From Phycisphaerae bacterium (GTDB taxonomy: Bacteria > Planctomycetota > Phycisphaerae > Sedimentisphaerales > Anaerobacaceae): a DNA stretch of 58,352 nucleotides. The position numbers were made by a program, and so were the translations under genes. The notes beneath the pieces are model-generated. The model searched no databases and had not been told where the DNA came from. It saw only the letters and a list, made by a program, of their open reading frames with translations. Shown in pieces: positions 1 through 58,352 of the stretch (position 1 is the first letter of the stretch; each line of letters opens with the position of its first letter). The stretch is taken from NCBI GenBank assembly GCA_017993835.1, contig JAGOLX010000039.1, forward strand, positions 1 to 58,352. The letters run 5' to 3'.

Positions 1-108
1 CGTCGTCTGAGCAAGGACTACGAGACGCTGACGGAAAGCAGCGAGGCGATGATTCACTTGGCGATGATCCATTTGATGCTCCGGCGGCTCAGGCCGCGCG
101 CTGCATAG
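1..108 (+). CDS. IS5-family transposase, C-terminal fragment (cut by window edge)
   Basis: An open frame enters from the window edge and ends at TAG 106-108, giving 35 residues beginning RRLSKDYETL and containing SSEAMIHLAMI. This Arg/Lys-rich helix ending in LMLRRL is characteristic of the C-terminus of IS5-family DDE transposases (the RRLxKDYE block carries the last catalytic Glu). Only the end is visible, so it cannot be said whether the element is intact upstream. A TIR-like sequence follows 2 bp after the stop, which supports this being the right end of an insertion sequence. Confidence 0.75.
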   Translation, partial: RRLSKDYETLTESSEAMIHLAMIHLMLRRLRPRAA

Positions 109-109
109 A

Positions 110-129
110 GGTTTTCATACAGATTCTAA
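110..129. repeat. Putative right terminal inverted repeat of the IS5-like element
   Basis: GGTTTTCATACAGATTCTAA lies directly after the transposase stop. Its reverse complement, starting TTAGAATCTGTATGAAAA, resembles the TIRs of IS427/IS1031-group IS5 elements, which usually begin near a TNA target. The left end is outside the window, so pairing cannot be confirmed. Confidence 0.45.
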
Positions 130-161
130 GAACAATTGCAAACAGGATCTTGCGTTAATGT

Positions 162-304
162 CAGGGCTATCGCATGAAACCCGACCCACCCTTGTTTTCT
201 GGCTGGAAACGCGTTCGAGACGTCTTGCTCTCGCGTTTGCCAGTAGGAATAAGAGGCTTCAGAGGCCCAAGAAACGCGGTCAAGGATTTCATGCGATAGC
301 CCTG
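162..304. mobile_element. 143-bp MITE-like element with 18-bp TIRs and 10-bp target duplication
   Basis: The perfect inverted repeats cagggctatcgcatgaaa (162-179) and its reverse complement (287-304) bound a 143-bp non-coding segment. The segment is flanked by the direct repeat gcgttaatgt at 152-161 and 305-314. A 10-bp duplication next to perfect TIRs is what a transposition event leaves; duplications of about this length are typical of the IS4 family. No ORF inside could encode a transposase, so it would be mobilised in trans. It lies about 30 bp from the IS5-like end. Confidence 0.75.
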
Positions 305-459
305 GCGTTAATGTGGATGATGAAAGACAGGTGATGACAGACGAGCAAGGACGCAGGTGGAAACCACAGATGGCAAACGGGAAGACATCTATCGCATTTG
401 CGGTGCCAGCGGAGAGACGGCACACGACCGCGAGGCGAGCATGAAATGCGTGGAACGGG

Positions 460-1425
460 TTACGCATTCTTCGTTGCGCCGAACTGTCTTGCGAGGGCGG
501 CGTTTTCGGTGATCTGGTCGCGGTAGCGGGGGTACATGCCTACGATCACGGCGTCGATGGGTTTGAGTCGCTCGAAGGCGAACTGGAACGCCGACTGCAC
601 CGCCTGGGGTGTATCGCACTTGCGGCCGGCCGCGAGGATCTTGAAGCCCAAGCACGGCTGCCTGACCTGCCGGACTACCTCGGTCATCGCCATGGGATCG
701 GAGGCGAAGAATCCGTGGCCGTTTGGCATCGTGTCGGCGGGCGGCATCTTGGCCTGTTCCTCCTGGGATCTGGTCAGATTGTGGAAGCAGGTCATGAAGA
801 AATCGACCGGCCAGCCCTCATCGGCGATCCGCTTGACGCAGTCGGGATTGTGGGCGGAGACCCCGGCCAAAACGCCTGCATCGCGGATGCGTTTGACGAA
901 ATCGTGGACTTGCTCGCTCTTGCCCTGGCGAAAGAGCGAGTCCGTGACCCCGCCGTGATGGACGATGGCGATGGGTTGTGTGTCGCGGATCACCTGCTCA
1001 ACCCCGCCGCCCGAGTGCAGGCAGATGAACTTCATCATCGAGCCCTGTTCCCGCAGGGTCCGAATGATGCCCGTCATCAACGCGACATCGTGGAACTGGT
1101 GCGTGTTGATCCCCGCGCGTTCGCACTGGGCGAGGAACTCGACGACCCGCTCGCGCGTGAAGTACTCGCGCATCTCCTGATCCATCGAGGAGCCCAGGTA
1201 GGAGTGCCCACTGAGGGGATTGGCGCCCACGATCAGGCGGGTGACTTCGTGATTCCCCAGTCGGATCGTCGGCAGCGGTCTGGCTGATTCGACGGCTGCC
1301 GGCGAGGCTTCCTTGGCTTCAGATGCCATGCCGCCGGCTATGGCCGATCCGGCGACGCCCAGTGAAAGCTGTCGGAGAAACTCCCTGCGTGAGGTGCCGT
1401 TCGCGCCGTGTCGATCCGAGTGCAT
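460..1425 (-). CDS. Tat-exported TIM-barrel (aldo/keto reductase-like) protein
   Basis: 321 residues. The N-terminus has a twin-arginine motif SRREFLR (residues 12-18) followed by a short hydrophobic stretch (LSLGVAGSAIAGG), so it is probably folded in the cytoplasm and exported. The remainder, from LPTIRLGNHEVTRL onward, has the alternating beta/alpha pattern and 'RLIVGANPLSG' start typical of aldo/keto reductase-like barrels in planctomycetes, but no clear catalytic tetrad was identified. The start ATG (1425) is preceded by an AGGAGG ribosome site 7 nt upstream. It stands alone on the minus strand downstream of the methyltransferase-like gene. The function is unknown. Confidence 0.75.
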   Translation of the reverse strand: MHSDRHGANGTSRREFLRQLSLGVAGSAIAGGMASEAKEASPAAVESARPLPTIRLGNHEVTRLIVGANPLSGHSYLGSSMDQEMREYFTRERVVEFLAQCERAGINTHQFHDVALMTGIIRTLREQGSMMKFICLHSGGGVEQVIRDTQPIAIVHHGGVTDSLFRQGKSEQVHDFVKRIRDAGVLAGVSAHNPDCVKRIADEGWPVDFFMTCFHNLTRSQEEQAKMPPADTMPNGHGFFASDPMAMTEVVRQVRQPCLGFKILAAGRKCDTPQAVQSAFQFAFERLKPIDAVIVGMYPRYRDQITENAALARQFGATKNA

Positions 1426-1551
1426 ACCAGCCTCCTGAGATCGGATGAAGATATTTGGTGCATTACGTGCGCAATCCTATAGCTGGGAAGACGCGGACGC
1501 AAATGGAAAGACGGTCGGATGAGATTCGACCCGCAAGGGCGATACCCGCTA

Positions 1552-2748
1552 TTAGAAGACCTTCGGGATGAGACGGTATCTCGTTTTCTTCATGTATTGG
1601 CGATAGTCAGGGAATCGTCGGAGAAACTGTTCCTCAGCGAGGACCCTGAGGATGTAGACGGTCGTCCAGGCGGCGTAGCACAGGGCGCCCGTCACGGTGA
1701 AGGCGGCTCGGAAGCGGAAGAAGCTCAGGCCGAAGAAGGCCAGCTTGAAGGCTGTGGCGGGGTGACGGACGATGCCGTACAGGCCCTTCGTTTGGATCTT
1801 CTTGTAGGACAGGTTGGAGGTCGAGAAACTCAGCGCGCTGCCGCTGAGCATGTACAGGGTGAGGAATACGAGCGACACGATGTCGATGGCCCTGTTCCAT
1901 CCCTGGTCGTTCAGCAGGGGGGCCGAGTTGTCGGGCAGGGAGGGGAAGGGAATGAACTGGACGGCGAAGACGATGAACGGCACGTAGCACATCAGCACCA
2001 CAAGCCAGTGCAAGGGATACGGGTCCACCTCGCGCATCCGGGTCTTGGTGAACCAGGACTCCCAGAAATAGCCCACCGCCGCATTGTTGGAGTCGATCAG
2101 CCACGCCAGAGCGGTCAGGCAGACCAGGATGGAGGACAGGCTCCAGTGCATCTCGAAACCCGGGATGTTCCCCGACAGCCTGGCTATGCCCAGATAGACC
2201 TGTTCGACCATGATCGGGACGTAATGGATTCGGATGAGCGCCGTGAGATAGATGCGTTTATAGGGCCTTTGGAGCAGTCTGTGACGGACCAGGGCAAACC
2301 GTCGTTTCCACAAGGCCTTGAGCAATGAAAGCACCCGCAGGTACGGGTCCCCCATGGCGTTGTCGATGGAGTAGCGATACTTCTCCGCCAGAACGAAGTA
2401 GGGAAACCCCAGGACTATGAAGAGCCGGCAGAAGTCGGCGAAGAACCGACGGGTGTTGACGGTCGCCTCTCGGTACAGCGGATGGGCGCCGTAGAACTTC
2501 AGGATCCCCCACAGGACCAGACCCAGGAAGACGTATTTGCCCAGGGCTTTGGGAATCACCTGACGAAACCGTCGCTTCAGGTAGACCTGTTTGTCGGTCG
2601 CCATGGCGTGGATCGTGTAGAAGGCAATCAGCAACCCGATGGGGGCGTAGAAATAGGCGTGCGGGTCGAGGACCTTCGTTCGATAGAGGGCCCAGGCAGC
2701 CAGGAAGGACAGGGCTATCCCGGCGTAGCAGACGAGCGGATGAGGCAT
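1552..2748 (-). CDS. Polytopic membrane protein with ICMT/phospholipid methyltransferase-like C-terminus
   Basis: About 398 residues from the Met at 2748 (MPHPLVCYAGIALSFL). The frame is open for 35 more codons upstream, but those lack membrane character. There are multiple hydrophobic helices. The C-terminal region carries the isoprenylcysteine carboxyl methyltransferase-like signature: GLYGIVRHPATAFKLAFFGL (Arg-His-Pro SAM-binding motif), then LAEEQFLRRFPDYRQYMKK and a final RLIPKVF. Bacterial members methylate small or lipid substrates at the membrane, but the substrate cannot be inferred here. It is much longer than a minimal ICMT (about 200 aa), with an added N-terminal membrane region of unknown role. 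Confidence 0.75.
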   Translation of the reverse strand: MPHPLVCYAGIALSFLAAWALYRTKVLDPHAYFYAPIGLLIAFYTIHAMATDKQVYLKRRFRQVIPKALGKYVFLGLVLWGILKFYGAHPLYREATVNTRRFFADFCRLFIVLGFPYFVLAEKYRYSIDNAMGDPYLRVLSLLKALWKRRFALVRHRLLQRPYKRIYLTALIRIHYVPIMVEQVYLGIARLSGNIPGFEMHWSLSSILVCLTALAWLIDSNNAAVGYFWESWFTKTRMREVDPYPLHWLVVLMCYVPFIVFAVQFIPFPSLPDNSAPLLNDQGWNRAIDIVSLVFLTLYMLSGSALSFSTSNLSYKKIQTKGLYGIVRHPATAFKLAFFGLSFFRFRAAFTVTGALCYAAWTTVYILRVLAEEQFLRRFPDYRQYMKKTRYRLIPKVF

Positions 2749-3159
2749 GGCGCCGCTGCTCTTCACGGGGGCCAGAGAGTCACAGCCTCGGCTGTGTTCT
2801 GCGTCCCTCAAAACAGAGGCCTTGCCCTGGGATCTATGAGATCTACGACCCATCGTACCTCAAAACACCGCCTCGTAAACGATCCGGCCGATCACGACGG
2901 AAGCAGGGGCGCGGACCTCGCCGACACAGCTCCGCTCGTCGCCGTCCGAGAATCGGCCGTGATTCGGTCCACCATCCGCGTATCGGTATTCCTGAAACCA
3001 CGCGCGCTACATGGTATTTCGACACGAATCACGCCCAGGATTCGCGCAAATCCATATGAATTCGCAGCTTCGAACGGACTGTTGATCCAAGTTCCTGCGG
3101 GAGCGGCAGAATTCCCCTTGGAGAACCCGCGATCCGAAATCGGCGATCCGTAACCGCGG
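2749..3159. other. 411-bp intergenic stretch, no recognisable feature
   Basis: The stretch lies between guaA (ends 3160) and the membrane methyltransferase (starts 2748), both on the minus strand. Open frames here are short and have no family resemblance. No convincing promoter, terminator or repeat was seen. Confidence 0.4.
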
Positions 3160-4701
3160 TCATTCCCACTCGATGGTGGCGGGGGGCTTGCTGGAGATGT
3201 CGTAGACGACACGGTTGACGCCTCGGACCTCGTTGATGATCCGGCTGGAGATCGTGCCCAGGACCTCGTGCGGGATACGCGAGAAGTCGGCGGTCATGAA
3301 GTCCGTCGTCTCCACCGCGCGGATCGCGACCACGTTCTCGTAGCTCCGCTCGTCGCCCATAACGCCGACGGTCGATACCGGGACCAGGACAGCCAGGGCC
3401 TGCGAGATCTTGCGATACAGGCCGGCGGCTTTGATCTCGTCGATCAGGATTTCATCGGCCCCTCGCAGGACTTCCAGCCGCTGCGGCGTGACTTCGCCGA
3501 TGACGCGGACCGCCAGGCCGGGACCGGGGAAGGGGTGTCGCCAGACGATGTCCTCGGGCAGACCCAGGTACTCGCCCACCCGTCGGACCTCGTCCTTGAA
3601 GAGGTCCCTCAGGGGCTCGACCAGCTCGAAGCCCAGCTCGGCGGGCAGGCCGCCCACGTTGTGGTGCAGCTTGATATTGGCGGCGGGATTGCCGTCCTTG
3701 GAGCCCGATTCGATTACGTCGGGATACAGCGTGCCCTGGGCGAGGAACCGTGCGTTCTCGATTCGGTTCGCCTCGGATTGGAAGGCCGCGATGAACTCGG
3801 CGCCGATGATCTTCCGCTTCTTCTGGGGGTCCGTGACGCCCGCGAGGCCCGCGAGGAACTGGCGGGACCAGTCGACGACGCGGAGGTCCATATGGAAGTG
3901 GTCGCGGAAGGTCGCGACGATGCCCTCCCGCTCGTTGCGCCGGAGCAGGCCGTTGTCCACGAGGATGCACACGAGCTGATTTCCGACCGCCTGGTGGATC
4001 AGCGAGGCAGTGACGGAAGAATCGACGCCGCCGCTGAGGCCGCAAATGACTTTGGCGTCGCCGACCTGCGTGCGGATGGCCCGGACCGTCTCGGCGACGA
4101 AGTCGCTCATCTTCCAGTCGCCGGTGCAGCCGCAGATGTCGTAGAGGAAGTTCTTGAGGACGACCTCGCCCCTGGGCGTGTGGCTGACCTCGGGGTGGAA
4201 CTGGACTCCGAAGAACTGTTTTCCCCGATGGCGGACGGCCGCGTGTGGACAGGTCTTCGTCGAGGCAAGCGTGACGAACCCGCCGCCCAGGTTGCCGACC
4301 TGGTCGCCGTGACTGGCCCAGATCGGGGTCTCGTCGGGCAGGGTGGCGAACAGGTCGTTCTTGTCGTAGATCGCAAGGGTCCCGCGGCCATACTCGCGGC
4401 TCCTGGCCGGGATGATTTCGGCGCCGAGGATCTGGCAGCCGAGCTGCATGCCGTAGCAGATGCCGAGGATGGGGACTCCGAGGTCGAAGATCCGCTCGTC
4501 GCATCGCGGAGCGTTCGGCTGATAGACGCTCGCGGGCCCGCCCGAGAGGATGATGCCCTTGAGCGGCATCCTGGCGAGTTCTTCGGCAGGCGTCCCGGCG
4601 GGGCAGATGCGCGAGTAGACGTTCTGTTCTCGCACCCGTCGGGCGATCAACTGGCCGTACTGGCTGCCGAAGTCCAGGATGGCGATCATTTCACGAATCA
4701 T
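3160..4701 (-). CDS. guaA: GMP synthase (glutamine-hydrolysing)
   Basis: 513 residues from ATG 4701, chosen because GGAG lies just upstream and the protein then starts [17 protein letters not shown] as in the family. It converts XMP to GMP using glutamine and ATP. The class I glutamine amidotransferase domain has the nucleophile motif GICYGMQLG and the FHPEVSHT His/Glu pair. The ATP-pyrophosphatase domain has the PP-loop [10 protein letters not shown]. The C-terminal dimerisation domain has [13 protein letters not shown] and ends PPATIEWE. Length and domain order are normal. It is transcribed after guaB with a 68-bp gap, forming a guanine nucleotide operon. Confidence 0.97.
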
Positions 4702-4769
4702 AATTCTCCGTCGTGTGACGTGCGACGTGCGTCGTGCGGAACGCATCCCGCAGTACGCACGACGAATCA

Positions 4770-6242
4770 TCAATCCTCGAATGGGAGACTGGCCGAGTAG
4801 TTCGGGGCCTCCTTGGTAATCTGGATGTCGTGCGGATGGGATTCGCTCATCGAGGCGGAACTGACGCGGACGAATCGGCCATTGCTCATCAATTCGGGGA
4901 TGCTCGGGGCGCCGCAATAGCCCATGCCGGCCCGCAGGCCGCCGACGAGCTGGTAGACGAAGTCGCTGAGCGTGCCGCGGTAGGGGACCCGGCCCTCGAC
5001 CCCCTCCGGGACGAGCTTGCCGACCTCGGTCTTGCTGCTCTGGCCGTAGCGTTCCGCGGAGCCCTTGACCATCGCGCCGAGCGAGCCCATGCCGCGATAC
5101 TCCTTGAACTGGCGGCCCTTGTAGATGACCAGTTGGCCGGGGCTTTCCTTGAGACCCGCGAACAGCGAACCGATCATGACGCAGGAGGCTCCTGCGGCGA
5201 TGGCCTTCGTGATGTCGCCCGACTGGCGGATGCCGCCGTCGGCGATCACGGGAATTCCCTGCTTGGCGGCTGCTTCCGCACAGTCCATGACCGCGGTGAC
5301 CTGGGGCACGCCCACGCCGGAGATGATTCGGGTCGTGCAGATGGCGCCAGGCCCGATGCCGACCTTGACCGCGTCCGCGCCGGCGTCGATCAGCTCCCTG
5401 GCCGCGTCGGCGGTCGCGATGTTGCCTGCGATGACCTCGATCTTGAAGTTCTTCTTGATCTTCTTGACCGTGTCGATGACGTTCTGAGTGTGGCCGTGGG
5501 CGGTATCGACGCAGATGATGTCCACATCCGCGTCGATCAGTGCCTCGACCCGCTCGTACTCGTGCACGCTAACGGCGGCGCCGACCCGGAGTCGGCCGCG
5601 GCTGTCTCTGGCGGCCCGTGGATACTGCTGGACGCGGTCGATGTCCCGCATTGTGATCAGGCCGGCCAGCTCGCCCTTCTTGTTGACCAGCAGGAGCTTC
5701 TCGACCTTGTGGTACCGAAGGATGCCCTTGGCCTGTTCGAGACTGGTGCCCGCTGGACCCGTGACCAGGTTGTCCTTGGTCATGACGGAGCTGACCTCGA
5801 CGTCGAAATCCTCGAGGAACTTCAGATCGCGCCGGGTCAGGATGCCGACAAGCTTCTTGCCCTCGAGGATCGGGATGCCGGAGACGTTCTGCTCGCTCAT
5901 CAGTTCCTGGGCCCGTCGGACCGGTTCTTTGGGCGAGAGGGTAACCGGGTCGAGGATGACGCCGTGCTCGGACCGCTTGACCTTGGAGACCTCGCGTCTC
6001 TGGGCTTCGATGGAGAGGTTCTTGTGGATGATGCCGATGCCGCCTTCCTGGGCCAGCGCGATGGCCAGGGCGGCCTCGGTGACCGTGTCCATGGCGGCCG
6101 AGACGATCGGGATGTTGATCGCGACGTTCTTCGTGAGCTTCGTGCTCGTGTCGGCCTGACTGGGCACGAAATCGCTCTTGGCGGGAATCAGGAGAACATC
6201 ATCGAACGTGATGGCTTCGGCAACGATCTTGCTGCTATTCAT
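4770..6242 (-). CDS. guaB: Inosine-5'-monophosphate dehydrogenase
   Basis: 490 residues from ATG 6242 ([18 protein letters not shown]), with GGAG upstream. It oxidises IMP to XMP with NAD+, the committed step of GMP synthesis. The catalytic barrel is interrupted by a CBS-domain pair (about residues 95-205), as usual. The catalytic Cys loop is [15 protein letters not shown] and the flap is [20 protein letters not shown]. It lies directly upstream of guaA on the same strand. A good sigma-70-type promoter lies about 45 bp upstream. Longer in-frame starts add sequence that overlaps that promoter, so they are rejected. Confidence 0.97.
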
Positions 6243-6288
6243 CTGCGGCTCCAACAACGCTTCCGCTCCAGTGATCCTTAAACGGGGT

Positions 6289-6317
6289 ACTATACTTTCG
6301 GGCCCTGCGAGCGTCAA
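6289..6317 (-). promoter_or_regulatory. Predicted sigma-70-type promoter of guaBA
   Basis: On the minus strand TTGACG (6317-6312) and TATAGT (6294-6289) are separated by exactly 17 bp. This predicts a transcript start near 6282 and a leader of about 40 nt before the guaB start codon. Confidence 0.65.
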
Positions 6318-6386
6318 ACGATTTCGAGAGGGCTTCGCGCCGCGTGCCGGGGTGTGGCCACGTTTTTATGGCACCCACGGTGGGAT

Positions 6387-6481
6387 TGTCATGCTGAACG
6401 GAGTGAAGCATCCGGGCAACGAATGCAAATGTGGCTTGTTCTCTTGCCCGGCCCAGATCCTTCGCTGCCGCTCAGGATGAT
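6387..6481. repeat. Dispersed repeat of the 'atgctgaacggagtgaagca' type
   Basis: The sequence tcatgctgaacggagtgaag near 6390 and the partner gatccttcgctgccgctcag near 6457 form an imperfect inverted pair. Translated, it gives HAERSEAS-like strings that occur scattered between genes in many environmental bacterial genomes. It sits in the guaB / Cys-rich gene intergenic region. It is the only copy seen in this window. Confidence 0.5.
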
Positions 6482-6686
6482 AGAGTCGGGCATGCACGCT
6501 GCCGCCGATTGGCTACAGTCTGCCAGAAAATACAGTCACAGCCCCGCGCCGCGGGGGGCGGGGGCTGTTGTCCGTGGCGTGCGAACCTGGCGGCGGTCAG
6601 AGCAGTATAGAGTGCAGGCCTCGAGGCGTCTCGATGCCGTGGATGTTGGATGAGATCAACCTTTCGAGGATTTCAGGAGGATACGG
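6482..6686. other. Remainder of the 6243-6686 intergenic region, with one GC-rich hairpin
   Basis: Apart from the guaB promoter and the repeat at 6387-6481, the divergent gap holds a GC-rich palindrome at 6539-6567 (CAGCCCC / GGGGCTG arms). It is followed by TTGTCC and not a T-run, so it is a poor terminator. No coding signal is seen. The last bases carry the strong AGGAGG ribosome site of the next gene. Confidence 0.4.
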
Positions 6687-7061
6687 ATGAAGTCGATGCT
6701 TTCGAGAAACCCGGTTTTCGCGGTGGCAATTGTCGTAGCGTTGGCTGCAGGAACGATGTTGCTGGCCGGTTATGTGGACAAACCGAGCCAGGGGACCGCG
6801 GCTTCGCCGGATGCCAAGTGTACCGGCTGCCCGATGGAGAATGCGGCGCAGTGCTGCAAGGCGGATGCAAGCTGTCAGGGTCACGAGAGTGAGGCTGCCG
6901 CAAGTCTGGCTCCGGCAAGTACTTGCGGTGGGTCCGACTGTGCCCAGGAGAAGCCCCAGACCGGTTGCTCGGGCGGCGGTTGCTCCGATCAGACCCAGGC
7001 CGGCTGCGGCTCAGGCGGCTGTGGCTCGGGCGGTTGTGGCGGCTGTTGTGACAAGAAGTGA
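6687..7061 (+). CDS. Small Cys-rich exported or membrane-anchored protein
   Basis: 124 residues; AGGAGG lies 7 nt before ATG. The N-terminus has a hydrophobic segment (AVAIVVALAAGTMLLAG, about residues 11-27) that would act as a signal peptide or anchor. The rest is low complexity and has 14 cysteines, including KCTGCP, QCC and C-terminal GCGSGGCGSGGCGGCC repeats. There are no CxxCH haem motifs. Such Cys/Gly-rich tails suggest metal binding or disulphide cross-linking, but this is inference and no family was recognised. It is monocistronic, with a strong terminator downstream. Confidence 0.75.
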   Translation: MKSMLSRNPVFAVAIVVALAAGTMLLAGYVDKPSQGTAASPDAKCTGCPMENAAQCCKADASCQGHESEAAASLAPASTCGGSDCAQEKPQTGCSGGGCSDQTQAGCGSGGCGSGGCGGCCDKK

Positions 7062-7143
7062 CATAACGGAAAGAGAGCCCTAACCCAGTACTCAGTCAGG
7101 AATCTGCCTCGTCAGGGGGGAATCCGGGCGGATATACTGACTC

Positions 7144-7195
7144 GCCAGTTTCACCAAGCTCGCCCGTCGGGCGGGCTTGGGGGCTGGCTTTTTTT
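7144..7195 (+). terminator. Rho-independent terminator after the Cys-rich gene
   Basis: A long stem (GCCAG 7144-7148 with CTGGC 7184-7188, inner CCAAGCTCGCCCG with CGGGCGGGCTTGG) is followed immediately by seven T (7189-7195). Confidence 0.85.
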
Positions 7196-7216
7196 ATGCG
7201 CGTCGCGAGGCGGAGC

Positions 7217-7222
7217 TATAAT
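7217..7222 (+). promoter_or_regulatory. Possible -10 box upstream of the ECF sigma gene
   Basis: A perfect TATAAT lies 66 bp before the sigma-factor ATG and just after the terminator T-run. No good -35 hexamer is present at 16-18 bp, so this is a weak prediction. Confidence 0.3.
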
Positions 7223-7287
7223 CAATCCGGAGAAGACGATCTCTGCGCCCATTTGGCCGGCCAGGGGGCGTCTTTGTAGCGACGATC

Positions 7288-7860
7288 ATGTTCTTGACAG
7301 ACATCTCTGGAATGACGAGCAGGGGTTCGGTGGAGAGTAGGTCTGATAACATACTGGTCAGACAGGCAGCCAGGGGCGACGGCGACAGTTTCACAGAGCT
7401 GTGCCGGCGCTATTACGCCCCGATGGTGGCGATCGGTCACGCGATCCTGGGCGACCGGCACTTGGCGGAGGACGCGGCTCAGGAGGCCTTTGCCAAGGCG
7501 GCGGTCCACTTGCCCAAGCTCCGCAAGGCGGATCATTTCGGGTACTGGCTGGCGGCGATTTGTCGAAACGAAGCCAAGAACCTGGGCCGGGCCCGGAAGG
7601 GGGCCCAGATTGGGAAGCCGGCTGAGGAAGCCCCGGCGGGCGCGGATGAGACCCGCGAAGCAGTGAGAATGGCCTTGAGCCAATTGCCGTCGGATGCGCG
7701 GGAGGTGGTCTTCCTGCGGTTCTACGACGGCCTGTCCTACGATCAGATTTCGGCGGTACTCGGGATCTCCGAGCAGGCGATCAACGGCCGGCTCCGCCGG
7801 GCCAAGAAGAAGCTGGCGGAGCATCTCCGCCGCTGCGGTTTCGACGAGGTGGACCTATGA
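7288..7860 (+). CDS. ECF-type RNA polymerase sigma factor (sigma-70 family)
   Basis: 190 residues. Region 2 runs from about residue 22 (DNILVRQAARGDGDSFTEL) to 75 and contains DRHLAEDAAQEAFAKA, the core-binding/-10 recognition helix. Region 4 (about 130-182) has LPSDAREVVFLRFYDGLSYD then a helix-turn-helix (ISAVLGISEQAINGRLRRAK). There is no sigma 1.1 or region 3, as expected for ECF factors. It directs core polymerase to a regulon that cannot be read from this window. Its stop overlaps the next start (ATGA), so it is translationally coupled to the membrane protein that follows, which is the usual place for an anti-sigma factor. Confidence 0.92.
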   Translation: MFLTDISGMTSRGSVESRSDNILVRQAARGDGDSFTELCRRYYAPMVAIGHAILGDRHLAEDAAQEAFAKAAVHLPKLRKADHFGYWLAAICRNEAKNLGRARKGAQIGKPAEEAPAGADETREAVRMALSQLPSDAREVVFLRFYDGLSYDQISAVLGISEQAINGRLRRAKKKLAEHLRRCGFDEVDL

Positions 7861-8312
7861 GCGAGCGTAAAGACGAACGATGGCTCGATGCCCAACTGCA
7901 CCGGGTGATCAATACGACCCGCCCGGGATTCGATGCCGAAGCGTGGAAGCGCAATCACGCCGGAGCCTACCGCACGTTGACTTCGCGTGCGCAAGAGTTG
8001 CAGCGCGATGATGAAGGAATGCGCCGGCGGATTCGTTGGATGTGGGGTGGGGTAGCCGCCGCAGCCGTGATTCTCGTCGGCGTGACCGTCCTGCTGACAC
8101 GGGTGCCGCAGGATCGGCAGGAATCGGCTCCCGGTCCTACTCCAGAGGCCGCCTCGCCGCCGAGCATCGTCAGCATGATCTCGCTGAGAACGGCGTACCG
8201 ACAGGGAGGGGAAGAGGCTCTGAATCAACAGCTTGATATGGCGCTGAGCCAGTTGGGACCGCGGCTCAACGGGCTCACAACGCTGCGTGTTGTTCGTGAT
8301 CTGGATGGTTGA
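7857..8312 (+). CDS. Single-pass membrane protein, candidate anti-sigma factor
   Basis: 151 residues. The cytoplasmic N-terminal part is about 60 aa; one membrane helix follows (MWGGVAAAAVILVGVTVLLT, about residues 61-80), then a short outer domain. It overlaps the ECF sigma gene by 4 bp (ATGA). Position and topology fit an anti-sigma factor that holds the sigma factor at the membrane. However, the HxxxCxxC zinc motif of the common ZAS class is absent, so the role is inferred from context only. Confidence 0.7.
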   Translation: MSERKDERWLDAQLHRVINTTRPGFDAEAWKRNHAGAYRTLTSRAQELQRDDEGMRRRIRWMWGGVAAAAVILVGVTVLLTRVPQDRQESAPGPTPEAASPPSIVSMISLRTAYRQGGEEALNQQLDMALSQLGPRLNGLTTLRVVRDLDG

Positions 8313-8331
8313 AAAATGAAAGGACCGAGAT

Positions 8332-9495
8332 ATGCGAATGAACTCCAACAGAGGGGCCGCGGGTTTGGCCCTGCTCATCCTCGTATCGTTGGCGGCGCCT
8401 CGGGCCCGGGCTATTCCGCCGGACCCCGATAATGCGGCACTGCTGTACTACCAGGCGTTCTTGTCGCTGGCCGAACTGAGTGATGGTGAGCGCAGGGTAA
8501 TCCGTGCGGTGGCGAAAGGCGAGGCAGACCCGAACGACCGGGCACGAGAATACATCCAGAAGTGTCGGGGGGCGATTGAATTTGCCGAGGCCGCAGCCCA
8601 GGTGCCGACGTGCAATTGGGGTTTCAGGTTCTCACAGGGATTCGACGCCCTGATGCCGCAGTTGGCCCATGTGCGGTATTTGACCTTCGTTCTTGTGGCT
8701 GATGCCCGGACTCGGGCGGTGGATGGGAACTATCGGGGGGCCTTGGAGCGGTGCCTGCTGATCGATACGCTCGCCCGCCAAGTAGGGGATGACACACTGG
8801 TTTCCTACTTGGTCTCGATTGCGGTGCGACACTCGGGGCATCGGTGCATGATCGACGTGATCAGCAAGGCCAGCGGCGACGCGTCTGTGTTGCGATGGCT
8901 GAAAGACGAACTGGCAACGAGTCCGCAGTGGAAGCTGACGCCCGTCAGGCCGCTGAAGATCGAGATGGAGATTGCGCTGGATGCGATGCAGATGGGGAAA
9001 CTCGACGCGTTTGCGCGAATCGCCGCCGAGGATGAGCACGAGCGTGCAAAGATCCGCGAGACGGCCAGCGAGGACGTTCTGGCCCAGGCGCGAGCACTGT
9101 ACTCGCAGCGTATTACGTCGGTCCTGCAGATCCTCGGCTCCTCTATGCCCTATGAGCAGGCTCACGCGCAGTTGGAGCCGTTGTGCGGTGGTTTCGACCC
9201 GAACGATCCCGCTTCGGCTCTGGCCGGCCTGATGCTGCCGGCGATCAGCCGGGTGCATACCCTCGGAACTCGAAGCGAGGCCTACGTCAATGCCGCCCGA
9301 GCGGCCGTCAAGATCTGCTTGCAGAAGGCCGAGTCCGGAAAGCTACCGACCGCATTGCCTGCCAGCCTGCCCAAGGACCCGTTCAGTGGCTCCGACTTCC
9401 AGTATGAACGAACGGACGACGGCTTCGTCCTTCGTTGCCAGGGCAAGGATCTGGACAAGGATGTGGCGGAAGGGTTCAAGTTCGTTGTGAGATGA
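8332..9495 (+). CDS. Secreted protein of unknown function in the sigma-factor operon
   Basis: 387 residues with a signal peptide (GLALLILVSLAAPRARA, cleavage near residue 28), then a largely helical protein starting IPPDPDNAALLYYQAFLSLAEL. That 'PDNAALLYYQAF' start is shared by a set of uncharacterised planctomycete exported proteins. The C-terminus (LPKDPFSGSDFQYERTDDGF) has the DPF-G pattern also found near the ends of type II pseudopilin-like and related planctomycete proteins. It lies 19 bp after the candidate anti-sigma gene and is probably in the same operon. No enzymatic motif was recognised. Confidence 0.75.
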   Translation: MRMNSNRGAAGLALLILVSLAAPRARAIPPDPDNAALLYYQAFLSLAELSDGERRVIRAVAKGEADPNDRAREYIQKCRGAIEFAEAAAQVPTCNWGFRFSQGFDALMPQLAHVRYLTFVLVADARTRAVDGNYRGALERCLLIDTLARQVGDDTLVSYLVSIAVRHSGHRCMIDVISKASGDASVLRWLKDELATSPQWKLTPVRPLKIEMEIALDAMQMGKLDAFARIAAEDEHERAKIRETASEDVLAQARALYSQRITSVLQILGSSMPYEQAHAQLEPLCGGFDPNDPASALAGLMLPAISRVHTLGTRSEAYVNAARAAVKICLQKAESGKLPTALPASLPKDPFSGSDFQYERTDDGFVLRCQGKDLDKDVAEGFKFVVR

Positions 9496-9517
9496 ACGGA
9501 TCGTTGTTTCCTAGGCG

Positions 9518-9555
9518 AAGGCCGGGTTCCTCAGGGCTCGGCCTTCCTGCTTTTA
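9518..9555 (+). terminator. Terminator-like hairpin after the sigma-factor operon
   Basis: AAGGCCG (9518-9524) pairs with CGGCCTT (9539-9545), and TTTTA follows 5 bp later. It lies 23 bp beyond the stop of the secreted protein. Confidence 0.55.
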
Positions 9556-9593
9556 CGGCCTCCCGCAGAGTGATGAGACGTTGCACCGACTCT

Positions 9594-9700
9594 GTCATTC
9601 CTGCCACACCTGCCCTCGACCTGATCGGGGGGTCAAGCAGGAATCCAGGAACCTTGGGATTTGGCACATCCCGGAGAGTGGATTCCCGCTTTCGCGGGAA
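9594..9700. repeat. Dispersed 'CATTCCYGC...GCGGGAATCC' inverted repeat
   Basis: Arms near gtcattcctgcc (9594) and caggaatccagg (9639), and a terminal ggattcccgctttcgcggga hairpin (from 9679). It shares its core with the copy at 36859-36943. These translate as VIPAKAGIQ/SFPRKRES-type strings, a repeat class seen between genes in many bacteria. Confidence 0.65.
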
Positions 9701-9784
9701 GGACAACGCAGGGTCTGCATGAACCCCCATTGCACGCGTGCAAATACGATCTGCACCCTCCCGTGTGTTTCTCGACAGAACCCC

Positions 9785-9813
9785 TTGACGCACTGCGTCG
9801 TACTCGCTATGAT
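9785..9813 (+). promoter_or_regulatory. Predicted sigma-70-type promoter of pckG
   Basis: TTGACG (9785-9790), 17 bp, TATGAT (9808-9813). This is a near-consensus promoter about 184 bp upstream of the pckG ATG. Confidence 0.6.
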
Positions 9814-9819
9814 TTCGTG

Positions 9820-9996
9820 GCTCTTGGAGACCCCGAAGTCTCGTGATAGGACGTCTGGCGTGCCGGCCGCACATTACCCGCAATGTGAGAAGCTCCAGCC
9901 GGTGCGCAGGGGAACAATCAGCCGAAGTGATAACCATGCGTGGTCGCCCTGCGTGCGCAGGGTGCGACGAACGCCTAACCAAGGAGAAACACGACG
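9820..9996 (+). promoter_or_regulatory. Long untranslated leader of pckG with a ribosome-proximal hairpin
   Basis: If transcription starts near 9820, the leader is about 177 nt. CCCTGCG (9947-9953) pairs with CGCAGGG (9956-9962), 15-20 nt before the AAGGAGA ribosome site. No known riboswitch class was recognised. The remainder of the 9496-9996 gap holds only the terminator and repeat listed separately. Confidence 0.35.
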
Positions 9997-11766
9997 ATGG
10001 CGACCCCTGTCGAAAAATGGGTAGAAGAACAGGCCAGGCTGGCGAAGCCGGATAAGATTCACTGGTGCGATGGCTCGGAAGAAGAAGCCCGCAAGCTCAT
10101 GGAAATCGGCATGAAGCAGGAGAAGATCGGGGATACGCCGGTCTTCCAGGAACTCAATCACAAGATCTGGCCGAATGCCTACCTGCACAGGAGCCATCCG
10201 ACGGACGTCGCCCGGACGGAGCAGTTGACCTTCGTCTGCCACCCGACGAAGGACCAGGCGGGTCCCAACAACAACTGGATGGCTCCCGCTGACGCCAAGG
10301 ACAAGCTCACCAGGCTGACCGACGGCTGCATGAAGGGCAAGACCATGTACGTACTGCCCTATATGATGGGCCATCCGGACTCGCCCTACGCCAAGAGTTG
10401 TGTGCAGATCACCGATATCACCTACGTTGCGGTGAGCATGAGAATCATGACCCGCATGAGCAAGAGCGTCCTGGACAAGATCGGCAACAGCGAGAACTTC
10501 GTCAAGGGCATGCACTCGGTCGGTGATTTCGACCCGAATAAGCGGTTCATCATGCACTTCCCGCAGGACAGTCTCGTCTGGAGCATCGGCTCCGGCTACG
10601 GCGGCAACGCCCTGCTGGGCAAGAAGTGCTTCTCCCTGCGAATCGCCTCGTGCCTCGGTCAGAAGGAAGGCTGGCTGGCCGAGCACATGGTCGTCATGGG
10701 CATCCAGGACCCCCAAGGCAAGATCACGTACATCTGTGCGGCGTTCCCCTCCGCCTGCGGCAAGACGAACCTCGCGATGCTCGAATCGGCACTGCCCGGC
10801 TACAAAGTCTGGACCCTCGGCGACGACATCGCCTGGCTGAACGTCGGGCCCGACGGTCGGCTCTACGCGATCAATCCGGAGGCCGGCTTCTTCGGCGTGG
10901 CCCCCGGGACCTCGCTGAAGACCAATCCCAACATGGTCCACACGCTCAAGGCCGACAAGTTCTACCCCACGTTCTTCACGAACGTCGCGATGGACCTCGA
11001 CAACAACGTGCCCTGGTGGGAAGGCGCCGACGGCGGCGTGCCCAAGCGAGTGGCCGACTGGCAGGGCAAACCCTGGACGCCCGAGAGCGGCACGAAGGCG
11101 GCGCACCCCAACTCCCGGTTCACCGTCTCGCTGTACCATGCTCCGACTCTCTCGAAGGAGTTCGACAATCCCAAGGGCGTCCCGATCTCTGCGATCCTGA
11201 TGGGTGGCAAACGGACCAAGCTGATCCCGTTGGTCATGGAGTCCTTCGACTGGGCTCACGGCGTGTTCCTCGGGGCCCGGATCGGCTCGGAGATGACCGC
11301 CGCGGCTGCCGGCCAGGTCGGCCAGTTGCGACGCGACCCGTTCGCCATGCTGCCCTTCTGCGGGTACAACATGGGTGACTACTTCGGCCACTGGCTCAAC
11401 GTCGGCAAGCGGCTCAAGCACCCGCCGAAGATCTACTCGGTCAACTGGTTCCGGACGGACGACGATGGGAAGTTCATCTGGCCGGGATTCGGAGACAACA
11501 TCCGCGTCATCAAATGGGTGCTGGACCGCGCCAACGGCCGTGTCGGCGCCAAAGAAACACCCATTGGCCTGGTCCCGAACGTTGCCGATCTCGACCTGTC
11601 GGGTCTTAAGATCGCCAAGGAGAAGATGGCGAAGCTCTTCGAGGTGGACCGCGACGGCTGGCAGACCGAATTGCAGGATATCGACAAGTTCCTCGGCCAG
11701 TTCGGCGATCACCTGCCCGCGGAGATCCGAAGCCTTCGCGACGATCTGGCCAAGAAGCTCGGGTAG
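9997..11766 (+). CDS. pckG: Phosphoenolpyruvate carboxykinase (GTP)
   Basis: 589 residues, full length for the GTP-dependent family. It interconverts oxaloacetate and PEP with GTP/GDP, for gluconeogenesis or anaplerosis/fermentation. The nucleotide-binding P-loop AFPSACGKTNLAML (about residues 249-262) contains the family-specific active-site cysteine. Other conserved blocks are GPNNNWMAP near the N-terminus, PDSPYAKSCVQITD, IGSGYGGNALLGKK and the C-terminal FCGYNMGDYFGHWL and PKIYSVNWFR. An AAGGAGAAA ribosome site precedes ATG. It is monocistronic, with its own promoter and a hairpin downstream. Confidence 0.97.
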   Translation: MATPVEKWVEEQARLAKPDKIHWCDGSEEEARKLMEIGMKQEKIGDTPVFQELNHKIWPNAYLHRSHPTDVARTEQLTFVCHPTKDQAGPNNNWMAPADAKDKLTRLTDGCMKGKTMYVLPYMMGHPDSPYAKSCVQITDITYVAVSMRIMTRMSKSVLDKIGNSENFVKGMHSVGDFDPNKRFIMHFPQDSLVWSIGSGYGGNALLGKKCFSLRIASCLGQKEGWLAEHMVVMGIQDPQGKITYICAAFPSACGKTNLAMLESALPGYKVWTLGDDIAWLNVGPDGRLYAINPEAGFFGVAPGTSLKTNPNMVHTLKADKFYPTFFTNVAMDLDNNVPWWEGADGGVPKRVADWQGKPWTPESGTKAAHPNSRFTVSLYHAPTLSKEFDNPKGVPISAILMGGKRTKLIPLVMESFDWAHGVFLGARIGSEMTAAAAGQVGQLRRDPFAMLPFCGYNMGDYFGHWLNVGKRLKHPPKIYSVNWFRTDDDGKFIWPGFGDNIRVIKWVLDRANGRVGAKETPIGLVPNVADLDLSGLKIAKEKMAKLFEVDRDGWQTELQDIDKFLGQFGDHLPAEIRSLRDDLAKKLG

Positions 11767-11790
11767 AGGATGCGCCGGCCCGTCGGTTCA

Positions 11791-11820
11791 TTGACGATGG
11801 GCGAGCAAATTCGTTAGAAT
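11791..11820 (+). promoter_or_regulatory. Predicted promoter of the ATPase/DUF4276 gene pair
   Basis: TTGACG (11791-11796), 18 bp, TAGAAT (11815-11820). The predicted transcript start (about 11827) falls inside the left arm of the palindrome at 11822-11858. Confidence 0.5.
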
Positions 11821-11821
11821 C

Positions 11822-11858
11822 ACGGCGTGCCGCGGTCATAAAGACTACGGCACGCCGT
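11822..11858 (+). terminator. 11-bp perfect palindrome: pckG terminator and/or operator
   Basis: ACGGCGTGCCG (11822-11832) and CGGCACGCCGT (11848-11858) are perfect inverted arms followed by CTTATTCTT. It may end pckG transcription. It also lies immediately after the -10 box of the next promoter, where a repressor could bind. Confidence 0.5.
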
Positions 11859-11899
11859 CTTATTCTTGGAGAAATGCCGGGCAAGGGTAGGGAATAGCT

Positions 11900-13117
11900 A
11901 TGGCGGACTCGATCTTCTTACGCCGTGTTCTATTGAACAACTACAAGAGTATCGCGAAGTGCTCGGTCCAACTCGGTCCGTTGAATTTCCTTGTGGGACC
12001 CAATGGTGCGGGCAAGAGCAACTTCTTGGATGCCCTGCGGTTCGTGACGGAATCGCTGAATACTTCCCTCGATCACGCGCTGCGAGAACGGGGCGGGATT
12101 GCGGAAGTAAGGCGGCGATCCTCCGGACATCCGACCCACTTTGGGATGCGGCTGGAGTTTGTATTGCCGACCGGACGTCTGGGACACTACGCTTTTCGTA
12201 TCGGGGCGCTGCCCAAAGGGGGATTCGAGGTCCAGCACGAGGAGTGCTACGTCTACGGAGCTACGGCCTTTGACCGATGGTTCTACGAAGTTGAAGGCGG
12301 GAAGGTCACGGAGGCTCATGCTAAGGTCATGCCGGCGGCGGCCTCTGACCGGCTCTTTCTGGTAGCCGCTTCCGGACAGCCCGAATTCCGTCCACTGTAT
12401 GATGTCCTGTCCCACATGGGATTCTACAATTTGAATCCGGAGGCGATTCGCGATCTCCAGACCCCTGATGCCGGTGAGGTGCTGCGTCGTGACGGCGGCA
12501 ATCTTGCCAGCGTCCTCAACGTCATGAAGAAGGACCACCCCGACGCCAGAGACCGTGTCGTGGAGTTTCTGGCGAAGGTTGTTCCCGGCGTTCAGGACGT
12601 GTCCGTCAAGCATGTCCAGAAGAAAGAGACGCTGGAGTTCAGGCAGAAGGTGGGCAGAAGCGAGTCTCCGTGGACTTTCTTCGCGGAGAACATGTCCGAT
12701 GGGACTCTGCGGGCTCTGGGCGTGTTGACGGCGCTGTTCCAGTCGGTCAATGGTGGAGCCAAGCACGTTCCTCTGGTGGGAATTGAAGAACCCGAGGTGG
12801 CTGTGCATCCCGGCGCCGCCGGTGTGCTGAGAGACGCCCTGCGTACGGCGGCGGAAAACACCCAGGTGATTGTGACCAGTCACAGCCCCGACCTTCTTGA
12901 GGACAAGGATGTGCCGGATGAATCCATCCTTGCCGTGGCAAGCATCAATGGAGAGACGAAGATCGGTCCGTTGGATGACGCGGGACGCACTGCGATACGG
13001 GATCGCCTCTACACGCCCGGTGAGTTGCTGAGACTCGGCCAATTGGCGCCAGACATTGAGAAGATTGACGCAACGCCTGCCAAACAACTGGAGCTTTTCG
13101 GAGAACTCGCATCGTGA
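11900..13117 (+). CDS. AAA (AAA_21/OLD-like) ATPase, probable defence component
   Basis: 405 residues. The N-terminus is typical of RecF/OLD/ABC-type SMC-like ATPases: FLRRVLLNNYKSIAKCSVQL, then Walker A GPNGAGKSN (about residues 33-41). Late in the protein are Walker B LVGIEEPEVAVHPG (about 291-304) and the switch-His TSHSPDLL (about 323-330). No nuclease domain is fused at the C-terminus, unlike single-chain OLD proteins. The stop overlaps the start of the DUF4276 gene (GTGA), indicating coupled translation and probably a complex. Such pairs are common in defence islands, so an anti-phage role is inferred, not shown. Confidence 0.88.
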   Translation: MADSIFLRRVLLNNYKSIAKCSVQLGPLNFLVGPNGAGKSNFLDALRFVTESLNTSLDHALRERGGIAEVRRRSSGHPTHFGMRLEFVLPTGRLGHYAFRIGALPKGGFEVQHEECYVYGATAFDRWFYEVEGGKVTEAHAKVMPAAASDRLFLVAASGQPEFRPLYDVLSHMGFYNLNPEAIRDLQTPDAGEVLRRDGGNLASVLNVMKKDHPDARDRVVEFLAKVVPGVQDVSVKHVQKKETLEFRQKVGRSESPWTFFAENMSDGTLRALGVLTALFQSVNGGAKHVPLVGIEEPEVAVHPGAAGVLRDALRTAAENTQVIVTSHSPDLLEDKDVPDESILAVASINGETKIGPLDDAGRTAIRDRLYTPGELLRLGQLAPDIEKIDATPAKQLELFGELAS

Positions 13118-13725
13118 ACGAGGTCCACATTGCCGCCATTGTGGGAGGGCACGGTGAAGTCGAATCTGTCCCGATCCTGTTTCGTCGAATCGCCGTCGTC
13201 TTGGACCCGGGCTTGGTCGTTCAGATGAAACAGCCCCTGCGAGTCTCGGAGAGCAGCTTGGCGAAAGGGGGTGAACTGGAGAGGCATGTTGAATTCTCGG
13301 CCCGAAGCGCGGGTAGGCATGGGGGGATCTTCATCCTGATGGATTGTGATTGGCCTGGGGGCTGTCCGAAGAACGACGCGCCGGCGTGGCTTCAGCGTGC
13401 CCGCCGGGCTCGTCCGGACATGGAGATATCGCTGGTTCTGGCCAACAAGGACTATGAGGCGTGGTTTCTCGCCGCTGCTGAGTCTCTACGCGGACACTGT
13501 GGTCTTCCATCCGACTTGGCGGCTCCCCCAGACCCTGAGGACATCCGTGGAGCAAAGGAATGGCTGAGGAAGCACATGCCGCCCATTCGGAAGTACCGTG
13601 CTACCGTTGATCAGCCCGTGCTCACGTCAGTCTTCGATATGCAGGCAGCGCGACGGGCAGACTCCTTTGACAAGTGCTATCGCGAGATCGTTCGGCTTCT
13701 GACAGTGCTTAGATCCGTTGAGTAG
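13114..13725 (+). CDS. DUF4276 (TOPRIM-like) protein, partner of the ATPase
   Basis: 203 residues with a GTG start that overlaps the ATPase stop (GTGA). DUF4276 hallmarks are GGHGEVESVPILFRRI (residues 10-25), FILMDCDWPGG (about 71-81), then NKDYEAWFLAAAESLRG. In the related TOPRIM fold the conserved Glu and the DxD pair bind metal; here E15 and D75/D77 are in the right places, so a nuclease activity is plausible. With the upstream ATPase it resembles a two-gene version of OLD-type nucleases. Confidence is high for the family and moderate for the nuclease role. Confidence 0.82.
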   Translation: MNEVHIAAIVGGHGEVESVPILFRRIAVVLDPGLVVQMKQPLRVSESSLAKGGELERHVEFSARSAGRHGGIFILMDCDWPGGCPKNDAPAWLQRARRARPDMEISLVLANKDYEAWFLAAAESLRGHCGLPSDLAAPPDPEDIRGAKEWLRKHMPPIRKYRATVDQPVLTSVFDMQAARRADSFDKCYREIVRLLTVLRSVE

Positions 13726-13794
13726 GATCGCCTGCTCGCTGAGATCTGACGTGGACATCGCGGTCAGGTCGAGCGACGGCGGTGGCCACTGCTG

Positions 13795-15432
13795 TCAGCG
13801 GGCAGCGGAAAGGGACTTTGAAGCTTCGGCGGTTCCGCCGTAGACACCTTGATTGATGATCCCCGCGTTCGGTAATGGCTCCTGCCCAACCGGGCTACTC
13901 GGGTCGCCGGCGTCGATGCAGGGACTGGTTTGGCTGTCTTGCACCCAAGTTCCTGTGTCGGGGTCCCATCGTCCCGTCTCGGATTGGAGATGATAGTCTC
14001 CCATGACCCAGATTGCGTCGGGGTCTGCCCAGTAGCCCTCGCGAGCGAACAGCGGATCGGCATGGATGCAGCCGGTGTCTGTCCAGACGCCGGCGATGTT
14101 GCTGTAGCAGGCTGAGACCTCAGCGGTCCCGGCCACGATGATCCGGTCCGGGGTATTGCCCCAGAGGATGGAGTTGAGGACGCTCACGTTGCTGTCTACG
14201 GCCGAGAGGGCGGCCCCCTGGTCGCCCGCCTGGTTGTCGGCGATGGTGCAGTTGACGAGCACGGCGTTGCAGTCCTGGCAAGACACGATTGCCCCGGTCG
14301 GATCACTCGCTCGGTTTCCGACGATCAGGCAGTTGGCGAGTGTCAGACGACCGGCGGAGCAGTAGACCGCTGCCGCCAGGGAGTCCTTGCCACCGGTGAG
14401 GAGGAAGCCGGTGAGGGTGCACTTGGGCTCGTTGTCGACGAGACCCACCGAGACGACCGGGCCGGAGCCGTTGCCGTCGATGACGGGCCAGCCGAGTCGA
14501 TTGGGGTCGTTGGAATCGATTCCCGTGAGGTGGAGGCTCTTGCCGAGGAGATCGATAGTCTCAAGATATGTCCCGGAGTACACGCGGATGGCGTCGCCGT
14601 CTCTGGCGGCGTCGACGGCCTCCTGGATGCGGTCGAACGGATGTTCGGCGGTTCCATCTTCCTGAGGGTCGCTCTCGTCGGCATCTCGTGGGGCCGGGTC
14701 GTCGGGCGCGTCGTCGTTCACATGGAGGATGATGGATGTGGCGACGAAATTGGCGACGATCTGATGCTCGCCTCGCACGACGAGATAGTAGGGGTTCTGT
14801 GTGCTGTAGATTGTGCCCGACCAGTGCGTAAACACAAAGCCTGGATCTGCCTGGGCACGGAGATAGACGGAATCGTTGTACTGCTGGATGAACTCTCCTT
14901 TACCGGGCTGCACGACGGTTCCGCCTTCGCCAGCCGAGATGGTCAGGCCGAAAGGACCGCAGTCGTGCTCGATGGCTATGCCGGGATTGTTGGCCATGAT
15001 CTGTGGGATGCACACCTCACACGTCTGCTGCCTCCAAGGATTGCAGCGGAGGTCAAGACGGGTCAGCGAAGTCAATCCTACTAGAGGCGAGATGTCGGTG
15101 ATCTGGTTCCTGCAGAGGGACAGATACTGCAGATGGGTCAACCCGGACAGCGGGGAGGCGTCGCTGATCTGATTCAGTCGAAGCTCGAGATACTGCAGAT
15201 TGATGGCATGTTCCAGCCCTGTGAGGTTGGCGATCCCGGTGCCGGAAGGACCATGGTTGATGTGGCTCAGCTCGACTAGGGCAAGCATGTCTGTTGGGGT
15301 GGGGTCTGATACCCACAATGCTTCTTCGACGGCAGCCTTGAGCGTCCCATCTTGGAAATAGACCGGTTCTTCCGCATGGAGAACGTTCAAGACAAGGGCC
15401 GACAAGACGACCGAGAGGAACTCTCTCTTCAT
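13795..15432 (-). CDS. Secreted leucine-rich-repeat plus parallel beta-helix protein
   Basis: 545 residues. The start at 15432 is fixed by GGAGGAGGAG just upstream and by the signal peptide MKREFLSVVLSALVLNVLHA; the frame stays open upstream only as a shadow of the opposite gene. Domains in order: an internalin-type LRR block (about 55-135; LQYLELRLNQISDASPLSGL and its repeats), a 'bacterial repeat' all-beta module (about 160-225; FTHWSGTI), then a right-handed parallel beta-helix (about 260-480; IQEAVDAARDGDAIRVYSGT). It ends in the SPCIDAGDP motif typical of planctomycete secreted beta-helix proteins. It is probably an extracellular binding or carbohydrate-active protein. No PEP-CTERM or LPXTG tail is visible. 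Confidence 0.88.
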   Translation of the reverse strand: MKREFLSVVLSALVLNVLHAEEPVYFQDGTLKAAVEEALWVSDPTPTDMLALVELSHINHGPSGTGIANLTGLEHAINLQYLELRLNQISDASPLSGLTHLQYLSLCRNQITDISPLVGLTSLTRLDLRCNPWRQQTCEVCIPQIMANNPGIAIEHDCGPFGLTISAGEGGTVVQPGKGEFIQQYNDSVYLRAQADPGFVFTHWSGTIYSTQNPYYLVVRGEHQIVANFVATSIILHVNDDAPDDPAPRDADESDPQEDGTAEHPFDRIQEAVDAARDGDAIRVYSGTYLETIDLLGKSLHLTGIDSNDPNRLGWPVIDGNGSGPVVSVGLVDNEPKCTLTGFLLTGGKDSLAAAVYCSAGRLTLANCLIVGNRASDPTGAIVSCQDCNAVLVNCTIADNQAGDQGAALSAVDSNVSVLNSILWGNTPDRIIVAGTAEVSACYSNIAGVWTDTGCIHADPLFAREGYWADPDAIWVMGDYHLQSETGRWDPDTGTWVQDSQTSPCIDAGDPSSPVGQEPLPNAGIINQGVYGGTAEASKSLSAAR

Positions 15433-15501
15433 CTTCTCCTCCTCCGAAAATCCCGTGCCGACTCCGCGTCCCATGAACTCACACTCCGTCCTTGCCTCTC
15501 T

Positions 15502-15531
15502 ATTATAGCAGCGCCTCCTGAATGGCAACAA
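15502..15531 (-). promoter_or_regulatory. Predicted promoter of the LRR/beta-helix gene
   Basis: On the minus strand TTGTTG (15531-15526), 18 bp, and a perfect TATAAT (15507-15502), about 70 bp before the start codon. Confidence 0.5.
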
Positions 15532-15574
15532 AACTTGTGCTCGCGACGGGTGTCGGGTGTCCGCACGCGGAGAG

Positions 15575-15603
15575 TTGACAGGGTCCCGGCATTGGCCGAG
15601 AAT
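15575..15603 (+). promoter_or_regulatory. Predicted promoter of the Nramp-like transporter gene
   Basis: A perfect TTGACA (15575-15580), 17 bp, GAGAAT (15598-15603), 63 bp before the ATG. It is divergent from the LRR gene promoter. Confidence 0.5.
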
Positions 15604-15666
15604 AGGTCGCACGTCTGCGTTGTAACAGGCGTCCGTGGCAGTGACCCTTTGACTGGGAGGCAAACG

Positions 15667-17418
15667 ATGGCAGATAAGCAACCCGCGGAGGCGACGACGC
15701 ATTCGAATCCGCGAATCGAGAGAGACCGCCAGATGATCCGGGAAGCACGGGCTCGAGGTCGGGGCGCAATGCTCCGGACTTTCGTCCGGCTCTCCGGACC
15801 GGGCTGGCTCCAGAGCGGCATCACGGTCGGCGGCGTGTCGTTTGCGTCGAGTCTCTACTTGGGCGTGCTGTCCGGCTTCACCTTCCTGTGGCTTCAGCCG
15901 GTGGCGATGATGTGGGGCATCGTCATGCTGGCCGCCATCGCCTACGTCACGCTTTCCACCGGCGAGCGTCCTCTGCGAGCGATCAACAAGCACGTCAGTC
16001 CGGTCCTTGGCTGGAGCTGGCTGCTGGCCTCGATGGCGGCCAATCTCGTGTGGTCCATGCCGCAATTCAGCCTGGCCACGGCGGCGATTCAGCAGAATCT
16101 CCTGCCCGGCATTTTCGGCGGCGGCGAGGGCAGTCTGCTCCGGGGGGACACGGCCCGCATCGTGGCTGTGCTGCTGTTCCTCGCCGCGTGCATCGCCGTT
16201 TCGATGTTCTACAGCCTCGGCGGACGGGGCGTGCGGATCTTCGAGAACATCATCCGGGCCATTGTCAGCATGATCGTGCTGTGTTTTCTCTTCGTCGTGC
16301 TCAAGCTGACGTTCCGCGGCCAGATGGACTGGGCCGAGGCGGCCAAGGGCCTGGTGCCGCACCTGAAGATGCTGTTCCAGCCTGTCGAGCGTCTGGCTCC
16401 GTATCTGCAGGCCGTCGCGGAGAACGGCCGTGCGTACTGGGTCGATATGATCACCGATCAGCAGCGGGGCGTCATCATCAGCGCTATCGCCGCCACGGTG
16501 GGCATCAACATGACATTCATGTTCCCCTACTCGATGATGCGGCGGGGGTGGGACAAGGATTTCCGCGGCTTGGCGATTTTCGACCTCTCGACCGGCCTGT
16601 TCATCCCGTTCGTCCTGGCGACAGGTTTCGTCGTAATGGCGGCGTCTTCTCAGTTCCACGCCAAGCCGGCGCCGGGGTTCGTGCCCGCGGTGGAAGGAGG
16701 CGTGGTGGCCGAGACCCCGGCGCCGAACCTCGTCGGCCCATACAACGCGCTTCTGAAGAACCGGGTGGCCTTCGAGATGGGTAAGGGCGCGTTCAGCTCG
16801 CTCTCGGCCGACGAGCAGCAGCAGCGAGTCGATGCTCTGCCGTATGCCGACAAGCTGATGGCCGCCATGCTCGTCAAGAGGGACAACTTCAACCTGGCGA
16901 ACACCCTGACGCCTCTGACCGGCAAGACTGTCGCGCAGTACCTCTTCGGGCTCGGCGTCATGGGGCTCGGACTCAGCGCCGCGACGATCCTGATGTCGAT
17001 CAATGGCCTGTGCTTCTGTGAGATGCTGAACAAGGCGCCCGGCGGATGGACCCAGCGGATCGGGTCGCTCATGGTCTCCGTGGGGGCCATTGGAGCCATC
17101 TTCTGGAAGCAGCCCGCTCCCTGGCTGGCCATCGCGACCTCGGCGTTCTGCTCCGTGCTTCTGCCGATTGCCTACTTCACGTTCCTGCTCATGATGAATA
17201 GCAAAGGCACGCTCTGCGACAGCATGCCAACTGGTGGCCGTCGCATTCTCTGGAACGTCCTGATGGTGTTTGCCACGGCCGCAGCGACGTTTGTCAGTAT
17301 CTGGAGCCTGTGGCCGAAGATCGGCTGGTGGACCGTCGTCCTGATCGGGGCCTTCGTCGGACTGAGTCTGATCGTCCACTTCCTGCGGCACAACGGGACA
17401 AAGGCCGTCACGACCTGA
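15667..17418 (+). CDS. Nramp-family-like divalent metal transporter
   Basis: 583 residues from ATG 15667, chosen for its GGGAGG ribosome site; the longer open frame upstream is unsupported. After a cytoplasmic N-terminus come about 11 membrane helices. The first begins GPGWLQSGITVGGVSFASSL, which is where Nramp proteins carry their DPGN metal-site motif. Here that motif reads SGITVGG, so the canonical Asp/Asn ligands appear to be absent. This variant is common among planctomycete Nramp-like proteins. A long extracytoplasmic insertion (about 355-420) is present. It transports an unknown cation or solute. It is convergent with the next gene through a shared hairpin. Confidence 0.8.
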   Translation: MADKQPAEATTHSNPRIERDRQMIREARARGRGAMLRTFVRLSGPGWLQSGITVGGVSFASSLYLGVLSGFTFLWLQPVAMMWGIVMLAAIAYVTLSTGERPLRAINKHVSPVLGWSWLLASMAANLVWSMPQFSLATAAIQQNLLPGIFGGGEGSLLRGDTARIVAVLLFLAACIAVSMFYSLGGRGVRIFENIIRAIVSMIVLCFLFVVLKLTFRGQMDWAEAAKGLVPHLKMLFQPVERLAPYLQAVAENGRAYWVDMITDQQRGVIISAIAATVGINMTFMFPYSMMRRGWDKDFRGLAIFDLSTGLFIPFVLATGFVVMAASSQFHAKPAPGFVPAVEGGVVAETPAPNLVGPYNALLKNRVAFEMGKGAFSSLSADEQQQRVDALPYADKLMAAMLVKRDNFNLANTLTPLTGKTVAQYLFGLGVMGLGLSAATILMSINGLCFCEMLNKAPGGWTQRIGSLMVSVGAIGAIFWKQPAPWLAIATSAFCSVLLPIAYFTFLLMMNSKGTLCDSMPTGGRRILWNVLMVFATAAATFVSIWSLWPKIGWWTVVLIGAFVGLSLIVHFLRHNGTKAVTT

Positions 17419-17447
17419 TCGCAGGGAACCGCTGTGGAGTGACCAGT

Positions 17448-17482
17448 CGAGCCCGGGGAAGTCCGTCTCCGGGCTCGTTCTA
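17448..17482. terminator. Hairpin between convergent genes
   Basis: CGAGCCCGG (17448-17456) pairs with CCGGGCTCG (17469-17477), followed by TTCTATT. It lies between the stop of the transporter (+) and the stop of the following minus-strand gene. Confidence 0.6.
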
Positions 17483-18175
17483 TTGAGGCTCTTTCGCAGG
17501 CACGAAACGCAGGAACAGTTCCCCTTGACGAACGTCCACGCGCTCCAGACGGATCCACTTGTCCTCGAGAAGCAGGACGGGATCGAAGGGTTCCTTCGCA
17601 AACAGGGACGCCGCGATCTTCGTGCGCCAATCCTCGGGATCGACCTCCCCTGCATCGACGCGCTGCCGGTACATCTTGCTGCCCATGATCTGGGCCGGCC
17701 AGGTGACGTTCATCGCGCCGACTTTGACCTTCTCGACGACGAGGTTGAGACGACCATCTTCCATGATTTGCGGACCGAGCTCGATGGTGACGACGAATCC
17801 CGCGCCCTGGACATCGGCCGTGCCCATGAGGACCACCCGTCCCGGTTTGAACGCGATCGCGGGGGCCGAGAGCTGGATTCCCGCGGATTCCTGCAACCAC
17901 CCTGCCTGGGCGAGGGCCTCGTTGAGACGGTCTTCGAGCACGGTCAATTCGAACGGCTGCTGTTTCTGGGCGCCGTTGTAGAGCTTGTTGCCCAGATCGT
18001 GCGTGAGGTAGCGATGAACTCGCTGCTCGTTCGGGTCGGCGCCGGCCGGCGGCAGTACCGGATGATACCCGGCCGGCCGATGGTGCAGCAGAGAGACGAC
18101 GATGACGGCCGCCGCCACGTCGATGGCCAGCCAGATGAGTAGTCGTTTGCGCCTGGATTTCTTCGGTTTCTTCAC
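17480..18175 (-). CDS. Membrane-anchored extracytoplasmic protein of unknown function
   Basis: 231 residues. A very basic start (MKKPKKSRRKR) leads into one membrane helix (LLIWLAIDVAAAVIVVSLL, about residues 12-30), with the rest outside. The outer part, with FELTVLEDRLNEALAQ and RLNLVVEKVKVGAMNVTW, has a beta-rich look faintly like YpmS/DUF2140-type lipid-binding-fold proteins. That is only an impression and no firm family is claimed. It stands alone between a convergent transporter and divergent pyrF. Confidence 0.65.
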   Translation of the reverse strand: MKKPKKSRRKRLLIWLAIDVAAAVIVVSLLHHRPAGYHPVLPPAGADPNEQRVHRYLTHDLGNKLYNGAQKQQPFELTVLEDRLNEALAQAGWLQESAGIQLSAPAIAFKPGRVVLMGTADVQGAGFVVTIELGPQIMEDGRLNLVVEKVKVGAMNVTWPAQIMGSKMYRQRVDAGEVDPEDWRTKIAASLFAKEPFDPVLLLEDKWIRLERVDVRQGELFLRFVPAKEPQ

Positions 18176-18285
18176 AGGGACCCCAACGGGAATTCGCTCC
18201 GCGAGGCCGCAAAATGCGGGCTCCGCTCCATATCCGGCAGGACTCCAATTCGTTCACGGAAAAGCCTGAGTGCTCGAATTCTGTC

Positions 18286-18314
18286 TTGCCCGATACTACC
18301 GCGGCGATTATAGT
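18286..18314 (+). promoter_or_regulatory. Predicted promoter upstream of pyrF
   Basis: TTGCCC (18286-18291), 17 bp, TATAGT (18309-18314). It would leave a leader of about 135 nt before pyrF. Nothing else was recognised in the 18176-18455 gap. Confidence 0.4.
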
Positions 18315-18455
18315 GGTTCCCGCGTTTCGTCGAAAGAGTTTTGTTGCCGGGCTCGGGGCAAGTGAGACGTGTCGGCAGTGCATGTGGTGCTCTGGTGCAG
18401 CGATGCCCTCCGGTTGTGATAGAAGGGATAAGTTGAAAGAAAGGTTCGTCCGATT

Positions 18456-19406
18456 ATGTCAAGCCACTTTTCAGATCGGCTGCTGGCCGCCGTCCAGTCG
18501 AAGAAGACGCCGTTGGTGATAGGGTTGGATCCGATTTACAGCCGGTTGCCCGCGGCCATACGTGGGCATCGCCAGATGAACGACGAATTCGATGCCGCAG
18601 CGGCTGTCGATGCCATCTTCGACTTCTGCACGCAGGCGATGCGGATCGTCGCGGGGATCGTCCCGGCGGTGAAGATCAACGTCGCGTTCTTCGAGCGGTA
18701 TCTCTGGGAGGGCCTGGAATCCTATTACGCTCTGATCAGCGAGGCGGACAACCTGGGTTTGGAGATCATCGGCGACGTGAAGCGCGGCGATATCGGCCAC
18801 ACGGCGGAGATGTACGCTGCGGCCCACCTGCAGAATTCCGAGCTGACCGGTCTGGAGGACGTGCTGGCGCCCGACGCCATCACGATCCATGGCTACACGG
18901 GTGTCGATGGGATCGAGCCCTTCGCCAAGATGGCGGCGTCGCAGGGCAAAGGCGTGTTCGTACTCGTGCGGACGAGCAATCCGTCGGCTGCTGCCCTCCA
19001 GGATTTCCGAGACGCCGAAGGGCAGGCCGTGTACGAGAAAATGGCCCAAATCGTTGGGGAAATCGGGACACAACCCGAGTACGTGGGGGAGAAGGGTTAT
19101 AGTGACATCGGCATGGTCGTCGGCGGAACTGCGCCGGAAGCCACCGCGTCGCTGCGGACGAAATACGACAAGACTTGGTTCCTCGTCCCGGGCTATGGCG
19201 CCCAGGGGGCCCAGGCGGTGGATTGTATTCGATTCTGCAAGCCCGACGGGACCGGCGCGTTGATCAACGCGTCTCGCTCGATCATCTACGCCTATGAAAG
19301 GCCCCAGTACAGGGACCAGTTTGGTGACGACTGGAAGAAGTGCATCGAGCAGGCGGTGGTCGACGCCAAGATCGACCTGTCCAACGCGATGCAGTCGAAG
19401 CTCTGA
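18456..19406 (+). CDS. pyrF: Orotidine-5'-phosphate decarboxylase (PyrF, long type 2 form)
   Basis: 316 residues. It decarboxylates OMP to UMP in pyrimidine synthesis. The catalytic Asp-Lys-x-x-Asp array is visible as DVKRGDIGHT (D107, K109, D112). VIGLDPIYSRLP at the N-terminus and VPGYGAQGAQ near the phosphate site are conserved. The length of about 316 residues with the insert after the catalytic loop marks the 'type 2' subfamily of many bacteria. An 18-bp gap separates it from menG/ubiE, so the two are probably co-transcribed, although their pathways differ. Confidence 0.95.
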   Translation: MSSHFSDRLLAAVQSKKTPLVIGLDPIYSRLPAAIRGHRQMNDEFDAAAAVDAIFDFCTQAMRIVAGIVPAVKINVAFFERYLWEGLESYYALISEADNLGLEIIGDVKRGDIGHTAEMYAAAHLQNSELTGLEDVLAPDAITIHGYTGVDGIEPFAKMAASQGKGVFVLVRTSNPSAAALQDFRDAEGQAVYEKMAQIVGEIGTQPEYVGEKGYSDIGMVVGGTAPEATASLRTKYDKTWFLVPGYGAQGAQAVDCIRFCKPDGTGALINASRSIIYAYERPQYRDQFGDDWKKCIEQAVVDAKIDLSNAMQSKL

Positions 19407-19424
19407 TCGTTTGTCGCGTGGCGC

Positions 19425-20168
19425 ATGGGCAAGGACCCTCCGACCGCGGGCAGCGCCGAATATCGTGGGCCGTCTCATGCGGGAGAGATGTTCGATCGCA
19501 TCGCGCTGACCTACGACCTTCTGAATCACCTGTTGTCGCTGGGCCGGGATTGGGCCTGGCGCCGCAGGGTGGCGGAGTTGCTCGGGGAGGGTGGAGGAGG
19601 GCGAATCGCGGATCTGGCCACCGGTACGGGAGATATGCTGATCGCCTTGTTGCGCCGGTCTCCTCCTCCTGCGGGCGCAGCGGGCCTCGATAGCTCCGAG
19701 CGGATGCTGAGTCTGTGCCGCGAGAAACTCGGGAGGGCAGAACTGGCAGATCGCGTCGAACTGGTCCGCGCCGATGCTTCTGCGACGCCGTTCGCAGGGA
19801 ATTCGTTTGATGCGGTCACGATGGCGTTCGGCATCCGCAATACCCCCGATGTGGGAGCGACCCTTCGGGAAATCCTCCGCATCCTCAAGCCCGGCGGTGT
19901 GGCGCTGATCCTGGAGTTCTCCTTGCCGAGGAATCGGATCGTCCGATGGTGCCATCTGAAGTACCTGCGTCTCGGCGTCCCCCTGCTCGGCGCGGTCGTT
20001 TCCGGAGATCGGTCCGCGTACCGATACCTCAACGAATCGATTGAGGCGTTCTATCGTCCGAACGAGTTCTGTGCACTGATGGAAAAGGCCGGTTTTACCC
20101 AGGTCTCGGCGACCCCGCTGACCTGGGGCGTTGCCTCGATCTATCGGGGCGTGAGACGACCCGGCTGA
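19425..20168 (+). CDS. menG: Demethylmenaquinone / ubiquinone C-methyltransferase
   Basis: 247 residues. A SAM-dependent methyltransferase of the UbiE/MenG family, acting in the last step of menaquinone biosynthesis. Signatures are MFDRIALTYDLLNHLLSLGRD near the N-terminus (quoted in part), motif I DLATGTGDMLIALL (about residues 63-76), FGIRNTPDVGATL and RILKPGGVALILEFSLP. It ends normally with WGVASIYRG. Ubiquinone is not expected in planctomycetes, so menaquinone is the likely product. Its 3' end overlaps the convergent GH36 gene by 28 bp. Confidence 0.93.
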   Translation: MGKDPPTAGSAEYRGPSHAGEMFDRIALTYDLLNHLLSLGRDWAWRRRVAELLGEGGGGRIADLATGTGDMLIALLRRSPPPAGAAGLDSSERMLSLCREKLGRAELADRVELVRADASATPFAGNSFDAVTMAFGIRNTPDVGATLREILRILKPGGVALILEFSLPRNRIVRWCHLKYLRLGVPLLGAVVSGDRSAYRYLNESIEAFYRPNEFCALMEKAGFTQVSATPLTWGVASIYRGVRRPG

Positions 20169-22786
20169 GCGACGATCCCTGTTCGTAGTGCGCCCGTGAG
20201 GGCGCATCTTCGAGGGCACTGAAGATAACGCCTCACGGCGTCACTACAAGCCGACTTCACCGCCGACGACCAGTTGATTCTCTCGTATGTCACGACAACG
20301 GCGTCCGGCTGTTTGTTGCTCTCGACTCGCAGCCCCCGTTCCATGAGTTCCCGGCCGGGGAGTGTCCACGTCCGGTCCGTGTCGATATCAGCCAGGCGGT
20401 ACCGAGCCTGCGATTCGAGGCCTCGCAACCTGACGACCACGGTCTTCTCCTCGCTCTTGGCCCGTCGGAACGCCTGCACCATGCCTTGTCCGCGTTCGGG
20501 CCGGTCGAATTGCCAGACAACCCATATGTTGTCGTCCATGCTGTAGGGTGTCAACGGATAGTAGTCGCCCCAGTAGTTGGGCGCGATCTCCTGACGCCAC
20601 TGTCGCAGCAGATGCCGGACCGTGCTGTAGTCCTGGTCCTGGCGGCGCATATCGTAGCATGCGGTGACGTGGGGACAGATGCAGCTCCGCAGGCCGTAGG
20701 CGTCGAACTGGTTGATCCCCGTCCCGTAGAAGGGAATCCAAAAGGCGATGCCATAGGTGTGGTTCTGCTGGCTGACCGGCTCCAGGAGAGAATCGCTGCG
20801 GAGCAACGGGACCGCCCGGCGCAGGGTCTCCAGGTCGTTGCGCCGCCCGCCGCTGGCGCAGGAGTCGATCAGCATGTTCGGATGGCGGCGGCGCAGCTCG
20901 TCCCAGTAGGCGAGGTAGTTCGTGACATGGCGGATCTCCGCGATGCCCTGTCGGTCGGGGAGATCGGCGGCGCGCCAGAAGTTGAGCGGGTCCATGTTGA
21001 AATCCTGGCGGTACAGGTCGACGCCCTGGTCGACCAGGAGCTTGTCCACGTGGTTGGTGAGCCATTCGAGCACCTCCGGCTCGCCCAGCTTGAGCAGTCC
21101 GCCCGCAGCGCCGCCGTGAATCCAGTCGGGGTGCGTGTTGCTCAGCCACGTGTCGGCAGCCACCCGTTCCGGCTCGAACCAGACGATGGTCCTGACGCCT
21201 CGGGCGTGGGCGTAGTCGCTGATGGCCCGCAGGCCGTTGGGGAAGCGGTTCGTATCGACTTCCCAGGTGCCGACGTGCGGCCAGCCGTGCTTGTTCCAAT
21301 ACCAACCGGCGTCCATCCACCAGTAGTCCAGCGTCAGGCCTTCGCCGAGATAACGCTCGACGAACATCTTCTGGCTGGCTTCGTCCGCGTTGATCATCTC
21401 CCCGTACTGATGTGAGCTGCACGCGGCCATCTGTGGCACGAGCATCTTCCCCCCGGGACGCGGGACGTTGTGTGCCCACATCCAGCGGCGCCAGGTGTTC
21501 TGCGCGCTGATCCAGTCGCCGCGGTAGAATTGCAGCACGACCAGCGGGGTGCGGATTTCTTCGCCGGGGTGGAGCGTCAGGTGCGTCAGCTCCTGGCCCG
21601 CTGCGATGCGCAGGTGCGTCTGTGCGTCGCGGACGAATCGGGCGGCCCATTGTCCCGGCCAGCCCACCGCGACGATCACGCCGCCGTTGCCCGTTTCCAG
21701 GTTGAAGTAGGGCAGGTCGCTGTTTGTCGGGCGGCCTCCCGCGGCGGTGATTCGCTGCGTCGTCTGGGGCTTGAGCGAGGTCTCCAGCGGGCGGTAGTCC
21801 CACGCAGTGCAGGGGCTGCCGACGAAATGATGGAGCAGGAACTCGTCGTCGGCCCGCCGTTCGAACTGCGCGTCCAGCGATTGGATGTCTTCCAGGATGG
21901 GGGTATCCGCGGAGCCGGCGTTCTTGAAGTAGAGCGTCCATTCCACCGTGGGGAAATCGCGATATTCCACGATCTCGCAGCGAACGACCAGCGATGTCTT
22001 CGGATCGGTGTAGACCTGCGTTCGCTTGCTGCGATTTGCGTCGAGCTTCTCCGTCGTCTCGTTGAATCGCCACGAGCCGAGCAGTGCGTCGGAACCTCGG
22101 CCGCCATAGACGAAAGAGAACGGCGGCTCGAAGACCTCGCGCGGGCGGAGCGGCCTGGCTTCGCCATCGACCATCGGAAGATCGGCCAACCAGATCGTCC
22201 GGCCGTCGGCCAGGACCACCCTGGCGTCCGCCCAGTCCGCCTGATCGCAGGCGATCCCGTCGCCGGCGTCGTCGACGCACAGCAGGAATTCCGTCGCGCC
22301 GTTGAGGTCCGCGCGGACCGGGATCCCCGCGGCGCCGCCTCCTCGGATGAGGTCGGAGCGGAAGACCCCGGCGCCGCCCATGGTGACGAAGAAGTGCACG
22401 CTGCCGCCGCCGGCTTGGGTGTTCTCGTTGTGATCGACGCCGATGACCGCTTCGAAGGTCCGCCCAGGACTGGGGAGCCGCACAAGGAGCCGGCTCGTGG
22501 CGTGGCAGTACAGGCCGCGAGTGTATTCGGTCGTACCGAGCTTCATGGGTTTGCCGCCGCGAGAGTTCTTCTGCACCGGGTCGTTGTTGGCGAGGACGAC
22601 CAGGCCCGCTTCAGGCTTCTGCTGGGGTACCGGGACTTCGGCCCGCACCTCGCGGACCGCCGCGAGGTGCTTGCCCACCCATTGGTCCCTCTGCTGGAGT
22701 TCCTGGGCTGTCTGACCCTCGGTCGGCGCCGCCTGGCACAACAACAGGCAGCAGACGAATCCCGCGACGATACGCTTGTGAAACAT
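20141..22786 (-). CDS. Secreted GH36-like alpha-galactosidase with N-terminal NPCBM domain
   Basis: 881 residues from Met 22786 (MFHKRIVAGFVCCLLLCQ, signal peptide). An NPCBM carbohydrate-binding module (about 55-170; GTTEYTRGLYCHATSRLLVR) is followed by the GH36/clan-D glycosidase (about 200-850). Clan-D hallmarks are DYWWMDAGWYW (about 485), the nucleophile Asp in LYRQDFNMD (about 591) and the acid/base region SCASGGRRNDLET (about 640). It should release terminal alpha-galactosyl or related residues outside the cytoplasm. The last 35 or so residues (after YERINW) come from a REP element and are unlike the family, so the original stop was probably replaced. It diverges from murD. Confidence 0.87.
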   Translation of the reverse strand: MFHKRIVAGFVCCLLLCQAAPTEGQTAQELQQRDQWVGKHLAAVREVRAEVPVPQQKPEAGLVVLANNDPVQKNSRGGKPMKLGTTEYTRGLYCHATSRLLVRLPSPGRTFEAVIGVDHNENTQAGGGSVHFFVTMGGAGVFRSDLIRGGGAAGIPVRADLNGATEFLLCVDDAGDGIACDQADWADARVVLADGRTIWLADLPMVDGEARPLRPREVFEPPFSFVYGGRGSDALLGSWRFNETTEKLDANRSKRTQVYTDPKTSLVVRCEIVEYRDFPTVEWTLYFKNAGSADTPILEDIQSLDAQFERRADDEFLLHHFVGSPCTAWDYRPLETSLKPQTTQRITAAGGRPTNSDLPYFNLETGNGGVIVAVGWPGQWAARFVRDAQTHLRIAAGQELTHLTLHPGEEIRTPLVVLQFYRGDWISAQNTWRRWMWAHNVPRPGGKMLVPQMAACSSHQYGEMINADEASQKMFVERYLGEGLTLDYWWMDAGWYWNKHGWPHVGTWEVDTNRFPNGLRAISDYAHARGVRTIVWFEPERVAADTWLSNTHPDWIHGGAAGGLLKLGEPEVLEWLTNHVDKLLVDQGVDLYRQDFNMDPLNFWRAADLPDRQGIAEIRHVTNYLAYWDELRRRHPNMLIDSCASGGRRNDLETLRRAVPLLRSDSLLEPVSQQNHTYGIAFWIPFYGTGINQFDAYGLRSCICPHVTACYDMRRQDQDYSTVRHLLRQWRQEIAPNYWGDYYPLTPYSMDDNIWVVWQFDRPERGQGMVQAFRRAKSEEKTVVVRLRGLESQARYRLADIDTDRTWTLPGRELMERGLRVESNKQPDAVVVTYERINWSSAVKSACSDAVRRYLQCPRRCALTGALRTGIVAQPGRLTPR
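20185..20247. repeat. REP pair (BIME-like) with GTAG / CTAC feet
   Basis: GTAG at 20185 is followed by the hairpin TGCGCCC-gtga-GGGCGCA. At the other end ACGCC-tcac-GGCGT is followed by CACTAC (20242-20247). Two hairpins in inverted orientation with outer GTAG tetranucleotides is the classical layout of bacterial REP/BIME elements. It overlaps the C-terminal codons of the GH36 gene. Confidence 0.75.
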
Positions 22787-22999
22787 AGGACCAACCCTCG
22801 CCAAGAAAGAACCGAGATCGAAACCCATACGACAACACACACTCCGAGACTCAAGTGACACAGCATATCCTCCTTCCCAGGGAAATCCAGTCGTCTCCTC
22901 GTCTGGTGAGGGAGTTTCCGCTTTCCTTTCGCGTCCTGCCGGCGGTAGGATACGGCCCATGGGAATGATGCAGACAATCGATCCAGCGATAGGTGGGCT

Positions 23000-24487
23000 A
23001 TGAACGGATTGGCATCCAGTCAGGCAATGTGCGAGACCTGCGACCGGCCTTCTTCTCTGTCCGGGCGCAAGGTCCTGGTCATGGGATTGGGACGTTTCGG
23101 CGGGGGCGTCGATGCTGCCCGCTATGCGGTCCAGGTCGGCGCGAAGGTCGTCGTCACGGACAAGGCTCGGGAAGACCAGTTGCAGGACTCCATCAAGCAG
23201 TTGGCCGACCTGTCCGGCATCGAGTACCGCCTCGGCGGGCACGATCCCCAGGATTTCGCAACCGCCGACGTGGTGATCGCCAACCCCGCGATCCCGCTCG
23301 ACAACGAGTTCCTGCAGCTCGCGCGTCGCAGCGGCAGGACCGTCACTTCACAGATCGGGTTGTTCTTCCAGGCCTGCCCCGCTCGGATCATCGGAATCAC
23401 CGGCGCCAACGGCAAGAGCACGACCACGACCCTGACCGCGCATCTCCTGGAGCACGCGCGCCCGAAGCGACCTGCGGGGCGCGGGTCACGTGCTGTCGAA
23501 CGGTCCCATCCTCCGGAAGAGGGTGCGTCGTACGCACCCTACAAGAAAGTCTGGCTCAGCGGAAATATCGGCGACAAACCTCTGCTGACCATCCTCGACA
23601 AGGTCCAGGCCGACGACCTCGTGGTCTTGGAGATCTCCAGTTTTCAGGTCGAGCAATTGGGGGAAGTTTGCAGGGCGCCGCACGTGTCGTTGCTGACGAA
23701 CCTGACGCCCAACCACCTGGATCGCTACGGCACGTTCGAAGCCTACTGTGCTGCCAAAGAGGGTCTCTTCAACCTTCAGACGCTCGACGAGAAAGCCCCG
23801 GCGGTCTCCATCTTCAACGCCGAGGACCCGATTGCGTGTTCCTGGCACGAGAAGTACCGTTCGCAGGCGGGTCGGGTGTGTCTGACGTTCTCCGCGGACG
23901 ATGTCAGCGACAAGATGCGCAGCGAGTACGCGTTGCCCGGCCGGGCCAACCTGTCGAATCTCGCGGCTGCCATGGCGATCGCCAAGTGCTTCGGTGTCTC
24001 CGAGCGGTCCATCCGGTCCTGCCTGCCGAGCTTCAAGGCCCTTCCGCACCGGCTCGAGCTGGTTGCCGAGGGGCACGGCGTTCGCTGGTACGACGATTCG
24101 AAGGCCACGACGCCCGAGGGCGCCATGGTGGCCCTCTCAGCCTTCGACTGCCCGAAGGTCCTCATCGCGGGCGGATACGACAAGCATACCCCATTCACAG
24201 TACTGGGAGAGGCGATTGCCTCCTCTGCGAAGGCGGTGGTGCTCATCGGGCAAACCGCTCGCATGATCGCGGACGCGGTGCATGCGGCGCCGCAGGGAGG
24301 ACGGGAAATCGACGTTCAGTTTGCCGGTTCCCTGGCCGAGGCGGTCGAGATCGCCGGCCGGCTGGCGGCCCCGGGCAACGTGGTGCTGCTCAGTCCCGCC
24401 TGCGCCAGCTACGACATGTTCGAGAACTACCAGCAGCGAGGCCGTCTGTTCGGGGAACTCGCCCGGCAGGCTGCGGTACGCTCGTAG
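23000..24487 (+). CDS. murD: UDP-N-acetylmuramoyl-L-alanine--D-glutamate ligase with an in-frame insertion
   Basis: 495 residues. It adds D-glutamate to UDP-MurNAc-L-Ala in peptidoglycan precursor synthesis. An N-terminal Rossmann domain starts KVLVMGLGRFGGG. The ATP site is IGITGANGKSTTTT (about 131-144). The central-domain motif SGNIGDKPL, NHLDRYGTFEAY and the C-terminal WYDDSKATTPEG and LIAGGYDK are all present. Residues about 154-182 (PKRPAGRG...ASYAPYKK) interrupt the usual short loop between HLLEHA and KVWLSGNIG; this stretch is a palindromic repeat read in frame. All catalytic motifs survive. No other mur genes are adjacent. Confidence 0.93.
   Translation: MNGLASSQAMCETCDRPSSLSGRKVLVMGLGRFGGGVDAARYAVQVGAKVVVTDKAREDQLQDSIKQLADLSGIEYRLGGHDPQDFATADVVIANPAIPLDNEFLQLARRSGRTVTSQIGLFFQACPARIIGITGANGKSTTTTLTAHLLEHARPKRPAGRGSRAVERSHPPEEGASYAPYKKVWLSGNIGDKPLLTILDKVQADDLVVLEISSFQVEQLGEVCRAPHVSLLTNLTPNHLDRYGTFEAYCAAKEGLFNLQTLDEKAPAVSIFNAEDPIACSWHEKYRSQAGRVCLTFSADDVSDKMRSEYALPGRANLSNLAAAMAIAKCFGVSERSIRSCLPSFKALPHRLELVAEGHGVRWYDDSKATTPEGAMVALSAFDCPKVLIAGGYDKHTPFTVLGEAIASSAKAVVLIGQTARMIADAVHAAPQGGREIDVQFAGSLAEAVEIAGRLAAPGNVVLLSPACASYDMFENYQQRGRLFGELARQAAVRS
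23459..23545. repeat. REP-like insertion inside murD
   Basis: 87 bp (29 codons) absent from the family. It ends in the hairpin AGGGTGCGT (23520-23528) / ACGCACCCT (23532-23540) followed by AC, which read from the minus strand is GTAG plus hairpin. A second imperfect hairpin near 23469-23490 (GACC..GCG / CGC..GGTC) lies at the other side. The reading frame is kept through the element. Confidence 0.65.
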
Positions 24488-24510
24488 CGCGAAGTCACGG
24501 GTGACTTCGC
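24484..24510 (+). repeat. GTAG-footed REP hairpin at the murD stop codon
   Basis: GTAG (24484-24487) contains the TAG stop of murD. It is followed by a perfect 10-bp stem GCGAAGTCAC / GTGACTTCGC (24489-24498 and 24501-24510). No T-run follows, so it is not a typical terminator. Confidence 0.7.
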
Positions 24511-24762
24511 ACCTGCAGCTTCCAGTGTCACACGTTGTTTCGTGCGACCAGTTATCGGAGTTTCGTGTTCCATGCAGGAAAAACCTTACAGATGGCCCCT
24601 CGGCAAAGCCTGCGCCTGTCCCCTGGGAATCGGGCGAATGCGGTCTTTCAGGCGGGCGGGCCGCGGTTTTCTCGGTGACGACCCTTAAGTCGTGATCCCG
24701 CGTCGTCGATCTGTCTCTCGACGCCAACACAACAGCAGATGGTTTGTCGAGGAATGGTATCC

Positions 24763-25161
24763 ATGAGTACGACGAGCGAACGCAGAATGGAACAGCGGTT
24801 GTACTACCATTGGCCGGTCTGGTTTGCCCCGGATGTCAATGGAGAGCTTTCCCAGGGGCAGATGGCCGACCTGTCGAGTCGGGGAGCGGCCTTCACCTGT
24901 TACGCGGACGACCGATGCCCCTATCTCGGCCAGCATCTGACCGCGCGGTTCAGCATCCCCCAGTATGGCCAGGACGACTCGTTCGACATGGTTGACTTCG
25001 TCCGTTCCGGCCACGTTTGCCGCGTGGAGGGCGTGAACAACGCCCTTCGTCGGATCGCGATCCAGTTCTTCGAGCCGTTGCCGATGTGTCCAGGCGAACA
25101 GGCTGCTCGCCTCGGGCAGTCCGATGATGAGGTCGCGGAGCCCGAACTGGCCCTCGTTTGA
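24763..25161 (+). CDS. PilZ-domain protein
   Basis: 132 residues from ATG 24763 (MSTTSERRMEQRLYY). GAGGA lies upstream, and the eight extra codons of the longer frame look unconserved. The single domain resembles PilZ, the c-di-GMP receptor: an ERRxEQR box at the start (the usual RxxxR site reads ERRMEQR) and a later MADLSSRGAAFTCY, which corresponds to the DxSxxG motif. It probably links c-di-GMP to an envelope or motility output. No partner gene is adjacent. Confidence 0.75.
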   Translation: MSTTSERRMEQRLYYHWPVWFAPDVNGELSQGQMADLSSRGAAFTCYADDRCPYLGQHLTARFSIPQYGQDDSFDMVDFVRSGHVCRVEGVNNALRRIAIQFFEPLPMCPGEQAARLGQSDDEVAEPELALV

Positions 25162-25178
25162 CCGTCCGATCACACAGA

Positions 25179-25221
25179 CACAAAAAGACAGGGCCGAAGA
25201 TCGCATTTGTCTCCGGCCCTG
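25179..25221 (-). terminator. Terminator of the glycine-zipper lipoprotein gene
   Basis: Read on the minus strand, CAGGGCCG (25221-25214) pairs with CGGCCCTG (25196-25189) and is followed by TCTTTTTG. It lies between the convergent PilZ and lipoprotein genes. Confidence 0.7.
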
Positions 25222-25264
25222 GATTCCTGCAACGAATCTCTACAATCCCGCAATTCTCCGCCCG

Positions 25265-25936
25265 TCATTTCTTGGCGGGCGTCTCCGGTATCCTGGACGG
25301 GAAGCCCTTGACCACCTTCTTCACCACTTTCATCACTTGCTTTTCCTCGCTGGGCGTCAGGGCATAGCCGGTCATGCCGCCCGCGGCGGCGCCGACGGCT
25401 GCGCCGAGCCATCGATCACTGGAATCTCCACCCGCCACGACGGCTCCGATTGCGGCGCCCGCAGCGGCTCCCGCGATGGTGCCAAGCGTCTTGTTCGTGC
25501 TACCCGAGCCGCTTCCCATCCAGAGAATGGTCCCATTTTCCACGTCGACCAGCTTGGCCGTCATGTCGATCTTCCCGCTCTTGAACTTGGGGATATCGAT
25601 CAGCATGACCGCCGGGACGTTGAGGAACTGGCCTGCCTTGGCGGCGCCGGATTCAGTCGTCATGTCGGACGCCTGGAACTGCTGCTCCTTCAACAGGGCC
25701 TGCACCTCCCGGCGTTCAATGAACGCATAGCCTTTCTTCATCAGCGCCATGGTGACGAGGTTGCTGATCTTGTTCTTGGCTGCGTCGCCGTAGACCCGGC
25801 CGGTCACTTCGACGATCGCGATCTTGTCGATCTTGCCGAAATCGTAACCGACCACTGCTTGGCTCTCCGCCTCGCTGCTGGCGCAGCCGGCAGCCGCCAC
25901 TACTGTCAGTAATACGCTAATCCATACTGCCTTCAT
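25265..25936 (-). CDS. CsgG/GNA1162-like lipoprotein with glycine-zipper C-terminus
   Basis: 223 residues from ATG 25936; GGGAGG is present upstream. The signal peptide ends in a lipobox (VVAAAGCAS), so it should be lipidated. The middle (YDFGKIDKIAIVEVTGRV ... ALMKKGYAFIERREVQALL) resembles the CsgG-type fold of outer-membrane-associated lipoproteins. The C-terminal part is a Gly-zipper (GTIAGAAAGAAIGAVVAGG and AAVGAAAGGMTGYAL) able to insert into a membrane. It is probably an envelope lipoprotein; a secretion role like CsgG is possible but unproven. No curli-type neighbours are present. Confidence 0.75.
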   Translation of the reverse strand: MKAVWISVLLTVVAAAGCASSEAESQAVVGYDFGKIDKIAIVEVTGRVYGDAAKNKISNLVTMALMKKGYAFIERREVQALLKEQQFQASDMTTESGAAKAGQFLNVPAVMLIDIPKFKSGKIDMTAKLVDVENGTILWMGSGSGSTNKTLGTIAGAAAGAAIGAVVAGGDSSDRWLGAAVGAAAGGMTGYALTPSEEKQVMKVVKKVVKGFPSRIPETPAKK

Positions 25937-26056
25937 TCGTGAACCTCCCAATAGTAATCAGGGTTATGGAAACAGCGCATATACGTACCCAGGCGGCACC
26001 CGGCTGTCAAGAGCATGGACTGGCGGGGAGCGAGGAGGGCCCTGGGAGAAAAAGGC

Positions 26057-26085
26057 TTGGAGGCCGCCGGGAATGCCCGTATAAT
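26057..26085 (+). promoter_or_regulatory. Predicted promoter of the nfu gene
   Basis: TTGGAG (26057-26062), 17 bp, perfect TATAAT (26080-26085), about 30 bp before the ATG. GGAG at 26104-26107 is the ribosome site. Confidence 0.55.
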
Positions 26086-26114
26086 GGCCGCCTGTTGATT
26101 CGTGGAGATCATTT

Positions 26115-26384
26115 ATGACTGACAAGGTGAATTTGAACGAAACCGGTGATGGAAAAACCTTCGAAGAGAAGGTTACCGAGGTGATAGAATCCGTCCGACC
26201 AGCTCTGCAGGGTCACGGCGGCGACGTGGAGCTGATCGGCGTGGACGAAGACAAGACCGTCCGCCTTCGTCTGCAGGGCGCCTGCCGGGGCTGTCCCGGT
26301 GCGACCATGACCATGAAGATGGGCATCGAACGCATTCTGCGGGAGAAGGTGCCCGAGGTCAAGCAGGTCGTCGCCGTCGCATGA
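26115..26384 (+). CDS. Nfu-type Fe-S cluster scaffold (NifU C-terminal domain)
   Basis: 89 residues, one NifU C-terminal domain. The CxxC cluster ligands are in GACRGCPGATMTMKMGIERI. LQGHGGDVELIGV and the ending EVKQVVAV are also typical. It would hold and hand over a [4Fe-4S] cluster to client proteins in the cytoplasm. It is a stand-alone gene, convergent with mtnA with only 5 bp between stops. No isc or suf genes are in the window. Confidence 0.92.
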   Translation: MTDKVNLNETGDGKTFEEKVTEVIESVRPALQGHGGDVELIGVDEDKTVRLRLQGACRGCPGATMTMKMGIERILREKVPEVKQVVAVA

Positions 26385-26389
26385 CGGGC

Positions 26390-27448
26390 CTATCCGAGCA
26401 GATCGCGAATGCGATCCTCGTTCGGGTTCTGAATCACACCCTTTTCCGTGATGATCGCGGCGATGTTCTGGGCCGGGGTCACGTCGAAGGCGGGATTGTA
26501 GACGCCGACGTTTTCCGGCGCGACGCGCCTGTCGCCGATCCAGGTTACCTCTGAGGCGTTCCGTTCCTCGATGGGGATCTGGTCGCCGCTGGCGAGGGTC
26601 AAGTCGAACGTGCTCGATGGAGCGGCGATGTAGAACGGAATCCCGTGGTGCTTTGCCAGGACGCTGACGCTGTACGTGCCGATTTTATTGGCCGTATCGC
26701 CATTGGCCGCGATGCGGTCGGCGCCGGTGATGACCGCTTGGATCTTGCCCTGCTTCATCAGGAAGCCCGCCATGTTGTCGCAGATCACGGTTACCTTGAT
26801 GCCTGCCCGCTGGAGTTCCCAGGCGGTCAGTCGAGCCCCTTGCAGGAGGGGCCGTGTCTCGTCGGCGTAGACCTCGAATCGCCTGCCCTTCTTCTGAGCT
26901 TCGAACATGACCGATAGCGCCGTTCCCTGTCCAGCGGTGGCGAGGGCTCCGGCGTTGCAGTGGGTCAAGACGCTGAAACCGTCGCGGATGAACTGCTCGC
27001 CGTTGGCCCCGATCCGCCGGCACATCTCGATATCCTCGGCGGAGATCGTGTTGGCCTGGGCCAGGATCGACTCCGCAAGTTGCGACGCGGTGGCCTGGGG
27101 ATTGGAGGCGACTTCCTTGGCCCTGGCTCGGATGCGGTCGAGAGCCCAGAACAGGTTGACCGCGGTCGGACGCGAGGTGGCGAGGTAATCGCATGTCTTG
27201 AGCACGTGGTCCAAAGCTTCGGCGAAGCTCTTGCGGTCGGTGTGCCACTGCAATGCCAGCGTCGGGCCATAGGCCGCCGCGACGCCAATGGCGGGGGCGC
27301 CGCGGACCGCCAGCGTTCGGATTGCCTCATGGAGCTGCTCGACGCTGCGGACCTTCAGGATGACAAACTCTGTCGGGAGCCGGCGCTGGTCGATGATATC
27401 GAGCACGCCGTCGGTCCCACCAACCCATTTCACCGTCTCTGCGATCAT
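26390..27448 (-). CDS. mtnA: S-methyl-5-thioribose-1-phosphate isomerase (eIF2B-like)
   Basis: 352 residues, full length. It isomerises methylthioribose-1-phosphate to methylthioribulose-1-phosphate in methionine salvage. Family motifs: VRGAPAIGVAAAYG (about 47-60), the catalytic-Cys region LTHCNAGALATAGQGTAL, and the catalytic-Asp motif ITGADRIAANGDTANKIGTY. Since it lies last in a sugar-catabolic strand and no other mtn gene is visible, a role on another pentose-1-phosphate cannot be ruled out. A dispersed repeat separates it from the kinase gene. Confidence 0.93.
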   Translation of the reverse strand: MIAETVKWVGGTDGVLDIIDQRRLPTEFVILKVRSVEQLHEAIRTLAVRGAPAIGVAAAYGPTLALQWHTDRKSFAEALDHVLKTCDYLATSRPTAVNLFWALDRIRARAKEVASNPQATASQLAESILAQANTISAEDIEMCRRIGANGEQFIRDGFSVLTHCNAGALATAGQGTALSVMFEAQKKGRRFEVYADETRPLLQGARLTAWELQRAGIKVTVICDNMAGFLMKQGKIQAVITGADRIAANGDTANKIGTYSVSVLAKHHGIPFYIAAPSSTFDLTLASGDQIPIEERNASEVTWIGDRRVAPENVGVYNPAFDVTPAQNIAAIITEKGVIQNPNEDRIRDLLG

Positions 27449-27470
27449 TGTTGCTTCCCTGTTGTCAAGA

Positions 27471-27583
27471 TCACCACAGAGACACAGAGATCACAGAGAA
27501 GAGGCCAGAGAGTGTGAGTGGAGAAGCGACACTCTTACTGAATTCACTCTTCTCTCTGTGTCCTCTGTGTCTCTGCGGTGAAA
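27471..27583. repeat. Dispersed 'cacagagacacagag' inverted repeat
   Basis: The left arm (27471-27503; caccacagagacacagag) and right arm (27547-27583; ctctgtgtctctgcggtg) are imperfect inverted copies with a 43-bp loop. It fills the gap between mtnA and the sugar kinase and touches the kinase stop codon. The type translates as TTETQRxQR and is widespread between bacterial genes. Confidence 0.75.
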
Positions 27584-27584
27584 T

Positions 27585-28685
27585 CTATCTGTCCACCCTG
27601 GCGCCGGCGCCCTTCATTGCTTTCTCGACTTCGCTGAGTGTCGCCATCGTCGTATCGCCCGGCGTGGTCATCGCCAGCGCGCCGTGGGCGGCGCCATAAT
27701 TGACCGCCTGCTCGGGACTCTTGCCCTCCATCAGGGCATAGATCAGGCCGGAGGCGAAGCTGTCGCCGCCGCCGACGCGGTCGTAGATCTCCAGGTCCGG
27801 CCGCGGCGTGGCCTCGTAGAACTGCCCGCCGGCGTGCATCACCGCGCCCCAGTCGTTTCGGGTCGCGGTCTTGGCGTGCCGCAGCGTCGTCGCGACCACC
27901 CTGAAGTTCGGGAACTCCTTCACCGCGGCCTCGATCATCTTCTTGAAGTTCGTCGGGTCGAGCTGCGAGAAGCCTTTGTCCAGGCCCTTGACTTCGAAGC
28001 CCAGCGCCGCGGTGAAATCCTCCTCGTTTCCGAGCATCACGTCGATATAGGGCGCGATGGCCCGATTGACCTGGCGTGCCTTCTCCTGGCCGCCAACGTC
28101 GCGCCAGAGGGAGTTGCGGTAGTTCAGATCGTAGGAGACGATCGTGCCGTGCTTCTTGGCGGTTGTGACCGCTTCGATAATGACCTGGGGCGTGGTCGTC
28201 GAGAGCGCCGCGAAGATCCCGCCCGTGTGAAACCAGCGGACGCCGTCCCGCCCGAAGATTCGGTCCCAGTCGATGTCGCCTTTCTTGAGCTGCGACGCGG
28301 TGCTGTTGGCTCGGTCGGAGCAGCCGACGGCCCCGCGGATGCCGAAGCCGCGTTCGGTGAAATTCAGGCCGACGCGGGTCTTGCGCCCGATGCCGTCGAA
28401 GGGGACCCACTTGACGTATTCCAGGCTGACCCCGCCCTGGAGCATGAGGTCTTCGAGCAGTCGGCCGACGGGATTGTCCACGATCGCGGTCGCCACCGTG
28501 GCCCGTTTGCCGAACGTCCGCTTCAGGCCGCGGGCGACGTTGTACTCGCCGCCGCCTTCCCAGACGCGGAAGGTCCGCGTCGTGTGAATTCGCTCGTCGC
28601 CAGGGTCGAGTCGGAGCATGACCTCGCCTAGCGACAGGACGTCGTATTTGCATTCCGATTGATCTCTCAGTTCGAGAATCGCCAT
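27585..28685 (-). CDS. kdgK: PfkB-family sugar kinase, probable 2-dehydro-3-deoxygluconate kinase
   Basis: 366 residues. A ribokinase/PfkB kinase: it starts KYDVLSLGEVMLRLDPGD, has the ligand-binding GGGEYNVARGL and the second PfkB signature DRVGGGDSFASGLIYAL with the catalytic Asp and anion-hole glycines. LGEVMLRLxP plus the GGxxNVA block is typical of KDG kinases (KDG to KDPG with ATP). A KDPG-type aldolase lies 4.4 kb upstream in the same strand run, which supports that substrate. An insertion around 130-150 makes it slightly longer than usual. Confidence 0.82.
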   Translation of the reverse strand: MAILELRDQSECKYDVLSLGEVMLRLDPGDERIHTTRTFRVWEGGGEYNVARGLKRTFGKRATVATAIVDNPVGRLLEDLMLQGGVSLEYVKWVPFDGIGRKTRVGLNFTERGFGIRGAVGCSDRANSTASQLKKGDIDWDRIFGRDGVRWFHTGGIFAALSTTTPQVIIEAVTTAKKHGTIVSYDLNYRNSLWRDVGGQEKARQVNRAIAPYIDVMLGNEEDFTAALGFEVKGLDKGFSQLDPTNFKKMIEAAVKEFPNFRVVATTLRHAKTATRNDWGAVMHAGGQFYEATPRPDLEIYDRVGGGDSFASGLIYALMEGKSPEQAVNYGAAHGALAMTTPGDTTMATLSEVEKAMKGAGARVDR

Positions 28686-28700
28686 GGAAACCCCATGAGG

Positions 28701-28802
28701 AATTTACGATTTACTATTTACGATTCAGTCTTGCCCGCGGCACAGAATGGGCCAACGCGAGCGCCACTCCAATAGTAAATAGTAAATCGTAAATTGTAAA
28801 TT
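28701..28802. repeat. Dispersed 'atttactatttacgatt' inverted repeat
   Basis: Left arm aatttacgatttactattta (from 28701) and right arm aatagtaaatagtaaatcgt (from 28771) are inverted copies, AT-rich against a GC-rich background. It fills the intergenic space and abuts the stop codon of the flavoprotein gene. Related copies lie at 33138-33238 and 36775-37066. Confidence 0.75.
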
Positions 28803-30841
28803 CAGCGGTCGTAGATTCTCCCCTCCCGGTAGTCCTGCCAGGCCGGCTCGAAGGCCTTTCGTTCGGTTGGAGTCTGCCTGGGCGCAATCACTGTGCTCGT
28901 GAACAGGTCGGGAGACGTTTCGTCGTATTCGAGTCGCAGAATCCCGTTTCGCAGTTCCTCATTCTCTGGTTGGAACGCGAGGGGTTCGCCTGTCGCCCGG
29001 TCGAGGATGTCCGGATGGATCGGCACACCGCTCGGGTCCAGGACCAGATACGAGCCTCGTGAGCCGCCATGCAGGGCGAGCAAATCCACGATGGCCTTCA
29101 AATAGGCGGCGCTGCACAAGGCCAGATGCTCCGCCTGGATCGCGGCGGGGAACTCGCGAGGACTCTTCACGGCCAGACCCTTCTCGTGGACTGCCCTGCA
29201 TAGGAGCAGGGCCTTCTGGAGACTCTCGCCAGCGTTGTTTGCCTCTCGGATATGCGCGGCCGACGCGGTCATGCGGTCCTGGATCTGGGCGATGACGTCC
29301 TGCGGAGCCGGGCCGGAGGAGTTGCTCCACGAGTCCAGCTTGGCGATTAGATCGGCGACTTGGCGTTCGACACCCGTCGAGTGGTCGGCGACCTCGCAAC
29401 CATAGGCGTTCACGATGTACTCCGCGGTCCGCAGGCCGCCGACCTGCCCGGCGTTGAGCGCCGAGCCGCCAGGACGCTTCACGCCGTGCGTGCCCGCCAT
29501 CTCGCCGATGACGAACGTGTGCGGGATGCTCGACTCCCACCAGTGGTTCACCGCGAAGCCGCCGTTGTTGTGCTGGGCACAGACCGCGATTTCGAGCGGC
29601 TCATTGTGTAGGTCGATGCCGTTCTCTCTGTAGATCTCGATGGCCAGAGGGTTCATGTGGGCCAGTCGTTCGATGGGCGTCGGCTGAGTCGCCCCGGCGT
29701 TTCGCAGGTATTCCGCGGCCTCCGATTCAAGCTGCTTGAGGTCGAATGCCTGTTGTGTCCTGCTGCCCACGGGATTGCGCCGGAAGTCCAGAAAGACCCG
29801 CCGGCCCTGCTGGTTCTCGTGAAAGACAATCACGTCGATCAGCGAGGACTTCAGGCCTTCGATCCTCTGTGGATCGAAGGGCCATTGATAGCCCTTGAGG
29901 AAGATGTTGCTCGCCATGCTCTTCATCGTCGGGAAGAAGTCGGCGAGGAATTCCCGCTCATCCCGACCGTCGGCGTCCGTGCTGAAGATCCGCGGGATGG
30001 CCTGCATGTACGTACCTGAGACGTTCCAGCGGAACTTCGTGCTCGCCAGTCCGAACTGGGACTCGGTGAGATTCTCGACGGCCAGACCTGCGCGGAATGC
30101 CAGACCGTGAAGGCCGACCTGGCCCTTCGGATAGACGCTGGTCCTGTACAACTCTCCCGGCCCGCCCGCCGCGAGCACAACGTTCGCTGCGAGGAACACG
30201 TTGATCGCGTACTGCGATTCCGTTGCCGACGGCCTGTCGAGGGCCGCGATGCCGACGATTCGCTTCTCGGGGCCGGAGCCGGTTGTGAGCAAGTGGGCGG
30301 CCTCCTGATTGTCGAAGAGCCGGATGCCGCAGTTGTCCGCCTGGCGTTGCAGGCATTCGCTCATGAACCGACTGGTCTTGGGCCCGGCGCTGGTGGCCCG
30401 CTCGGCGGGGTCGTGGTCGGTCTTGTAGCCGATGAAGGCGCCTGTCGAGTCGGTTGGGAAGGCGACGCCCGCCTGGACCAGGTGGTAGAACTCCCGAAGC
30501 GAGTTGATCCCTTCGATCAGGGCCAGATCGCCATGACAGCAGCCCGCGGCGGTGAGGGTCTTCGCGAACGCCTCCGCGCAGTCCGGCACGTTCGGACTGG
30601 TCCCCAGCTTGTAGTAGGTCTGCTTGTCCGATCCGCTCATCCGCGAGGCACCGAGCCTGGCGCCCCGCGTGACGATGGCAATGCGATCCTGGGCGTCCTC
30701 GATTCCCTTGCGTTTCATGAACTCACAGAGATGCACGGCGCAGTTCATGCCCGCCGCTCCGGCGCCGACGACTATCGTGTTGTAGCGGTGGAATGTCACC
30801 TGCCGGCCGGCGATCTGTCTGGTTTCCACGGGTGGCCTCAA
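28802..30841 (-). CDS. FAD-dependent oxidoreductase of the fumarate reductase/aspartate oxidase superfamily
   Basis: 679 residues from a TTG start that overlaps the upstream stop (TTGA), with GGAGAGAG just before it. FAD-binding GxGxxG: NTIVVGAGAAGMNCAVHL (about residues 20-37). The C-terminal FAD-loop GTHGVKRPGGSALNAGQVGG corresponds to the glycine-rich stretch of fumarate reductase-type flavoproteins, and a helical tail follows, as in aspartate oxidase/APS reductase. The substrate is unknown. It is flanked by sugar-acid enzymes and shares the run with an OYE-type reductase, so reduction or oxidation of a sugar-derived intermediate is likely. Confidence 0.8.
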   Translation of the reverse strand: MRPPVETRQIAGRQVTFHRYNTIVVGAGAAGMNCAVHLCEFMKRKGIEDAQDRIAIVTRGARLGASRMSGSDKQTYYKLGTSPNVPDCAEAFAKTLTAAGCCHGDLALIEGINSLREFYHLVQAGVAFPTDSTGAFIGYKTDHDPAERATSAGPKTSRFMSECLQRQADNCGIRLFDNQEAAHLLTTGSGPEKRIVGIAALDRPSATESQYAINVFLAANVVLAAGGPGELYRTSVYPKGQVGLHGLAFRAGLAVENLTESQFGLASTKFRWNVSGTYMQAIPRIFSTDADGRDEREFLADFFPTMKSMASNIFLKGYQWPFDPQRIEGLKSSLIDVIVFHENQQGRRVFLDFRRNPVGSRTQQAFDLKQLESEAAEYLRNAGATQPTPIERLAHMNPLAIEIYRENGIDLHNEPLEIAVCAQHNNGGFAVNHWWESSIPHTFVIGEMAGTHGVKRPGGSALNAGQVGGLRTAEYIVNAYGCEVADHSTGVERQVADLIAKLDSWSNSSGPAPQDVIAQIQDRMTASAAHIREANNAGESLQKALLLCRAVHEKGLAVKSPREFPAAIQAEHLALCSAAYLKAIVDLLALHGGSRGSYLVLDPSGVPIHPDILDRATGEPLAFQPENEELRNGILRLEYDETSPDLFTSTVIAPRQTPTERKAFEPAWQDYREGRIYDR

Positions 30842-32328
30842 TTCACTCTCTCCGGCAGTGCGAAGTCCTCCGCCATGCGAGGAGGCAGGCGGAACACGTC
30901 GCCCGCCTTCGTGCAGAAATAGAACGAGGACGCTGACGGCTCGCGCCCATGCCCGTCCGCCCAGAAGGCATAGAAGCCGTCATGGGCGTTCACCGGATGG
31001 CGGACGTACGTGTGATTGAACGGGCTGTTGCTCGTAATCTGCCTGACCCTCTGCCACGAGGCGCCGCGGTTGCTGCTGGTCCAGATCGCGACCTCGCCGC
31101 CGGGATTGTACGGCTGTGGGCCTGTCTCGGTCGGCGCGACGATCCGCCACGTGCCGTCGCCCTCGATGTACAGCGAGCCCATGTCGTAGTTGTTGTCGGA
31201 GGTCGTCACGGGACGGATCTCCCAGGTGGTCCCCGTCCAGCAGGCCGTGGTCCACGTTCGCGGTCCATCTTCCGGTCCGGATCGGTAGCCCCTGCTGGTG
31301 ATGTACAGGATCACCGGTCTGCCTGCTTCGTCGAAACGGATGTCCTTGACGTAGACGAGCAGACCTTCCTTCTCATAGTCGTGAACGAGGGCGTCGTTCT
31401 GCGGCGCGGTCAAGGGCAGCGTCAGTGCGCCTCCGCCCGCCGTGCGCCAGGTCTGGCCGAAGTCTGTGGTCTCGATGTAGTAGAGGTTCGTCCGCCAATT
31501 GAGCCCTTTGCCTTTCGGGTGGTAATTGAGCGCCGTGGCGGCCTTGCTCTCGCTTACGGCGCTGATCTGATAGTGGCCCTCGTCGATGGCGGCGAGCCTT
31601 TGCCACTGGGACCAGCGGACCCCGTCGGCGCTGGTCGCGAAGCAGGCTGTGCGTGCGGCCGGGTAATGGTATCGCGTGAAGAAGGCCACGAAACCCCGCC
31701 TGAGGACATGCCAAGCCTGCATGTATGAGAAGTTTGTCATGGGCACTTCATTCCCATCCTCGATCTTCGTTGGATGCACTTGCTCGAACGCATCGATGCT
31801 GTACGGTTCCTTGCTGCGATGGATATAGGAGGGTCGCGAGGTCCCGTGCGAGGTCGAGAAGATCCAGATGTACCCTTGGTCGTCGACGGAGATGACCGGG
31901 TTGTCATGGGCGTCCTTCGTGTGCTTGTCGAGCAGTATGGTCGGGCGCGGGACCTTGCCGGTCGCGTGATCGTAGTAGGAGACCATATGCAGCAGAATGC
32001 CGGACGAGTTCTTGCGGTCGTCTCCGGTTGTCAGGTCACGCTTCAAATAGGAATCCTCTGAGGTCCCGCCGTAGCAGAAGAACGTCTTGTTGACCTGGGG
32101 GCAATAGACGGCAAACGGCTTGTGCTTGGCACAGTACGTGCCCAGTCCGCCGCTGTATTTGAACCGGTATTCGTTCTGGAGCGGCTGGTTCATGTACCAG
32201 ATGCCGCGGTAGCCGGTGTCCTTGGTGTTCAAAGTCACCGCAGGCTGCGGTTCACCTATTGCGGCTGACGACGTTGCCACGACCACCGCGGCGCACAGCA
32301 ACTCGATCACACATGATTTGTCGAACAT
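30838..32328 (-). CDS. Secreted BNR-4 beta-propeller protein, possible polysaccharide lyase or hydrolase
   Basis: 496 residues from Met 32328 (MFDKSCVIELLCAAVVVATS, signal peptide). The start GYRGIWYMNQPLQNEYRFKY and the repeated 'VSVDDQGYIWIF', 'SADGVRWSQWQRL' and 'TTDFGQTWRTAGGG' units are BNR-type beta-propeller blades. This overall family (BNR_4) includes ulvan-type polysaccharide lyases (PL24/25-like) and sialidase-like enzymes; catalytic His/Tyr/Arg residues could not be assigned by eye. Followed (downstream) by a flavoprotein and preceded by an aldolase, it is probably the depolymerising enzyme of the locus. Confidence 0.75.
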   Translation of the reverse strand: MFDKSCVIELLCAAVVVATSSAAIGEPQPAVTLNTKDTGYRGIWYMNQPLQNEYRFKYSGGLGTYCAKHKPFAVYCPQVNKTFFCYGGTSEDSYLKRDLTTGDDRKNSSGILLHMVSYYDHATGKVPRPTILLDKHTKDAHDNPVISVDDQGYIWIFSTSHGTSRPSYIHRSKEPYSIDAFEQVHPTKIEDGNEVPMTNFSYMQAWHVLRRGFVAFFTRYHYPAARTACFATSADGVRWSQWQRLAAIDEGHYQISAVSESKAATALNYHPKGKGLNWRTNLYYIETTDFGQTWRTAGGGALTLPLTAPQNDALVHDYEKEGLLVYVKDIRFDEAGRPVILYITSRGYRSGPEDGPRTWTTACWTGTTWEIRPVTTSDNNYDMGSLYIEGDGTWRIVAPTETGPQPYNPGGEVAIWTSSNRGASWQRVRQITSNSPFNHTYVRHPVNAHDGFYAFWADGHGREPSASSFYFCTKAGDVFRLPPRMAEDFALPERVN

Positions 32329-32332
32329 ATCT

Positions 32333-33118
32333 CTATCCAAGGTTGAAGTTACGGCCGGTCTTGGCGATGATCTCATCGAGCGACGCGGTCGCCAAATTGA
32401 TGCCTGGATACTTCTTCGCCCGAGTTTCTTCGATCAGGTGTTTCACGACCGCCAGTTCCTTCGCGAGCAGCTTGTAGTCCTGTTCCTCGACGATCTTCTT
32501 GAGCGTGGCCTTCTCGATCATGCTGAATGATCCGCCCAGCACGAGCACGCCGGCGTTGACGTAGTCGGGGATGTTGGCGGCGGTCGTGCCGCCTGTGGGG
32601 ACCAGGCTGATCATCTTGTGCAGGGCCGGGTCGATGGCCTCGATGAACGCCGGGCCCCCGAGTTCCTTGGCCGGGAAGACCTTGCAGAGGTTTGCGCCCT
32701 TGGCGAACTGGGTGACGACTTCGGTGGCGCTGCCGCAACCGGGGATCATCGGGATATGGCCACCGAATCGCTTGTAGCCTGTGTCGCTGAAGTTCACCGC
32801 GGAGACCAGGTAGCACGCGCCGGCATCGACCACCTGCTGGAGCGTCGGCAGCGGGTCGTCCTGGTGTGCGTGGTTGTAGACCGCGGTCATGCCGGGCCAG
32901 TCGATCAGGCTGGCGGAGCCCGCGACGAAGTCGGGCATCTCCTTGCGGAGCCGCGAGAGCTTCTCCAGGGGCTTCTTGATTCGGCACGTGACCTCCATGT
33001 TGTTGACCCCCGCTTCGACGAGGGCCTGGGCGGTCCGGACGATGTCGAGCTTGTCCTGGTTGAAGACGAGAATGAAACCGTCATGGATTAGTGTGACGAT
33101 TGCCGTTTTGATGTCCAT
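32333..33118 (-). CDS. KDPG/KHG-type aldolase
   Basis: 261 residues, longer than typical Eda (about 210) by an extended C-terminal helix. Class I aldolase of the 2-keto-3-deoxy-6-phosphogluconate / 4-hydroxy-2-oxoglutarate family: the catalytic Glu is in GVNNMEVTCRIKKP, the Schiff-base Lys in LCKVFPAKELGG, and the phosphate site in VPTGGTTAANIPDYVNAGV. It would cleave KDPG or a relative to pyruvate and an aldehyde. It is separated from the BNR protein by 4 bp, so they are co-transcribed. Confidence 0.9.
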   Translation of the reverse strand: MDIKTAIVTLIHDGFILVFNQDKLDIVRTAQALVEAGVNNMEVTCRIKKPLEKLSRLRKEMPDFVAGSASLIDWPGMTAVYNHAHQDDPLPTLQQVVDAGACYLVSAVNFSDTGYKRFGGHIPMIPGCGSATEVVTQFAKGANLCKVFPAKELGGPAFIEAIDPALHKMISLVPTGGTTAANIPDYVNAGVLVLGGSFSMIEKATLKKIVEEQDYKLLAKELAVVKHLIEETRAKKYPGINLATASLDEIIAKTGRNFNLG

Positions 33119-33137
33119 GGGTCCCTCTTCGAATTGG

Positions 33138-33238
33138 GCGATTTACTATTTGCGATTTACGATTTGGCTTCGCCGGCCTGGTGTTTCGGAGCGAGCCGAT
33201 GCACACGGCCGTCAAATCGTAAATAGCAAATCGTACAT
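33138..33238. repeat. Second copy of the 'atttactatttgcgattt' inverted repeat
   Basis: Left arm around 33138-33165 (cgatttactatttgcgattt) and right arm around 33211-33238 (aaatcgtaaatagcaaatcg). It occupies the gap between the SDR and aldolase genes. Confidence 0.7.
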
Positions 33239-33239
33239 C

Positions 33240-34010
33240 CTAAAGTCTCCTCAAGTGGAAGCCGCCATCGACGTTGATGACGGTCCCCGTCGAGAAATCG
33301 AGTCGGCCTTCCGCGATGGCGCCGACGGCCTTCGCCACGTCCTCAGGCCTGCCCCATCGGCGGATCGGCGTGATCCCCTCCGCGATCAGCTTGTCATACT
33401 TGTCCTTCACGACGCGGGTCATGTCCGTCTCGATGATGCCAGGACTGACCTCGAAGACGCCGATATTGTGCTCGGCCAGGCGGTCTGCGTAGAGCTTGGT
33501 CATCATCGCAATGCCCGCTTTGCTGACGCAGTACTCGCCCCGCGAGGGGGAGCTGGTGTAGGCGGAGATCGAGCCGATATTGACGATTCGCAGGGGCCGG
33601 TCCGGATGCTCCTTTCGCTGCTGGACCATCCAGTTGGCGACGAGTTGCGTCAGGAAGTAGGGGCCCTTGAGATTGATGCCCAGGACCCGGTCGAAGCTCT
33701 CTTCCGTGGCTTCGAGAATGTCGAGCCGCCTGGCCGGTCCGGTGCCTGCGTTGTTGACGAGCATGTCGCATCGGCCGAACCGAGCCTTTGCCATGTCCAC
33801 AATTCGCTGTCTCGTCGGCGCCTCGGCGACACTGCCCGCAACAAACTCGCAATGGGCGCCGAGCGACGATGCTTCATTCAGTACCTCCGGCTCCTGGTCC
33901 TGGGCCCGGTTGACGACCAGGTCGTAGCCCAGGGACGCCAACTCCAGTGCGATGCCTCGGCCGATGCCCCGGCTGGCGCCGGTGACGATGGCGACGGGTC
34001 GGTCTGCCAT
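33240..34010 (-). CDS. Short-chain dehydrogenase/reductase (3-ketoacyl-ACP reductase-like)
   Basis: 256 residues. Classical SDR: NAD(P)-binding TGASRGIGRGIA (about 10-21), NNAG (about 88-91), the catalytic Ser in IGSISAYTSS and the Tyr/Lys pair in EYCVSKAG. It ends STGTVINVDGGF. Close relatives are often annotated FabG, but in sugar clusters they more likely oxidise or reduce a sugar or keto acid (KduD-type chemistry is a candidate). It is probably co-transcribed with the aldolase downstream and the OYE fusion upstream. Confidence 0.9.
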   Translation of the reverse strand: MADRPVAIVTGASRGIGRGIALELASLGYDLVVNRAQDQEPEVLNEASSLGAHCEFVAGSVAEAPTRQRIVDMAKARFGRCDMLVNNAGTGPARRLDILEATEESFDRVLGINLKGPYFLTQLVANWMVQQRKEHPDRPLRIVNIGSISAYTSSPSRGEYCVSKAGIAMMTKLYADRLAEHNIGVFEVSPGIIETDMTRVVKDKYDKLIAEGITPIRRWGRPEDVAKAVGAIAEGRLDFSTGTVINVDGGFHLRRL

Positions 34011-34026
34011 AAGGGTCCTTTCTTTC

Positions 34027-34082
34027 GTAGCACGGGCATCGTGCCCGTGATCCCCAATTCATGGGCGGGACGCCCATGCTAC
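34027..34082. repeat. GTAG-footed REP pair (BIME) that provides a stop codon
   Basis: GTAG (34027-34030) plus hairpin CACGGGCA-tcg-TGCCCGTG, a short spacer, then hairpin CATGGGCG..CGCCCATG and CTAC (34079-34082). On the minus strand the terminal GTAG supplies the TAG stop of the OYE-GltD gene (34081-34079). Confidence 0.8.
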
Positions 34083-36703
34083 TTGAAGAACTGGTCGATT
34101 TCCCGGGCGGCTCTCATGCCGTCTGCGACAGCGGCCACGACGGTGGAAGCCCCTCGAACGATGTCCCCACCGGCAAAGACGCCCGGCCGGGATGTGGCCA
34201 GCGTCCCGGATTGCGTCCGGATCAGTCCCCGGTCGAATTCAACGCCCGGCAGGACCTTCTCGATGCCCTCCATCGCTGCCTGTCCGATGGCTTCGACCAC
34301 AGCGTCCATATTCAGCTCGTACGCGCTGGATTCGAGCGACTCGGGCTTGCGTCGGCCGCTGTTGTCGGGTTCGCCAAGCCGGGTCGGGCACAACTTGATG
34401 CCGGTGAGCTTTCCGTCGCGCGACGTGTACTCAAGCGGCTGCGTCAGGATGAGAAAGTGGACCCCCGCGTCCATCGCACGATCCCGCTCGGCGCCCCAGG
34501 CGGGCATCTCCTTGAAGGATCGACGATAGATCACGTAGACGTCCCTGGCTCCGACGCGGGCGGCGGTGACTGCCACGTCCATCGCGGTGTTGCCGCCACC
34601 GATGACCGCGACGGACTTGCCGGCCAAGTCCAACCTGTGGTCCTGCTTGGCCAAGGACAGGAAGTCCATCGCGTTCCAGAGCCCATCGAGCTGCTTCTTC
34701 GTGACGCTCACGGACTGGGGCAGGCCCAGCCCGATGAAGGCAGCGTCGAAACCCTGGGCCAGAATCGTGTCCAGGTTGTGCCCCGAGTCGAGTTCCTTGC
34801 CGAGCGACAGGCTCATCCGGTCCTTCGGCACATCGGCGAAGATCGCGGCCATCTCGGTCTTGAGGGCGGTGTTCTGGCGGTCGGGCGGGATGACGGATTC
34901 GACCATGCCGCCGAAGGCGGTGCTCTTGTCGAAGATCGTCACGGCGTGACCTGCTTCCAGCAGCCGGGCGGCGCACGCCAGGCCCGCGGGACCCGCGCCG
35001 ATGATCGCGACCTTCTTGCCGGTGGCCTTCTCGGGGATTCGCAGCTTGGACCAGCCGTTCTTGTTCGCCTGCGATGCGAGGTACCGCTGGATGTCCGCGA
35101 TGGGCAGGGGACCGTCGCCTATGAATTGTTGCAGGCAGTTGCCCTGGCACTGCTGCTCGACCGGGCACAGCCAGGCACAGACCTCGGGGAAGACATTGGC
35201 CTTGCGGATGGTCTCGTAGGCCTCGCGTTCCTTGCCTTCGAGGAACAGGCTGATGAACTGCGGGATCTCGATCCCGGCGGGGCAACCCAACTGGCACGTC
35301 GCCTCCTGGCACTTGCGGCAAGCTGCCGCCAGTCGCAGCAGGTTGTCCTTGTCGCTCATGCGTCCGCGACGGAAGATCGGGCCGTAGACCTCGTTGTCCC
35401 GCACAACGCATCCGGTTCGCCCGCCGTCCCGCATAATCTGCGTGCACGCGCTGCACCCGACGCACGCCTTCTCCGCGTACATCCGACGGTCGCGGACGAT
35501 GTCCCGTGCGAAGTCGGGATAGGCGAACCCCATCCGGCCTGCTCCGATCAAGGTTACCAGGCCGTTGGCCTTGTTCGCGGCGCCGACGTTGGCGAAGAGC
35601 GTCCGCAGCCAGCTATAGCCGGTGCCGACGAAGGCCATGTCGGGGAACTCCTTTTGAACCTCGGCTGTTATGTTGATCAGCCGAGCTACGCCGGCCAGGG
35701 GGTGTTCCGGCTCGGGGTATCCGCCCACGATGGGCTCATTGAACGGCCGGCCCACGTGCGGATTGTAGTACGGATTGGCGATGGTAATGTCGATGAGTCG
35801 GACGCCTCGCTGACGCAGCAAGGCGATCAGCTTCTTGGGCTCGGTCAGGTCGGGCTTGGTGTAGTCGTCTTTGTCCACGCCCCAGCCGTAGGGGTAGGGG
35901 ATTGCGTCGTAGATGCCCATCCGCGTGACGATGCGAGCCTTTTCTCCGAGCGCCTCGCGGATGCGGTCAACCACGCTGAGCATGAACCGCGTGCGGTTCT
36001 CGAAGGAGCCGCCGTACTTGCCCGGCCGGTTGTGACAGGCGAGAAGCTCGTTGATGAGATAGCCGTGACACGACTTGATGTCCACCGCGTCGAAGCCGAC
36101 CTCGAACGCAATGCGCGCCGCCTCGACGTAGGCGTCCTGGAGTCGGTCGAGATACTCATCCGTGACAATCGGCCAGTCGTCGGGGATTCGGCTCTTGCGA
36201 TTCGTGTCGGGCCTGGGCTGCGGGGCCATCGGGTCGCGATAAGGGTCCCGCTGCGGGATGATCGGCTTGGGGACCGGGTCGGGCTTGCTGTATCGGCCGG
36301 AATGGGTCAACTGCGCGACGATCACCGGCCTGTGAGCGGACCCGTTGGCGAGAGCGGCTTTGTCCCGTGCCCGACGGACCATGGCGCGGAAAGCCTCCTT
36401 GCTGCCCTTGTGGAGCCAGAGCTGACGCGGATTGGCGCGGGCCTCCTCGAGTACTGCGATGGCCTCCGCCCAGATCAGTCCCGCGCCGCCGGCGGCGAAC
36501 CGTTCGTATCGTCGGACGGTGAGGTCGTCGGGCCGGCCCTGGGCGTCGCCGTCGCAGCCTTCCATTGGCTGCACCGCCAGCGAGTTCGGGATGGTCAGGC
36601 CGGCGAACTCGACGGGCCGTGTGAGGATGGAGACGTCCTCGATGGCATCGACAGAGGTCCCCAACTGCGCATTCAATCGCCGGAGGTCTTCGATGCTGCT
36701 CAA
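34079..36703 (-). CDS. Fused OYE-family reductase and GltD-like FAD/NAD(P) Fe-S oxidoreductase
   Basis: 874 residues from TTG 36703. Residues 1-395 are an old-yellow-enzyme FMN barrel (PNSLAVQPMEGCDG, AQLTHSGRYSKP). A cysteine cluster CVGCSACTQIMRDGGRTGC (about 412) follows. Next comes a GltD-like part with Cys motifs CRKCQEATCQLGCP (about 457) and WLCPVEQQCQGNC, an FAD site IIGAGPAGLACAARLL (about 563) and an NADPH site AVIGGGNTAMDVAV (about 694). Electrons should pass NAD(P)H-FAD-Fe/S-FMN to an unsaturated substrate. Coding similarity seems to continue upstream of the TTG (PRQWEFELSSIEDL), so the true start may be a rare ATT at 36751 with GGGAGG 6 nt before it. It is the first gene of the catabolic run. 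Confidence 0.85.
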   Translation of the reverse strand: MSSIEDLRRLNAQLGTSVDAIEDVSILTRPVEFAGLTIPNSLAVQPMEGCDGDAQGRPDDLTVRRYERFAAGGAGLIWAEAIAVLEEARANPRQLWLHKGSKEAFRAMVRRARDKAALANGSAHRPVIVAQLTHSGRYSKPDPVPKPIIPQRDPYRDPMAPQPRPDTNRKSRIPDDWPIVTDEYLDRLQDAYVEAARIAFEVGFDAVDIKSCHGYLINELLACHNRPGKYGGSFENRTRFMLSVVDRIREALGEKARIVTRMGIYDAIPYPYGWGVDKDDYTKPDLTEPKKLIALLRQRGVRLIDITIANPYYNPHVGRPFNEPIVGGYPEPEHPLAGVARLINITAEVQKEFPDMAFVGTGYSWLRTLFANVGAANKANGLVTLIGAGRMGFAYPDFARDIVRDRRMYAEKACVGCSACTQIMRDGGRTGCVVRDNEVYGPIFRRGRMSDKDNLLRLAAACRKCQEATCQLGCPAGIEIPQFISLFLEGKEREAYETIRKANVFPEVCAWLCPVEQQCQGNCLQQFIGDGPLPIADIQRYLASQANKNGWSKLRIPEKATGKKVAIIGAGPAGLACAARLLEAGHAVTIFDKSTAFGGMVESVIPPDRQNTALKTEMAAIFADVPKDRMSLSLGKELDSGHNLDTILAQGFDAAFIGLGLPQSVSVTKKQLDGLWNAMDFLSLAKQDHRLDLAGKSVAVIGGGNTAMDVAVTAARVGARDVYVIYRRSFKEMPAWGAERDRAMDAGVHFLILTQPLEYTSRDGKLTGIKLCPTRLGEPDNSGRRKPESLESSAYELNMDAVVEAIGQAAMEGIEKVLPGVEFDRGLIRTQSGTLATSRPGVFAGGDIVRGASTVVAAVADGMRAAREIDQFFK

Positions 36704-36774
36704 CTCGAACTCCCACTGTCGCGGCGGAATGGTCGGTTGTGCGTCCTGAATGATACACCTCCCGGAATCTGCGA

Positions 36775-37066
36775 AGTTACTATTTGCGATTTACTATTTG
36801 CGCGCCGATGCCCAATGTGCATATGCACGTACGACAGAGGCCCATGGAACTCCTGGATGTCATTCCCGCGAAAGCGGGAATCCACTCCCTGGGACCTGTC
36901 GCATGCCGTGGTTCCTGGATTCCTGCTTTCGCAGGAATGACAGGCGTCGAGCAGTACTTCGCCACTTCACGACGGGCCGCACGAACGGTCCTGCATCCGA
37001 CATGCACCCTGTTTGCTTCGGGGAAGCGAAGCCAAATCGCGAATCGTCCATCGTAAATCATCAATC
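36775..37066. repeat. Third, interrupted copy of the 'atttactatttgcg' inverted repeat
   Basis: Left arm 36775-36812 (agttactatttgcgatttac) and right arm about 37031-37066 (gccaaatcgcgaatcgtcca, then tcgtaaatca). Another repeat (36859-36943) lies between the arms. Together they fill the 316-bp gap between uvrA and the OYE fusion; nothing else was seen there. Confidence 0.6.
36859..36943. repeat. 'gtcattcccgcgaaagcggg' dispersed repeat nested in another repeat
   Basis: Left hairpin gtcattcccgcgaaagcggg at 36859; right hairpin ttcctgctttcgcaggaatg ending near 36940. Same class as 9594-9700. Confidence 0.75.
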
Positions 37067-37067
37067 C

Positions 37068-39914
37068 CTACAGTTTCGCTTTCAGGAATCTGCCGGTATA
37101 GCTGCCCGGCACTTTCACAATCTCCTCAGGCGGTCCGGCGGCCACGACGGTTCCGCCGGCGTTGCCGCCCTCGGGGCCGAGGTCTATTATATAGTCCGCA
37201 GTCTTGATGACATCAAGGTTGTGTTCGATTACGACGACCGTATTGCCCAGGTCCACCAGCTTCTGCAGGACTGCCAGTAGGTTGTGGATGTCCGCGAAGT
37301 GCAGGCCGGTCGTTGGCTCGTCGAGCAGATAGAGGGTGCGCCCGGTCGAGGCCTTGCCCAGCTCCGCGGAGAGCTTCACTCGCTGAGCCTCGCCGCCAGA
37401 GAGCGTGGTGGAGGACTGGCCGAGCTGGACATAGCCCAGTCCGACGTCGGTCAGCGTCTTGAGCACGCGGACGATGGTCGGGAAGTTGGCGAAATACTCC
37501 ACGGAGTCCTCGATTCGCATGTCGAGCACGTCCGCGATGTTCTTGCCTTTGTACGTGATCTGGAGCGTCTCGGGGTTGAACCGCGTGCCCTTGCAGTCCT
37601 GGCAGGTGACATAGACATCGGGCAGAAAGTGCATTTCGATCTTCTTGGTGCCCTGGCCCCGGCAGGACTCGCAGCGTCCGCCCTTGACGTTGAAGCTGAA
37701 TCTTCCGGCGGTGTACCCGCGGATCTTGGCTTCGCGGGTCATCGCGAAGAGCTTGCGAATGAGGTCGAACACGCCGGTGTACGTCGCGGGATTGCTTCGC
37801 GGCGTTTTGCCGATGGGCGACTGGTCGATCTCGATCACCTTGTCGATCTGCGAGATGCCGAGAATGTTCTTGTGCGCGCCGGGCTTCTCGCGGGACTGGT
37901 ACAGGTGGCGTTTGAGACCGCGCAGGAGGATGTGGTTGATGAGCGTGCTCTTGCCCGAGCCCGAGACGCCGGTGACGCAGATGAAGACGCCCAGCGGGAA
38001 TTTCACATCTATGCTCTTGAGGTTGTGCTCCGCGGCGCCCTTGACCTCGATGCACTTCCTGAGCGAATACGGGCGTCGTTTGGGGGGGACGACGATGCTC
38101 TTTCGACCGCTGAGGTACTCGCCGGTGAGGGAGGTGGGCGAGTGGATGATGTCGTCGTAGGTGCCTTGGGCGATGATCTCGCCGCCGTGGGCGCCTGCTG
38201 CGGGACCGATGTCGATGATGTAGTCGGCCGCACGCATGATGTCCTCGTCGTGCTCGACGACGATCACCGTGTTGCCAATCTTGGCCAGCGTCTGGAGGAT
38301 GCCGAGGAGCCGGTCGTTGTCGCGCCTGTGCAGGCCGATGGTGGGTTCGTCGAGGACGTAACAGACGCCGACCAGGCCGCTGCCGACCTGGGTGGCCAGG
38401 CGGATTCGCTGGGCCTCGCCGCCGGCCAGGGTGCTGCTCATACGGTCGAGCGTCAGGTAGCCCAACCCAACGTCGAGCAGGAATTGCAGGCGGGCCTTGA
38501 TTTCCTTGAGGATCTGGGCGGCGATGATCGTCTGTTCGGGATTGAGCTTCAGCTCGTCGAAGAACTGACGGGCCTGTTCCACACTCAGTTTGCTGACGTC
38601 GCTGATGCTCTTGCCGCCGACGGTGACTGCGACGACCTCCGGACGGAGCCTGGCGCCGTGACAGGCCTGGCAGGGCTGCTCGGAGAGGTACCCGTGCAGG
38701 CGGGTCTTGACGTACTCGCTGGTGGTGTTCTTCCAGCGCCGGTCCAGGTTCGGGATGACGCCCTCGAACCAGACGCCGTACTTCTGCTCGTCTCCCTCGG
38801 CTGTGCCGTACATGAGCAGACGCTGGATGTCCTTTGGGATCTCCTGGTAGGGGACGGCCTTGCTGATCCCTGTGTCCCGGCAGAACCGCTTGATGAGCCG
38901 GTTATAATAGATGTTCATCCGCTTGCCGCTGCCTCGCCAGGCGGTGACGGCGCCGTTCTCCAGTGAGACGCTCTTGTCCGGAACGATCAGGTCCGGATCG
39001 AACTCCAGGATGGTGCCCAGTCCATCGCAGCTCTTGCACGCGCCGAACGGACTGTTGAAGCTGAACAGCCTGGGCGAAAGCTCCTCCAGGCAGGCCTCCG
39101 GGTGCTCGGGGCATGCAAACCGCTCGCTGTAGACGACTTCCTCCCACTTGCCATCGCCCTCGGTGCCTTTGTCGGCTCCGGCGGGTTCCTGGATGAGGGC
39201 GAGCAGAATCCCCTCGGCGAGCTTCAACGCGGTCTCGACGGAGTCCGCCAGGCGGGTGCGGATGCCTTCTCGGAGGATGAGCCGGTCCACGACCGCCGCG
39301 ATGTCGTGCTTCTGGTTCTTGTTGAGGTCGGGCACGTTGCGGAGGTCGTACACGGTGCCGTCCACACGGACGCGGACGAAGCCTTCCCGCTGGATGTTGG
39401 CGAAGATGTCCTTGTGCTCGCCCTTCTTGCCGCGAACGAGCGGGGCGCAGACCTGGATCTTGGTCCCCTCGGGACGAGCGAGAATCGATTCGACGATCTG
39501 GGAGGAATGCTGGCTGGTGATCTCGCGTCCGCAGACCCAGCAGTGCGGCTGGCCCACCCTGGCAAACAGCAGGCGGAAGTAGTCGTAGATCTCCGTCGTC
39601 GTCGCCACCGTCGAACGGGGATTGCTGCTGGCGCTTCGCTGCTCGATGGCGATGGTGGGCGGCAGGCCGGAAATCTCGTTCACCGCGGGCTTTTGCATCT
39701 GCTCCAGGAACTGCCTGGCGTACGCGCTGAGCGACTCGACGTACTTACGTCGGCCCTCCGCATAGATCGTGTCGAACGCCAGCGAGCTTTTGCCCGACCC
39801 GCTGATGCCCGTAATCACGACGAGCTTGTCGCGCGGGATGTCCAGACTGATGTTCTTGAGGTTGTGCTCTGAAGCCCCCTCGATCCGAATGACCTTCTCT
39901 GTGTGCTCGATCAT
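37068..39914 (-). CDS. uvrA: Excinuclease ABC subunit A
   Basis: 948 residues from ATG 39914 ([20 protein letters not shown]); the longer open frame upstream runs through its promoter. UvrA is the damage-recognising ATPase of nucleotide excision repair. Two ABC ATPase modules are visible: Walker [14 protein letters not shown] near the N-terminus and [13 protein letters not shown] in the second half. Both signature regions ([13 protein letters not shown] and [12 protein letters not shown]) and Walker B segments are intact. A zinc finger ([12 protein letters not shown] ... [10 protein letters not shown]) lies in the second half. Length and order are normal. Confidence 0.97.
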
Positions 39915-40010
39915 ATATCCAGCGAACCTGCTTCTTCGATCTTGTCTTTTGCAACGCGAACCCCACCTGCGGTAGCGTCCCCGTCTCCGGCGGGTCGGCA
40001 CAAACGTAGC

Positions 40011-40038
40011 ATTGTAGCACACCGGCCGCAAAAGGCAA
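40011..40038 (-). promoter_or_regulatory. Predicted promoter of uvrA
   Basis: On the minus strand TTGCCT (40038-40033), 16 bp, TACAAT (40016-40011), about 97 bp before the start. No SOS-box-like palindrome was recognised. Confidence 0.45.
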
Positions 40039-40101
40039 AAACCCCCTCGCCAGATTCGTGCAGAGCGGGCATGACCGGCATTTTGTCGCCGATCTGGGTG
40101 A

Positions 40102-40131
40102 TTGCATGCACCTGCAGAACCGCTGTATAAT
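40102..40131 (+). promoter_or_regulatory. Predicted promoter of the small-gene cluster
   Basis: TTGCAT (40102-40107), 18 bp, perfect TATAAT (40126-40131), 77 bp before the ATG at 40208. It is divergent from the uvrA promoter. Confidence 0.55.
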
Positions 40132-40207
40132 ACTCCCCTGTTCTTTCAGTGAAAGGACGGCTGGCGACGATATGGTCTTTGTTGTGATGGAATAGGCAGA
40201 GGGAACG

Positions 40208-40666
40208 ATGGCGTCCTCCAATGATCGTGATGACCGATTGGTTCGCGACGAGTTGGTACATGCATTCCGATTGATTGAGAAGTGGTCTCGCGTTGACGAG
40301 TTCAATTCCGTGGTACGTGGCAACCTCTGGACAGCCAAGTGTGCAATTCAGACGGCCGTTGAGAATCTCAGCCTTACCGAAAGAGAAATCGAGGAGGTTG
40401 AGAAGGAAGAGGAGAGGAAGGCGGAAGAACAAGAGGAACAGAAGTGGCAGGAGGAACGCGAGGAATTGTGTGAGACCATAGACCAGATTCTCGATAATCT
40501 CCCCTCACCGGGAGATGAGCCCGGCTATCAAAAGGTTGGATTGACCGCTGGAGAGGCAAGGATTGTGGCTGATGCTGTCCAACATTGTGTCCACAATCGA
40601 CCCCTGTCTGGGGAGGCGGCGGCGTTTGTCTCCACCCTGCTTCATGAGCATCGACGGTCACTGTGA
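40208..40666 (+). CDS. Hypothetical protein with charged coiled coil
   Basis: 152 residues, no signal peptide. Residues about 55-95 are an almost continuous Glu/Lys/Arg helix (EIEEVEKEEERKAEEQEEQK), predicted coiled coil. The flanks look helical. No known family was recognised. It lies 32 bp before the DUF4160 gene and may belong to the same transcript. Confidence 0.6.
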   Translation: MASSNDRDDRLVRDELVHAFRLIEKWSRVDEFNSVVRGNLWTAKCAIQTAVENLSLTEREIEEVEKEEERKAEEQEEQKWQEEREELCETIDQILDNLPSPGDEPGYQKVGLTAGEARIVADAVQHCVHNRPLSGEAAAFVSTLLHEHRRSL

Positions 40667-40697
40667 TGAACTGAAGTTCTGCTCGCGCGAGGTTCGA

Positions 40698-40958
40698 ATG
40701 CCGGAGATTTGTCGATTCTATGGGATTGTGATTGCCATGTTCTATGATGAACATAATCCGCCTCGCTTTCATGCGAGGTATGGCGGTCACAAGGTCGTTA
40801 TCGACATTCGTACCCTCAGCCTGCTTGAAGGCAGGTTTCCTGCGCGTGCCCTTGGGATGGTGATCGAATGGGCCAGTCAACATCAAAGCGAACTGATGGA
40901 GAACTGGGAGCGTGCACGGAACGAGCAGGCTCCCAACAAGATTGCCCCTCTCAACTGA
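40698..40958 (+). CDS. DUF4160-domain protein (putative toxin-antitoxin partner)
   Basis: 86 residues. It starts MPEICRFYGIVIAMFYDEHN, followed by PPRFHARYGGHKVVIDI, the DUF4160 signature. The Met at 40698 is selected because it matches the family start; the frame upstream is non-conserved. DUF4160 genes are very often followed by DUF2442 genes, as here, and the pair is often listed as a candidate toxin-antitoxin module. No biochemical role is established that can be cited from sequence. Confidence 0.85.
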   Translation: MPEICRFYGIVIAMFYDEHNPPRFHARYGGHKVVIDIRTLSLLEGRFPARALGMVIEWASQHQSELMENWERARNEQAPNKIAPLN

Positions 40959-40968
40959 GGAATCGGTT

Positions 40969-41253
40969 ATGTACCACGATGTTGTCAAAGTCAAATGCTT
41001 GGATGGATTCAGGCTGGAGCTCATGTTTGAAGACGGCAAATCAGGCATCCTTGATTGCAGGCCGATCATCGCAAAGGGGGGAGTTTTCTCGCGACTCCGC
41101 GATCCAGAAGTATTCAGGAGGGCGAAGGTCAATGAGGAGCTTGGCGTCGTTACCTGGGACGACGAGGTGGATATTGCACCTGAGACGGCCTACAGTCTGG
41201 CCACAGGTTTTCCCCTGCCTGAGTGGATGGAAGCCGACGAGGAAGCCGCATAG
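40969..41253 (+). CDS. DUF2442-domain protein
   Basis: 94 residues. MYHDVVKVKCLDGFRLELMF is the start of the DUF2442 fold, followed by FEDGKSGILDCRPI and WDDEVDIAPETAYSLATG. It lies 10 bp after the DUF4160 gene and is the usual second member of that pair. The acidic tail (MEADEEAA) is short. The 260 bp that follow have no recognisable gene. Confidence 0.85.
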   Translation: MYHDVVKVKCLDGFRLELMFEDGKSGILDCRPIIAKGGVFSRLRDPEVFRRAKVNEELGVVTWDDEVDIAPETAYSLATGFPLPEWMEADEEAA

Positions 41254-41513
41254 GATCTGGACATCTACCTTCGCTGCGACTGTTGCTGAAGTCGTGGACC
41301 AAGGGACTATTCGAGCCTTCTGGCGGGGCAGGATGAGTGACAATGTTGCGATCTCGGAGAAACAGACAAGTCGCGGTGGTCAGAGGACATAATCTGCGTG
41401 ACCCGCGATGAAATAGTCTTCCGCCAACGACGACTGTCCTATTCAGAAGACAGCGTCATAGTGGATCGTTATCAAGCTGTCACGAGCGTGGATTCGTTGC
41501 AGGAGTGAAAGGG

Positions 41514-41957
41514 ATGAGGACGAGTTTGGCTTGCCTATGCGTATTGCTGGCTTCCCTTTGCGGGTGCCACCATCATCCCTCCAAGACATATGACTCCTAT
41601 CAGGACGGTTCCGTGGTCGTGACCGACTCCCGCTGGGAGAAAGAGGTAGACACCGCTGTGGTGGAGGTTCATCGGAAGATGGCCAACTGGGTCGCCGGCG
41701 AGGGCGGCTCGAAGAGCGATCCGACCTATACGGCCGGGTCCAAGAGATCGAAAGACGCGCGTGGGAAGGAATGCACGACGTCTCATCTCGAATTCACCGA
41801 CGCGGACGGCAATCGGAACGTCCTCAAGACGATATGCATCGCGGACAAGGGCATCCTTTTGATCTTTTGCGAGTCCGGCGATGAGGACAGCACGATTCGA
41901 CTGCACAACCAACTGGTCGAAGTGCTCAACGAACGCGGATTTCGGGCCGCGGGGTGA
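41514..41957 (+). CDS. Small lipoprotein
   Basis: 147 residues from ATG 41514; an AGGAG/AAAGGG ribosome site lies upstream. Signal peptide with lipobox (LLASLCGC, Cys near residue 19), then a His-rich start (CHHHPS). The mature part is mixed alpha/beta, with two Cys (GKECTTSHLEF and VLKTICIADKG) and an ending HNQLVEVLNERGF. No family was recognised. It is probably coupled to the following membrane-protein gene, whose possible GTG start overlaps this stop. Confidence 0.65.
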   Translation: MRTSLACLCVLLASLCGCHHHPSKTYDSYQDGSVVVTDSRWEKEVDTAVVEVHRKMANWVAGEGGSKSDPTYTAGSKRSKDARGKECTTSHLEFTDADGNRNVLKTICIADKGILLIFCESGDEDSTIRLHNQLVEVLNERGFRAAG

Positions 41958-41962
41958 ACGGA

Positions 41963-42259
41963 ATGTCGGCAGCGGCAGTGATTGGCATACGGATCAAACG
42001 AATCTTCTCGTTCCTGCGCGAGCGACAGGCGGTATCTCCGGAGTCCGCCATTCCGGAAGCGGAGGTTCCCTACTCGGACCGGTGGTATTATGGCAGGCTG
42101 GTTGAGTACGGGGCCGTCAAGAGGGTCGGTGACAGATGCTACCTTGATGAGATCCTTGCGCAATCGTATCTTGCGGACAGGCGAAGACGTGGTCTGGTCT
42201 TCACGGCATTGGCGATTGCGGGGGCCTGTCTACTCTGGTTGATCTGGGGATTGACGTGA
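41963..42259 (+). CDS. Small protein with one C-terminal membrane helix
   Basis: 98 residues from ATG 41963; an alternative GTG at 41954 overlaps the previous stop (GTGA). The N-terminal two thirds are soluble and basic, and include YSDRWYYGRLVEYGAVKRVG, which could be a small winged-helix-like element. The last 25 residues form a membrane helix (GLVFTALAIAGACLLWLIWG). It resembles tail-anchored proteins. No family was recognised. Confidence 0.55.
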   Translation: MSAAAVIGIRIKRIFSFLRERQAVSPESAIPEAEVPYSDRWYYGRLVEYGAVKRVGDRCYLDEILAQSYLADRRRRGLVFTALAIAGACLLWLIWGLT

Positions 42260-42265
42260 GTTCAC

Positions 42266-42502
42266 ATGGAAATCAACTACGACAAAGTTGACGACTTCAC
42301 TCTGGCGCTGCTGTATCTGGTCACATCCGAGGGCAAGTATGGGGCCCGGGCCTGGAAATCGTTCGACTGGGACACGATGGACCGCCTTCATCAGAAGGGC
42401 TACATCTCCGACCCCAAGGGCAAGGCCAAGTCCGTCGCACTCAGCGAAGAGGGATTGTCACGGGCCAAGGAGTTGTTCGAGGCGTTGTTTGGCGAGCAGT
42501 GA
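42266..42502 (+). CDS. DUF6429-family small protein
   Basis: 78 residues. MEINYDKVDDFTLALLYL, then RAWKSFDWDTMDRLHQKGYI and the ending KSVALSEEGLSRAKELFEAL match the DUF6429 pattern of small stand-alone proteins with a winged-helix-like layout. The role is unknown. It lies 6 bp after the tail-anchored protein gene. Confidence 0.75.
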   Translation: MEINYDKVDDFTLALLYLVTSEGKYGARAWKSFDWDTMDRLHQKGYISDPKGKAKSVALSEEGLSRAKELFEALFGEQ

Positions 42503-42520
42503 GGGTGTGGAGTGGCCGGA

Positions 42521-43282
42521 ATGCGTAGCCTGCACGAATGGAGTCTGTCCTATGCCGAGGCCAGGGAGCTGCAGACCCGCTTGGCGGGGGAAGTGCAGTT
42601 CACGCCACTGAAAGAGCTGCCCCGACGGATTGCAGGCCTGGATTGTGCCTTCAGCAGGGACGGCAAGCGGATCTTCGCGGCGGCAGTGGTGCTGAAGGTA
42701 TGTAGCCCAGCCGCCCTCGGCTGGGAGACTGACACCCCCGAGGGTGGGGGTGCCACATTGGCTGCGACCTTCAAGTTCGAGCATGTCGAGACGGTCACGG
42801 CCGAGCGGAAAACAGAGTTCCCGTATGTCCCAGGCTTGTTGTCGTTTCGGGAAGCTCCGGTGTGTCTGGAAGTGGTCGGCAAGCTCAGCCGCGAGCCCGA
42901 CCTGTATATGATCGATGGACAGGGAGTCGCACATCCGCGACGCCTCGGACTGGCGGCGCATCTGGGCCTGTTCTTCGACAGGCCGACCGTCGGCTGTGCC
43001 AAAAGCCGACTGATCGGCACATTCGACGAGCCCGCCGATGAGAAGGGGGCCTGGAGCCCTCTGCGAGACGGTGAAGAAGTGATCGGCGCGGTGGTTCGGA
43101 CGCGAAGCCACGTGAAGCCGGTCTTCGTCTCGGTTGGCCAGCGGTGCCTGCTGGAAGACGCCGTGCGCGTGACTCTTGCGTGTACCACGAGGTACCGCAT
43201 CCCGGAACCGACGCGGCTCGCTCATCAGGCGGTGAGTTGGATCAAGCTGCAGGATTGCACGGGCAGCGGGCGTCAGGGGTAG
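42521..43282 (+). CDS. nfi: Endonuclease V with an in-frame repeat insertion
   Basis: 253 residues from ATG 42521 (GTG 42512 is an alternative). It nicks DNA 3' of deoxyinosine. Conserved blocks: the active-site Asp in IAGLDCAFSRDG, the substrate wedge PYVPGLLSFREAP with its catalytic Glu, and DGQGVAHPRRLGLAAHLG with the last metal Asp and His. Between AAAVVLK and FKFEHVETV lie about 20 residues (CSPAALGWETDTPEGGGAT) that the family lacks; they are encoded by a REP pair at 42702-42756. All catalytic residues remain, so the protein may still be functional. Confidence 0.9.
   Translation: MRSLHEWSLSYAEARELQTRLAGEVQFTPLKELPRRIAGLDCAFSRDGKRIFAAAVVLKVCSPAALGWETDTPEGGGATLAATFKFEHVETVTAERKTEFPYVPGLLSFREAPVCLEVVGKLSREPDLYMIDGQGVAHPRRLGLAAHLGLFFDRPTVGCAKSRLIGTFDEPADEKGAWSPLRDGEEVIGAVVRTRSHVKPVFVSVGQRCLLEDAVRVTLACTTRYRIPEPTRLAHQAVSWIKLQDCTGSGRQG
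42702..42756. repeat. REP pair (BIME) inside the endonuclease V gene
   Basis: GTAG (42702-42705) plus hairpin CCCAGCC-gccctc-GGCTGGG, then CACCCCC-gagggt-GGGGGTG and CCAC (42753-42756). Same design and near-identical sequence to the tandem copies at 52425-52548 and 56291-56400. Confidence 0.85.
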
Positions 43283-43327
43283 ATTCGATGACTCCGGCGG
43301 CAAACAAGATCATTGGCGCCGGGCGGC

Positions 43328-46300
43328 TCACTTGCCCTGAACGCAGACCTCGTGAACGGCAGCGTCCGTTGCTTCAGTATCCTCGTTGGGGACCGTAAGG
43401 TACATCGCGGTGCCGACGTCCTTGCGGCTCCGGACCTTCAGGCGGCCGCCCAGCATCTCGCTCCGCTCGCGGATATTCATCAGCCCGAATCCAACGCCAT
43501 CTCCCAGTTCCTTGGGATTGAATCCTGTGCCCCGGTCGCGCACGGAGATGCACACGTACCGCCCGTGATAGGTTGTTCGAATCGTCGCCTCGCGGGCCTT
43601 GGAGTGCCTAGCCACGTTCCGGAGCATCTCCTGGACCGCCCGAAACAGGAAGACCGTCAGCGCATCCGAGGGCGAAGTCACTTCGTCCTGGGCGTTCACG
43701 TGGACCCTCAGGCCCAGTTCCGTGTTCATTTGGGTGGCCAGCCATCGAAGGACCTCCGTCAGGTCGTTCTGAGACAGTGCGGCGGGACTCAGCTCGTGCG
43801 CCAGGCTCCGCGATTGCTCGATGGCGTCTCGGAGAATCCCATCCACCCGGGCGATGATGTCCTGTTGCTGCGGATTGTCTTCCACGCGTCTGCTCAACAG
43901 GCTCAGATGAAGCTTGGCGCCCGCGATCTGCTGCTGGAAATCCTCATGCAGGATCGCTCCGATCCGCGTGCGCTCCCGGTCCTCCGCCTGGGACAACTGG
44001 AGCGTCAGTTGCTGGAGCTGCCGAGTCCGTTTCTCCAACTCCGCCGTACGCTGCACGACTTTGCTCTCCAGCGTTGCGTTCAAGTCCCGCAGGGCCTGCT
44101 CCATCCGATTGCGCTCGGTGATGTCCATTGATACGTTGGCGTGGTAGAGCGGGGCTCCCGTCTTGGGGTCGGTGACCAGGAATATGATGGCGTGCACAGC
44201 GGTCAGCGTCCCGTTTTGGAGGTTCTTGTATTCCAGGTCCCCCTCCCATCCCCCAGCTCCCATGGCCGGCAGGACCTCGTTCCGGACTTTCTCCATCAGG
44301 TGCTCGGGAATGACCTCCAGGATGTGTGTCCGTGCAACCTCGTCGGCAGAGATGCCGAGCATCTTGCTCCCTGCGTCGTTCAGGTAGATCATCTTCCCGT
44401 CCGGCGTCGCCAGATTCACCAGTTCGCTGCTGTGTGTGACCACGGAGGCCAACTTGCGCAACTCGTTCTCCATCTGTTTGCGCTCGGTGACGTCGGCCAG
44501 GGTCTCCACCGCGCCGAGGATCTCGCCATCCTTGCCGTGGATCGGCGCGGCCGTGAAAAACAGCCACGTGCCGCCGTGCATGTCGGGGAAGAAGTCGACG
44601 CCCTCGAAGGCGCCCTCGATCAGTCGGGAGTGGCTACACTTGCCGGCGTACAACTGCTCGATCCTGTCTATCTCGCCCTCGATCAGCAGGTCGGCCAGGC
44701 ACGGGCGCTCGCTTCCGTAGAAGGCACGCCACACCTCGCGGGTGCCGACCATCTCCTCCGCCGGCAGCCCGCTGTACTCCTCCAACGCCCGGTTCCAGTA
44801 GAGGATGCGATGGTCCCTGCCGATCACGAATTGCGGGATGGGCGAGCCGTTCACGACCGCCTTGAGGTGTTGTTCGCTGGCGCGCAGCAAGTCGCTGGAC
44901 TCCCGCGCTTTGCGTTCCGCCTCCTTGCGCTCGGTGATGTCGGTGAACATCGCAAAAGAGCCCTGGAAGCGTTGGTTGTCGTCCAGCAGCGGCGTCGCGG
45001 ATACAAGCGTCCATACCGTTTGTCCGTCCTTGCGGCGGAACCGGCGCTCGTAGTTCTCCGATATCCCCCGGCGGCGGTTCGCGATCCTTCGCGCGTGATC
45101 AGGCACGTCTTCCTCGAACATGAAGTCGCTGATCTGCCGACCGACCAATTCTTCGTCGGCATAGCCCAACATCTTCGCCATGCGGGCATTGGCGAAAGTC
45201 GTCAGAGCGTCCGGCCCGACGACCAGGATTCCCTCGGTTGCCGTGTCCACGATGGTGCGGTACTTCGCCTCGCTCTGTCGCAGGGCTTCCTCCGCCAATC
45301 TGCGCTCGGTGATGTCGATGGTGAGCGAGGCGAATCTGCCTTTTCCCAGCGGGAATGCAATGATGTCCAGGTACTTGCCCATGGCCTGACTGAAGATCTC
45401 GAAGTGGGAGGAGCGTCCGAGGTGCCCCGCCTCGCAGAACTTCTGTGTTGCCATCGGATTGGGGGCAGGGAAGAACAGTTCCCGCGAGGTCCTGCCGGTC
45501 ACTCGTTCCCGTTTGAAGCCGGTCTGTCGCTCGTGGCCCGGGTTCACATGGACATGCCGATAATCACAGGGCTTGCCCTCTTCGTCGTAAACCACCTCGC
45601 CGATGAAGAACCCCTCCGTCATGTTCTCGAACAGGAGATGATAGAGCTCGTCGCTCTTGCGGAGGCCCACCTCCACCGCGATTTCCTTGGCGCGGGACTC
45701 CCGCTGAGACGCGACGACAGCCACCAGCAGCATATAGAGGCCGCTGAGGAATTGCGAGAGATAGGCAGTGCGGTCGTAGACGCCGGATTCCGACTGGAAC
45801 TTCGCCCCGAAGATCCCCGCTGCGATCAACCCGGGGATCACAGCGGACCAGTACGTGAAGGGGGATGTGGGTCTGCGTTCCACCGCCCCTGCGCCGAGCA
45901 ACAAGGCAGCGAGGACGAACAGGGCGATATTCAGGACCGGTCCGGGTTGCCGCATGGGAGGGGTGTCCCAGTCGGGGAGAAAGAAGGACGGGATCGCACC
46001 GGCGGATGCCAGGAGCGAGATCCCCACGACGGCCACCCCGGCGAGGGTGTAGGTCGCTGTCAGCCACAAAGCCCTTCGCGAGAGGGGTTGGCTCGTTCGC
46101 AACAACAGGGATGCGCCCGTCACAAGCCACAAGGCGGACAGCGACGTACAACTGAAATAGACGGTCTCACTGAGGCGGGCGCCCTGAGGCGAAGTGTTGC
46201 TGGAGGCCATGGCGGCCAGGCCCCACATGACGATGCCGCAGCCCAGCGGCAGCAATCCCGGTGTGCCGTGAATCAGGAAGCTCTTGGCTGTCAGACAGGC

Positions 46301-46528
46301 GCCGAATCCAGCGAACAACGTCGAGATGGCGAAATGCCCGGCGATTGCCCGGAGAGACGACCCACGGGCGCCAACCAGGGTCACAACACACAGGCAGGCA
46401 AGTACCGTCAGGAGGACGGCGATCGGGACCCACGCCCGCCGCCCGGCGCCAGGGGAGGGTTTCGTGGCAGAGTCGGGCCTGTCTGCGTCGTTGGCAGACA
46501 CGTCGTCTTCTTGGCTCTGATTCACCAT
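43328..46528 (-). CDS. Membrane-bound multi-PAS sensor histidine kinase (HisKA_3 type)
   Basis: 1066 residues. The N-terminus (about 30-280) has seven or eight membrane helices resembling MASE-type sensor modules. Four PAS/PAC units follow (about 290-845; e.g. KYRTIVDTATEGILVVGPDA, each ended by an ITERK-like PAC tail). The kinase core is of the NarX/DegS kind: phospho-acceptor His in RIGAILHEDFQQQIAG (about 850-865), then a HATPase_c domain with RNVARHSK (N-box) and DRGTGFNPKELGDGVGFGL (G1). No receiver domain and no response-regulator gene is adjacent, so it is an orphan in this window. The signal is unknown. Confidence 0.92.
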   Translation of the reverse strand: MVNQSQEDDVSANDADRPDSATKPSPGAGRRAWVPIAVLLTVLACLCVVTLVGARGSSLRAIAGHFAISTLFAGFGACLTAKSFLIHGTPGLLPLGCGIVMWGLAAMASSNTSPQGARLSETVYFSCTSLSALWLVTGASLLLRTSQPLSRRALWLTATYTLAGVAVVGISLLASAGAIPSFFLPDWDTPPMRQPGPVLNIALFVLAALLLGAGAVERRPTSPFTYWSAVIPGLIAAGIFGAKFQSESGVYDRTAYLSQFLSGLYMLLVAVVASQRESRAKEIAVEVGLRKSDELYHLLFENMTEGFFIGEVVYDEEGKPCDYRHVHVNPGHERQTGFKRERVTGRTSRELFFPAPNPMATQKFCEAGHLGRSSHFEIFSQAMGKYLDIIAFPLGKGRFASLTIDITERRLAEEALRQSEAKYRTIVDTATEGILVVGPDALTTFANARMAKMLGYADEELVGRQISDFMFEEDVPDHARRIANRRRGISENYERRFRRKDGQTVWTLVSATPLLDDNQRFQGSFAMFTDITERKEAERKARESSDLLRASEQHLKAVVNGSPIPQFVIGRDHRILYWNRALEEYSGLPAEEMVGTREVWRAFYGSERPCLADLLIEGEIDRIEQLYAGKCSHSRLIEGAFEGVDFFPDMHGGTWLFFTAAPIHGKDGEILGAVETLADVTERKQMENELRKLASVVTHSSELVNLATPDGKMIYLNDAGSKMLGISADEVARTHILEVIPEHLMEKVRNEVLPAMGAGGWEGDLEYKNLQNGTLTAVHAIIFLVTDPKTGAPLYHANVSMDITERNRMEQALRDLNATLESKVVQRTAELEKRTRQLQQLTLQLSQAEDRERTRIGAILHEDFQQQIAGAKLHLSLLSRRVEDNPQQQDIIARVDGILRDAIEQSRSLAHELSPAALSQNDLTEVLRWLATQMNTELGLRVHVNAQDEVTSPSDALTVFLFRAVQEMLRNVARHSKAREATIRTTYHGRYVCISVRDRGTGFNPKELGDGVGFGLMNIRERSEMLGGRLKVRSRKDVGTAMYLTVPNEDTEATDAAVHEVCVQGK

Positions 46529-46882
46529 TTCTTCAACCTGGCGAACGCAATGAATTCTTCCACCTGACCGACCAGAGTCACCGTGTGGGTTTCCTCGGCG
46601 ATCATAGCAGGCGACTCCTCAATCCGTTCTAAGGATTTTGCTCAGGACGTGACATATCGACCGGGCGGGTCGCGGGGACCGACGCCGCAACGAGGTGGCG
46701 TGCAAACGCGGATAAGGCCTTGAACAATGGCGTTCCTTGGTGTAGTAAGGTGGGAACAAATTTGCGGTTTGCGACGTAATAACGGCATTGTTTTTCTGAC
46801 CGTGCAGGAGAACCGGTCCATCCGGCCGGGCAGGGTTCGAGGGATCTAACGATACTTGTAACTTTCGTTGGGGTAAGTCTTT
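46529..46882. promoter_or_regulatory. Divergent 354-bp region with a candidate promoter for the MoxR/Bat operon
   Basis: The region lies between the histidine kinase (minus) and moxR (plus). TTGAAC (46720-46725), 17 bp, TAGTAA (46743-46748) could drive the Bat operon with a leader of about 130 nt. No other structure was recognised. Confidence 0.4.
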
Positions 46883-47872
<990 letters not shown>

Positions 47873-47891
47873 TCGCGAAGGCCTCCTGTTC

Positions 47892-48779
47892 ATGGACTGC
47901 TGCATGATACCGCAAGACCTTATCAAGCGAATACGGCAGATTCAGATCTACACCTCCCGGGCGGTGAACGCGAGCTTCGCAGGCCAGTACGAGAGCGTGT
48001 TCAAGGGCCGGGGCATGCAGTTCGACGAGGTCCGCGAGTACATGCCCGGCGACGACATCCGCTCCATCGATTGGAACGTCACCGCGCGGACGGGAAAGCC
48101 GTTCATCAAGCGGTTCGTCGAGGAGCGCGAGATGACGGTGCTCTTCGCGGTGGACCTGAGCGCGTCCGGCGAATTCGGGACCGTCAGCAAGATGAAGAAC
48201 GAGCTGGCGGCGGAGTTCTGTGCGGTCCTGGCCTTCGCGGCCGCCAAGAACAACGACAAGGTGGGCCTCTTGATCTTCACGGACCGGATCGAGCTGTTCA
48301 TCCCGCCCAAGAAGGGCAGTCGGCACATCCTTCGCCTGATCCGCGAGCTGCTGGCCTTCGAGATGCCCAAGCGAAAGACGAACATCCCGCTGGCGCTGGA
48401 CTATATCGCCAAGGTGGTCCGCAAGCGGGCGACCCTCTTCCTGGTCTCGGACTTCATCGAGACGGGATTCAAGAAGCCGCTGAGCCTGTTGAACAAGCGC
48501 CACGACGTCGTCTGCGTTCCGGTCCGCGACCGTGTGGAAGTGGCGATGCCCTCGGTGGGCCTGATCGAGGTCCAGGACGCCGAGACGGGCGAGATCATGC
48601 TCGTCGACACGTCGAGCCGGCGGTTCCGCGATCAGTACGGCGGGCACAGTTCCGAACGATTCAACGAGCTCCAGGGCATGTTCCGTTCGAGCAACGTGGA
48701 CTTCATCCCGATTGCGACGGACAAGCCGTATGTCAACGACGTGATTCAGTTCTTCCACATGCGTCACCGACGACGGTGA
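47892..48779 (+). CDS. DUF58-domain protein
   Basis: 295 residues; a downstream Met (47904) is an equally possible start. The DUF58 signature is VFKGRGMQFDEVREYMPGDD then IRSIDWNVTART. A degenerate VWA-like fold follows, in which the MIDAS motif is FAVDLSASGEFG (DxSxS). It is found between MoxR and VWA genes in Bat-type operons; its role is unknown but it is thought to be a client or adaptor of MoxR. Confidence 0.93.
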   Translation: MDCCMIPQDLIKRIRQIQIYTSRAVNASFAGQYESVFKGRGMQFDEVREYMPGDDIRSIDWNVTARTGKPFIKRFVEEREMTVLFAVDLSASGEFGTVSKMKNELAAEFCAVLAFAAAKNNDKVGLLIFTDRIELFIPPKKGSRHILRLIRELLAFEMPKRKTNIPLALDYIAKVVRKRATLFLVSDFIETGFKKPLSLLNKRHDVVCVPVRDRVEVAMPSVGLIEVQDAETGEIMLVDTSSRRFRDQYGGHSSERFNELQGMFRSSNVDFIPIATDKPYVNDVIQFFHMRHRRR

Positions 48780-48817
48780 GGTCGGTGAATACTGAATGGG
48801 TGAGGCGATAGAAAGCA

Positions 48818-50212
48818 ATGGCAGATAAACTGGATTTCTCACTTCCACAGAAGAAGTCGCCCGGTTCGAAGATCGGCGTGGTCACGCTGGTGATGCTCCT
48901 TGTTCTCCTGGCCCTCGTGTCGGTGCACGCGAGACTCACGGTCGAGATGGCCAAGAGGATGCCTCGGAGTGTGCCCAGCGCCGGGCTGTCCGAGGAGCAA
49001 GTCAAAGACCTGGCGTCGAAGCTGGCCCAGCGGAACCTCTATCAGCAGGCCGCGGCGGCGTGGCAGGAGTATCTGACCAGCGCACAGCTTACGGGTCCCC
49101 AGCGGGCGCAGATCCACTTTCAGATCGGTGGTTTGCTGGAGAAAGCCGGCCTCTACGGCGACGCCATCGAGCACTACTATCGCAGTGAAGCGGCGGCCAA
49201 GGTGGACGAGCTTGGCCCGCAGATCAACGCCCACGTCAAGGAGTGCTTCGAGCGATTGGGTAAGTTCTCGGCCCTGCGATACGAGCTGATGGACCGCACG
49301 AGCATCGATCCGGCCCAGCCCGCCGGCGGCAAGGTGGTCGCCGAGATCGGCGCCGAGAAGATCACGGAATCGCAGTTGGAGGCCCTGATCGAGGAGAGCA
49401 TCGACGACCAGTTGACCCCGATGCGTGCGTTCATGACGCCGGAGCAGATCAACGAGCAGAAGAAGCGCGCCCTGGAGCAGCTCCGCGCCCCGCAGGCGAA
49501 ACAGGAATTCCTCCAGAGCTGGCTGGCCCAGGAGATCCTGTACCGCCAGGCGCTCGATCAGCAGTTGGGCGACAAGCCCGAGGTGAAGCGGTTCCTTCAC
49601 AGCCTGACGCGCCAGGCTCTCAGTCGGCAGATGCTCGACGAGCAGCTCGCATCGAAGATCAACATCACGGACAGCGACGTGCAGACGTACTACACGGCCA
49701 ACAAGGACAAGTACGTCGAGCCTGCCAAGGCAAAGATCAGTCATATCCTCGTCGCCGACGAACAGAAGGCCAACGATCTGCTCAAACTCGCCCAGGAGGG
49801 CAACGACTTCGCGGAACTGGCGCGGGGTTCGTCGCTGGATGCAAGCACGAAAGACAGCGGCGGCAAGATGACGACCGACGTGCAGCCGGGCTCCTACGTC
49901 CCCGGCATCGGCGACTCGAACGACCTCAACGCGAGCATCTTCGCGGCTGACGCAGCCAAGGTGCTGGACAAGCCGTTCAAGACGGACAAGGGCTGGGAGA
50001 TCGTCCGAGTCGATGAAAAGCACCCCTCGCGGCAGAAGACGTTCGACGAAGTCCGTCAGCAGGTGATGAGAGAGCTGCTCAGCCGCAAGAGCGAGGAGGT
50101 CCAGCGCGACTACATCAAGGAGATGATGGACAAGCACCAGGTGGTCATCCACACCTCCGCGCTGCCCGCTGCTGGGCAGGAACCGTCCAAGGAGGCGTCG
50201 CCGAAGCCATGA
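48818..50212 (+). CDS. Membrane-anchored parvulin-type peptidyl-prolyl isomerase
   Basis: 464 residues. One N-terminal membrane helix (IGVVTLVMLLVLLALVSVHA, about residues 20-40), a helical region with TPR-like packing (about 65-165), a SurA/PrsA-like N-domain (about 170-300; LTPMRAFMTPEQINEQKK) and a PpiC rotamase domain (about 305-425; AKISHILVADEQKANDLL). The C-terminus is a short Pro-rich tail. It probably acts in the periplasm on folding of exported VWA proteins encoded next to it. A PPIase is not a usual Bat-operon member. It overlaps the next gene (ATGA). Confidence 0.88.
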   Translation: MADKLDFSLPQKKSPGSKIGVVTLVMLLVLLALVSVHARLTVEMAKRMPRSVPSAGLSEEQVKDLASKLAQRNLYQQAAAAWQEYLTSAQLTGPQRAQIHFQIGGLLEKAGLYGDAIEHYYRSEAAAKVDELGPQINAHVKECFERLGKFSALRYELMDRTSIDPAQPAGGKVVAEIGAEKITESQLEALIEESIDDQLTPMRAFMTPEQINEQKKRALEQLRAPQAKQEFLQSWLAQEILYRQALDQQLGDKPEVKRFLHSLTRQALSRQMLDEQLASKINITDSDVQTYYTANKDKYVEPAKAKISHILVADEQKANDLLKLAQEGNDFAELARGSSLDASTKDSGGKMTTDVQPGSYVPGIGDSNDLNASIFAADAAKVLDKPFKTDKGWEIVRVDEKHPSRQKTFDEVRQQVMRELLSRKSEEVQRDYIKEMMDKHQVVIHTSALPAAGQEPSKEASPKP

Positions 50213-51273
50213 GGAAGCCCAAGCAACCAATCCGTTGGATGCGATCGGGTCTGTTGGGGGCCTTGTTCGTGCTGGCGGTCTGCGCGGGCTGCCGAAAGGA
50301 ATCGCCAAGCGAGGCGGCCAAGGGGCAGTTCGAGGTGGACAAGGTCTACGAGCGGGGGCCCGCTGCGGTCCACGTCCGCCTGGACAAGACGAAGCTAAGC
50401 ATCGCCGACACCGTCCTGCTCCAGTTCGAGGCGACGCTCCAAAGCGGGTACAAGATCGAAATGCCCAGAGTGGACAAGGTGCTCGATAGCTTCGGGATCG
50501 TAGATTGGGACAACCTGGGCGAGAAACTCGACGCGAAGAACAACGTCGTGACGACCTATCAATACCGTCTGGAGCCCTTCCTGTCGGGCAACTACGAAAT
50601 CCCCGCCTTCACCTTCGGATTCCGCGACGCGAACGACCCCAACGCCACGCACGAGCTGAGCAGCGAGCCGATTGCCGTCGAGGTCACCTCGCTGCTGGGC
50701 GACCAGCGGGCCAAGCTGGTGATCGAGGATATCGAGGGCGTCGTCGAAATGCCCAAACCGGCCCGCCGGTGGTGGCTCTGGATTCTCGCGGTGCTCGGCG
50801 TGGCTGCGCTTCCGGTCGGAGTGCTGCTCCTTCGCGGCAAACGAGCGAGGCAACTGGTCCGGATCTTCAAACCCGCCCACGAGGTGGCCTATGCCCGCCT
50901 GCGGGCCCTGGTGGCCTTGAATCTCGTCGAGCAGGGCCGGCTCAAGGAGTTCTACGAGCGAATCAGCGGAATCCTGCGGCACTACATTGAGGACCGGTTT
51001 GACCTGCACGCGCCGGAACAGACGACGGAGGAGTTCCTTGGGGAATTGCGATCTGCCCAGGTGTTTGCTCTCTCGGACAAGCAGGTGCTCGAGGAGTTCC
51101 TGACCCACTGCGACCTTGTCAAGTTCGCCAAGCACGAGCCGACGACCGAGCAGGTCCAACGGATGTTCGACCTGGTGAAGGACTTCATCGAGCGGACGAA
51201 GTCCGACGAGCACAAGGTGGACGTGACGGATCGCGTACAGACAGGGCAGATGGCCGAGTCGGAGGTGGCGTAG
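50209..51273 (+). CDS. BatD/DUF4381-like membrane lipoprotein
   Basis: 354 residues. Signal peptide with lipobox-like VLAVCAGCRKE (Cys near 26). The outer part (about 45-165) is a beta-sandwich like BatD's oxygen-tolerance domain (VHVRLDKTKLSIADTVLLQF). One membrane helix (WWLWILAVLGVAALPVGVLL, about 184-203) is followed by a cytoplasmic helical tail (RLKEFYERISGILRHYIEDR). That layout matches the short BatD-related or DUF4381 proteins of VWA operons. It begins 4 bp inside the PPIase stop and ends exactly at the next start. Confidence 0.8.
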   Translation: MRKPKQPIRWMRSGLLGALFVLAVCAGCRKESPSEAAKGQFEVDKVYERGPAAVHVRLDKTKLSIADTVLLQFEATLQSGYKIEMPRVDKVLDSFGIVDWDNLGEKLDAKNNVVTTYQYRLEPFLSGNYEIPAFTFGFRDANDPNATHELSSEPIAVEVTSLLGDQRAKLVIEDIEGVVEMPKPARRWWLWILAVLGVAALPVGVLLLRGKRARQLVRIFKPAHEVAYARLRALVALNLVEQGRLKEFYERISGILRHYIEDRFDLHAPEQTTEEFLGELRSAQVFALSDKQVLEEFLTHCDLVKFAKHEPTTEQVQRMFDLVKDFIERTKSDEHKVDVTDRVQTGQMAESEVA

Positions 51274-52362
51274 ATGGAACTGTACTCGCCCTGGGCATTG
51301 CTGCTGTTGCTGATCCTGCCGTTGGCGGGCTATCTGATGCTCCGCAAGAAGCGCGGTGCAACGGTGCGATTCCCGAGCCTGGTGGACATGCGGAACTGCC
51401 CGGTCTCCTGGCGGCTCTGCCTGCGGCCTCTGCTGGTCGTCGCGCGGCTGTTGTGCCTGGCGTTGTTGATCCTGGCGCTGGCGCGGCCTCGCAAGGGAAC
51501 GGTGATGGCCGAGGTCTCGACGGAAGGCATTGCCATCGAGGCCGTTGTGGACCGCTCGGGCAGTATGCAGGCCGAGATGGATTACTACGGCGAGAATCTC
51601 AACCGGCTGGAGGTCGTCAAACGTGTGCTGACGGACTTCATCGAGGGGGACAAGAAGGATCTTCGCGGCCGGCCGGACGACATGATCGGACTGGTGACCT
51701 TCGCCCGGTATGCGGACACCGTGTGTCCGCTGGTCCTCAGTCACGGCGTGCTCACCGAGTTCCTCAAGCAGACGCAGATTGTCAGCCAGCAGAGCGAGGA
51801 CGGGACCGCCATCGGCGATGCGATTGCCCTGGGCGCCGCCCGGCTCAAGAAAGCGGAGGAGGAGATTCAACGGCGCAATGCGGACCTGGGCTTCGCCGGG
51901 GTCGGCGAAAAGAAGGATACCCCGAGCTTCACGATCAAGAACAAGATCATGGTCCTGCTGACCGACGGTCGGAACAACTTCGGCCAGCGTGGTCCCCTGG
52001 AGGCCGCTCAGCTCGCCAAGCAGTGGGGCATCAAGATTTACTGTATCGGGATCGGATCGTCGCAGGCCTACCGGACGGTCCAGACCCCGCTCGGGACGTT
52101 CCGGATGCCCGCGGCCGAGGAGCTGGACGAGGGCCTGCTCAAGTCGATCGCCCAGACGACCGGCGGCTTCTACAGCCGAGCCGACGACGCCGAGTCGCTC
52201 CGCAAGATCGTCGAGACCATCGACAAGATGGAAAAGACGGAAGTGAAATCCGTGCAGTACACTCAGTATGCAGAGCACTTCGGCTGGTGGACCCTGCCGG
52301 CCTTGATGCTGCTGGGTGCGGAAATGTTGCTCGGCTGCACGGTCTTTCGAAAGATACCGTAG
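51274..52362 (+). CDS. VWA-domain membrane protein (BatA-like)
   Basis: 362 residues. Two N-terminal membrane helices (LLLLLILPLAGYLML and VVARLLCLALLILALA), a VWA domain with an intact MIDAS (DRSGSM, about residues 93-98, and a later threonine/aspartate partner in LLTDGRNNFG) and a C-terminal membrane helix (WWTLPALMLLGAEMLLGC). It matches the BatA architecture: outer VWA domain held by helices on both sides. Zero-gap junction with the gene before. The downstream junction carries a tandem REP array. Confidence 0.93.
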   Translation: MELYSPWALLLLLILPLAGYLMLRKKRGATVRFPSLVDMRNCPVSWRLCLRPLLVVARLLCLALLILALARPRKGTVMAEVSTEGIAIEAVVDRSGSMQAEMDYYGENLNRLEVVKRVLTDFIEGDKKDLRGRPDDMIGLVTFARYADTVCPLVLSHGVLTEFLKQTQIVSQQSEDGTAIGDAIALGAARLKKAEEEIQRRNADLGFAGVGEKKDTPSFTIKNKIMVLLTDGRNNFGQRGPLEAAQLAKQWGIKIYCIGIGSSQAYRTVQTPLGTFRMPAAEELDEGLLKSIAQTTGGFYSRADDAESLRKIVETIDKMEKTEVKSVQYTQYAEHFGWWTLPALMLLGAEMLLGCTVFRKIP

Positions 52363-52424
52363 GTTGGTAACAGAGATGGGAAATCGAGTCCTTTGGGAAA
52401 AAGGCAGATCGGTCTGGAGTTCCG

Positions 52425-52548
52425 GTGGCCCAGCCACCCCCGGCTGGGGAGGCCCGGAGATCACCCCCGAGGGCGGGGGTGCCACATGTAGCCCAGCCAC
52501 CCCCGGCTGGGGAGGCCCGGAAATCACCCCCGAGGGCGGGGGTGCCAC
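52425..52548. repeat. Tandem REP pair array between the two VWA genes
   Basis: Two nearly identical units of about 61 bp: GTGG (52425) plus CCCAGCC..GGCTGGG, then CACCCCC..GGGGGTG and CCAC (52482-52485); and GTAG (52488) ... CCAC (52545-52548). A GGAGTTCCG module (52416-52424) precedes the array. The same two-unit arrangement occurs inverted at 56291-56400. Confidence 0.85.
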
Positions 52549-52571
52549 AGGCGAGTGTGCGGCGTAGGTTT

Positions 52572-53588
52572 ATGAATCTCGGCAATGACAATGCGTTGTG
52601 GCTTCTGTTCCTGGTGCCGCTGGTGCTGGTGCCGGCGTATGTCTGGTGCTTCTGGCGCAAGGCGCGGACGCTGCGAATTCTCGCCAGCAACGAGATGCTC
52701 GCGCGGATCAACAACACGGTCAGTCTCAAGAAGCAGATGCTCAAAGCGGGACTGCTGATCCTGGCGTTCGCGAGCATCGTGGTTGCCCTGACGGAGCCGA
52801 AGTGGAATCCGCAGCCGCAACAGATCCGGCGCAAGGGGCGCGACGTGGTGATCCTTCTCGACACCTCCCGGTCGATGTTGGCCGAGGACATCACGCCGAA
52901 CCGGCTCGAACGCTCGAAGATCGCCATCTCCGACCTGCTGGAAGTCCTCCAGGGCGACCGCATCGCGATCATCACGTTCGCAGGCAACGCGACGGTGAAG
53001 TGCCCGCTGACGCAGGACTACGCGTTCGTCCGGATGGCCCTGGCGGACATCTCGACGGAGAGCACCAGCCGGGGCGGCACGATGATCGGCGACGCGATCC
53101 GCAAGGCTACCGACGAGGTCTTCGACAAGCAGAGTCGCCTGTACAAGGACGTCATCCTCATCACCGACGGCGAAGACCACGACAGTTTCCCCGTCCAGGC
53201 GGCGCAGAAGGCGGCGGAGGACGGGGTCCGCATTATCGCCATCGGTCTGGGCGACGACCAGACCGGGTCGCGCATCCCGATCACCGGGTCGGACGGTCAG
53301 AAGACGTTCTTGAAGTACGAGGGGCAGGAGGTCTGGTCCAAGCTCGACAGCGACACGCTTCGCGAGGTGGCCTACGCGACGGAAGGGGGCAAGTACCTGT
53401 CCGTCTCGCCCGGCACAACGCTGGACCTCGGGCGGATCTACGGAGATCTGGTCGCCTCGGCCGAGGGGCGAGAGCTGGAGTCGATGACCATGATGAAGTA
53501 TGATGAGAAATTCCAGATCTTCGTGGCTCTGGCCATGGGATTGCTGGTCGGTGAGGTGTTGATCAGTGAACGCAAGAAGACAGCATGA
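52572..53588 (+). CDS. VWA-domain membrane protein (BatB-like)
   Basis: 338 residues from ATG 52572 (MNLGNDNALWLLFLVPLVLV). The frame is open further up only through the REP array. A short N-terminal helix pair is followed by a VWA domain with MIDAS LDTSRSM (about 96-102), TDGEDHD and a final membrane helix (IFVALAMGLLVGEVLI). Its stop overlaps an ATG (ATGA) that would have been the natural start of the next gene in this operon, but that frame is disrupted by a repeat. Confidence 0.93.
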   Translation: MNLGNDNALWLLFLVPLVLVPAYVWCFWRKARTLRILASNEMLARINNTVSLKKQMLKAGLLILAFASIVVALTEPKWNPQPQQIRRKGRDVVILLDTSRSMLAEDITPNRLERSKIAISDLLEVLQGDRIAIITFAGNATVKCPLTQDYAFVRMALADISTESTSRGGTMIGDAIRKATDEVFDKQSRLYKDVILITDGEDHDSFPVQAAQKAAEDGVRIIAIGLGDDQTGSRIPITGSDGQKTFLKYEGQEVWSKLDSDTLREVAYATEGGKYLSVSPGTTLDLGRIYGDLVASAEGRELESMTMMKYDEKFQIFVALAMGLLVGEVLISERKKTA

Positions 53589-53609
53589 TTGGAAGACCCG
53601 ACGTGCAAA

Positions 53610-53785
53610 ACCGTCGGGCGGAAACTCGAATATCGAAATTCGAAATCCGAAACAAATTCGAAGGACCCAAACTCAAATGGCCGAAACGCTATTGCACGTT
53701 GGATCTCCTGTTTCGAGCTTTGGACTTCGGTCATTCGTGCTTGTTTCGAGTTTCGAGATTCGTGCTTCGAGATTCATTTTGTTGT
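53610..53785. repeat. Imperfect inverted repeat of the 'cgaaattcgaaatc' type at the batC-like start
   Basis: The left part (about 53625-53660; cgaatatcgaaattcgaaat) and right part (about 53735-53785; gtttcgagtttcgagattcg) are AT-rich inverted copies. Translated strings such as FEIRN and SSFEIRASR recur in repeats of many genomes. It overlaps the N-terminal codons of the TPR gene. Confidence 0.65.
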
Positions 53786-54615
53786 GGTCCTGTGTGGTGG
53801 CGGTTCTGGCCTCGGGGGCCAGGGGCGCGGCGCCGCGGGAGATCCTCCAGGAAGGCAATGGGCTCTACGGCGCCGGTCAGTTCGCTGACGCGGTCAACAA
53901 GTACAACGACGTCCTCGTGGAGCAGCCGCAGGCGGTCGAGCCCAGATTCAACAAGGCCAACAGCTACTACCGACTGGACGACCTCGGGGAGGCGATGGAT
54001 CTCTATCAGGAAGTGGCCGCCCAGAGCAAGGACATGAATCTCGTTGCGAAAGCCAAGTACAACCTGGGCAACTGCTTCTTCCAGCGGGGAACCAAGCAGC
54101 GGGACTCCGACCTGCAAAAGGCCGTCGAGGACATGAAGACGAGCATCACCTACTGGCGTCAGGTCCTGGACCTCGATCCGAAGAACGAGAAAGCCGCCCG
54201 CAATATCGAGGTGGCCCGCCTGACGATCAAGGACATCCTCGACCAGATCAAGCAGCAGCAGAAGGACCAGCAGAACCAGCAGGACCCGAACCAGACGCAG
54301 CAGGGACAACAGCAACAGCAGCAGCAAGGTCAGCAACAGCAACAGAATCAATCGCAGCAGGACCCGAATCAGCCGCAGGATCCGAACCAGGCCAAGGACG
54401 CGAATCAGCAGAAGAAGAATTCGCAGGCCCAGGAGCCCAATCAGCCACAGGATCAGCAGCAGTCCCAGCAACAACAAGCCCAGGACCAGCAGCAGGAGCA
54501 GAAGGTCGCGCCCGACGCGACCGCTCAGGAGCTGATCGACAACGAGCAACGCCAAAAGAAAGAACGTGAGATTCGCCGAAGAGGGCAGTACCAGCGAGTC
54601 GAAAAAGACTGGTGA
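53677..54615 (+). CDS. TPR protein with long Gln-rich tail (BatC-like)
   Basis: 312 residues from Met 53677 (MAETLLHVGSPVSSFG); its first 35 codons come from a dispersed repeat and form a hydrophobic leader ending ILLWSCVVAVLASGARG. TPR units (about 48-175; EGNGLYGAGQFADAVNKYND, FNKANSYYRLDDLGEAMDLY). Residues about 192-285 are a Gln/Asp/Pro/Asn low-complexity tract (QQDPNQ-type repeats). It ends with a basic helix. This matches BatC/BatE-type TPR proteins of aerotolerance operons. It overlaps the next gene by 4 bp (ATGA). Confidence 0.82.
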   Translation: MAETLLHVGSPVSSFGLRSFVLVSSFEIRASRFILLWSCVVAVLASGARGAAPREILQEGNGLYGAGQFADAVNKYNDVLVEQPQAVEPRFNKANSYYRLDDLGEAMDLYQEVAAQSKDMNLVAKAKYNLGNCFFQRGTKQRDSDLQKAVEDMKTSITYWRQVLDLDPKNEKAARNIEVARLTIKDILDQIKQQQKDQQNQQDPNQTQQGQQQQQQQGQQQQQNQSQQDPNQPQDPNQAKDANQQKKNSQAQEPNQPQDQQQSQQQQAQDQQQEQKVAPDATAQELIDNEQRQKKEREIRRRGQYQRVEKDW

Positions 54616-56567
54616 TGAAAGACGTTCTGAAATATGTCGTTCTGGCGATGTGTCTCACCCATCCAGCCATGGCGGGCAGTGGGGACAATGTCCGCGTCCG
54701 CGCCGTGGTCAACTCGGAGACCGCCATCTACCCCGGCGACACCTTCCAGTATTCCATCGTCGTCGAGGGGGGCAGCAAGCCGAGCAAGATCGACCTGTCG
54801 CCGTTGAACCCCTTCAATCCTCGTTCCGCCGGCGATGGCTCGTCGTACCACCAATTCCACGACCAGGTCGTGATCAGTCACTCCTTGAATTACGCGATCA
54901 CGGCCAAGGAGGCCGGCACGATGCACCTTCCCGGCGTGACGGTGGTCGTGGGCGGCAAGACCTACACCACCAACGCGGTCGATGTCGCGGTCTCGAAGCC
55001 GGGAACGACGGACCGTATGGCCGTGGAGTTTTCCGTCTCGGAGCGGACGTGCTACGTGGGCCAGCCGATCGTCATGACCGTGCAATGGACCGTCTCGGCC
55101 CGCTGGCAGAACGTCGCGTTCGACGTGCCGGTCTTCAAGTCGGACGCTTTCCTCGTCGAGGAGGTCTCTTCTTCGGGCGGTCCGGCCGGCGGCGAACAAA
55201 CGCTCATCGACGGGGTCCCGACGACCGTCCGTGGCACTCGCCAGCAGGTCAAGGGCGTGGAGGCAGAGGTCTTCGTCTTCAGCAAGGTCCTCATTCCCCA
55301 GCGTGCCGGCCGCCTCGTCCTCGATCCGGTCAGCGTCTCCGCCAATCTCGCGGTCGGTCGGGTCCGGACGAGCGATTTGTTCAATCCGTACACCCTGAAG
55401 TATGAGCGGGCCGCGGTGCAGTCCGCGTCCATCGAGCTGGAGGTGCGGGCGCTGCCGGAGACGGGCAAGCCCGCGGAATTCTATGGGCTGGTCGGGCGGT
55501 ATACGATCAGCGCCTCGGCCACGCCGACGAAGGTCAGCGTGGGCGACCCGATCACCGTGACCATCCGGATCGGGGGCAATCCGTATCTCAAGGCCCTGCA
55601 GTGGCCGCAGCTCGAGCAGGTGCCGGAGCTGGCGGCGAACTTCAAGATCCCGTCCGAGAAGGCCTCGCCGACCATCGAGGCTACGGCGGAGGGCCCCTGC
55701 AAGGTCTTCACTCAGACGCTCCGCGCCAACAGCGAAACCGTCACGCAGGTCCCGCCGATCCCGCTGGCCTATTTTGATTCCCAGCGGGGCGAATACGCCG
55801 TGGTCCGGACCGATCCGATCCCGCTGGAGGTCGCGCCGACGAAGATGCTCACGAACGCAGACCTGGAAGGCGCGGGGTCCGCTCCGGTGAACCGGGAGGT
55901 GGAGGCGATCCGCAAGGGCCTGTCGGCCAACTACTATGGCCCGGAGGTTCTGGTGGATCAGACCTTCTCACTGCCGTCGGCCATGGTCAGTCCCGGATAC
56001 GCCGCGATCTGGGCGATTCCGTTTGCGGGCCTCGTCGCCAGTGCCGCGATCCGTCTGTCCGGCCGGTCCAATCCCGCGTCGCTCACCCGCAGGCGTCATC
56101 GTCGAGCCGCCGGCGTGGCGGTGCAGCAACTGAAGGCCATCGTCTCCGCCGATCCGAAGCAGAGATCCGAACTGCTGCTGACCGCCCTGAAAGGCTATGT
56201 CGGCGACCGCTTCGACCGGGTCGCGGCGTCGCTGACGCCGGAGGATTGCCGACAGGTGATCGCGCAAGCTCTCGACGCGGTGGCACCCCCGTGGCACCCC
56301 CGCCCTCGAGGGTGTCTTTCCCCAGCCGGGGGCGGCTTGGCTACCTGTGGCACCCCCGCCCTCGGGGGTGTCCTTCCCCAGCCGGGGGCGGCTGAGCCAC
56401 CGGAACTCCAGACCGATTCGCCTTCTTCCCTTGCGAACCGGTACGCGGACTTGATCGCCGCCTGCGAGGGCTCGCGGTATTCCCCCCTGGCCTCCGACAT
56501 CGGCGCCGCCCAGGTCCAGGAGGCGACGGAGTTGATCGACGCCATCGAGAGGCGGGTGAAGCAATGA
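54612..56567 (+). CDS. BatD-like oxygen-tolerance protein with in-frame repeat insertion
   Basis: 651 residues. Signal peptide (VVLAMCLTHPAMAG), a long beta-rich outer region (about 20-455; VRAVVNSETAIYPGDTFQYS and later repeats of the same fold), one membrane helix (GYAAIWAIPFAGLVASAAIR, about 462-481) and a cytoplasmic helical tail. This is the BatD architecture. About 50 residues in the tail (about 560-607; starting WHPRPRGCLSPAGGG) are unlike the family and encoded by a tandem REP array. Translation stays in frame and the normal ending resumes (LANRYADLIAACEGSRYSPL). It overlaps the next gene by 4 bp. Confidence 0.9.
   Translation: MMKDVLKYVVLAMCLTHPAMAGSGDNVRVRAVVNSETAIYPGDTFQYSIVVEGGSKPSKIDLSPLNPFNPRSAGDGSSYHQFHDQVVISHSLNYAITAKEAGTMHLPGVTVVVGGKTYTTNAVDVAVSKPGTTDRMAVEFSVSERTCYVGQPIVMTVQWTVSARWQNVAFDVPVFKSDAFLVEEVSSSGGPAGGEQTLIDGVPTTVRGTRQQVKGVEAEVFVFSKVLIPQRAGRLVLDPVSVSANLAVGRVRTSDLFNPYTLKYERAAVQSASIELEVRALPETGKPAEFYGLVGRYTISASATPTKVSVGDPITVTIRIGGNPYLKALQWPQLEQVPELAANFKIPSEKASPTIEATAEGPCKVFTQTLRANSETVTQVPPIPLAYFDSQRGEYAVVRTDPIPLEVAPTKMLTNADLEGAGSAPVNREVEAIRKGLSANYYGPEVLVDQTFSLPSAMVSPGYAAIWAIPFAGLVASAAIRLSGRSNPASLTRRRHRRAAGVAVQQLKAIVSADPKQRSELLLTALKGYVGDRFDRVAASLTPEDCRQVIAQALDAVAPPWHPRPRGCLSPAGGGLATCGTPALGGVLPQPGAAEPPELQTDSPSSLANRYADLIAACEGSRYSPLASDIGAAQVQEATELIDAIERRVKQ
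56291..56430. repeat. Tandem REP pair array inside the batD-like gene, plus GGAG module
   Basis: GTGG (56291) .. CTAC (56341-56344) and GTGG (56347) .. CCAC (56397-56400), the reverse complement of the array at 52425-52548. It is followed by ggaactccagaccgattcgc (56402-56421), the complement of the module preceding the other array. Confidence 0.85.
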
Positions 56568-57586
56568 CGATTCGCAAAACAGCTCTGCTCGTGGCGGCCC
56601 TGGTGCTTGTGGGATTCTGTGACCCGTGGGCGGTGGCCCGTGGTGGATCGGAGAAAGCCAGATCGGGCCTCTATTCTTCAACGAAATCTCTGGGTTCGAT
56701 TTCGTTGACGAATAGACAGGACGAAACCCGCGATGCGCGAGGTTCGGAGTTCCGCCTTCAGGCGGATCAAGACCGCGTAAACGCGGAACTCCGAACGGAT
56801 CTGCCCTTTTCCGATCCTGCCCAGGCGACGCCCATATCCCGCGAGGACTTCCATGCCGTTCTGAACGAAGCCAACGCCGCCTTCCAGCAAGCGAACGCGG
56901 CTCAGGACCCTGACGCTGGACGACAACTTTTCGACAAGGCCATCCTCCTCTATGAGAAGATCATCGACCAGGGCGGCATCCGGAACGCGGGACTCTACTA
57001 CAACCTGGCCAACGCCTATCTCCTCAAGGACGACCTCGGCCGGGCCATTCTGAACTACCGCCGGGCCGAGAGGCTGGATCGCTCCGACCTGAACATCAAG
57101 AAGAACCTGGCGTTCGCGCGGAGCCGTCGGATCGACCGGGTCGAGACGGCCGCCCCCAAACGCGTGCTGGAGACCCTGTTCTTCTGGCACTACGACCTGT
57201 CGCTGCGGACGAGATTCCTGCTGGTCTGCCTGGCCTTTGCGGCGCTGTGCCTGGCGGGCATCGCCATGATCCGGCGGGGTCGAGGGACAGCGAGCACCGC
57301 CGGTGCGGTTCTTTCCGGCGTACTCGTCCTTTCCCTGCTGGCCTCGATCCTCATCGAAACGCACCGCCAGTCGCGTGAGCGGTTCGGCGTCGTCACGACC
57401 GCTGAGGTCGTCGCCCGCCAGGGCGACGGGCCCAACTATCCGCCCAGCTTCAAAGACCCCCTGCACGAGGGCACCGAGTTCGATCTCATCGAGCAGCGTC
57501 CCGGCTGGCTCCACATCCGCCTCGCCGACGGCGCCGACGCCTGGGTCCCCGAAGACGCCGCGGAACTGGGCGGCTCGGAAAGCTGA
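56564..57586 (+). CDS. TPR/SH3-domain membrane protein (BatE-like) with repeat-derived segment
   Basis: 340 residues. Signal peptide (LLVAALVLVGFCDPWAVA), then about 50 residues (36-86) encoded by two palindromic repeats. TPR units follow (about 95-190; GLYYNLANAYLLKDDLGRAI), then two membrane helices (about 210-230 and 240-262) and a C-terminal bacterial SH3 domain (about 275-335; VVARQGDGPNYPPSF then LIEQRPGWLHIRLADG). TPR plus SH3 is the BatE architecture. It is the last gene of the operon; only 4 bp separate its stop from a convergent small gene. Confidence 0.88.
   Translation: MTIRKTALLVAALVLVGFCDPWAVARGGSEKARSGLYSSTKSLGSISLTNRQDETRDARGSEFRLQADQDRVNAELRTDLPFSDPAQATPISREDFHAVLNEANAAFQQANAAQDPDAGRQLFDKAILLYEKIIDQGGIRNAGLYYNLANAYLLKDDLGRAILNYRRAERLDRSDLNIKKNLAFARSRRIDRVETAAPKRVLETLFFWHYDLSLRTRFLLVCLAFAALCLAGIAMIRRGRGTASTAGAVLSGVLVLSLLASILIETHRQSRERFGVVTTAEVVARQGDGPNYPPSFKDPLHEGTEFDLIEQRPGWLHIRLADGADAWVPEDAAELGGSES
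56673..56713. repeat. Inverted repeat 'tcaacgaaatc' inside the batE-like gene
   Basis: ATTCTTCAACGAAATC (56673-56688) and GATTTCGTTGACGAAT (56698-56713) are inverted arms (15 of 16 bases). The same core occurs at 58183-58221. Confidence 0.8.
56742..56796. repeat. GGAG-footed REP pair inside the batE-like gene
   Basis: Perfect 14-bp outer arms GTTCGGAGTTCCGC (56742-56755) and GCGGAACTCCGAAC (56783-56796). Each end is a hairpin with a GGAG foot: GGAGTT CCGCC-ttca-GGCGG and its inverted partner CCGCG-taaa-CGCGG AACTCC. The sequence after it (ggatctgcccttttcc) matches the complement of 52396-52411, linking it to the module near the other arrays. Confidence 0.85.
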
Positions 57587-57590
57587 CCAA

Positions 57591-57851
57591 CTACACGCCG
57601 AAGAAGCGGCACACGCGACGGAACATCCGCCAGTCGTCGCCGCCGAAGCCCCAGCGAGCAGCAAGGGCCTCCTTCTCCATCGGCGCGAGCGTGCACCATC
57701 GCAGGTAGAACGCCCCTTCCGTCCGCACGGTGCGCGCGAAGCCCTCCAGGATCAGGGCGCACTGGCGAGCCAGAGGATCCGTCGAGCGCTTCATCCGTTC
57801 GATCCGTCGGGACGCGGAGCGCCCATCCACAGGTTTACGCAGGGTCGTCAT
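57591..57851 (-). CDS. Small hypothetical protein
   Basis: 86 residues from ATG 57851 (MTTLRKPVDGRSASRRIERM). It overlaps the end of the upstream zinc-ribbon gene by 17 bp, so the two are coupled. Basic, with FYLRWCTLAPMEKEALAARW and a C-terminal DDWRMFRRVCRFFGV. No family was recognised. Small overlapping genes of this kind are frequent in prophage or plasmid-derived segments, but nothing else supports that here. Confidence 0.5.
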   Translation of the reverse strand: MTTLRKPVDGRSASRRIERMKRSTDPLARQCALILEGFARTVRTEGAFYLRWCTLAPMEKEALAARWGFGGDDWRMFRRVCRFFGV

Positions 57852-58065
57852 GAACGAGCACCTCCATAGCCATCCTGGCGTGCAGAGCCTTGCTTCGGCG
57901 ATTGGCCGCTCGTGCCGTGGCGGTCGCGACCCGGAACGACGTCGAGCACAGGCAGCACCGCGCCGATCCGGAGCGCACATAGCACCCGCGCGGGGTCAAG
58001 AGCTGGGCCCCACAGGCGGGACAGACGATGTCACCGAACGCGTTGACGCGCCCGCGCGGTGTCAT
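57835..58065 (-). CDS. Small zinc-ribbon protein
   Basis: 76 residues; GGGAGG lies just upstream of ATG 58065. Two Cys pairs, CPAC (about 15-18) and CCLC (about 37-40), spaced as in a zinc ribbon, then an Arg/Ala-rich tail (RVATATARAANRRSKALHAR). It is a possible nucleic-acid-binding or regulatory protein. It overlaps the next small gene. Confidence 0.6.
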   Translation of the reverse strand: MTPRGRVNAFGDIVCPACGAQLLTPRGCYVRSGSARCCLCSTSFRVATATARAANRRSKALHARMAMEVLVHDDPA

Positions 58066-58105
58066 AGAACCTCCCGGGAGACGGAAAAAGGCGAAACGGG
58101 CCTAC

Positions 58106-58148
58106 TTTGAGGGAGAAAAACCTCTTGGCTCGGTTTTTCCCCCTCAAA
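58106..58148. repeat. 17-bp inverted repeat near the window end
   Basis: TTTGAGGGAGAAAAACC (58106-58122) and GGTTTTTCCCCCTCAAA (58132-58148) pair at 16 of 17 positions. It lies upstream of the zinc-ribbon gene. It could be a repeat unit or a terminator-like hairpin. Confidence 0.6.
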
Positions 58149-58182
58149 CCGTTGTCGCGCGTCGCGAGCCTCGTGGTGTCCG

Positions 58183-58221
58183 TTCCTCAACGAAATCGAA
58201 CCACAAGATTTCGTTGAGGAA
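58183..58221. repeat. Perfect 15-bp inverted repeat 'ttcctcaacgaaatc'
   Basis: TTCCTCAACGAAATC (58183-58197) and its exact complement (58207-58221) enclose a 9-bp loop. It shares the tcaacgaaatc core with 56673-56713 in the batE-like gene. The rest of 58066-58352 contains nothing recognisable. Confidence 0.8.
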
Positions 58222-58352
58222 TATAGAGACTGTAGCAACGTTGCAGAGCATTTCTATCCTGTCTCACGGCGTTGTTGATGGAGAGTGGCGGTGGTTTGAT
58301 AGCGGGCGGGAGCTTGCAGGTCACGCTGCATGTCCAAAGCGATACGGCAACG

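Follow-up and report, generated by a model that had tools for sequence, protein, structure and literature searches.

The question raised by this locus is how a palindromic, repeat-like segment came to lie within the reading frame of murD, and whether the encoded enzyme still works with it. The window, that is, the whole stretch of DNA analyzed, comprises 58,352 nt of Phycisphaerae bacterium GCA_017993835.1 (contig JAGOLX010000039.1, positions 1-58,352 of the forward strand), and its genome, G000, is 6.37 Mb in size. The relatives of this genome are derived from metagenomes and bear the labels Phycisphaerae, Phycisphaerales, Sedimentisphaerales or Planctomycetota. All genomes compared are drafts and are either metagenome assemblies or of unstated origin. 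The sister species of G000 is G005 (UBA2218; murD locus L162).

The murD ORF is located at 23000..24487 on the plus strand and encodes a UDP-N-acetylmuramoyl-L-alanine--D-glutamate ligase of 495 aa. Its translation matched TIGR01087 (murD) with 336.8 bits, exceeding the equivalog cut-off of 211.95, and the match is split into two stretches which flank the insert. The AF2 model showed the MurD fold when compared with solved MurD structures (Z of 36.7 to 7ti7 and of 35.3 to 8vw0 of E. coli). The first-pass annotation had described the catalytic motifs around the insert as intact, and we found the same. That is, the P-loop TGANGKST (23399..23422, plus strand), read from the translation, precedes the insert, the GNIG motif (23561..23572, plus strand) follows it, and both lie in invariant columns. 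As to a second murD, whose existence had been left open, the search of the G000 genome found none; the sole other match was a distant paralogue (E = 8e-6). The window murD is the intact, single murD of its genome. No RNA family reached gathering scores at murD.

The insert lies in loop 1, which we define as the region from the P-loop helix to the next strand. A hairpin, GGGTGCGTCGTACGCACCCTAC, was detected there by pattern search at 23521..23542 on the minus strand; its foot is GTAG on that strand and CTAC on the plus strand. It is the single match in the window at <=3 mismatches, and none was obtained in 100 shuffles, so that the CTAC-footed hairpin described earlier is borne out. The sequence GTAGGGTGCGTACGACGCACC is read on the minus strand at 23522-23542 (G000:C15) with 0 mismatches, with GTAG unpaired at one end of the hairpin. 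The hairpin is in frame within the ORF.

The origin of this segment became clear from the comparison with G005. The murD of G005 contains a complete inverted dimer, GTAGGGTGCGTATCACGCACC...GGTGCGTTGTGCGCACCCTAC, of 69 bp, with GTAG pointing inward from both ends. On folding, this dimer gives a single long hairpin (z -7.2), whereas the G000 copy does not stand out in this way (z -1.1). In G000 the 3' hairpin alone is still palindromic, and the decayed 5' half (23465..23500, plus strand, the end coordinate being approximate), which corresponds to GTAGGGTGCGTATCACGCACC in G005, can be identified solely through this comparison. The alignment with the G005 dimer and with insertion-free congeners places the repeat-derived segment, a decayed REP dimer, at K156-Y181 (about 23465..23542, plus strand), that is, about 26 codons. 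The interval from TG to NIG comprises 58 residues in G000, 55 in G005 and 39 or 36 in the congeners, the insertion-free murDs being those of G001, G004, G006, G002, G007 and G008. Net, 19 codons have been gained (58 residues compared with 39). Thus the 29-codon insertion proposed at 23459-23545 (R154-K182) is real as an insertion, but its length includes ordinary loop residues. Judging from these alignments, about 26 amino acids of the window MurD are derived from a mobile-type palindromic repeat.

It could be argued that loop 1 is an old lineage-specific feature of MurD and that its likeness to a REP arose by chance, and the order does include loops of differing length (6-13 residues where there is no repeat). 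However, the G005 murD carries a complete GTAG...CTAC dimer, which is identical base for base to dispersed copies (GTAGGGTGCGTATCACGCACC), the family occurs genome-wide in both genomes, and no shuffle gave a match. The other congeners that have a murD are insertion-free. This explanation is refuted by the G005 copy, and we give it practically no weight.

The first half of the hairpin gave 111 matches in G000 (54+57), compared with 2 for a control pattern. Elsewhere in the genus there were 78 matches in G005, 133 in G002 and 139 in G008, and few in G004 and G006; three further genera were tested, and there the pattern stayed at the control level. Paired plus and minus matches of about 66-73 bp end to end, that is, inverted dimers, were found at several places in G000 and G005. 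The copies are mostly intergenic: among 48 inspected places other than murD, one lies within a gene-supported ORF with coding sequence on both sides. Other G000 copies were considered as in-gene copies and rejected, since most of the long ORFs across them are without Pfam support or have the element upstream of the domain. With a GTAG foot on a short hairpin, many dispersed and mostly intergenic copies, and inverted dimers, the element of the insert is, on these sequence features, a genus-level GTAG REP family.

Genes with PF01797 (Y1 transposase of the RAYT type) are present in all nine genus genomes (9/9). In G000, we found no RAYT gene flanked by an exact copy of the murD REP, the nearest hairpin differing at 4 positions; another PF01797 copy of this genome is flanked by a different REP.

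The same REP family also occurs in one more conserved gene, which is mannitol-dehydrogenase-like. In L177 (G000:C101:69562-70884) and L178 (G005) an in-frame dimer near the C-terminus codes VGCAPHTSSSSSSERCVIRTLQ, and it is missing in G004 and G008, the comparison being restricted to these four genomes.

In-gene GTAG REPs are already known, and the window murD copy alone belongs to that kind. GTAG REPs are described as short hairpins that form inverted dimers and are mostly intergenic, with planctomycetes among their hosts (PMC3733652). Di Nocera et al. (2013) reported intragenic copies, some of them in frame, with dimers coding 20-30 residues for which a location in loops was suggested (PMC3733652). 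In these respects (foot, hairpin, dimers, in-frame position, mostly intergenic family) the window insert is like the elements treated there. Among in-gene targets that paper stresses DNA repair genes, and it describes different REPs at about one recB site in two Xanthomonas species. In its text, so far as it was accessible, murD occurs 0 times, and one enzyme with two loops colonized by unrelated families is not described.

Another comparison is with the Rickettsia palindromic elements (Ogata et al. 2000, 2002), which are selfish palindromes in frame in unrelated protein genes, the product being presumed functional (PMC10969869). Their unit is about 150 bp (PMC10969869, PMC3733652), and RPE-4 and RPE-6 have the foot CGTC (PMC3733652). 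As these sources present them, the murD insert is similar in being an in-frame palindrome but differs in its 69 bp and its GTAG feet, and shows neither of these RPE features.

In a MurD tree calculated with the loops excluded, G000 and G005 were sisters (support 99/93), and next to this pair stood G001, G004 and G006, all insertion-free. Because the carriers are sisters and insertion-free species come next, the simplest account would be one insertion before the split of G000 and G005. Draft genomes also raise the possibility of an assembly artefact, that is, repeats misjoined into murD. Most of the genomes were assembled from metagenomes and are fragmented, and repeats provoke misassembly. Against this, the insert is at the identical codon in two species that were separately assembled and that differ at half of their synonymous sites. 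In addition, the frames are open across the loops, and loop repeats are found in single-contig genomes too (G025). We therefore regard an artefact as very improbable.

We compared the strength of selection on the core and on the insert. The dN/dS of the core between G000 and G005 was 0.117/0.84 (0.14), and the values of the carriers against the insertion-free G004 were 0.127/0.92 and 0.108/0.87, that is, the same or slightly lower. The dN/dS of the insert was about 0.35 (22 codons), looser than that of the core. Because purifying selection on the core is equal with and without the insert, MurD with the insert very probably works, its role as a D-Glu ligase being predicted. In the AF2 model (mean pLDDT 81.9), residues 153-183 are coil and residues 159-172 are below 50, so that the repeat-derived segment is modelled as low-confidence coil. 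The earlier suggestion of a new protein segment formed by a repeat element, in the loop after the ATP-binding helix, is thus supported; the other orthologues are short-looped, and the insert is found in the two sister species only.

The first-pass annotation had also called MurD normally highly constrained. The constraint is not uniform, however. Across the family, both loop 1 and another loop, which belongs to the C-terminal domain (loop 2; window residues 429-445, 24284..24334, plus strand), vary in length and have taken up many other repeats. Loop 2 is without a repeat in the window murD, whereas it is repeat-filled in many relatives. A repeat was found in loop 1 or loop 2 in 31 of the 69 murDs of the family. 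Within these genes the loops, which total 7.3 kb, contained 51 repeat matches and the cores, which total 87.8 kb, contained none, with loop boundaries that were set after the first 30 murD loci had been inspected; in a second, previously uninspected set of murDs, the loops again contained repeats.

The repeats themselves are of several kinds: the REP dimer, a CATTGCGAG palindrome, a GGATTCCCGC palindrome (G080) and many heptamer arrays, which are based on ACGAGGG, GACAGAG, AATTACC, ACGCAAT or CAGAAGA. Loop 1 of other genera of the family holds different dispersed repeats, and so does loop 2. In loop 1 the palindrome TCATTGCGAGCGAAGCGAAGCAATC codes VIASEAKQS, and in loop 2 it codes SLRAKRSNLK. 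In G085 (L258, 1253-1368), loop 1 has 62 residues, most of which are encoded by 16.6 copies of TCTTCTG. In cyanobacteria, STRR (short tandemly repeated repetitive) heptamers are degenerate 7-bp tandem arrays scattered in the genome. The family arrays resemble them by this description but differ in also coding MurD loop residues.

Two of the motifs, the ACGAGGG heptamer and the CATTGCGAG palindrome, were searched genome-wide, and both are dispersed repeats of the family genomes. A search with the exact spaced pattern CATTGCGAGCGA-N-GAGCGAAGCAATC proved overly stringent, giving 2 matches, and another was used instead. In G021, G017 and G022 together there were 42 CATTGCGAG palindromes, of which 5 are in ORFs of >=100 aa; one of these ORFs has a Pfam domain (HNH/AP2), with the element near its N-terminus.

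By parsimony, the presence of a repeat must have changed at least 17 times in loop 1 and at least 16 times in loop 2, gains and losses being mixed. The tree behind these counts was built quickly and its inner branches are weak, and some of the palindromes in loop 2 may have been inherited from a common ancestor. Even in G031 and G098, which belong to one genus and have MurDs that are 85% identical, the repeats in loop 1 differ. As judged from these comparisons, the turnover of repeats in the MurD loops is quick.

Two further observations were made in these genes. In G027 (L147), a heptamer-like array, AAACGAAAAACGAATATCGAAT, lies at 8724-8812 near the start of the murD ORF, possibly a third site in the N-terminus or the upstream region. 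In G036 (L157/L236) and G088 (L259), loop 2 contains an inserted segment, SLQGVAATEQSEVDGPS or similar, whose DNA, GTGGCAGCCACTGAGCAAAG, is common to the two genera and is probably one more repeat family.

Neighbouring genes, called as ORFs by length (>=150 aa), served as a control. Across 16 murD neighbourhoods, 11 of 14 murDs carried heptamer arrays or the CATTGCGAG palindrome, compared with none of 159 other ORFs (p = 5e-15). These 159 ORFs amount to 166.8 kb and include another Mur ligase, IspD and OMP-decarboxylase. The noncoding DNA of the neighbourhoods had 17 such repeats in 66 kb, and the repeat density was 9.9 per 10 kb in murD vs 2.6 in noncoding DNA. If tolerance were the sole cause, other genes with variable loops should carry repeats too, but the 159 neighbours carry none.

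Two alternatives bear on this concentration. The repeats may be kept because they are useful, through the added residues or through an mRNA hairpin (e.g., in the regulation of MurD), so that selection and not tolerance is the cause. The excess over noncoding DNA and the absence from the neighbours are in line with this. On the other hand, the encoded peptides are unrelated (DERRGTR, NTQYAIRNTQ, SLRAKRSNLK, GCVSRTVQ), more than half of the family murDs have no repeat, the window insert drifts faster than the core, and the RNA fold of the dimer has been lost in G000. We consider usefulness rather unlikely. The other alternative is a physical hotspot, that is, insertion itself is commoner at the murD loops, for example at the target CTAC in GGCCCTACGG of related empty sites. 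Distant relatives carry CCCTACGG here, and the CTAC end of the element is at exactly that place; but the heptamer arrays and other palindromes in the same loops have no target in common with the REP, and such a motif is absent from loop 2. A physical hotspot seems to us unlikely.

We consider it highly probable that a REP dimer was inserted in frame in the common ancestor of G000 and G005 and was tolerated, as one case of a family-wide colonization of two permissive MurD loops. A GTAG-footed dimer, of the type mobilized by RAYT transposases, would have entered loop 1. The murD frame runs open through the element, and loop 1 is at the helix end far from the nucleotide, so that the enzyme would have kept folding and working. 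The inserted residues would then have drifted, the core remaining constrained. Both loops would be permissive surface sites for whatever dispersed repeats a genome has; an open-frame repeat would be survivable there, and elsewhere in genes it would be purged by selection. The sequences themselves establish the insertion, the family of its element, its lack in congeners, its persistence under purifying selection and the crowding of repeats into both loops, whereas we infer mobilization by RAYT, neutrality of the insert and that the hotspot is due to tolerance. With somewhat better than even confidence, we also think that the two loops are a refuge, in which unrelated repeats are captured as coding sequence and turned over within a genus, with core and neighbours clean, either because long disordered loops are beneficial or because MurD is uniquely tolerant.

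Within a limited open-access set of papers, we found no case of an essential enzyme in which unrelated repeats, among them tandem arrays, have repeatedly colonized two loops. Whether selfish repeats give rise to lasting protein segments is a question that has mostly been argued on individual examples. MurD, by itself, has many natural insertions at two known positions, together with insertion-free sister species and solved relatives, and for this reason cost, benefit and structural effect are directly measurable. Spurious-looking peptides such as SLRAKRSNL and VIASEAKQS can be genuine parts of conserved enzymes.

The window also contains other REPs. A second GTAG family, GTAGCCCAGCCGCCCTCGGCTGGG, has five copies in the window (0 expected), located at 42702-42725 (plus strand), 52425-52511 (plus strand) and 56321-56400 (minus strand). 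A partial Y1 transposase at G000:C37 (L125) is surrounded by six GTAGCCCAGCCGCCCTCGGCTGGG copies. Two hairpins with GTAG feet, GTAGCACGGGCATCGTGCCCGTG at 34027 (plus strand) and GTAGCATGGGCGTCCCGCCCATG at 34082 (minus strand), are oppositely oriented and may represent a third REP family.

Follow-up and report, generated by a model that had tools for sequence, protein, structure and literature searches.

An inverted REP pair read in frame inside an endonuclease V gene of a Phycisphaerae bacterium, and a second palindrome family found inside genes of the same genus

Midway through the endonuclease V gene (nfi) of a Phycisphaerae bacterium lies a short palindromic element that is open in the frame of the gene, raising the question of what the element is, how it could have arrived there and what it does to its host protein. 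We examined this in the 58,352-nt contig that carries the gene (JAGOLX010000039.1, assembly GCA_017993835.1; the whole stretch is hereafter the window), in the rest of the genome (G000) and in eight congeneric genomes (G001 to G008), building on an earlier note that was made from the letters of the window. The genome has nine matches to PF07596 (DUF1559-type), a family that gave none in 14 control genomes, which fits a planctomycete.

The nfi product has both marks of endonuclease V (EndoV), namely the catalytic Asp/Glu/Asp/His residues and an RNase H-like fold: its AlphaFold2 model (mean pLDDT 89.5) has T. maritima EndoV (3hd0) as its top PDB match, with a TM-score of 0.93 normalised by the target. 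Across 30 homologues D43, E113 and D134 are invariant and H237 is conserved in at least 90%, and as read from the alignment these residues correspond to D43, E89, D110 and H214 of the T. maritima enzyme; the catalytic motifs are kept, as the earlier note had said. Third codon positions hold most of the differences between nfi and its congeneric counterparts (32:26:103 by codon position, and similar), so the gene is under purifying selection for its protein.

The element within nfi consists of a GTAG head, an 8-bp hairpin, a spacer, a 7-bp hairpin and a CCAC foot (ATGTAGCCCAGCCGCCCTCGGCTGGGAGACTGACACCCCCGAGGGTGGGGGTGCCACAT), and its predicted folding energy is -33.8 kcal/mol, against -23.5 on average for shuffled sequences (z -3.1). 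Each side is an imperfect palindrome headed at its 5' end by GTRG, as GTAG on the left and as GTGG on the minus strand on the right, and the two inverted REPs are joined by a short spacer whose length differs among copies. Because the aligned copies (n = 25) retain a near-invariant GTRG head and the CCAC foot, the nfi element is an inverted pair of REPs, that is, a REPIN-like unit. The two-hairpin pair reported in frame within nfi is therefore present, and neither its folding nor its copy number is that of a chance palindrome; the bounds first given, 42702-42756, agree with ours in the GTAG and CCAC ends, the best bounds being 42700-42758. The pair amounts to 19 extra codons, read as CSPAALGWETDTPEGGGAT, and the predicted EndoV sequence at the insert includes GWETDTPEGGGAT. 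An antisense ORF reading was tested and rejected. The model bears out the proposed position between beta-strands, placing the insert in a loop (pLDDT about 55) flanked by strands 52-62 and 88-99, after the strand ending VVLK and before the strand FEHVET. The features are collected in Table 1.

Table 1. Features of the window and copies of the 163-bp palindrome; positions are those of the window unless a locus is named.
Feature	Position	Strand	Remarks
nfi, endonuclease V ORF	42512..43282	+	GTG start; alternative ATG at 42521; PF04493, E 4.7e-68
Inverted REP pair (REPIN-like), ATGTAGCC...GCCACAT	42700..42758	+	in-frame reading CSPAALGWETDTPEGGGAT
GTAG head of REP 1	42702..42705	+	near-invariant GTRG in 25 aligned copies
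Hairpin 1, arms 42706-42713 / 42718-42725	42706..42725	+	8-bp hairpin; folding
Hairpin 2, arms 42733-42739 / 42746-42752	42733..42752	+	7-bp hairpin; folding
CCAC foot, equal to the minus-strand GTGG head of REP 2	42753..42756	-	alignment of copies
Two tandem REP pairs between coding regions	52425..52549 (52425-52486, 52488-52549)	+	flanks code in different frames
Two tandem REP pairs near the C-terminus of a BatD-like ORF (54570-56564, +)	56290..56400	-	open in frame
Partial copies of the 163-bp palindrome	56650-56736; 58083-58226	+; -	outside clear coding frames
Copies of the 163-bp palindrome	L080 4432-4594; L156-L185 (about 1501-1663); congeners L231-L237

The REP unit is a dispersed 56-nt repeat that occurs in both orientations and in several frames. 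A pattern for the left half of the element, GTAGCCCAGCCNCC..GGCTGG, matched the genome 65 times and its reversed control 0 times; BLAST with the REP unit returned 80 matches, and the genome search with a covariance model that the earlier note had proposed found 122 places in 71 clusters, of which 13-17 are in frame. Most clusters score as intergenic or weak, making this a high-copy, dispersed and mostly extragenic family. At E <= 1e-7, REP numbers were 77 in this genome, 51 in G003, 25 in G008, 18 each in G005 and G002, 3 in G007, 1 in G006 and none in G001 and G004. The near-identical element noticed at 52425 is real and does lie between genes, but as two tandem copies rather than one. A further REP doublet, at 56290-56400, was missing from the list in the earlier note; the coding score of its BatD-like ORF downstream of the doublet is weak (2.2).

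We next turn to the homologues of EndoV. Four congeners (draft assemblies) have no detectable nfi, and the insertion was accordingly scored in the other four (G002, G003, G005 and G008), all of which lack it. Its residues were found in 0 of 29 homologues (the 4 congeners and 25 more distant relatives), so that no homologue carries the same residues without the palindromic DNA, and the sole match of a contig scan, in an Emcibacter MAG, was due to chance. At the insertion site the loop has 27 residues here and about 10-15 in the congeners, a gain of 11-17 and not 19 because the congener loops differ too; the roughly 20 added residues first proposed thus describe the element and not the net lengthening of the protein. 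The expected absence from relatives was borne out while clean edges were not, the loop being variable already: with a different loop in every congener, the empty site does not match to the nucleotide, and any replacement of a few target codons is indistinguishable from drift. No convincing target-site duplication of the REP pair was found. From these alignments the EndoV insertion is real, though not perfectly clean, and lies in a naturally length-variable beta-turn loop. A different EndoV loop contains, in other genera of the family (L040, L041, L045, L057, L058 and L059), inserts that are in frame and resemble translated short repeats, for example TSHEPRATSDE, from 7-mer SACGAGY units (NTQYAIRDTQYE).

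In-frame insertion is also seen in other genes. We scored the flanks of all 71 REP clusters with a codon model trained on the same genome, which is not an independent annotation. At the strictest, middle and loosest thresholds, 9, 13 and 17 clusters, respectively, had an open frame that continued the coding sequence of both flanks. At most 4 clusters had same-strand coding flanks out of frame; they resemble borders between genes and include the RAYT locus described below. The hosts of in-frame REPs include two Ser/Thr kinases, a GH43 protein, a radical SAM enzyme, a glutamine cyclotransferase, KdsB, an EEP phosphatase, FtsK, a penicillin amidase and a three-domain beta-lactamase/transglutaminase/PGA_cap protein (several clusters), and many of the matches fall within Pfam domains. 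In a Ser/Thr kinase (L069 1793-2113), four REP matches form an array of about 107 codons that is in frame. At least 5 reading frames of the element are used across these unrelated proteins, the element itself being stop-free in at least 4, usually 5, of the 6 frames.

Several of these sites have empty counterparts in sister species. A double REP insert in the EEP phosphatase and a REP insert in the N-terminal region of HolB are each absent from 8 of 8 congeners, leaving clean empty sites, and by this comparison the EndoV insertion is the less clean case. In KdsB, 5 of 8 congeners are empty and 3 of 8 carry an unrelated insert in the REP-bearing loop; this insert (G001, G007 and G003; L138, L148 and L149) is about 30 codons long. 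The corresponding loop of the glutamine cyclotransferase is empty in G004, G006 and G007, holds a minus-orientation REP pair in G000 and G005 and a plus-orientation pair in G002 and G008, and in G000 the REPs are partly duplicated or tandemly arranged. These patterns show that tolerant loops are hit repeatedly. The cyclotransferase REP (L155 / L083) is identical at 58 of 58 nt between G000 and G005, within flanks that are 82-87% identical. Under purely passive, neutral carriage the two copies should have diverged; their identity suggests gene conversion, re-insertion or a constraint at the DNA level. The idea of a palindromic element that survives inside ORFs is thus well founded, in many genes and with sister-species empty sites for several of them. 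The REP pair shares with the class of Rickettsia palindromic elements (RPEs) both frame-keeping insertion into ORFs and homologues that lack the insert, the EndoV loop being also variable in itself; to that extent the likeness to RPEs drawn in the earlier note holds in principle.

A candidate agent of REP movement is encoded in the same genome. Y1_Tnp (PF01797) has 5 matches, one of which, on contig C37, lies inside a REP array: this RAYT ORF (C37:114782-115240, locus L068) has the HUH motif PDHVHML and sits between two REP arrays. G005 has a RAYT that is 95% identical and also inside a REP array, so that in both genomes a cognate RAYT gene is flanked by the same REPs. G003 has 51 REPs, yet its best match to this RAYT is 34% identical. 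The association is one of position, and from it we infer that the C37 RAYT probably mobilises the REP family.

Taken together, these results make it very probable that a RAYT-mobilised REPIN entered nfi and is tolerated there as a neutral passenger. On this reading, two tail-to-tail REPs with outer GTRG heads make up a non-autonomous mobile unit of REPIN type, which is probably spread by the RAYT (an HUH/Y1 transposase) encoded inside an array of the same repeats, and one such pair entered nfi in the ancestry of this genome. The insertion would survive because the net insert preserves the frame, the GC-rich element is mostly free of stops and the beta-turn tolerates extra residues. If translated, these residues would make up a predicted disordered loop that should leave catalysis unaffected, and similar in-frame insertions have occurred repeatedly in this genome and in sister species.

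The step most open to another explanation is the arrival of the element. Recombination or template switching between repeat copies could have brought the REPs in without RAYT action, in keeping with the tandem arrays and partial duplications that are common here (the cyclotransferase of G000, the 107-codon kinase array) and with a REP copy number that does not everywhere track a close RAYT, as in G003. We regard this as unlikely, since the new sites in the EEP phosphatase and HolB lack flanking homology and require an insertion step, and since two species have a RAYT gene within a REP array. Less likely still is that the insert was recruited, its extra loop or mRNA hairpins regulating EndoV through RNA binding, translation rate or stability and being kept by selection. 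The strong hairpins predicted in nfi mRNA, the perfect conservation of the cyclotransferase REP between G000 and G005 and the large number of genes for replication and repair among those tagged by REPs (PMC3733652) would fit such a role; the EndoV copy, however, occurs in one species only, and the analogous 163-bp palindrome (below) lacks the codon-position bias of its host genes. That the REP-encoded peptide itself is under selection was rejected because at least 5 frames are in use in unrelated proteins.

That nfi is a pseudogene, or that the insert arose in assembly, is very improbable. The genome is indeed a draft (115 contigs), and repeats are a source of assembly errors, but the flanks are unique and other in-frame REP insertions are common to separately assembled species, while the intact ORF, its catalytic residues and the third-position excess of differences speak against decay. 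As for the loop being ordinary EndoV sequence that is GC-rich and palindromic by chance, length and composition do vary across the EndoV family; this reading was nonetheless refuted by the copy number and the reversed-pattern control, the same unit recurring in other clusters, orientations and frames and its residues occurring in no homologue, and we give it practically no credence. The mobilised and tolerated REPIN remains our preferred reading.

The genus harbours a second element, a 163-bp palindrome with the TIR GGAAAAAGGCAGATCGGGCCTA. This genome has roughly 35 complete or almost complete copies of it, and it was found in 6 of the 9 genomes of the genus and in 0 of the 32 others searched (41 in total). 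At least 16 of 30 copies lie in frame inside genes with coding flanks and are read mostly as SEKGRSGLYSSTKS...PPQSRPDLPFS; the hosts include what we take, from reading the sequences, to be PurQ-like, NadE-like and hydrogenase-like proteins. Congeners are empty at such sites, the cleanest of which shows a net insert of 165 nt, or 55 codons. Two insertions of this genome are shared, at the same codon, with G005 and G004. Differences by codon position there are 10:5:26 and 11:3:34 in the upstream flanks, a strong third-position bias, and 3:4:3 and 10:7:13 within the element, little or no bias; the encoded peptide is therefore not under detectable protein-level selection. The flanks of this palindrome (L156-L185) are often mutual inverted repeats (e.g., CCGGACT / AGTCCGG in L175), as if it inserted at the centre of palindromic targets. 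In L072, L075, L079 and L081 a REP pair is apparently nested in copies or remnants of the 163-bp palindrome within ORFs. We found no published description of this element in the open-access literature, and it is more novel than the EndoV REP case.

Intragenic REPs have in fact been described. Although the earlier note took REP/BIME elements to be known as extragenic repeats, Di Nocera et al. (2013; PMC3733652) reported intragenic GTAG and CGTC REPs in several phyla, a verrucomicrobium among them, with dimers encoding 20-30 residues and the highest GTAG count in O. terrae; they also identified the Rickettsia elements RPE-4 and RPE-6 with CGTC REPs. The EndoV case is thus not new in kind. Those REPs (Opitutus terrae, Thauera and others) resemble ours in their GTAG/GTGG-headed hairpins, in dimers of about 20 residues lying in frame within unrelated genes, those for repair among them, in their spread with RAYT genes and in their occurrence in the PVC superphylum; they differ in host genus and apparently in REP sequence. 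To that work the present REPs add sister-species empty sites, opposite orientations at one loop and arrays of up to 107 codons. The REPINs and RAYTs of Bertels and Rainey (2011; PMC3116915) likewise combine an inverted REP doublet as the mobile unit with a family-specific RAYT flanked by REPs, but the Pseudomonas REPINs were described mainly as extragenic, whereas here a sizeable minority of clusters lies inside genes.

RPEs (Ogata et al. 2000, 2002; summarised in the review PMC10969869) are similar in behaviour: a palindrome has entered unrelated genes in frame, at positions that tolerate it. They are about 150 bp long and without a known transposase, as against the 56-nt REP pair in EndoV, and the closer parallel to RPE-1 is the 163-bp palindrome. 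We consider it likely, with some reserve, that the genus hosts two unrelated coding-compatible palindrome families, that the 163-bp one is a counterpart of RPEs outside Rickettsia and that particular protein loops are recurrent landing sites for different selfish elements.

For annotation, these findings call for caution, as the repeated segments VAQPPPAGE, SPAAPGWG and VAPPPSGV are probably translated mobile DNA and not domains. More broadly, they indicate, outside Rickettsia and with natural empty sites, that working proteins, among them enzymes of repair and biosynthesis, can be made longer by mobile palindromes. Whether such inserts are selfish passengers or supply the material for novel stretches of protein is an old question that is now directly testable.

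Follow-up and report, generated by a model that had tools for sequence, protein, structure and literature searches.

The window, the whole 58,352-nucleotide stretch analysed here, is contig 15 of a 6.4-Mb genome in 115 contigs. It carries a bat operon in which genes for BatD, a VWA/BatA-type protein and TPR proteins accompany a batE-like gene (56564..57586, forward strand). Based on the open reading frame and Pfam matches to TPR and SH3 domains, the product of this gene runs from a signal peptide through TPR and membrane helices to an SH3-like end, and its orthologues in Phycisphaerae also adjoin batD. Within batE, and in frame with it, lies an element of 167 bp (56648..56814, forward strand) that encodes residues 29-84. 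On this strand it consists of a left terminal inverted repeat (TIR), TCGGAGAAAGCCAGATCGGGCC (56648..56669), which fits a family consensus, TCGGAAAAAGGCAGATCGGGCC; a hairpin arm, H1, of the form CAACGAAATC-N9-GATTTCGTTG (56673..56713); a spacer delimited by alignment with other copies (56714..56741); a second palindrome, B, of the form GTTCGGAGTTCCGC...GCGGAACTCCGAAC (56742..56796); and a right TIR, GGATCTGCCCTTTTCCGA, whose inner end is partly eroded (56797..56814). The original prediction held that two different palindromes form the linker that follows the signal peptide. Both are present where it placed them, and dinucleotide shuffles of the window give an expectation of zero for either. The element extends beyond the proposed span, however: it begins 25 bp upstream and stops 18 bp downstream of the span covered by the two palindromes, and that span encodes residues 37-78 rather than the predicted residues of about 36-86.

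The H1 and B palindromes are two arms of one TIR-bounded element and not adjacent independent insertions, since H1 occurs elsewhere together with conserved outer arms (TCGGAAAAAGGCAGATCGGGCC) and a different second hairpin, H2, followed by the reversed outer arm. We call this family A. Its unit, a bracket of 167 bp with a core of 165 bp, is arranged in the order TIR, H1, spacer, H2 (TTTGAGGGGGAAAAATC...) and TIR, with TIRs of about 22 bp; the ends were set by TIR conservation and by two clean comparisons of empty and filled sites. In batE, palindrome B stands where H2 would stand, and the whole element is thus an A/B hybrid. Its predicted fold (-92.1 kcal/mol, z -7.0) is Y-shaped, a stem bearing two hairpin arms, and a standard A copy likewise folds into a stem with two hairpin arms (-105 kcal/mol, z -10.7).

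Genome-wide, H1 has 23 exact copies, or about 30 if divergence is allowed, and B has 18 exact copies, or about 25; reversed control patterns gave 0 matches. Each repeat is therefore a dispersed family. We found 38 TIR-paired A elements, of which 37 are distinct. Twenty of these 37 are in frame within coding ORFs and about half of the copies lie outside clear genes, fractions that refer to the copies found, in stretches of up to 20 kb fetched around matches in a fragmented metagenome assembly, and not to an unbiased scan. The host genes encode PurQ, glutamine-dependent NAD synthetase, a 2-hydroxyacid dehydrogenase, GH127 and GH2 proteins, an [FeFe]-hydrogenase and a penicillin amidase, as well as PfkB/HAD, FtsK-like, MTHFR-type, URO-D and radical SAM proteins, among others. 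In several hosts the element splits a Pfam domain, including GATase_5 in PurQ, the CN_hydrolase/NAD synthase region and the penicillin amidase domain, and for PurQ and NAD synthetase the alignment to chains of solved structure is interrupted at the element. The peptide usually encoded in the hosts is SEKGRSGLYSSTKSLGSISLKNGSDEALDARPGFEGEKSNQEIFPPQSRPDLPFSD, abbreviated as SEKGRSGLYSSTKSLGSISLKN...RPDLPFSD. Of the 20 in-gene copies, 17 are read in the forward open frame and 3 in reverse (sign test, p = 0.0026). These elements are predicted to be selfish hairpin DNA that is translated as part of about 20 proteins.

Palindrome B behaves differently. None of 23 stand-alone B copies lies in a gene, versus 20 of 37 A elements (Fisher test, p = 4e-6), so B was rejected as an inserter into genes by itself. 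The two in-gene B copies that we found, in batE and in a gene at C34:146115, are each inside an A frame. Regular in-gene insertion is thus limited to family A, and B enters genes only within an A frame. Elsewhere, B mostly forms the middle of a larger unit with TACGCCGTCCA in inverted orientation within its ends (L039-L049 and others), and it also occurs in at least two other frames; it looks like an exchangeable core.

The original prediction also pointed to relatives of the two palindromes elsewhere in the window. The one at 58183-58221 is genuine, being the H1 hairpin of a truncated A element (TIR, H2, H1; 58081..58227, reverse strand) close to the contig end. Two small reverse-strand ORFs (57591-58065), one of them zinc-ribbon-like, adjoin this element, and the arrangement of element and ORFs seems to recur in L025 and L034. 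The two proposed relatives of B, at 52404-52424 and 56401-56430, are likewise genuine, but neither is a complete B palindrome: each consists of a TIR fragment and a short GGAGTTCCGG/CCGGAACTCC stem, which is half of B, adjoining tandem GC-rich REPs. The second of these is part of an in-frame insertion in batD, in the same operon as batE (56289..56432, forward strand), in which two tandem GC-rich REPs, the half-B stem and the TIR fragment add 48 codons; this insertion is absent from more than 20 BatD orthologues, which align without a gap across that point. The first is part of a related composite of TIR fragment, half-B stem and two tandem REPs upstream of the VWA gene (52394..52550, forward strand), which is probably non-coding.

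Other repeats of this genome also occur in coding sequence. A Y1/RAYT transposase gene on C37 (L059:9695-10351) has GC-rich GTAGCCCAGCC... REPs on both flanks and is likely the partner of that REP family, and a radical SAM-like ORF next to it contains GC-rich REPs in frame as well. A further repeat family, GAAGGTCAGAAGGTGAGAAGG... (L029, L019, L034, C53 and C115), encodes a recurring peptide, GEKVGES...VRPSDLLNFSPSS, within several proteins, among them NAD synthetase, where it lies in a linker.

Comparison with related genomes provides empty counterparts of the filled sites. At least one empty orthologous site was found for 17 host genes, 16 of them by queries made of the joined flanks and the remaining one being batE. 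In the 8 other genomes of the genus, the joined flanks of the 16 hosts mostly align continuously with orthologues. At base level, the net insert is 165 bp with a target duplication of 0 at the GH127 (L018) and hydrogenase (L024) sites, and there are three extra bases at L031. Some sites are also filled in sister species (a PdxB-like gene and batE in G005, and GH127 in G004), but the positions of A elements are mostly not common to different species. Matches occur in 10 of 198 related genomes: seven are among the nine of the window's genus, and the rest are short matches in the same family. A divergent A subfamily, found in G007, G002 and G004, retains the two hairpins (their arms compensated) but not the spacer; its copies are not in clear genes. 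Exact TIR matches among viral contigs numbered 0. The dispersal of both families, gene positions that differ by genome and the empty orthologous sites bear out the earlier proposal that the linker is built from mobile repeats.

The pairing of the arms is closely maintained. In the 39 genus copies compared, standard pairs fill 96.7% of pairing cells, and both sides have changed in 31 of 57 pairs, with both arms co-varying. Doubly changed cells number 143, versus 34 in shuffles and at most 23 if the partner is slid, and private changes common to the two TIRs of a copy number 37, versus a permuted mean of 13. Among 27 full-length A copies, the two flanks remain complementary for several bases past the TIRs, into the host sequence: positions 1-3 are complementary in 19/27, 16/27 and 18/27 copies, versus fractions of 0.32, 0.44 and 0.55 between copies, and several of positions 4-12 show raised complementarity too. 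Such covariation would follow from selection on the fold as the element moves or from arm-to-arm conversion (quasipalindrome correction), and insertion at pre-existing palindromes is a possible third source. The strength of the covariation raises the question of whether structure or arm conversion keeps the palindrome.

The history of the batE linker itself can be partly read from its orthologues. In distant BatE proteins, the signal peptide leads directly into the domain and the linker is absent; a conserved linker encoded by non-palindromic DNA, which would have spoken against the original prediction, was not found. The batE gene of UBA2218, whose sequence is the same as that of G005, has a full A element with H1 and H2 at the same place (SGLYSSSKSLISTCLKN...SRPDLPFSDP). 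In two other members of the genus, G001 (L118) and G004 (L124), the BatE linker holds unrelated low-complexity repeats of the GACGAGCGACGAGGGACG type, so the linker is a tolerant, or perhaps hot, site. Two histories are then evenly balanced in our view: an A insertion in batE that was ancestral to both species and whose H2 was later swapped for B, or independent insertions into the tolerant linker. A shared insertion would account for the same place and the same right-hand junction (PFSD-P) in both species, and a swap of H2 for B has a parallel in the second A/B hybrid, at C34:146115, where B has the same place inside the element. On the other hand, the elements in the two sister-species batE genes share only 76% identity over 100 bp, and other copies match each of them more closely (up to 85-89%), so that they may be separate insertions, and a site that also received unrelated repeats in two other genus members could have been entered twice. 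For the hybrid, either B replaced H2 in place or a ready-made A/B hybrid copy landed in batE.

Very probably, then, the linker of BatE is a member of a family of short, mobile, non-autonomous palindromic elements whose in-frame copies have been left by purifying selection. The length of the A core is a multiple of three, and the core has an open frame on each strand, so that it could enter a surface loop or linker and thereby add about 55 residues to a protein that would often still work. Insertions that broke the frame would be lost, and purifying selection would thus leave an in-frame set of copies, nearly all in the single open forward frame. We infer that the host proteins still function and that A insertions fall in surface loops, and we treat the order of events in batE in the same way. 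The element would be moved in trans, presumably by an enzyme that works on folded single strands. As a more tentative extension, which we would not favour at present, coding palindromes may be modular: TIR frames of fixed, codon-multiple length would serve as landing pads, with arms that could be swapped for other mobile palindromes while the frame stays intact. If this is true, B, unable to enter genes alone, reaches proteins in this way, and linkers can be gained by arm exchange.

One candidate for the enzyme, compatible with the mobile-element explanation, would make family A REPIN-like and moved by a Y1 HUH RAYT transposase of the genome. The two hairpins in inverted arrangement and the absence of target duplication at the two cleanest sites fit this idea, and the genome does have Y1_Tnp genes, one of which has another REP family at its flanks. 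However, the long TIRs and the size of 165 bp are unlike REPs, and A copies adjoin none of the RAYT genes. No transposase linked to family A was found, the Y1 (RAYT) genes being without an adjoining A or B element, and in the genome-wide list of TIR pairs, drawn from a fragmented assembly, no pair clearly encloses a transposase. The neighbourhood test gave no support to a RAYT as the mover, and we consider the REPIN-like reading rather unlikely.

Two further explanations rival this account. The element could be a functional RNA, either a bidirectional terminator or an mRNA hairpin for expression control, with its position in reading frames being incidental. Such a role is improbable. The strong folds of the batE element and the standard copy, the A-tract and T-tract ends, the covarying arms and the fact that about half of the copies are not in clear genes would all suit it, but 20 copies are deep in ORFs with domains on either side, where a terminator would truncate the mRNA, and positions mostly differ between species. 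Moreover, Rfam has no family above the gathering cut-off for the element, with chance matches below the threshold only. It could instead be argued that the linker is a native, selected part of BatE whose palindromy arose by chance or codon bias, because it follows a signal peptide, a position at which low-complexity linkers are common. However, the same DNA and peptide are found in about 20 unrelated proteins, distant BatE proteins do without the segment, and shuffles predict no palindromes. The empty sites and the occurrence in multiple proteins refute this explanation, to which we attach practically no probability.

Several known systems resemble family A in part. By description, the closest known kind appears to be the Rickettsia palindromic elements (RPEs; Ogata et al. 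2000, 2002), which are several families of palindromes, each about 150 bp long, that lie in frame within many unrelated genes and encode a conserved peptide, with a mobility mechanism that is not established (PMC10969869). In-frame coding palindromes have been described mainly from Rickettsia. Family A resembles this kind as a dispersed palindrome that is in frame in many unrelated genes, and orthologues without the insert exist. Unlike RPEs as so described, family A has a host in Planctomycetota/Phycisphaerae, two hairpins enclosed by clear, long TIRs, and some copies that are hybrids, with one arm from another palindrome family. Family A, which was found only in the window's genus and as traces in its family, appears to be a genus-restricted family in Phycisphaerae that is separate from RPEs. 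We found no earlier report of palindromes or in-frame insertions of this kind in Phycisphaerae in the literature that we searched.

Intragenic GTAG/CGTC REPs, for example in Opitutus terrae, are hairpin repeats in genes of a bacterium of the PVC superphylum (PMC3733652). The GC-rich GTAG-type repeats of the window fit this type, and they also border a RAYT gene in another part of the genome, whereas family A, at 165 bp with TIRs, differs from REPs of 20-40 bp. The enterobacterial RU/ERIC elements are non-autonomous MITEs of 127-168 bp with open reading frames and in-frame fusions (PMC2759123). Family A is MITE-like in that it is short and has TIRs and no transposase gene inside, but a target-site duplication is absent at L018 and L024, and L031 has the three extra bases. 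Furthermore, RU/ERIC elements are mainly intergenic, with few in genes, whereas about half of the A copies that we found lie in genes, and empty sites provide many controls. Pneumococcal BOX elements are modular short repeats with exchangeable parts, in which the modules are in tandem and intergenic. Family A also has exchangeable parts, but here an arm is exchanged inside a TIR frame within coding DNA.

Rickettsia are obligate intracellular bacteria with reduced genomes, for which relaxed selection is an easy explanation of coding palindromes. Family A, by contrast, belongs to a planctomycete with a 6.4-Mb genome, where it has entered core enzymes, PurQ and NAD synthetase among them, while sister species keep the sites empty. 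This shows that coding palindromes are recurrent and not tied to genome decay, and the natural pairs of filled and empty genes allow a direct test of whether such inserts are neutral.
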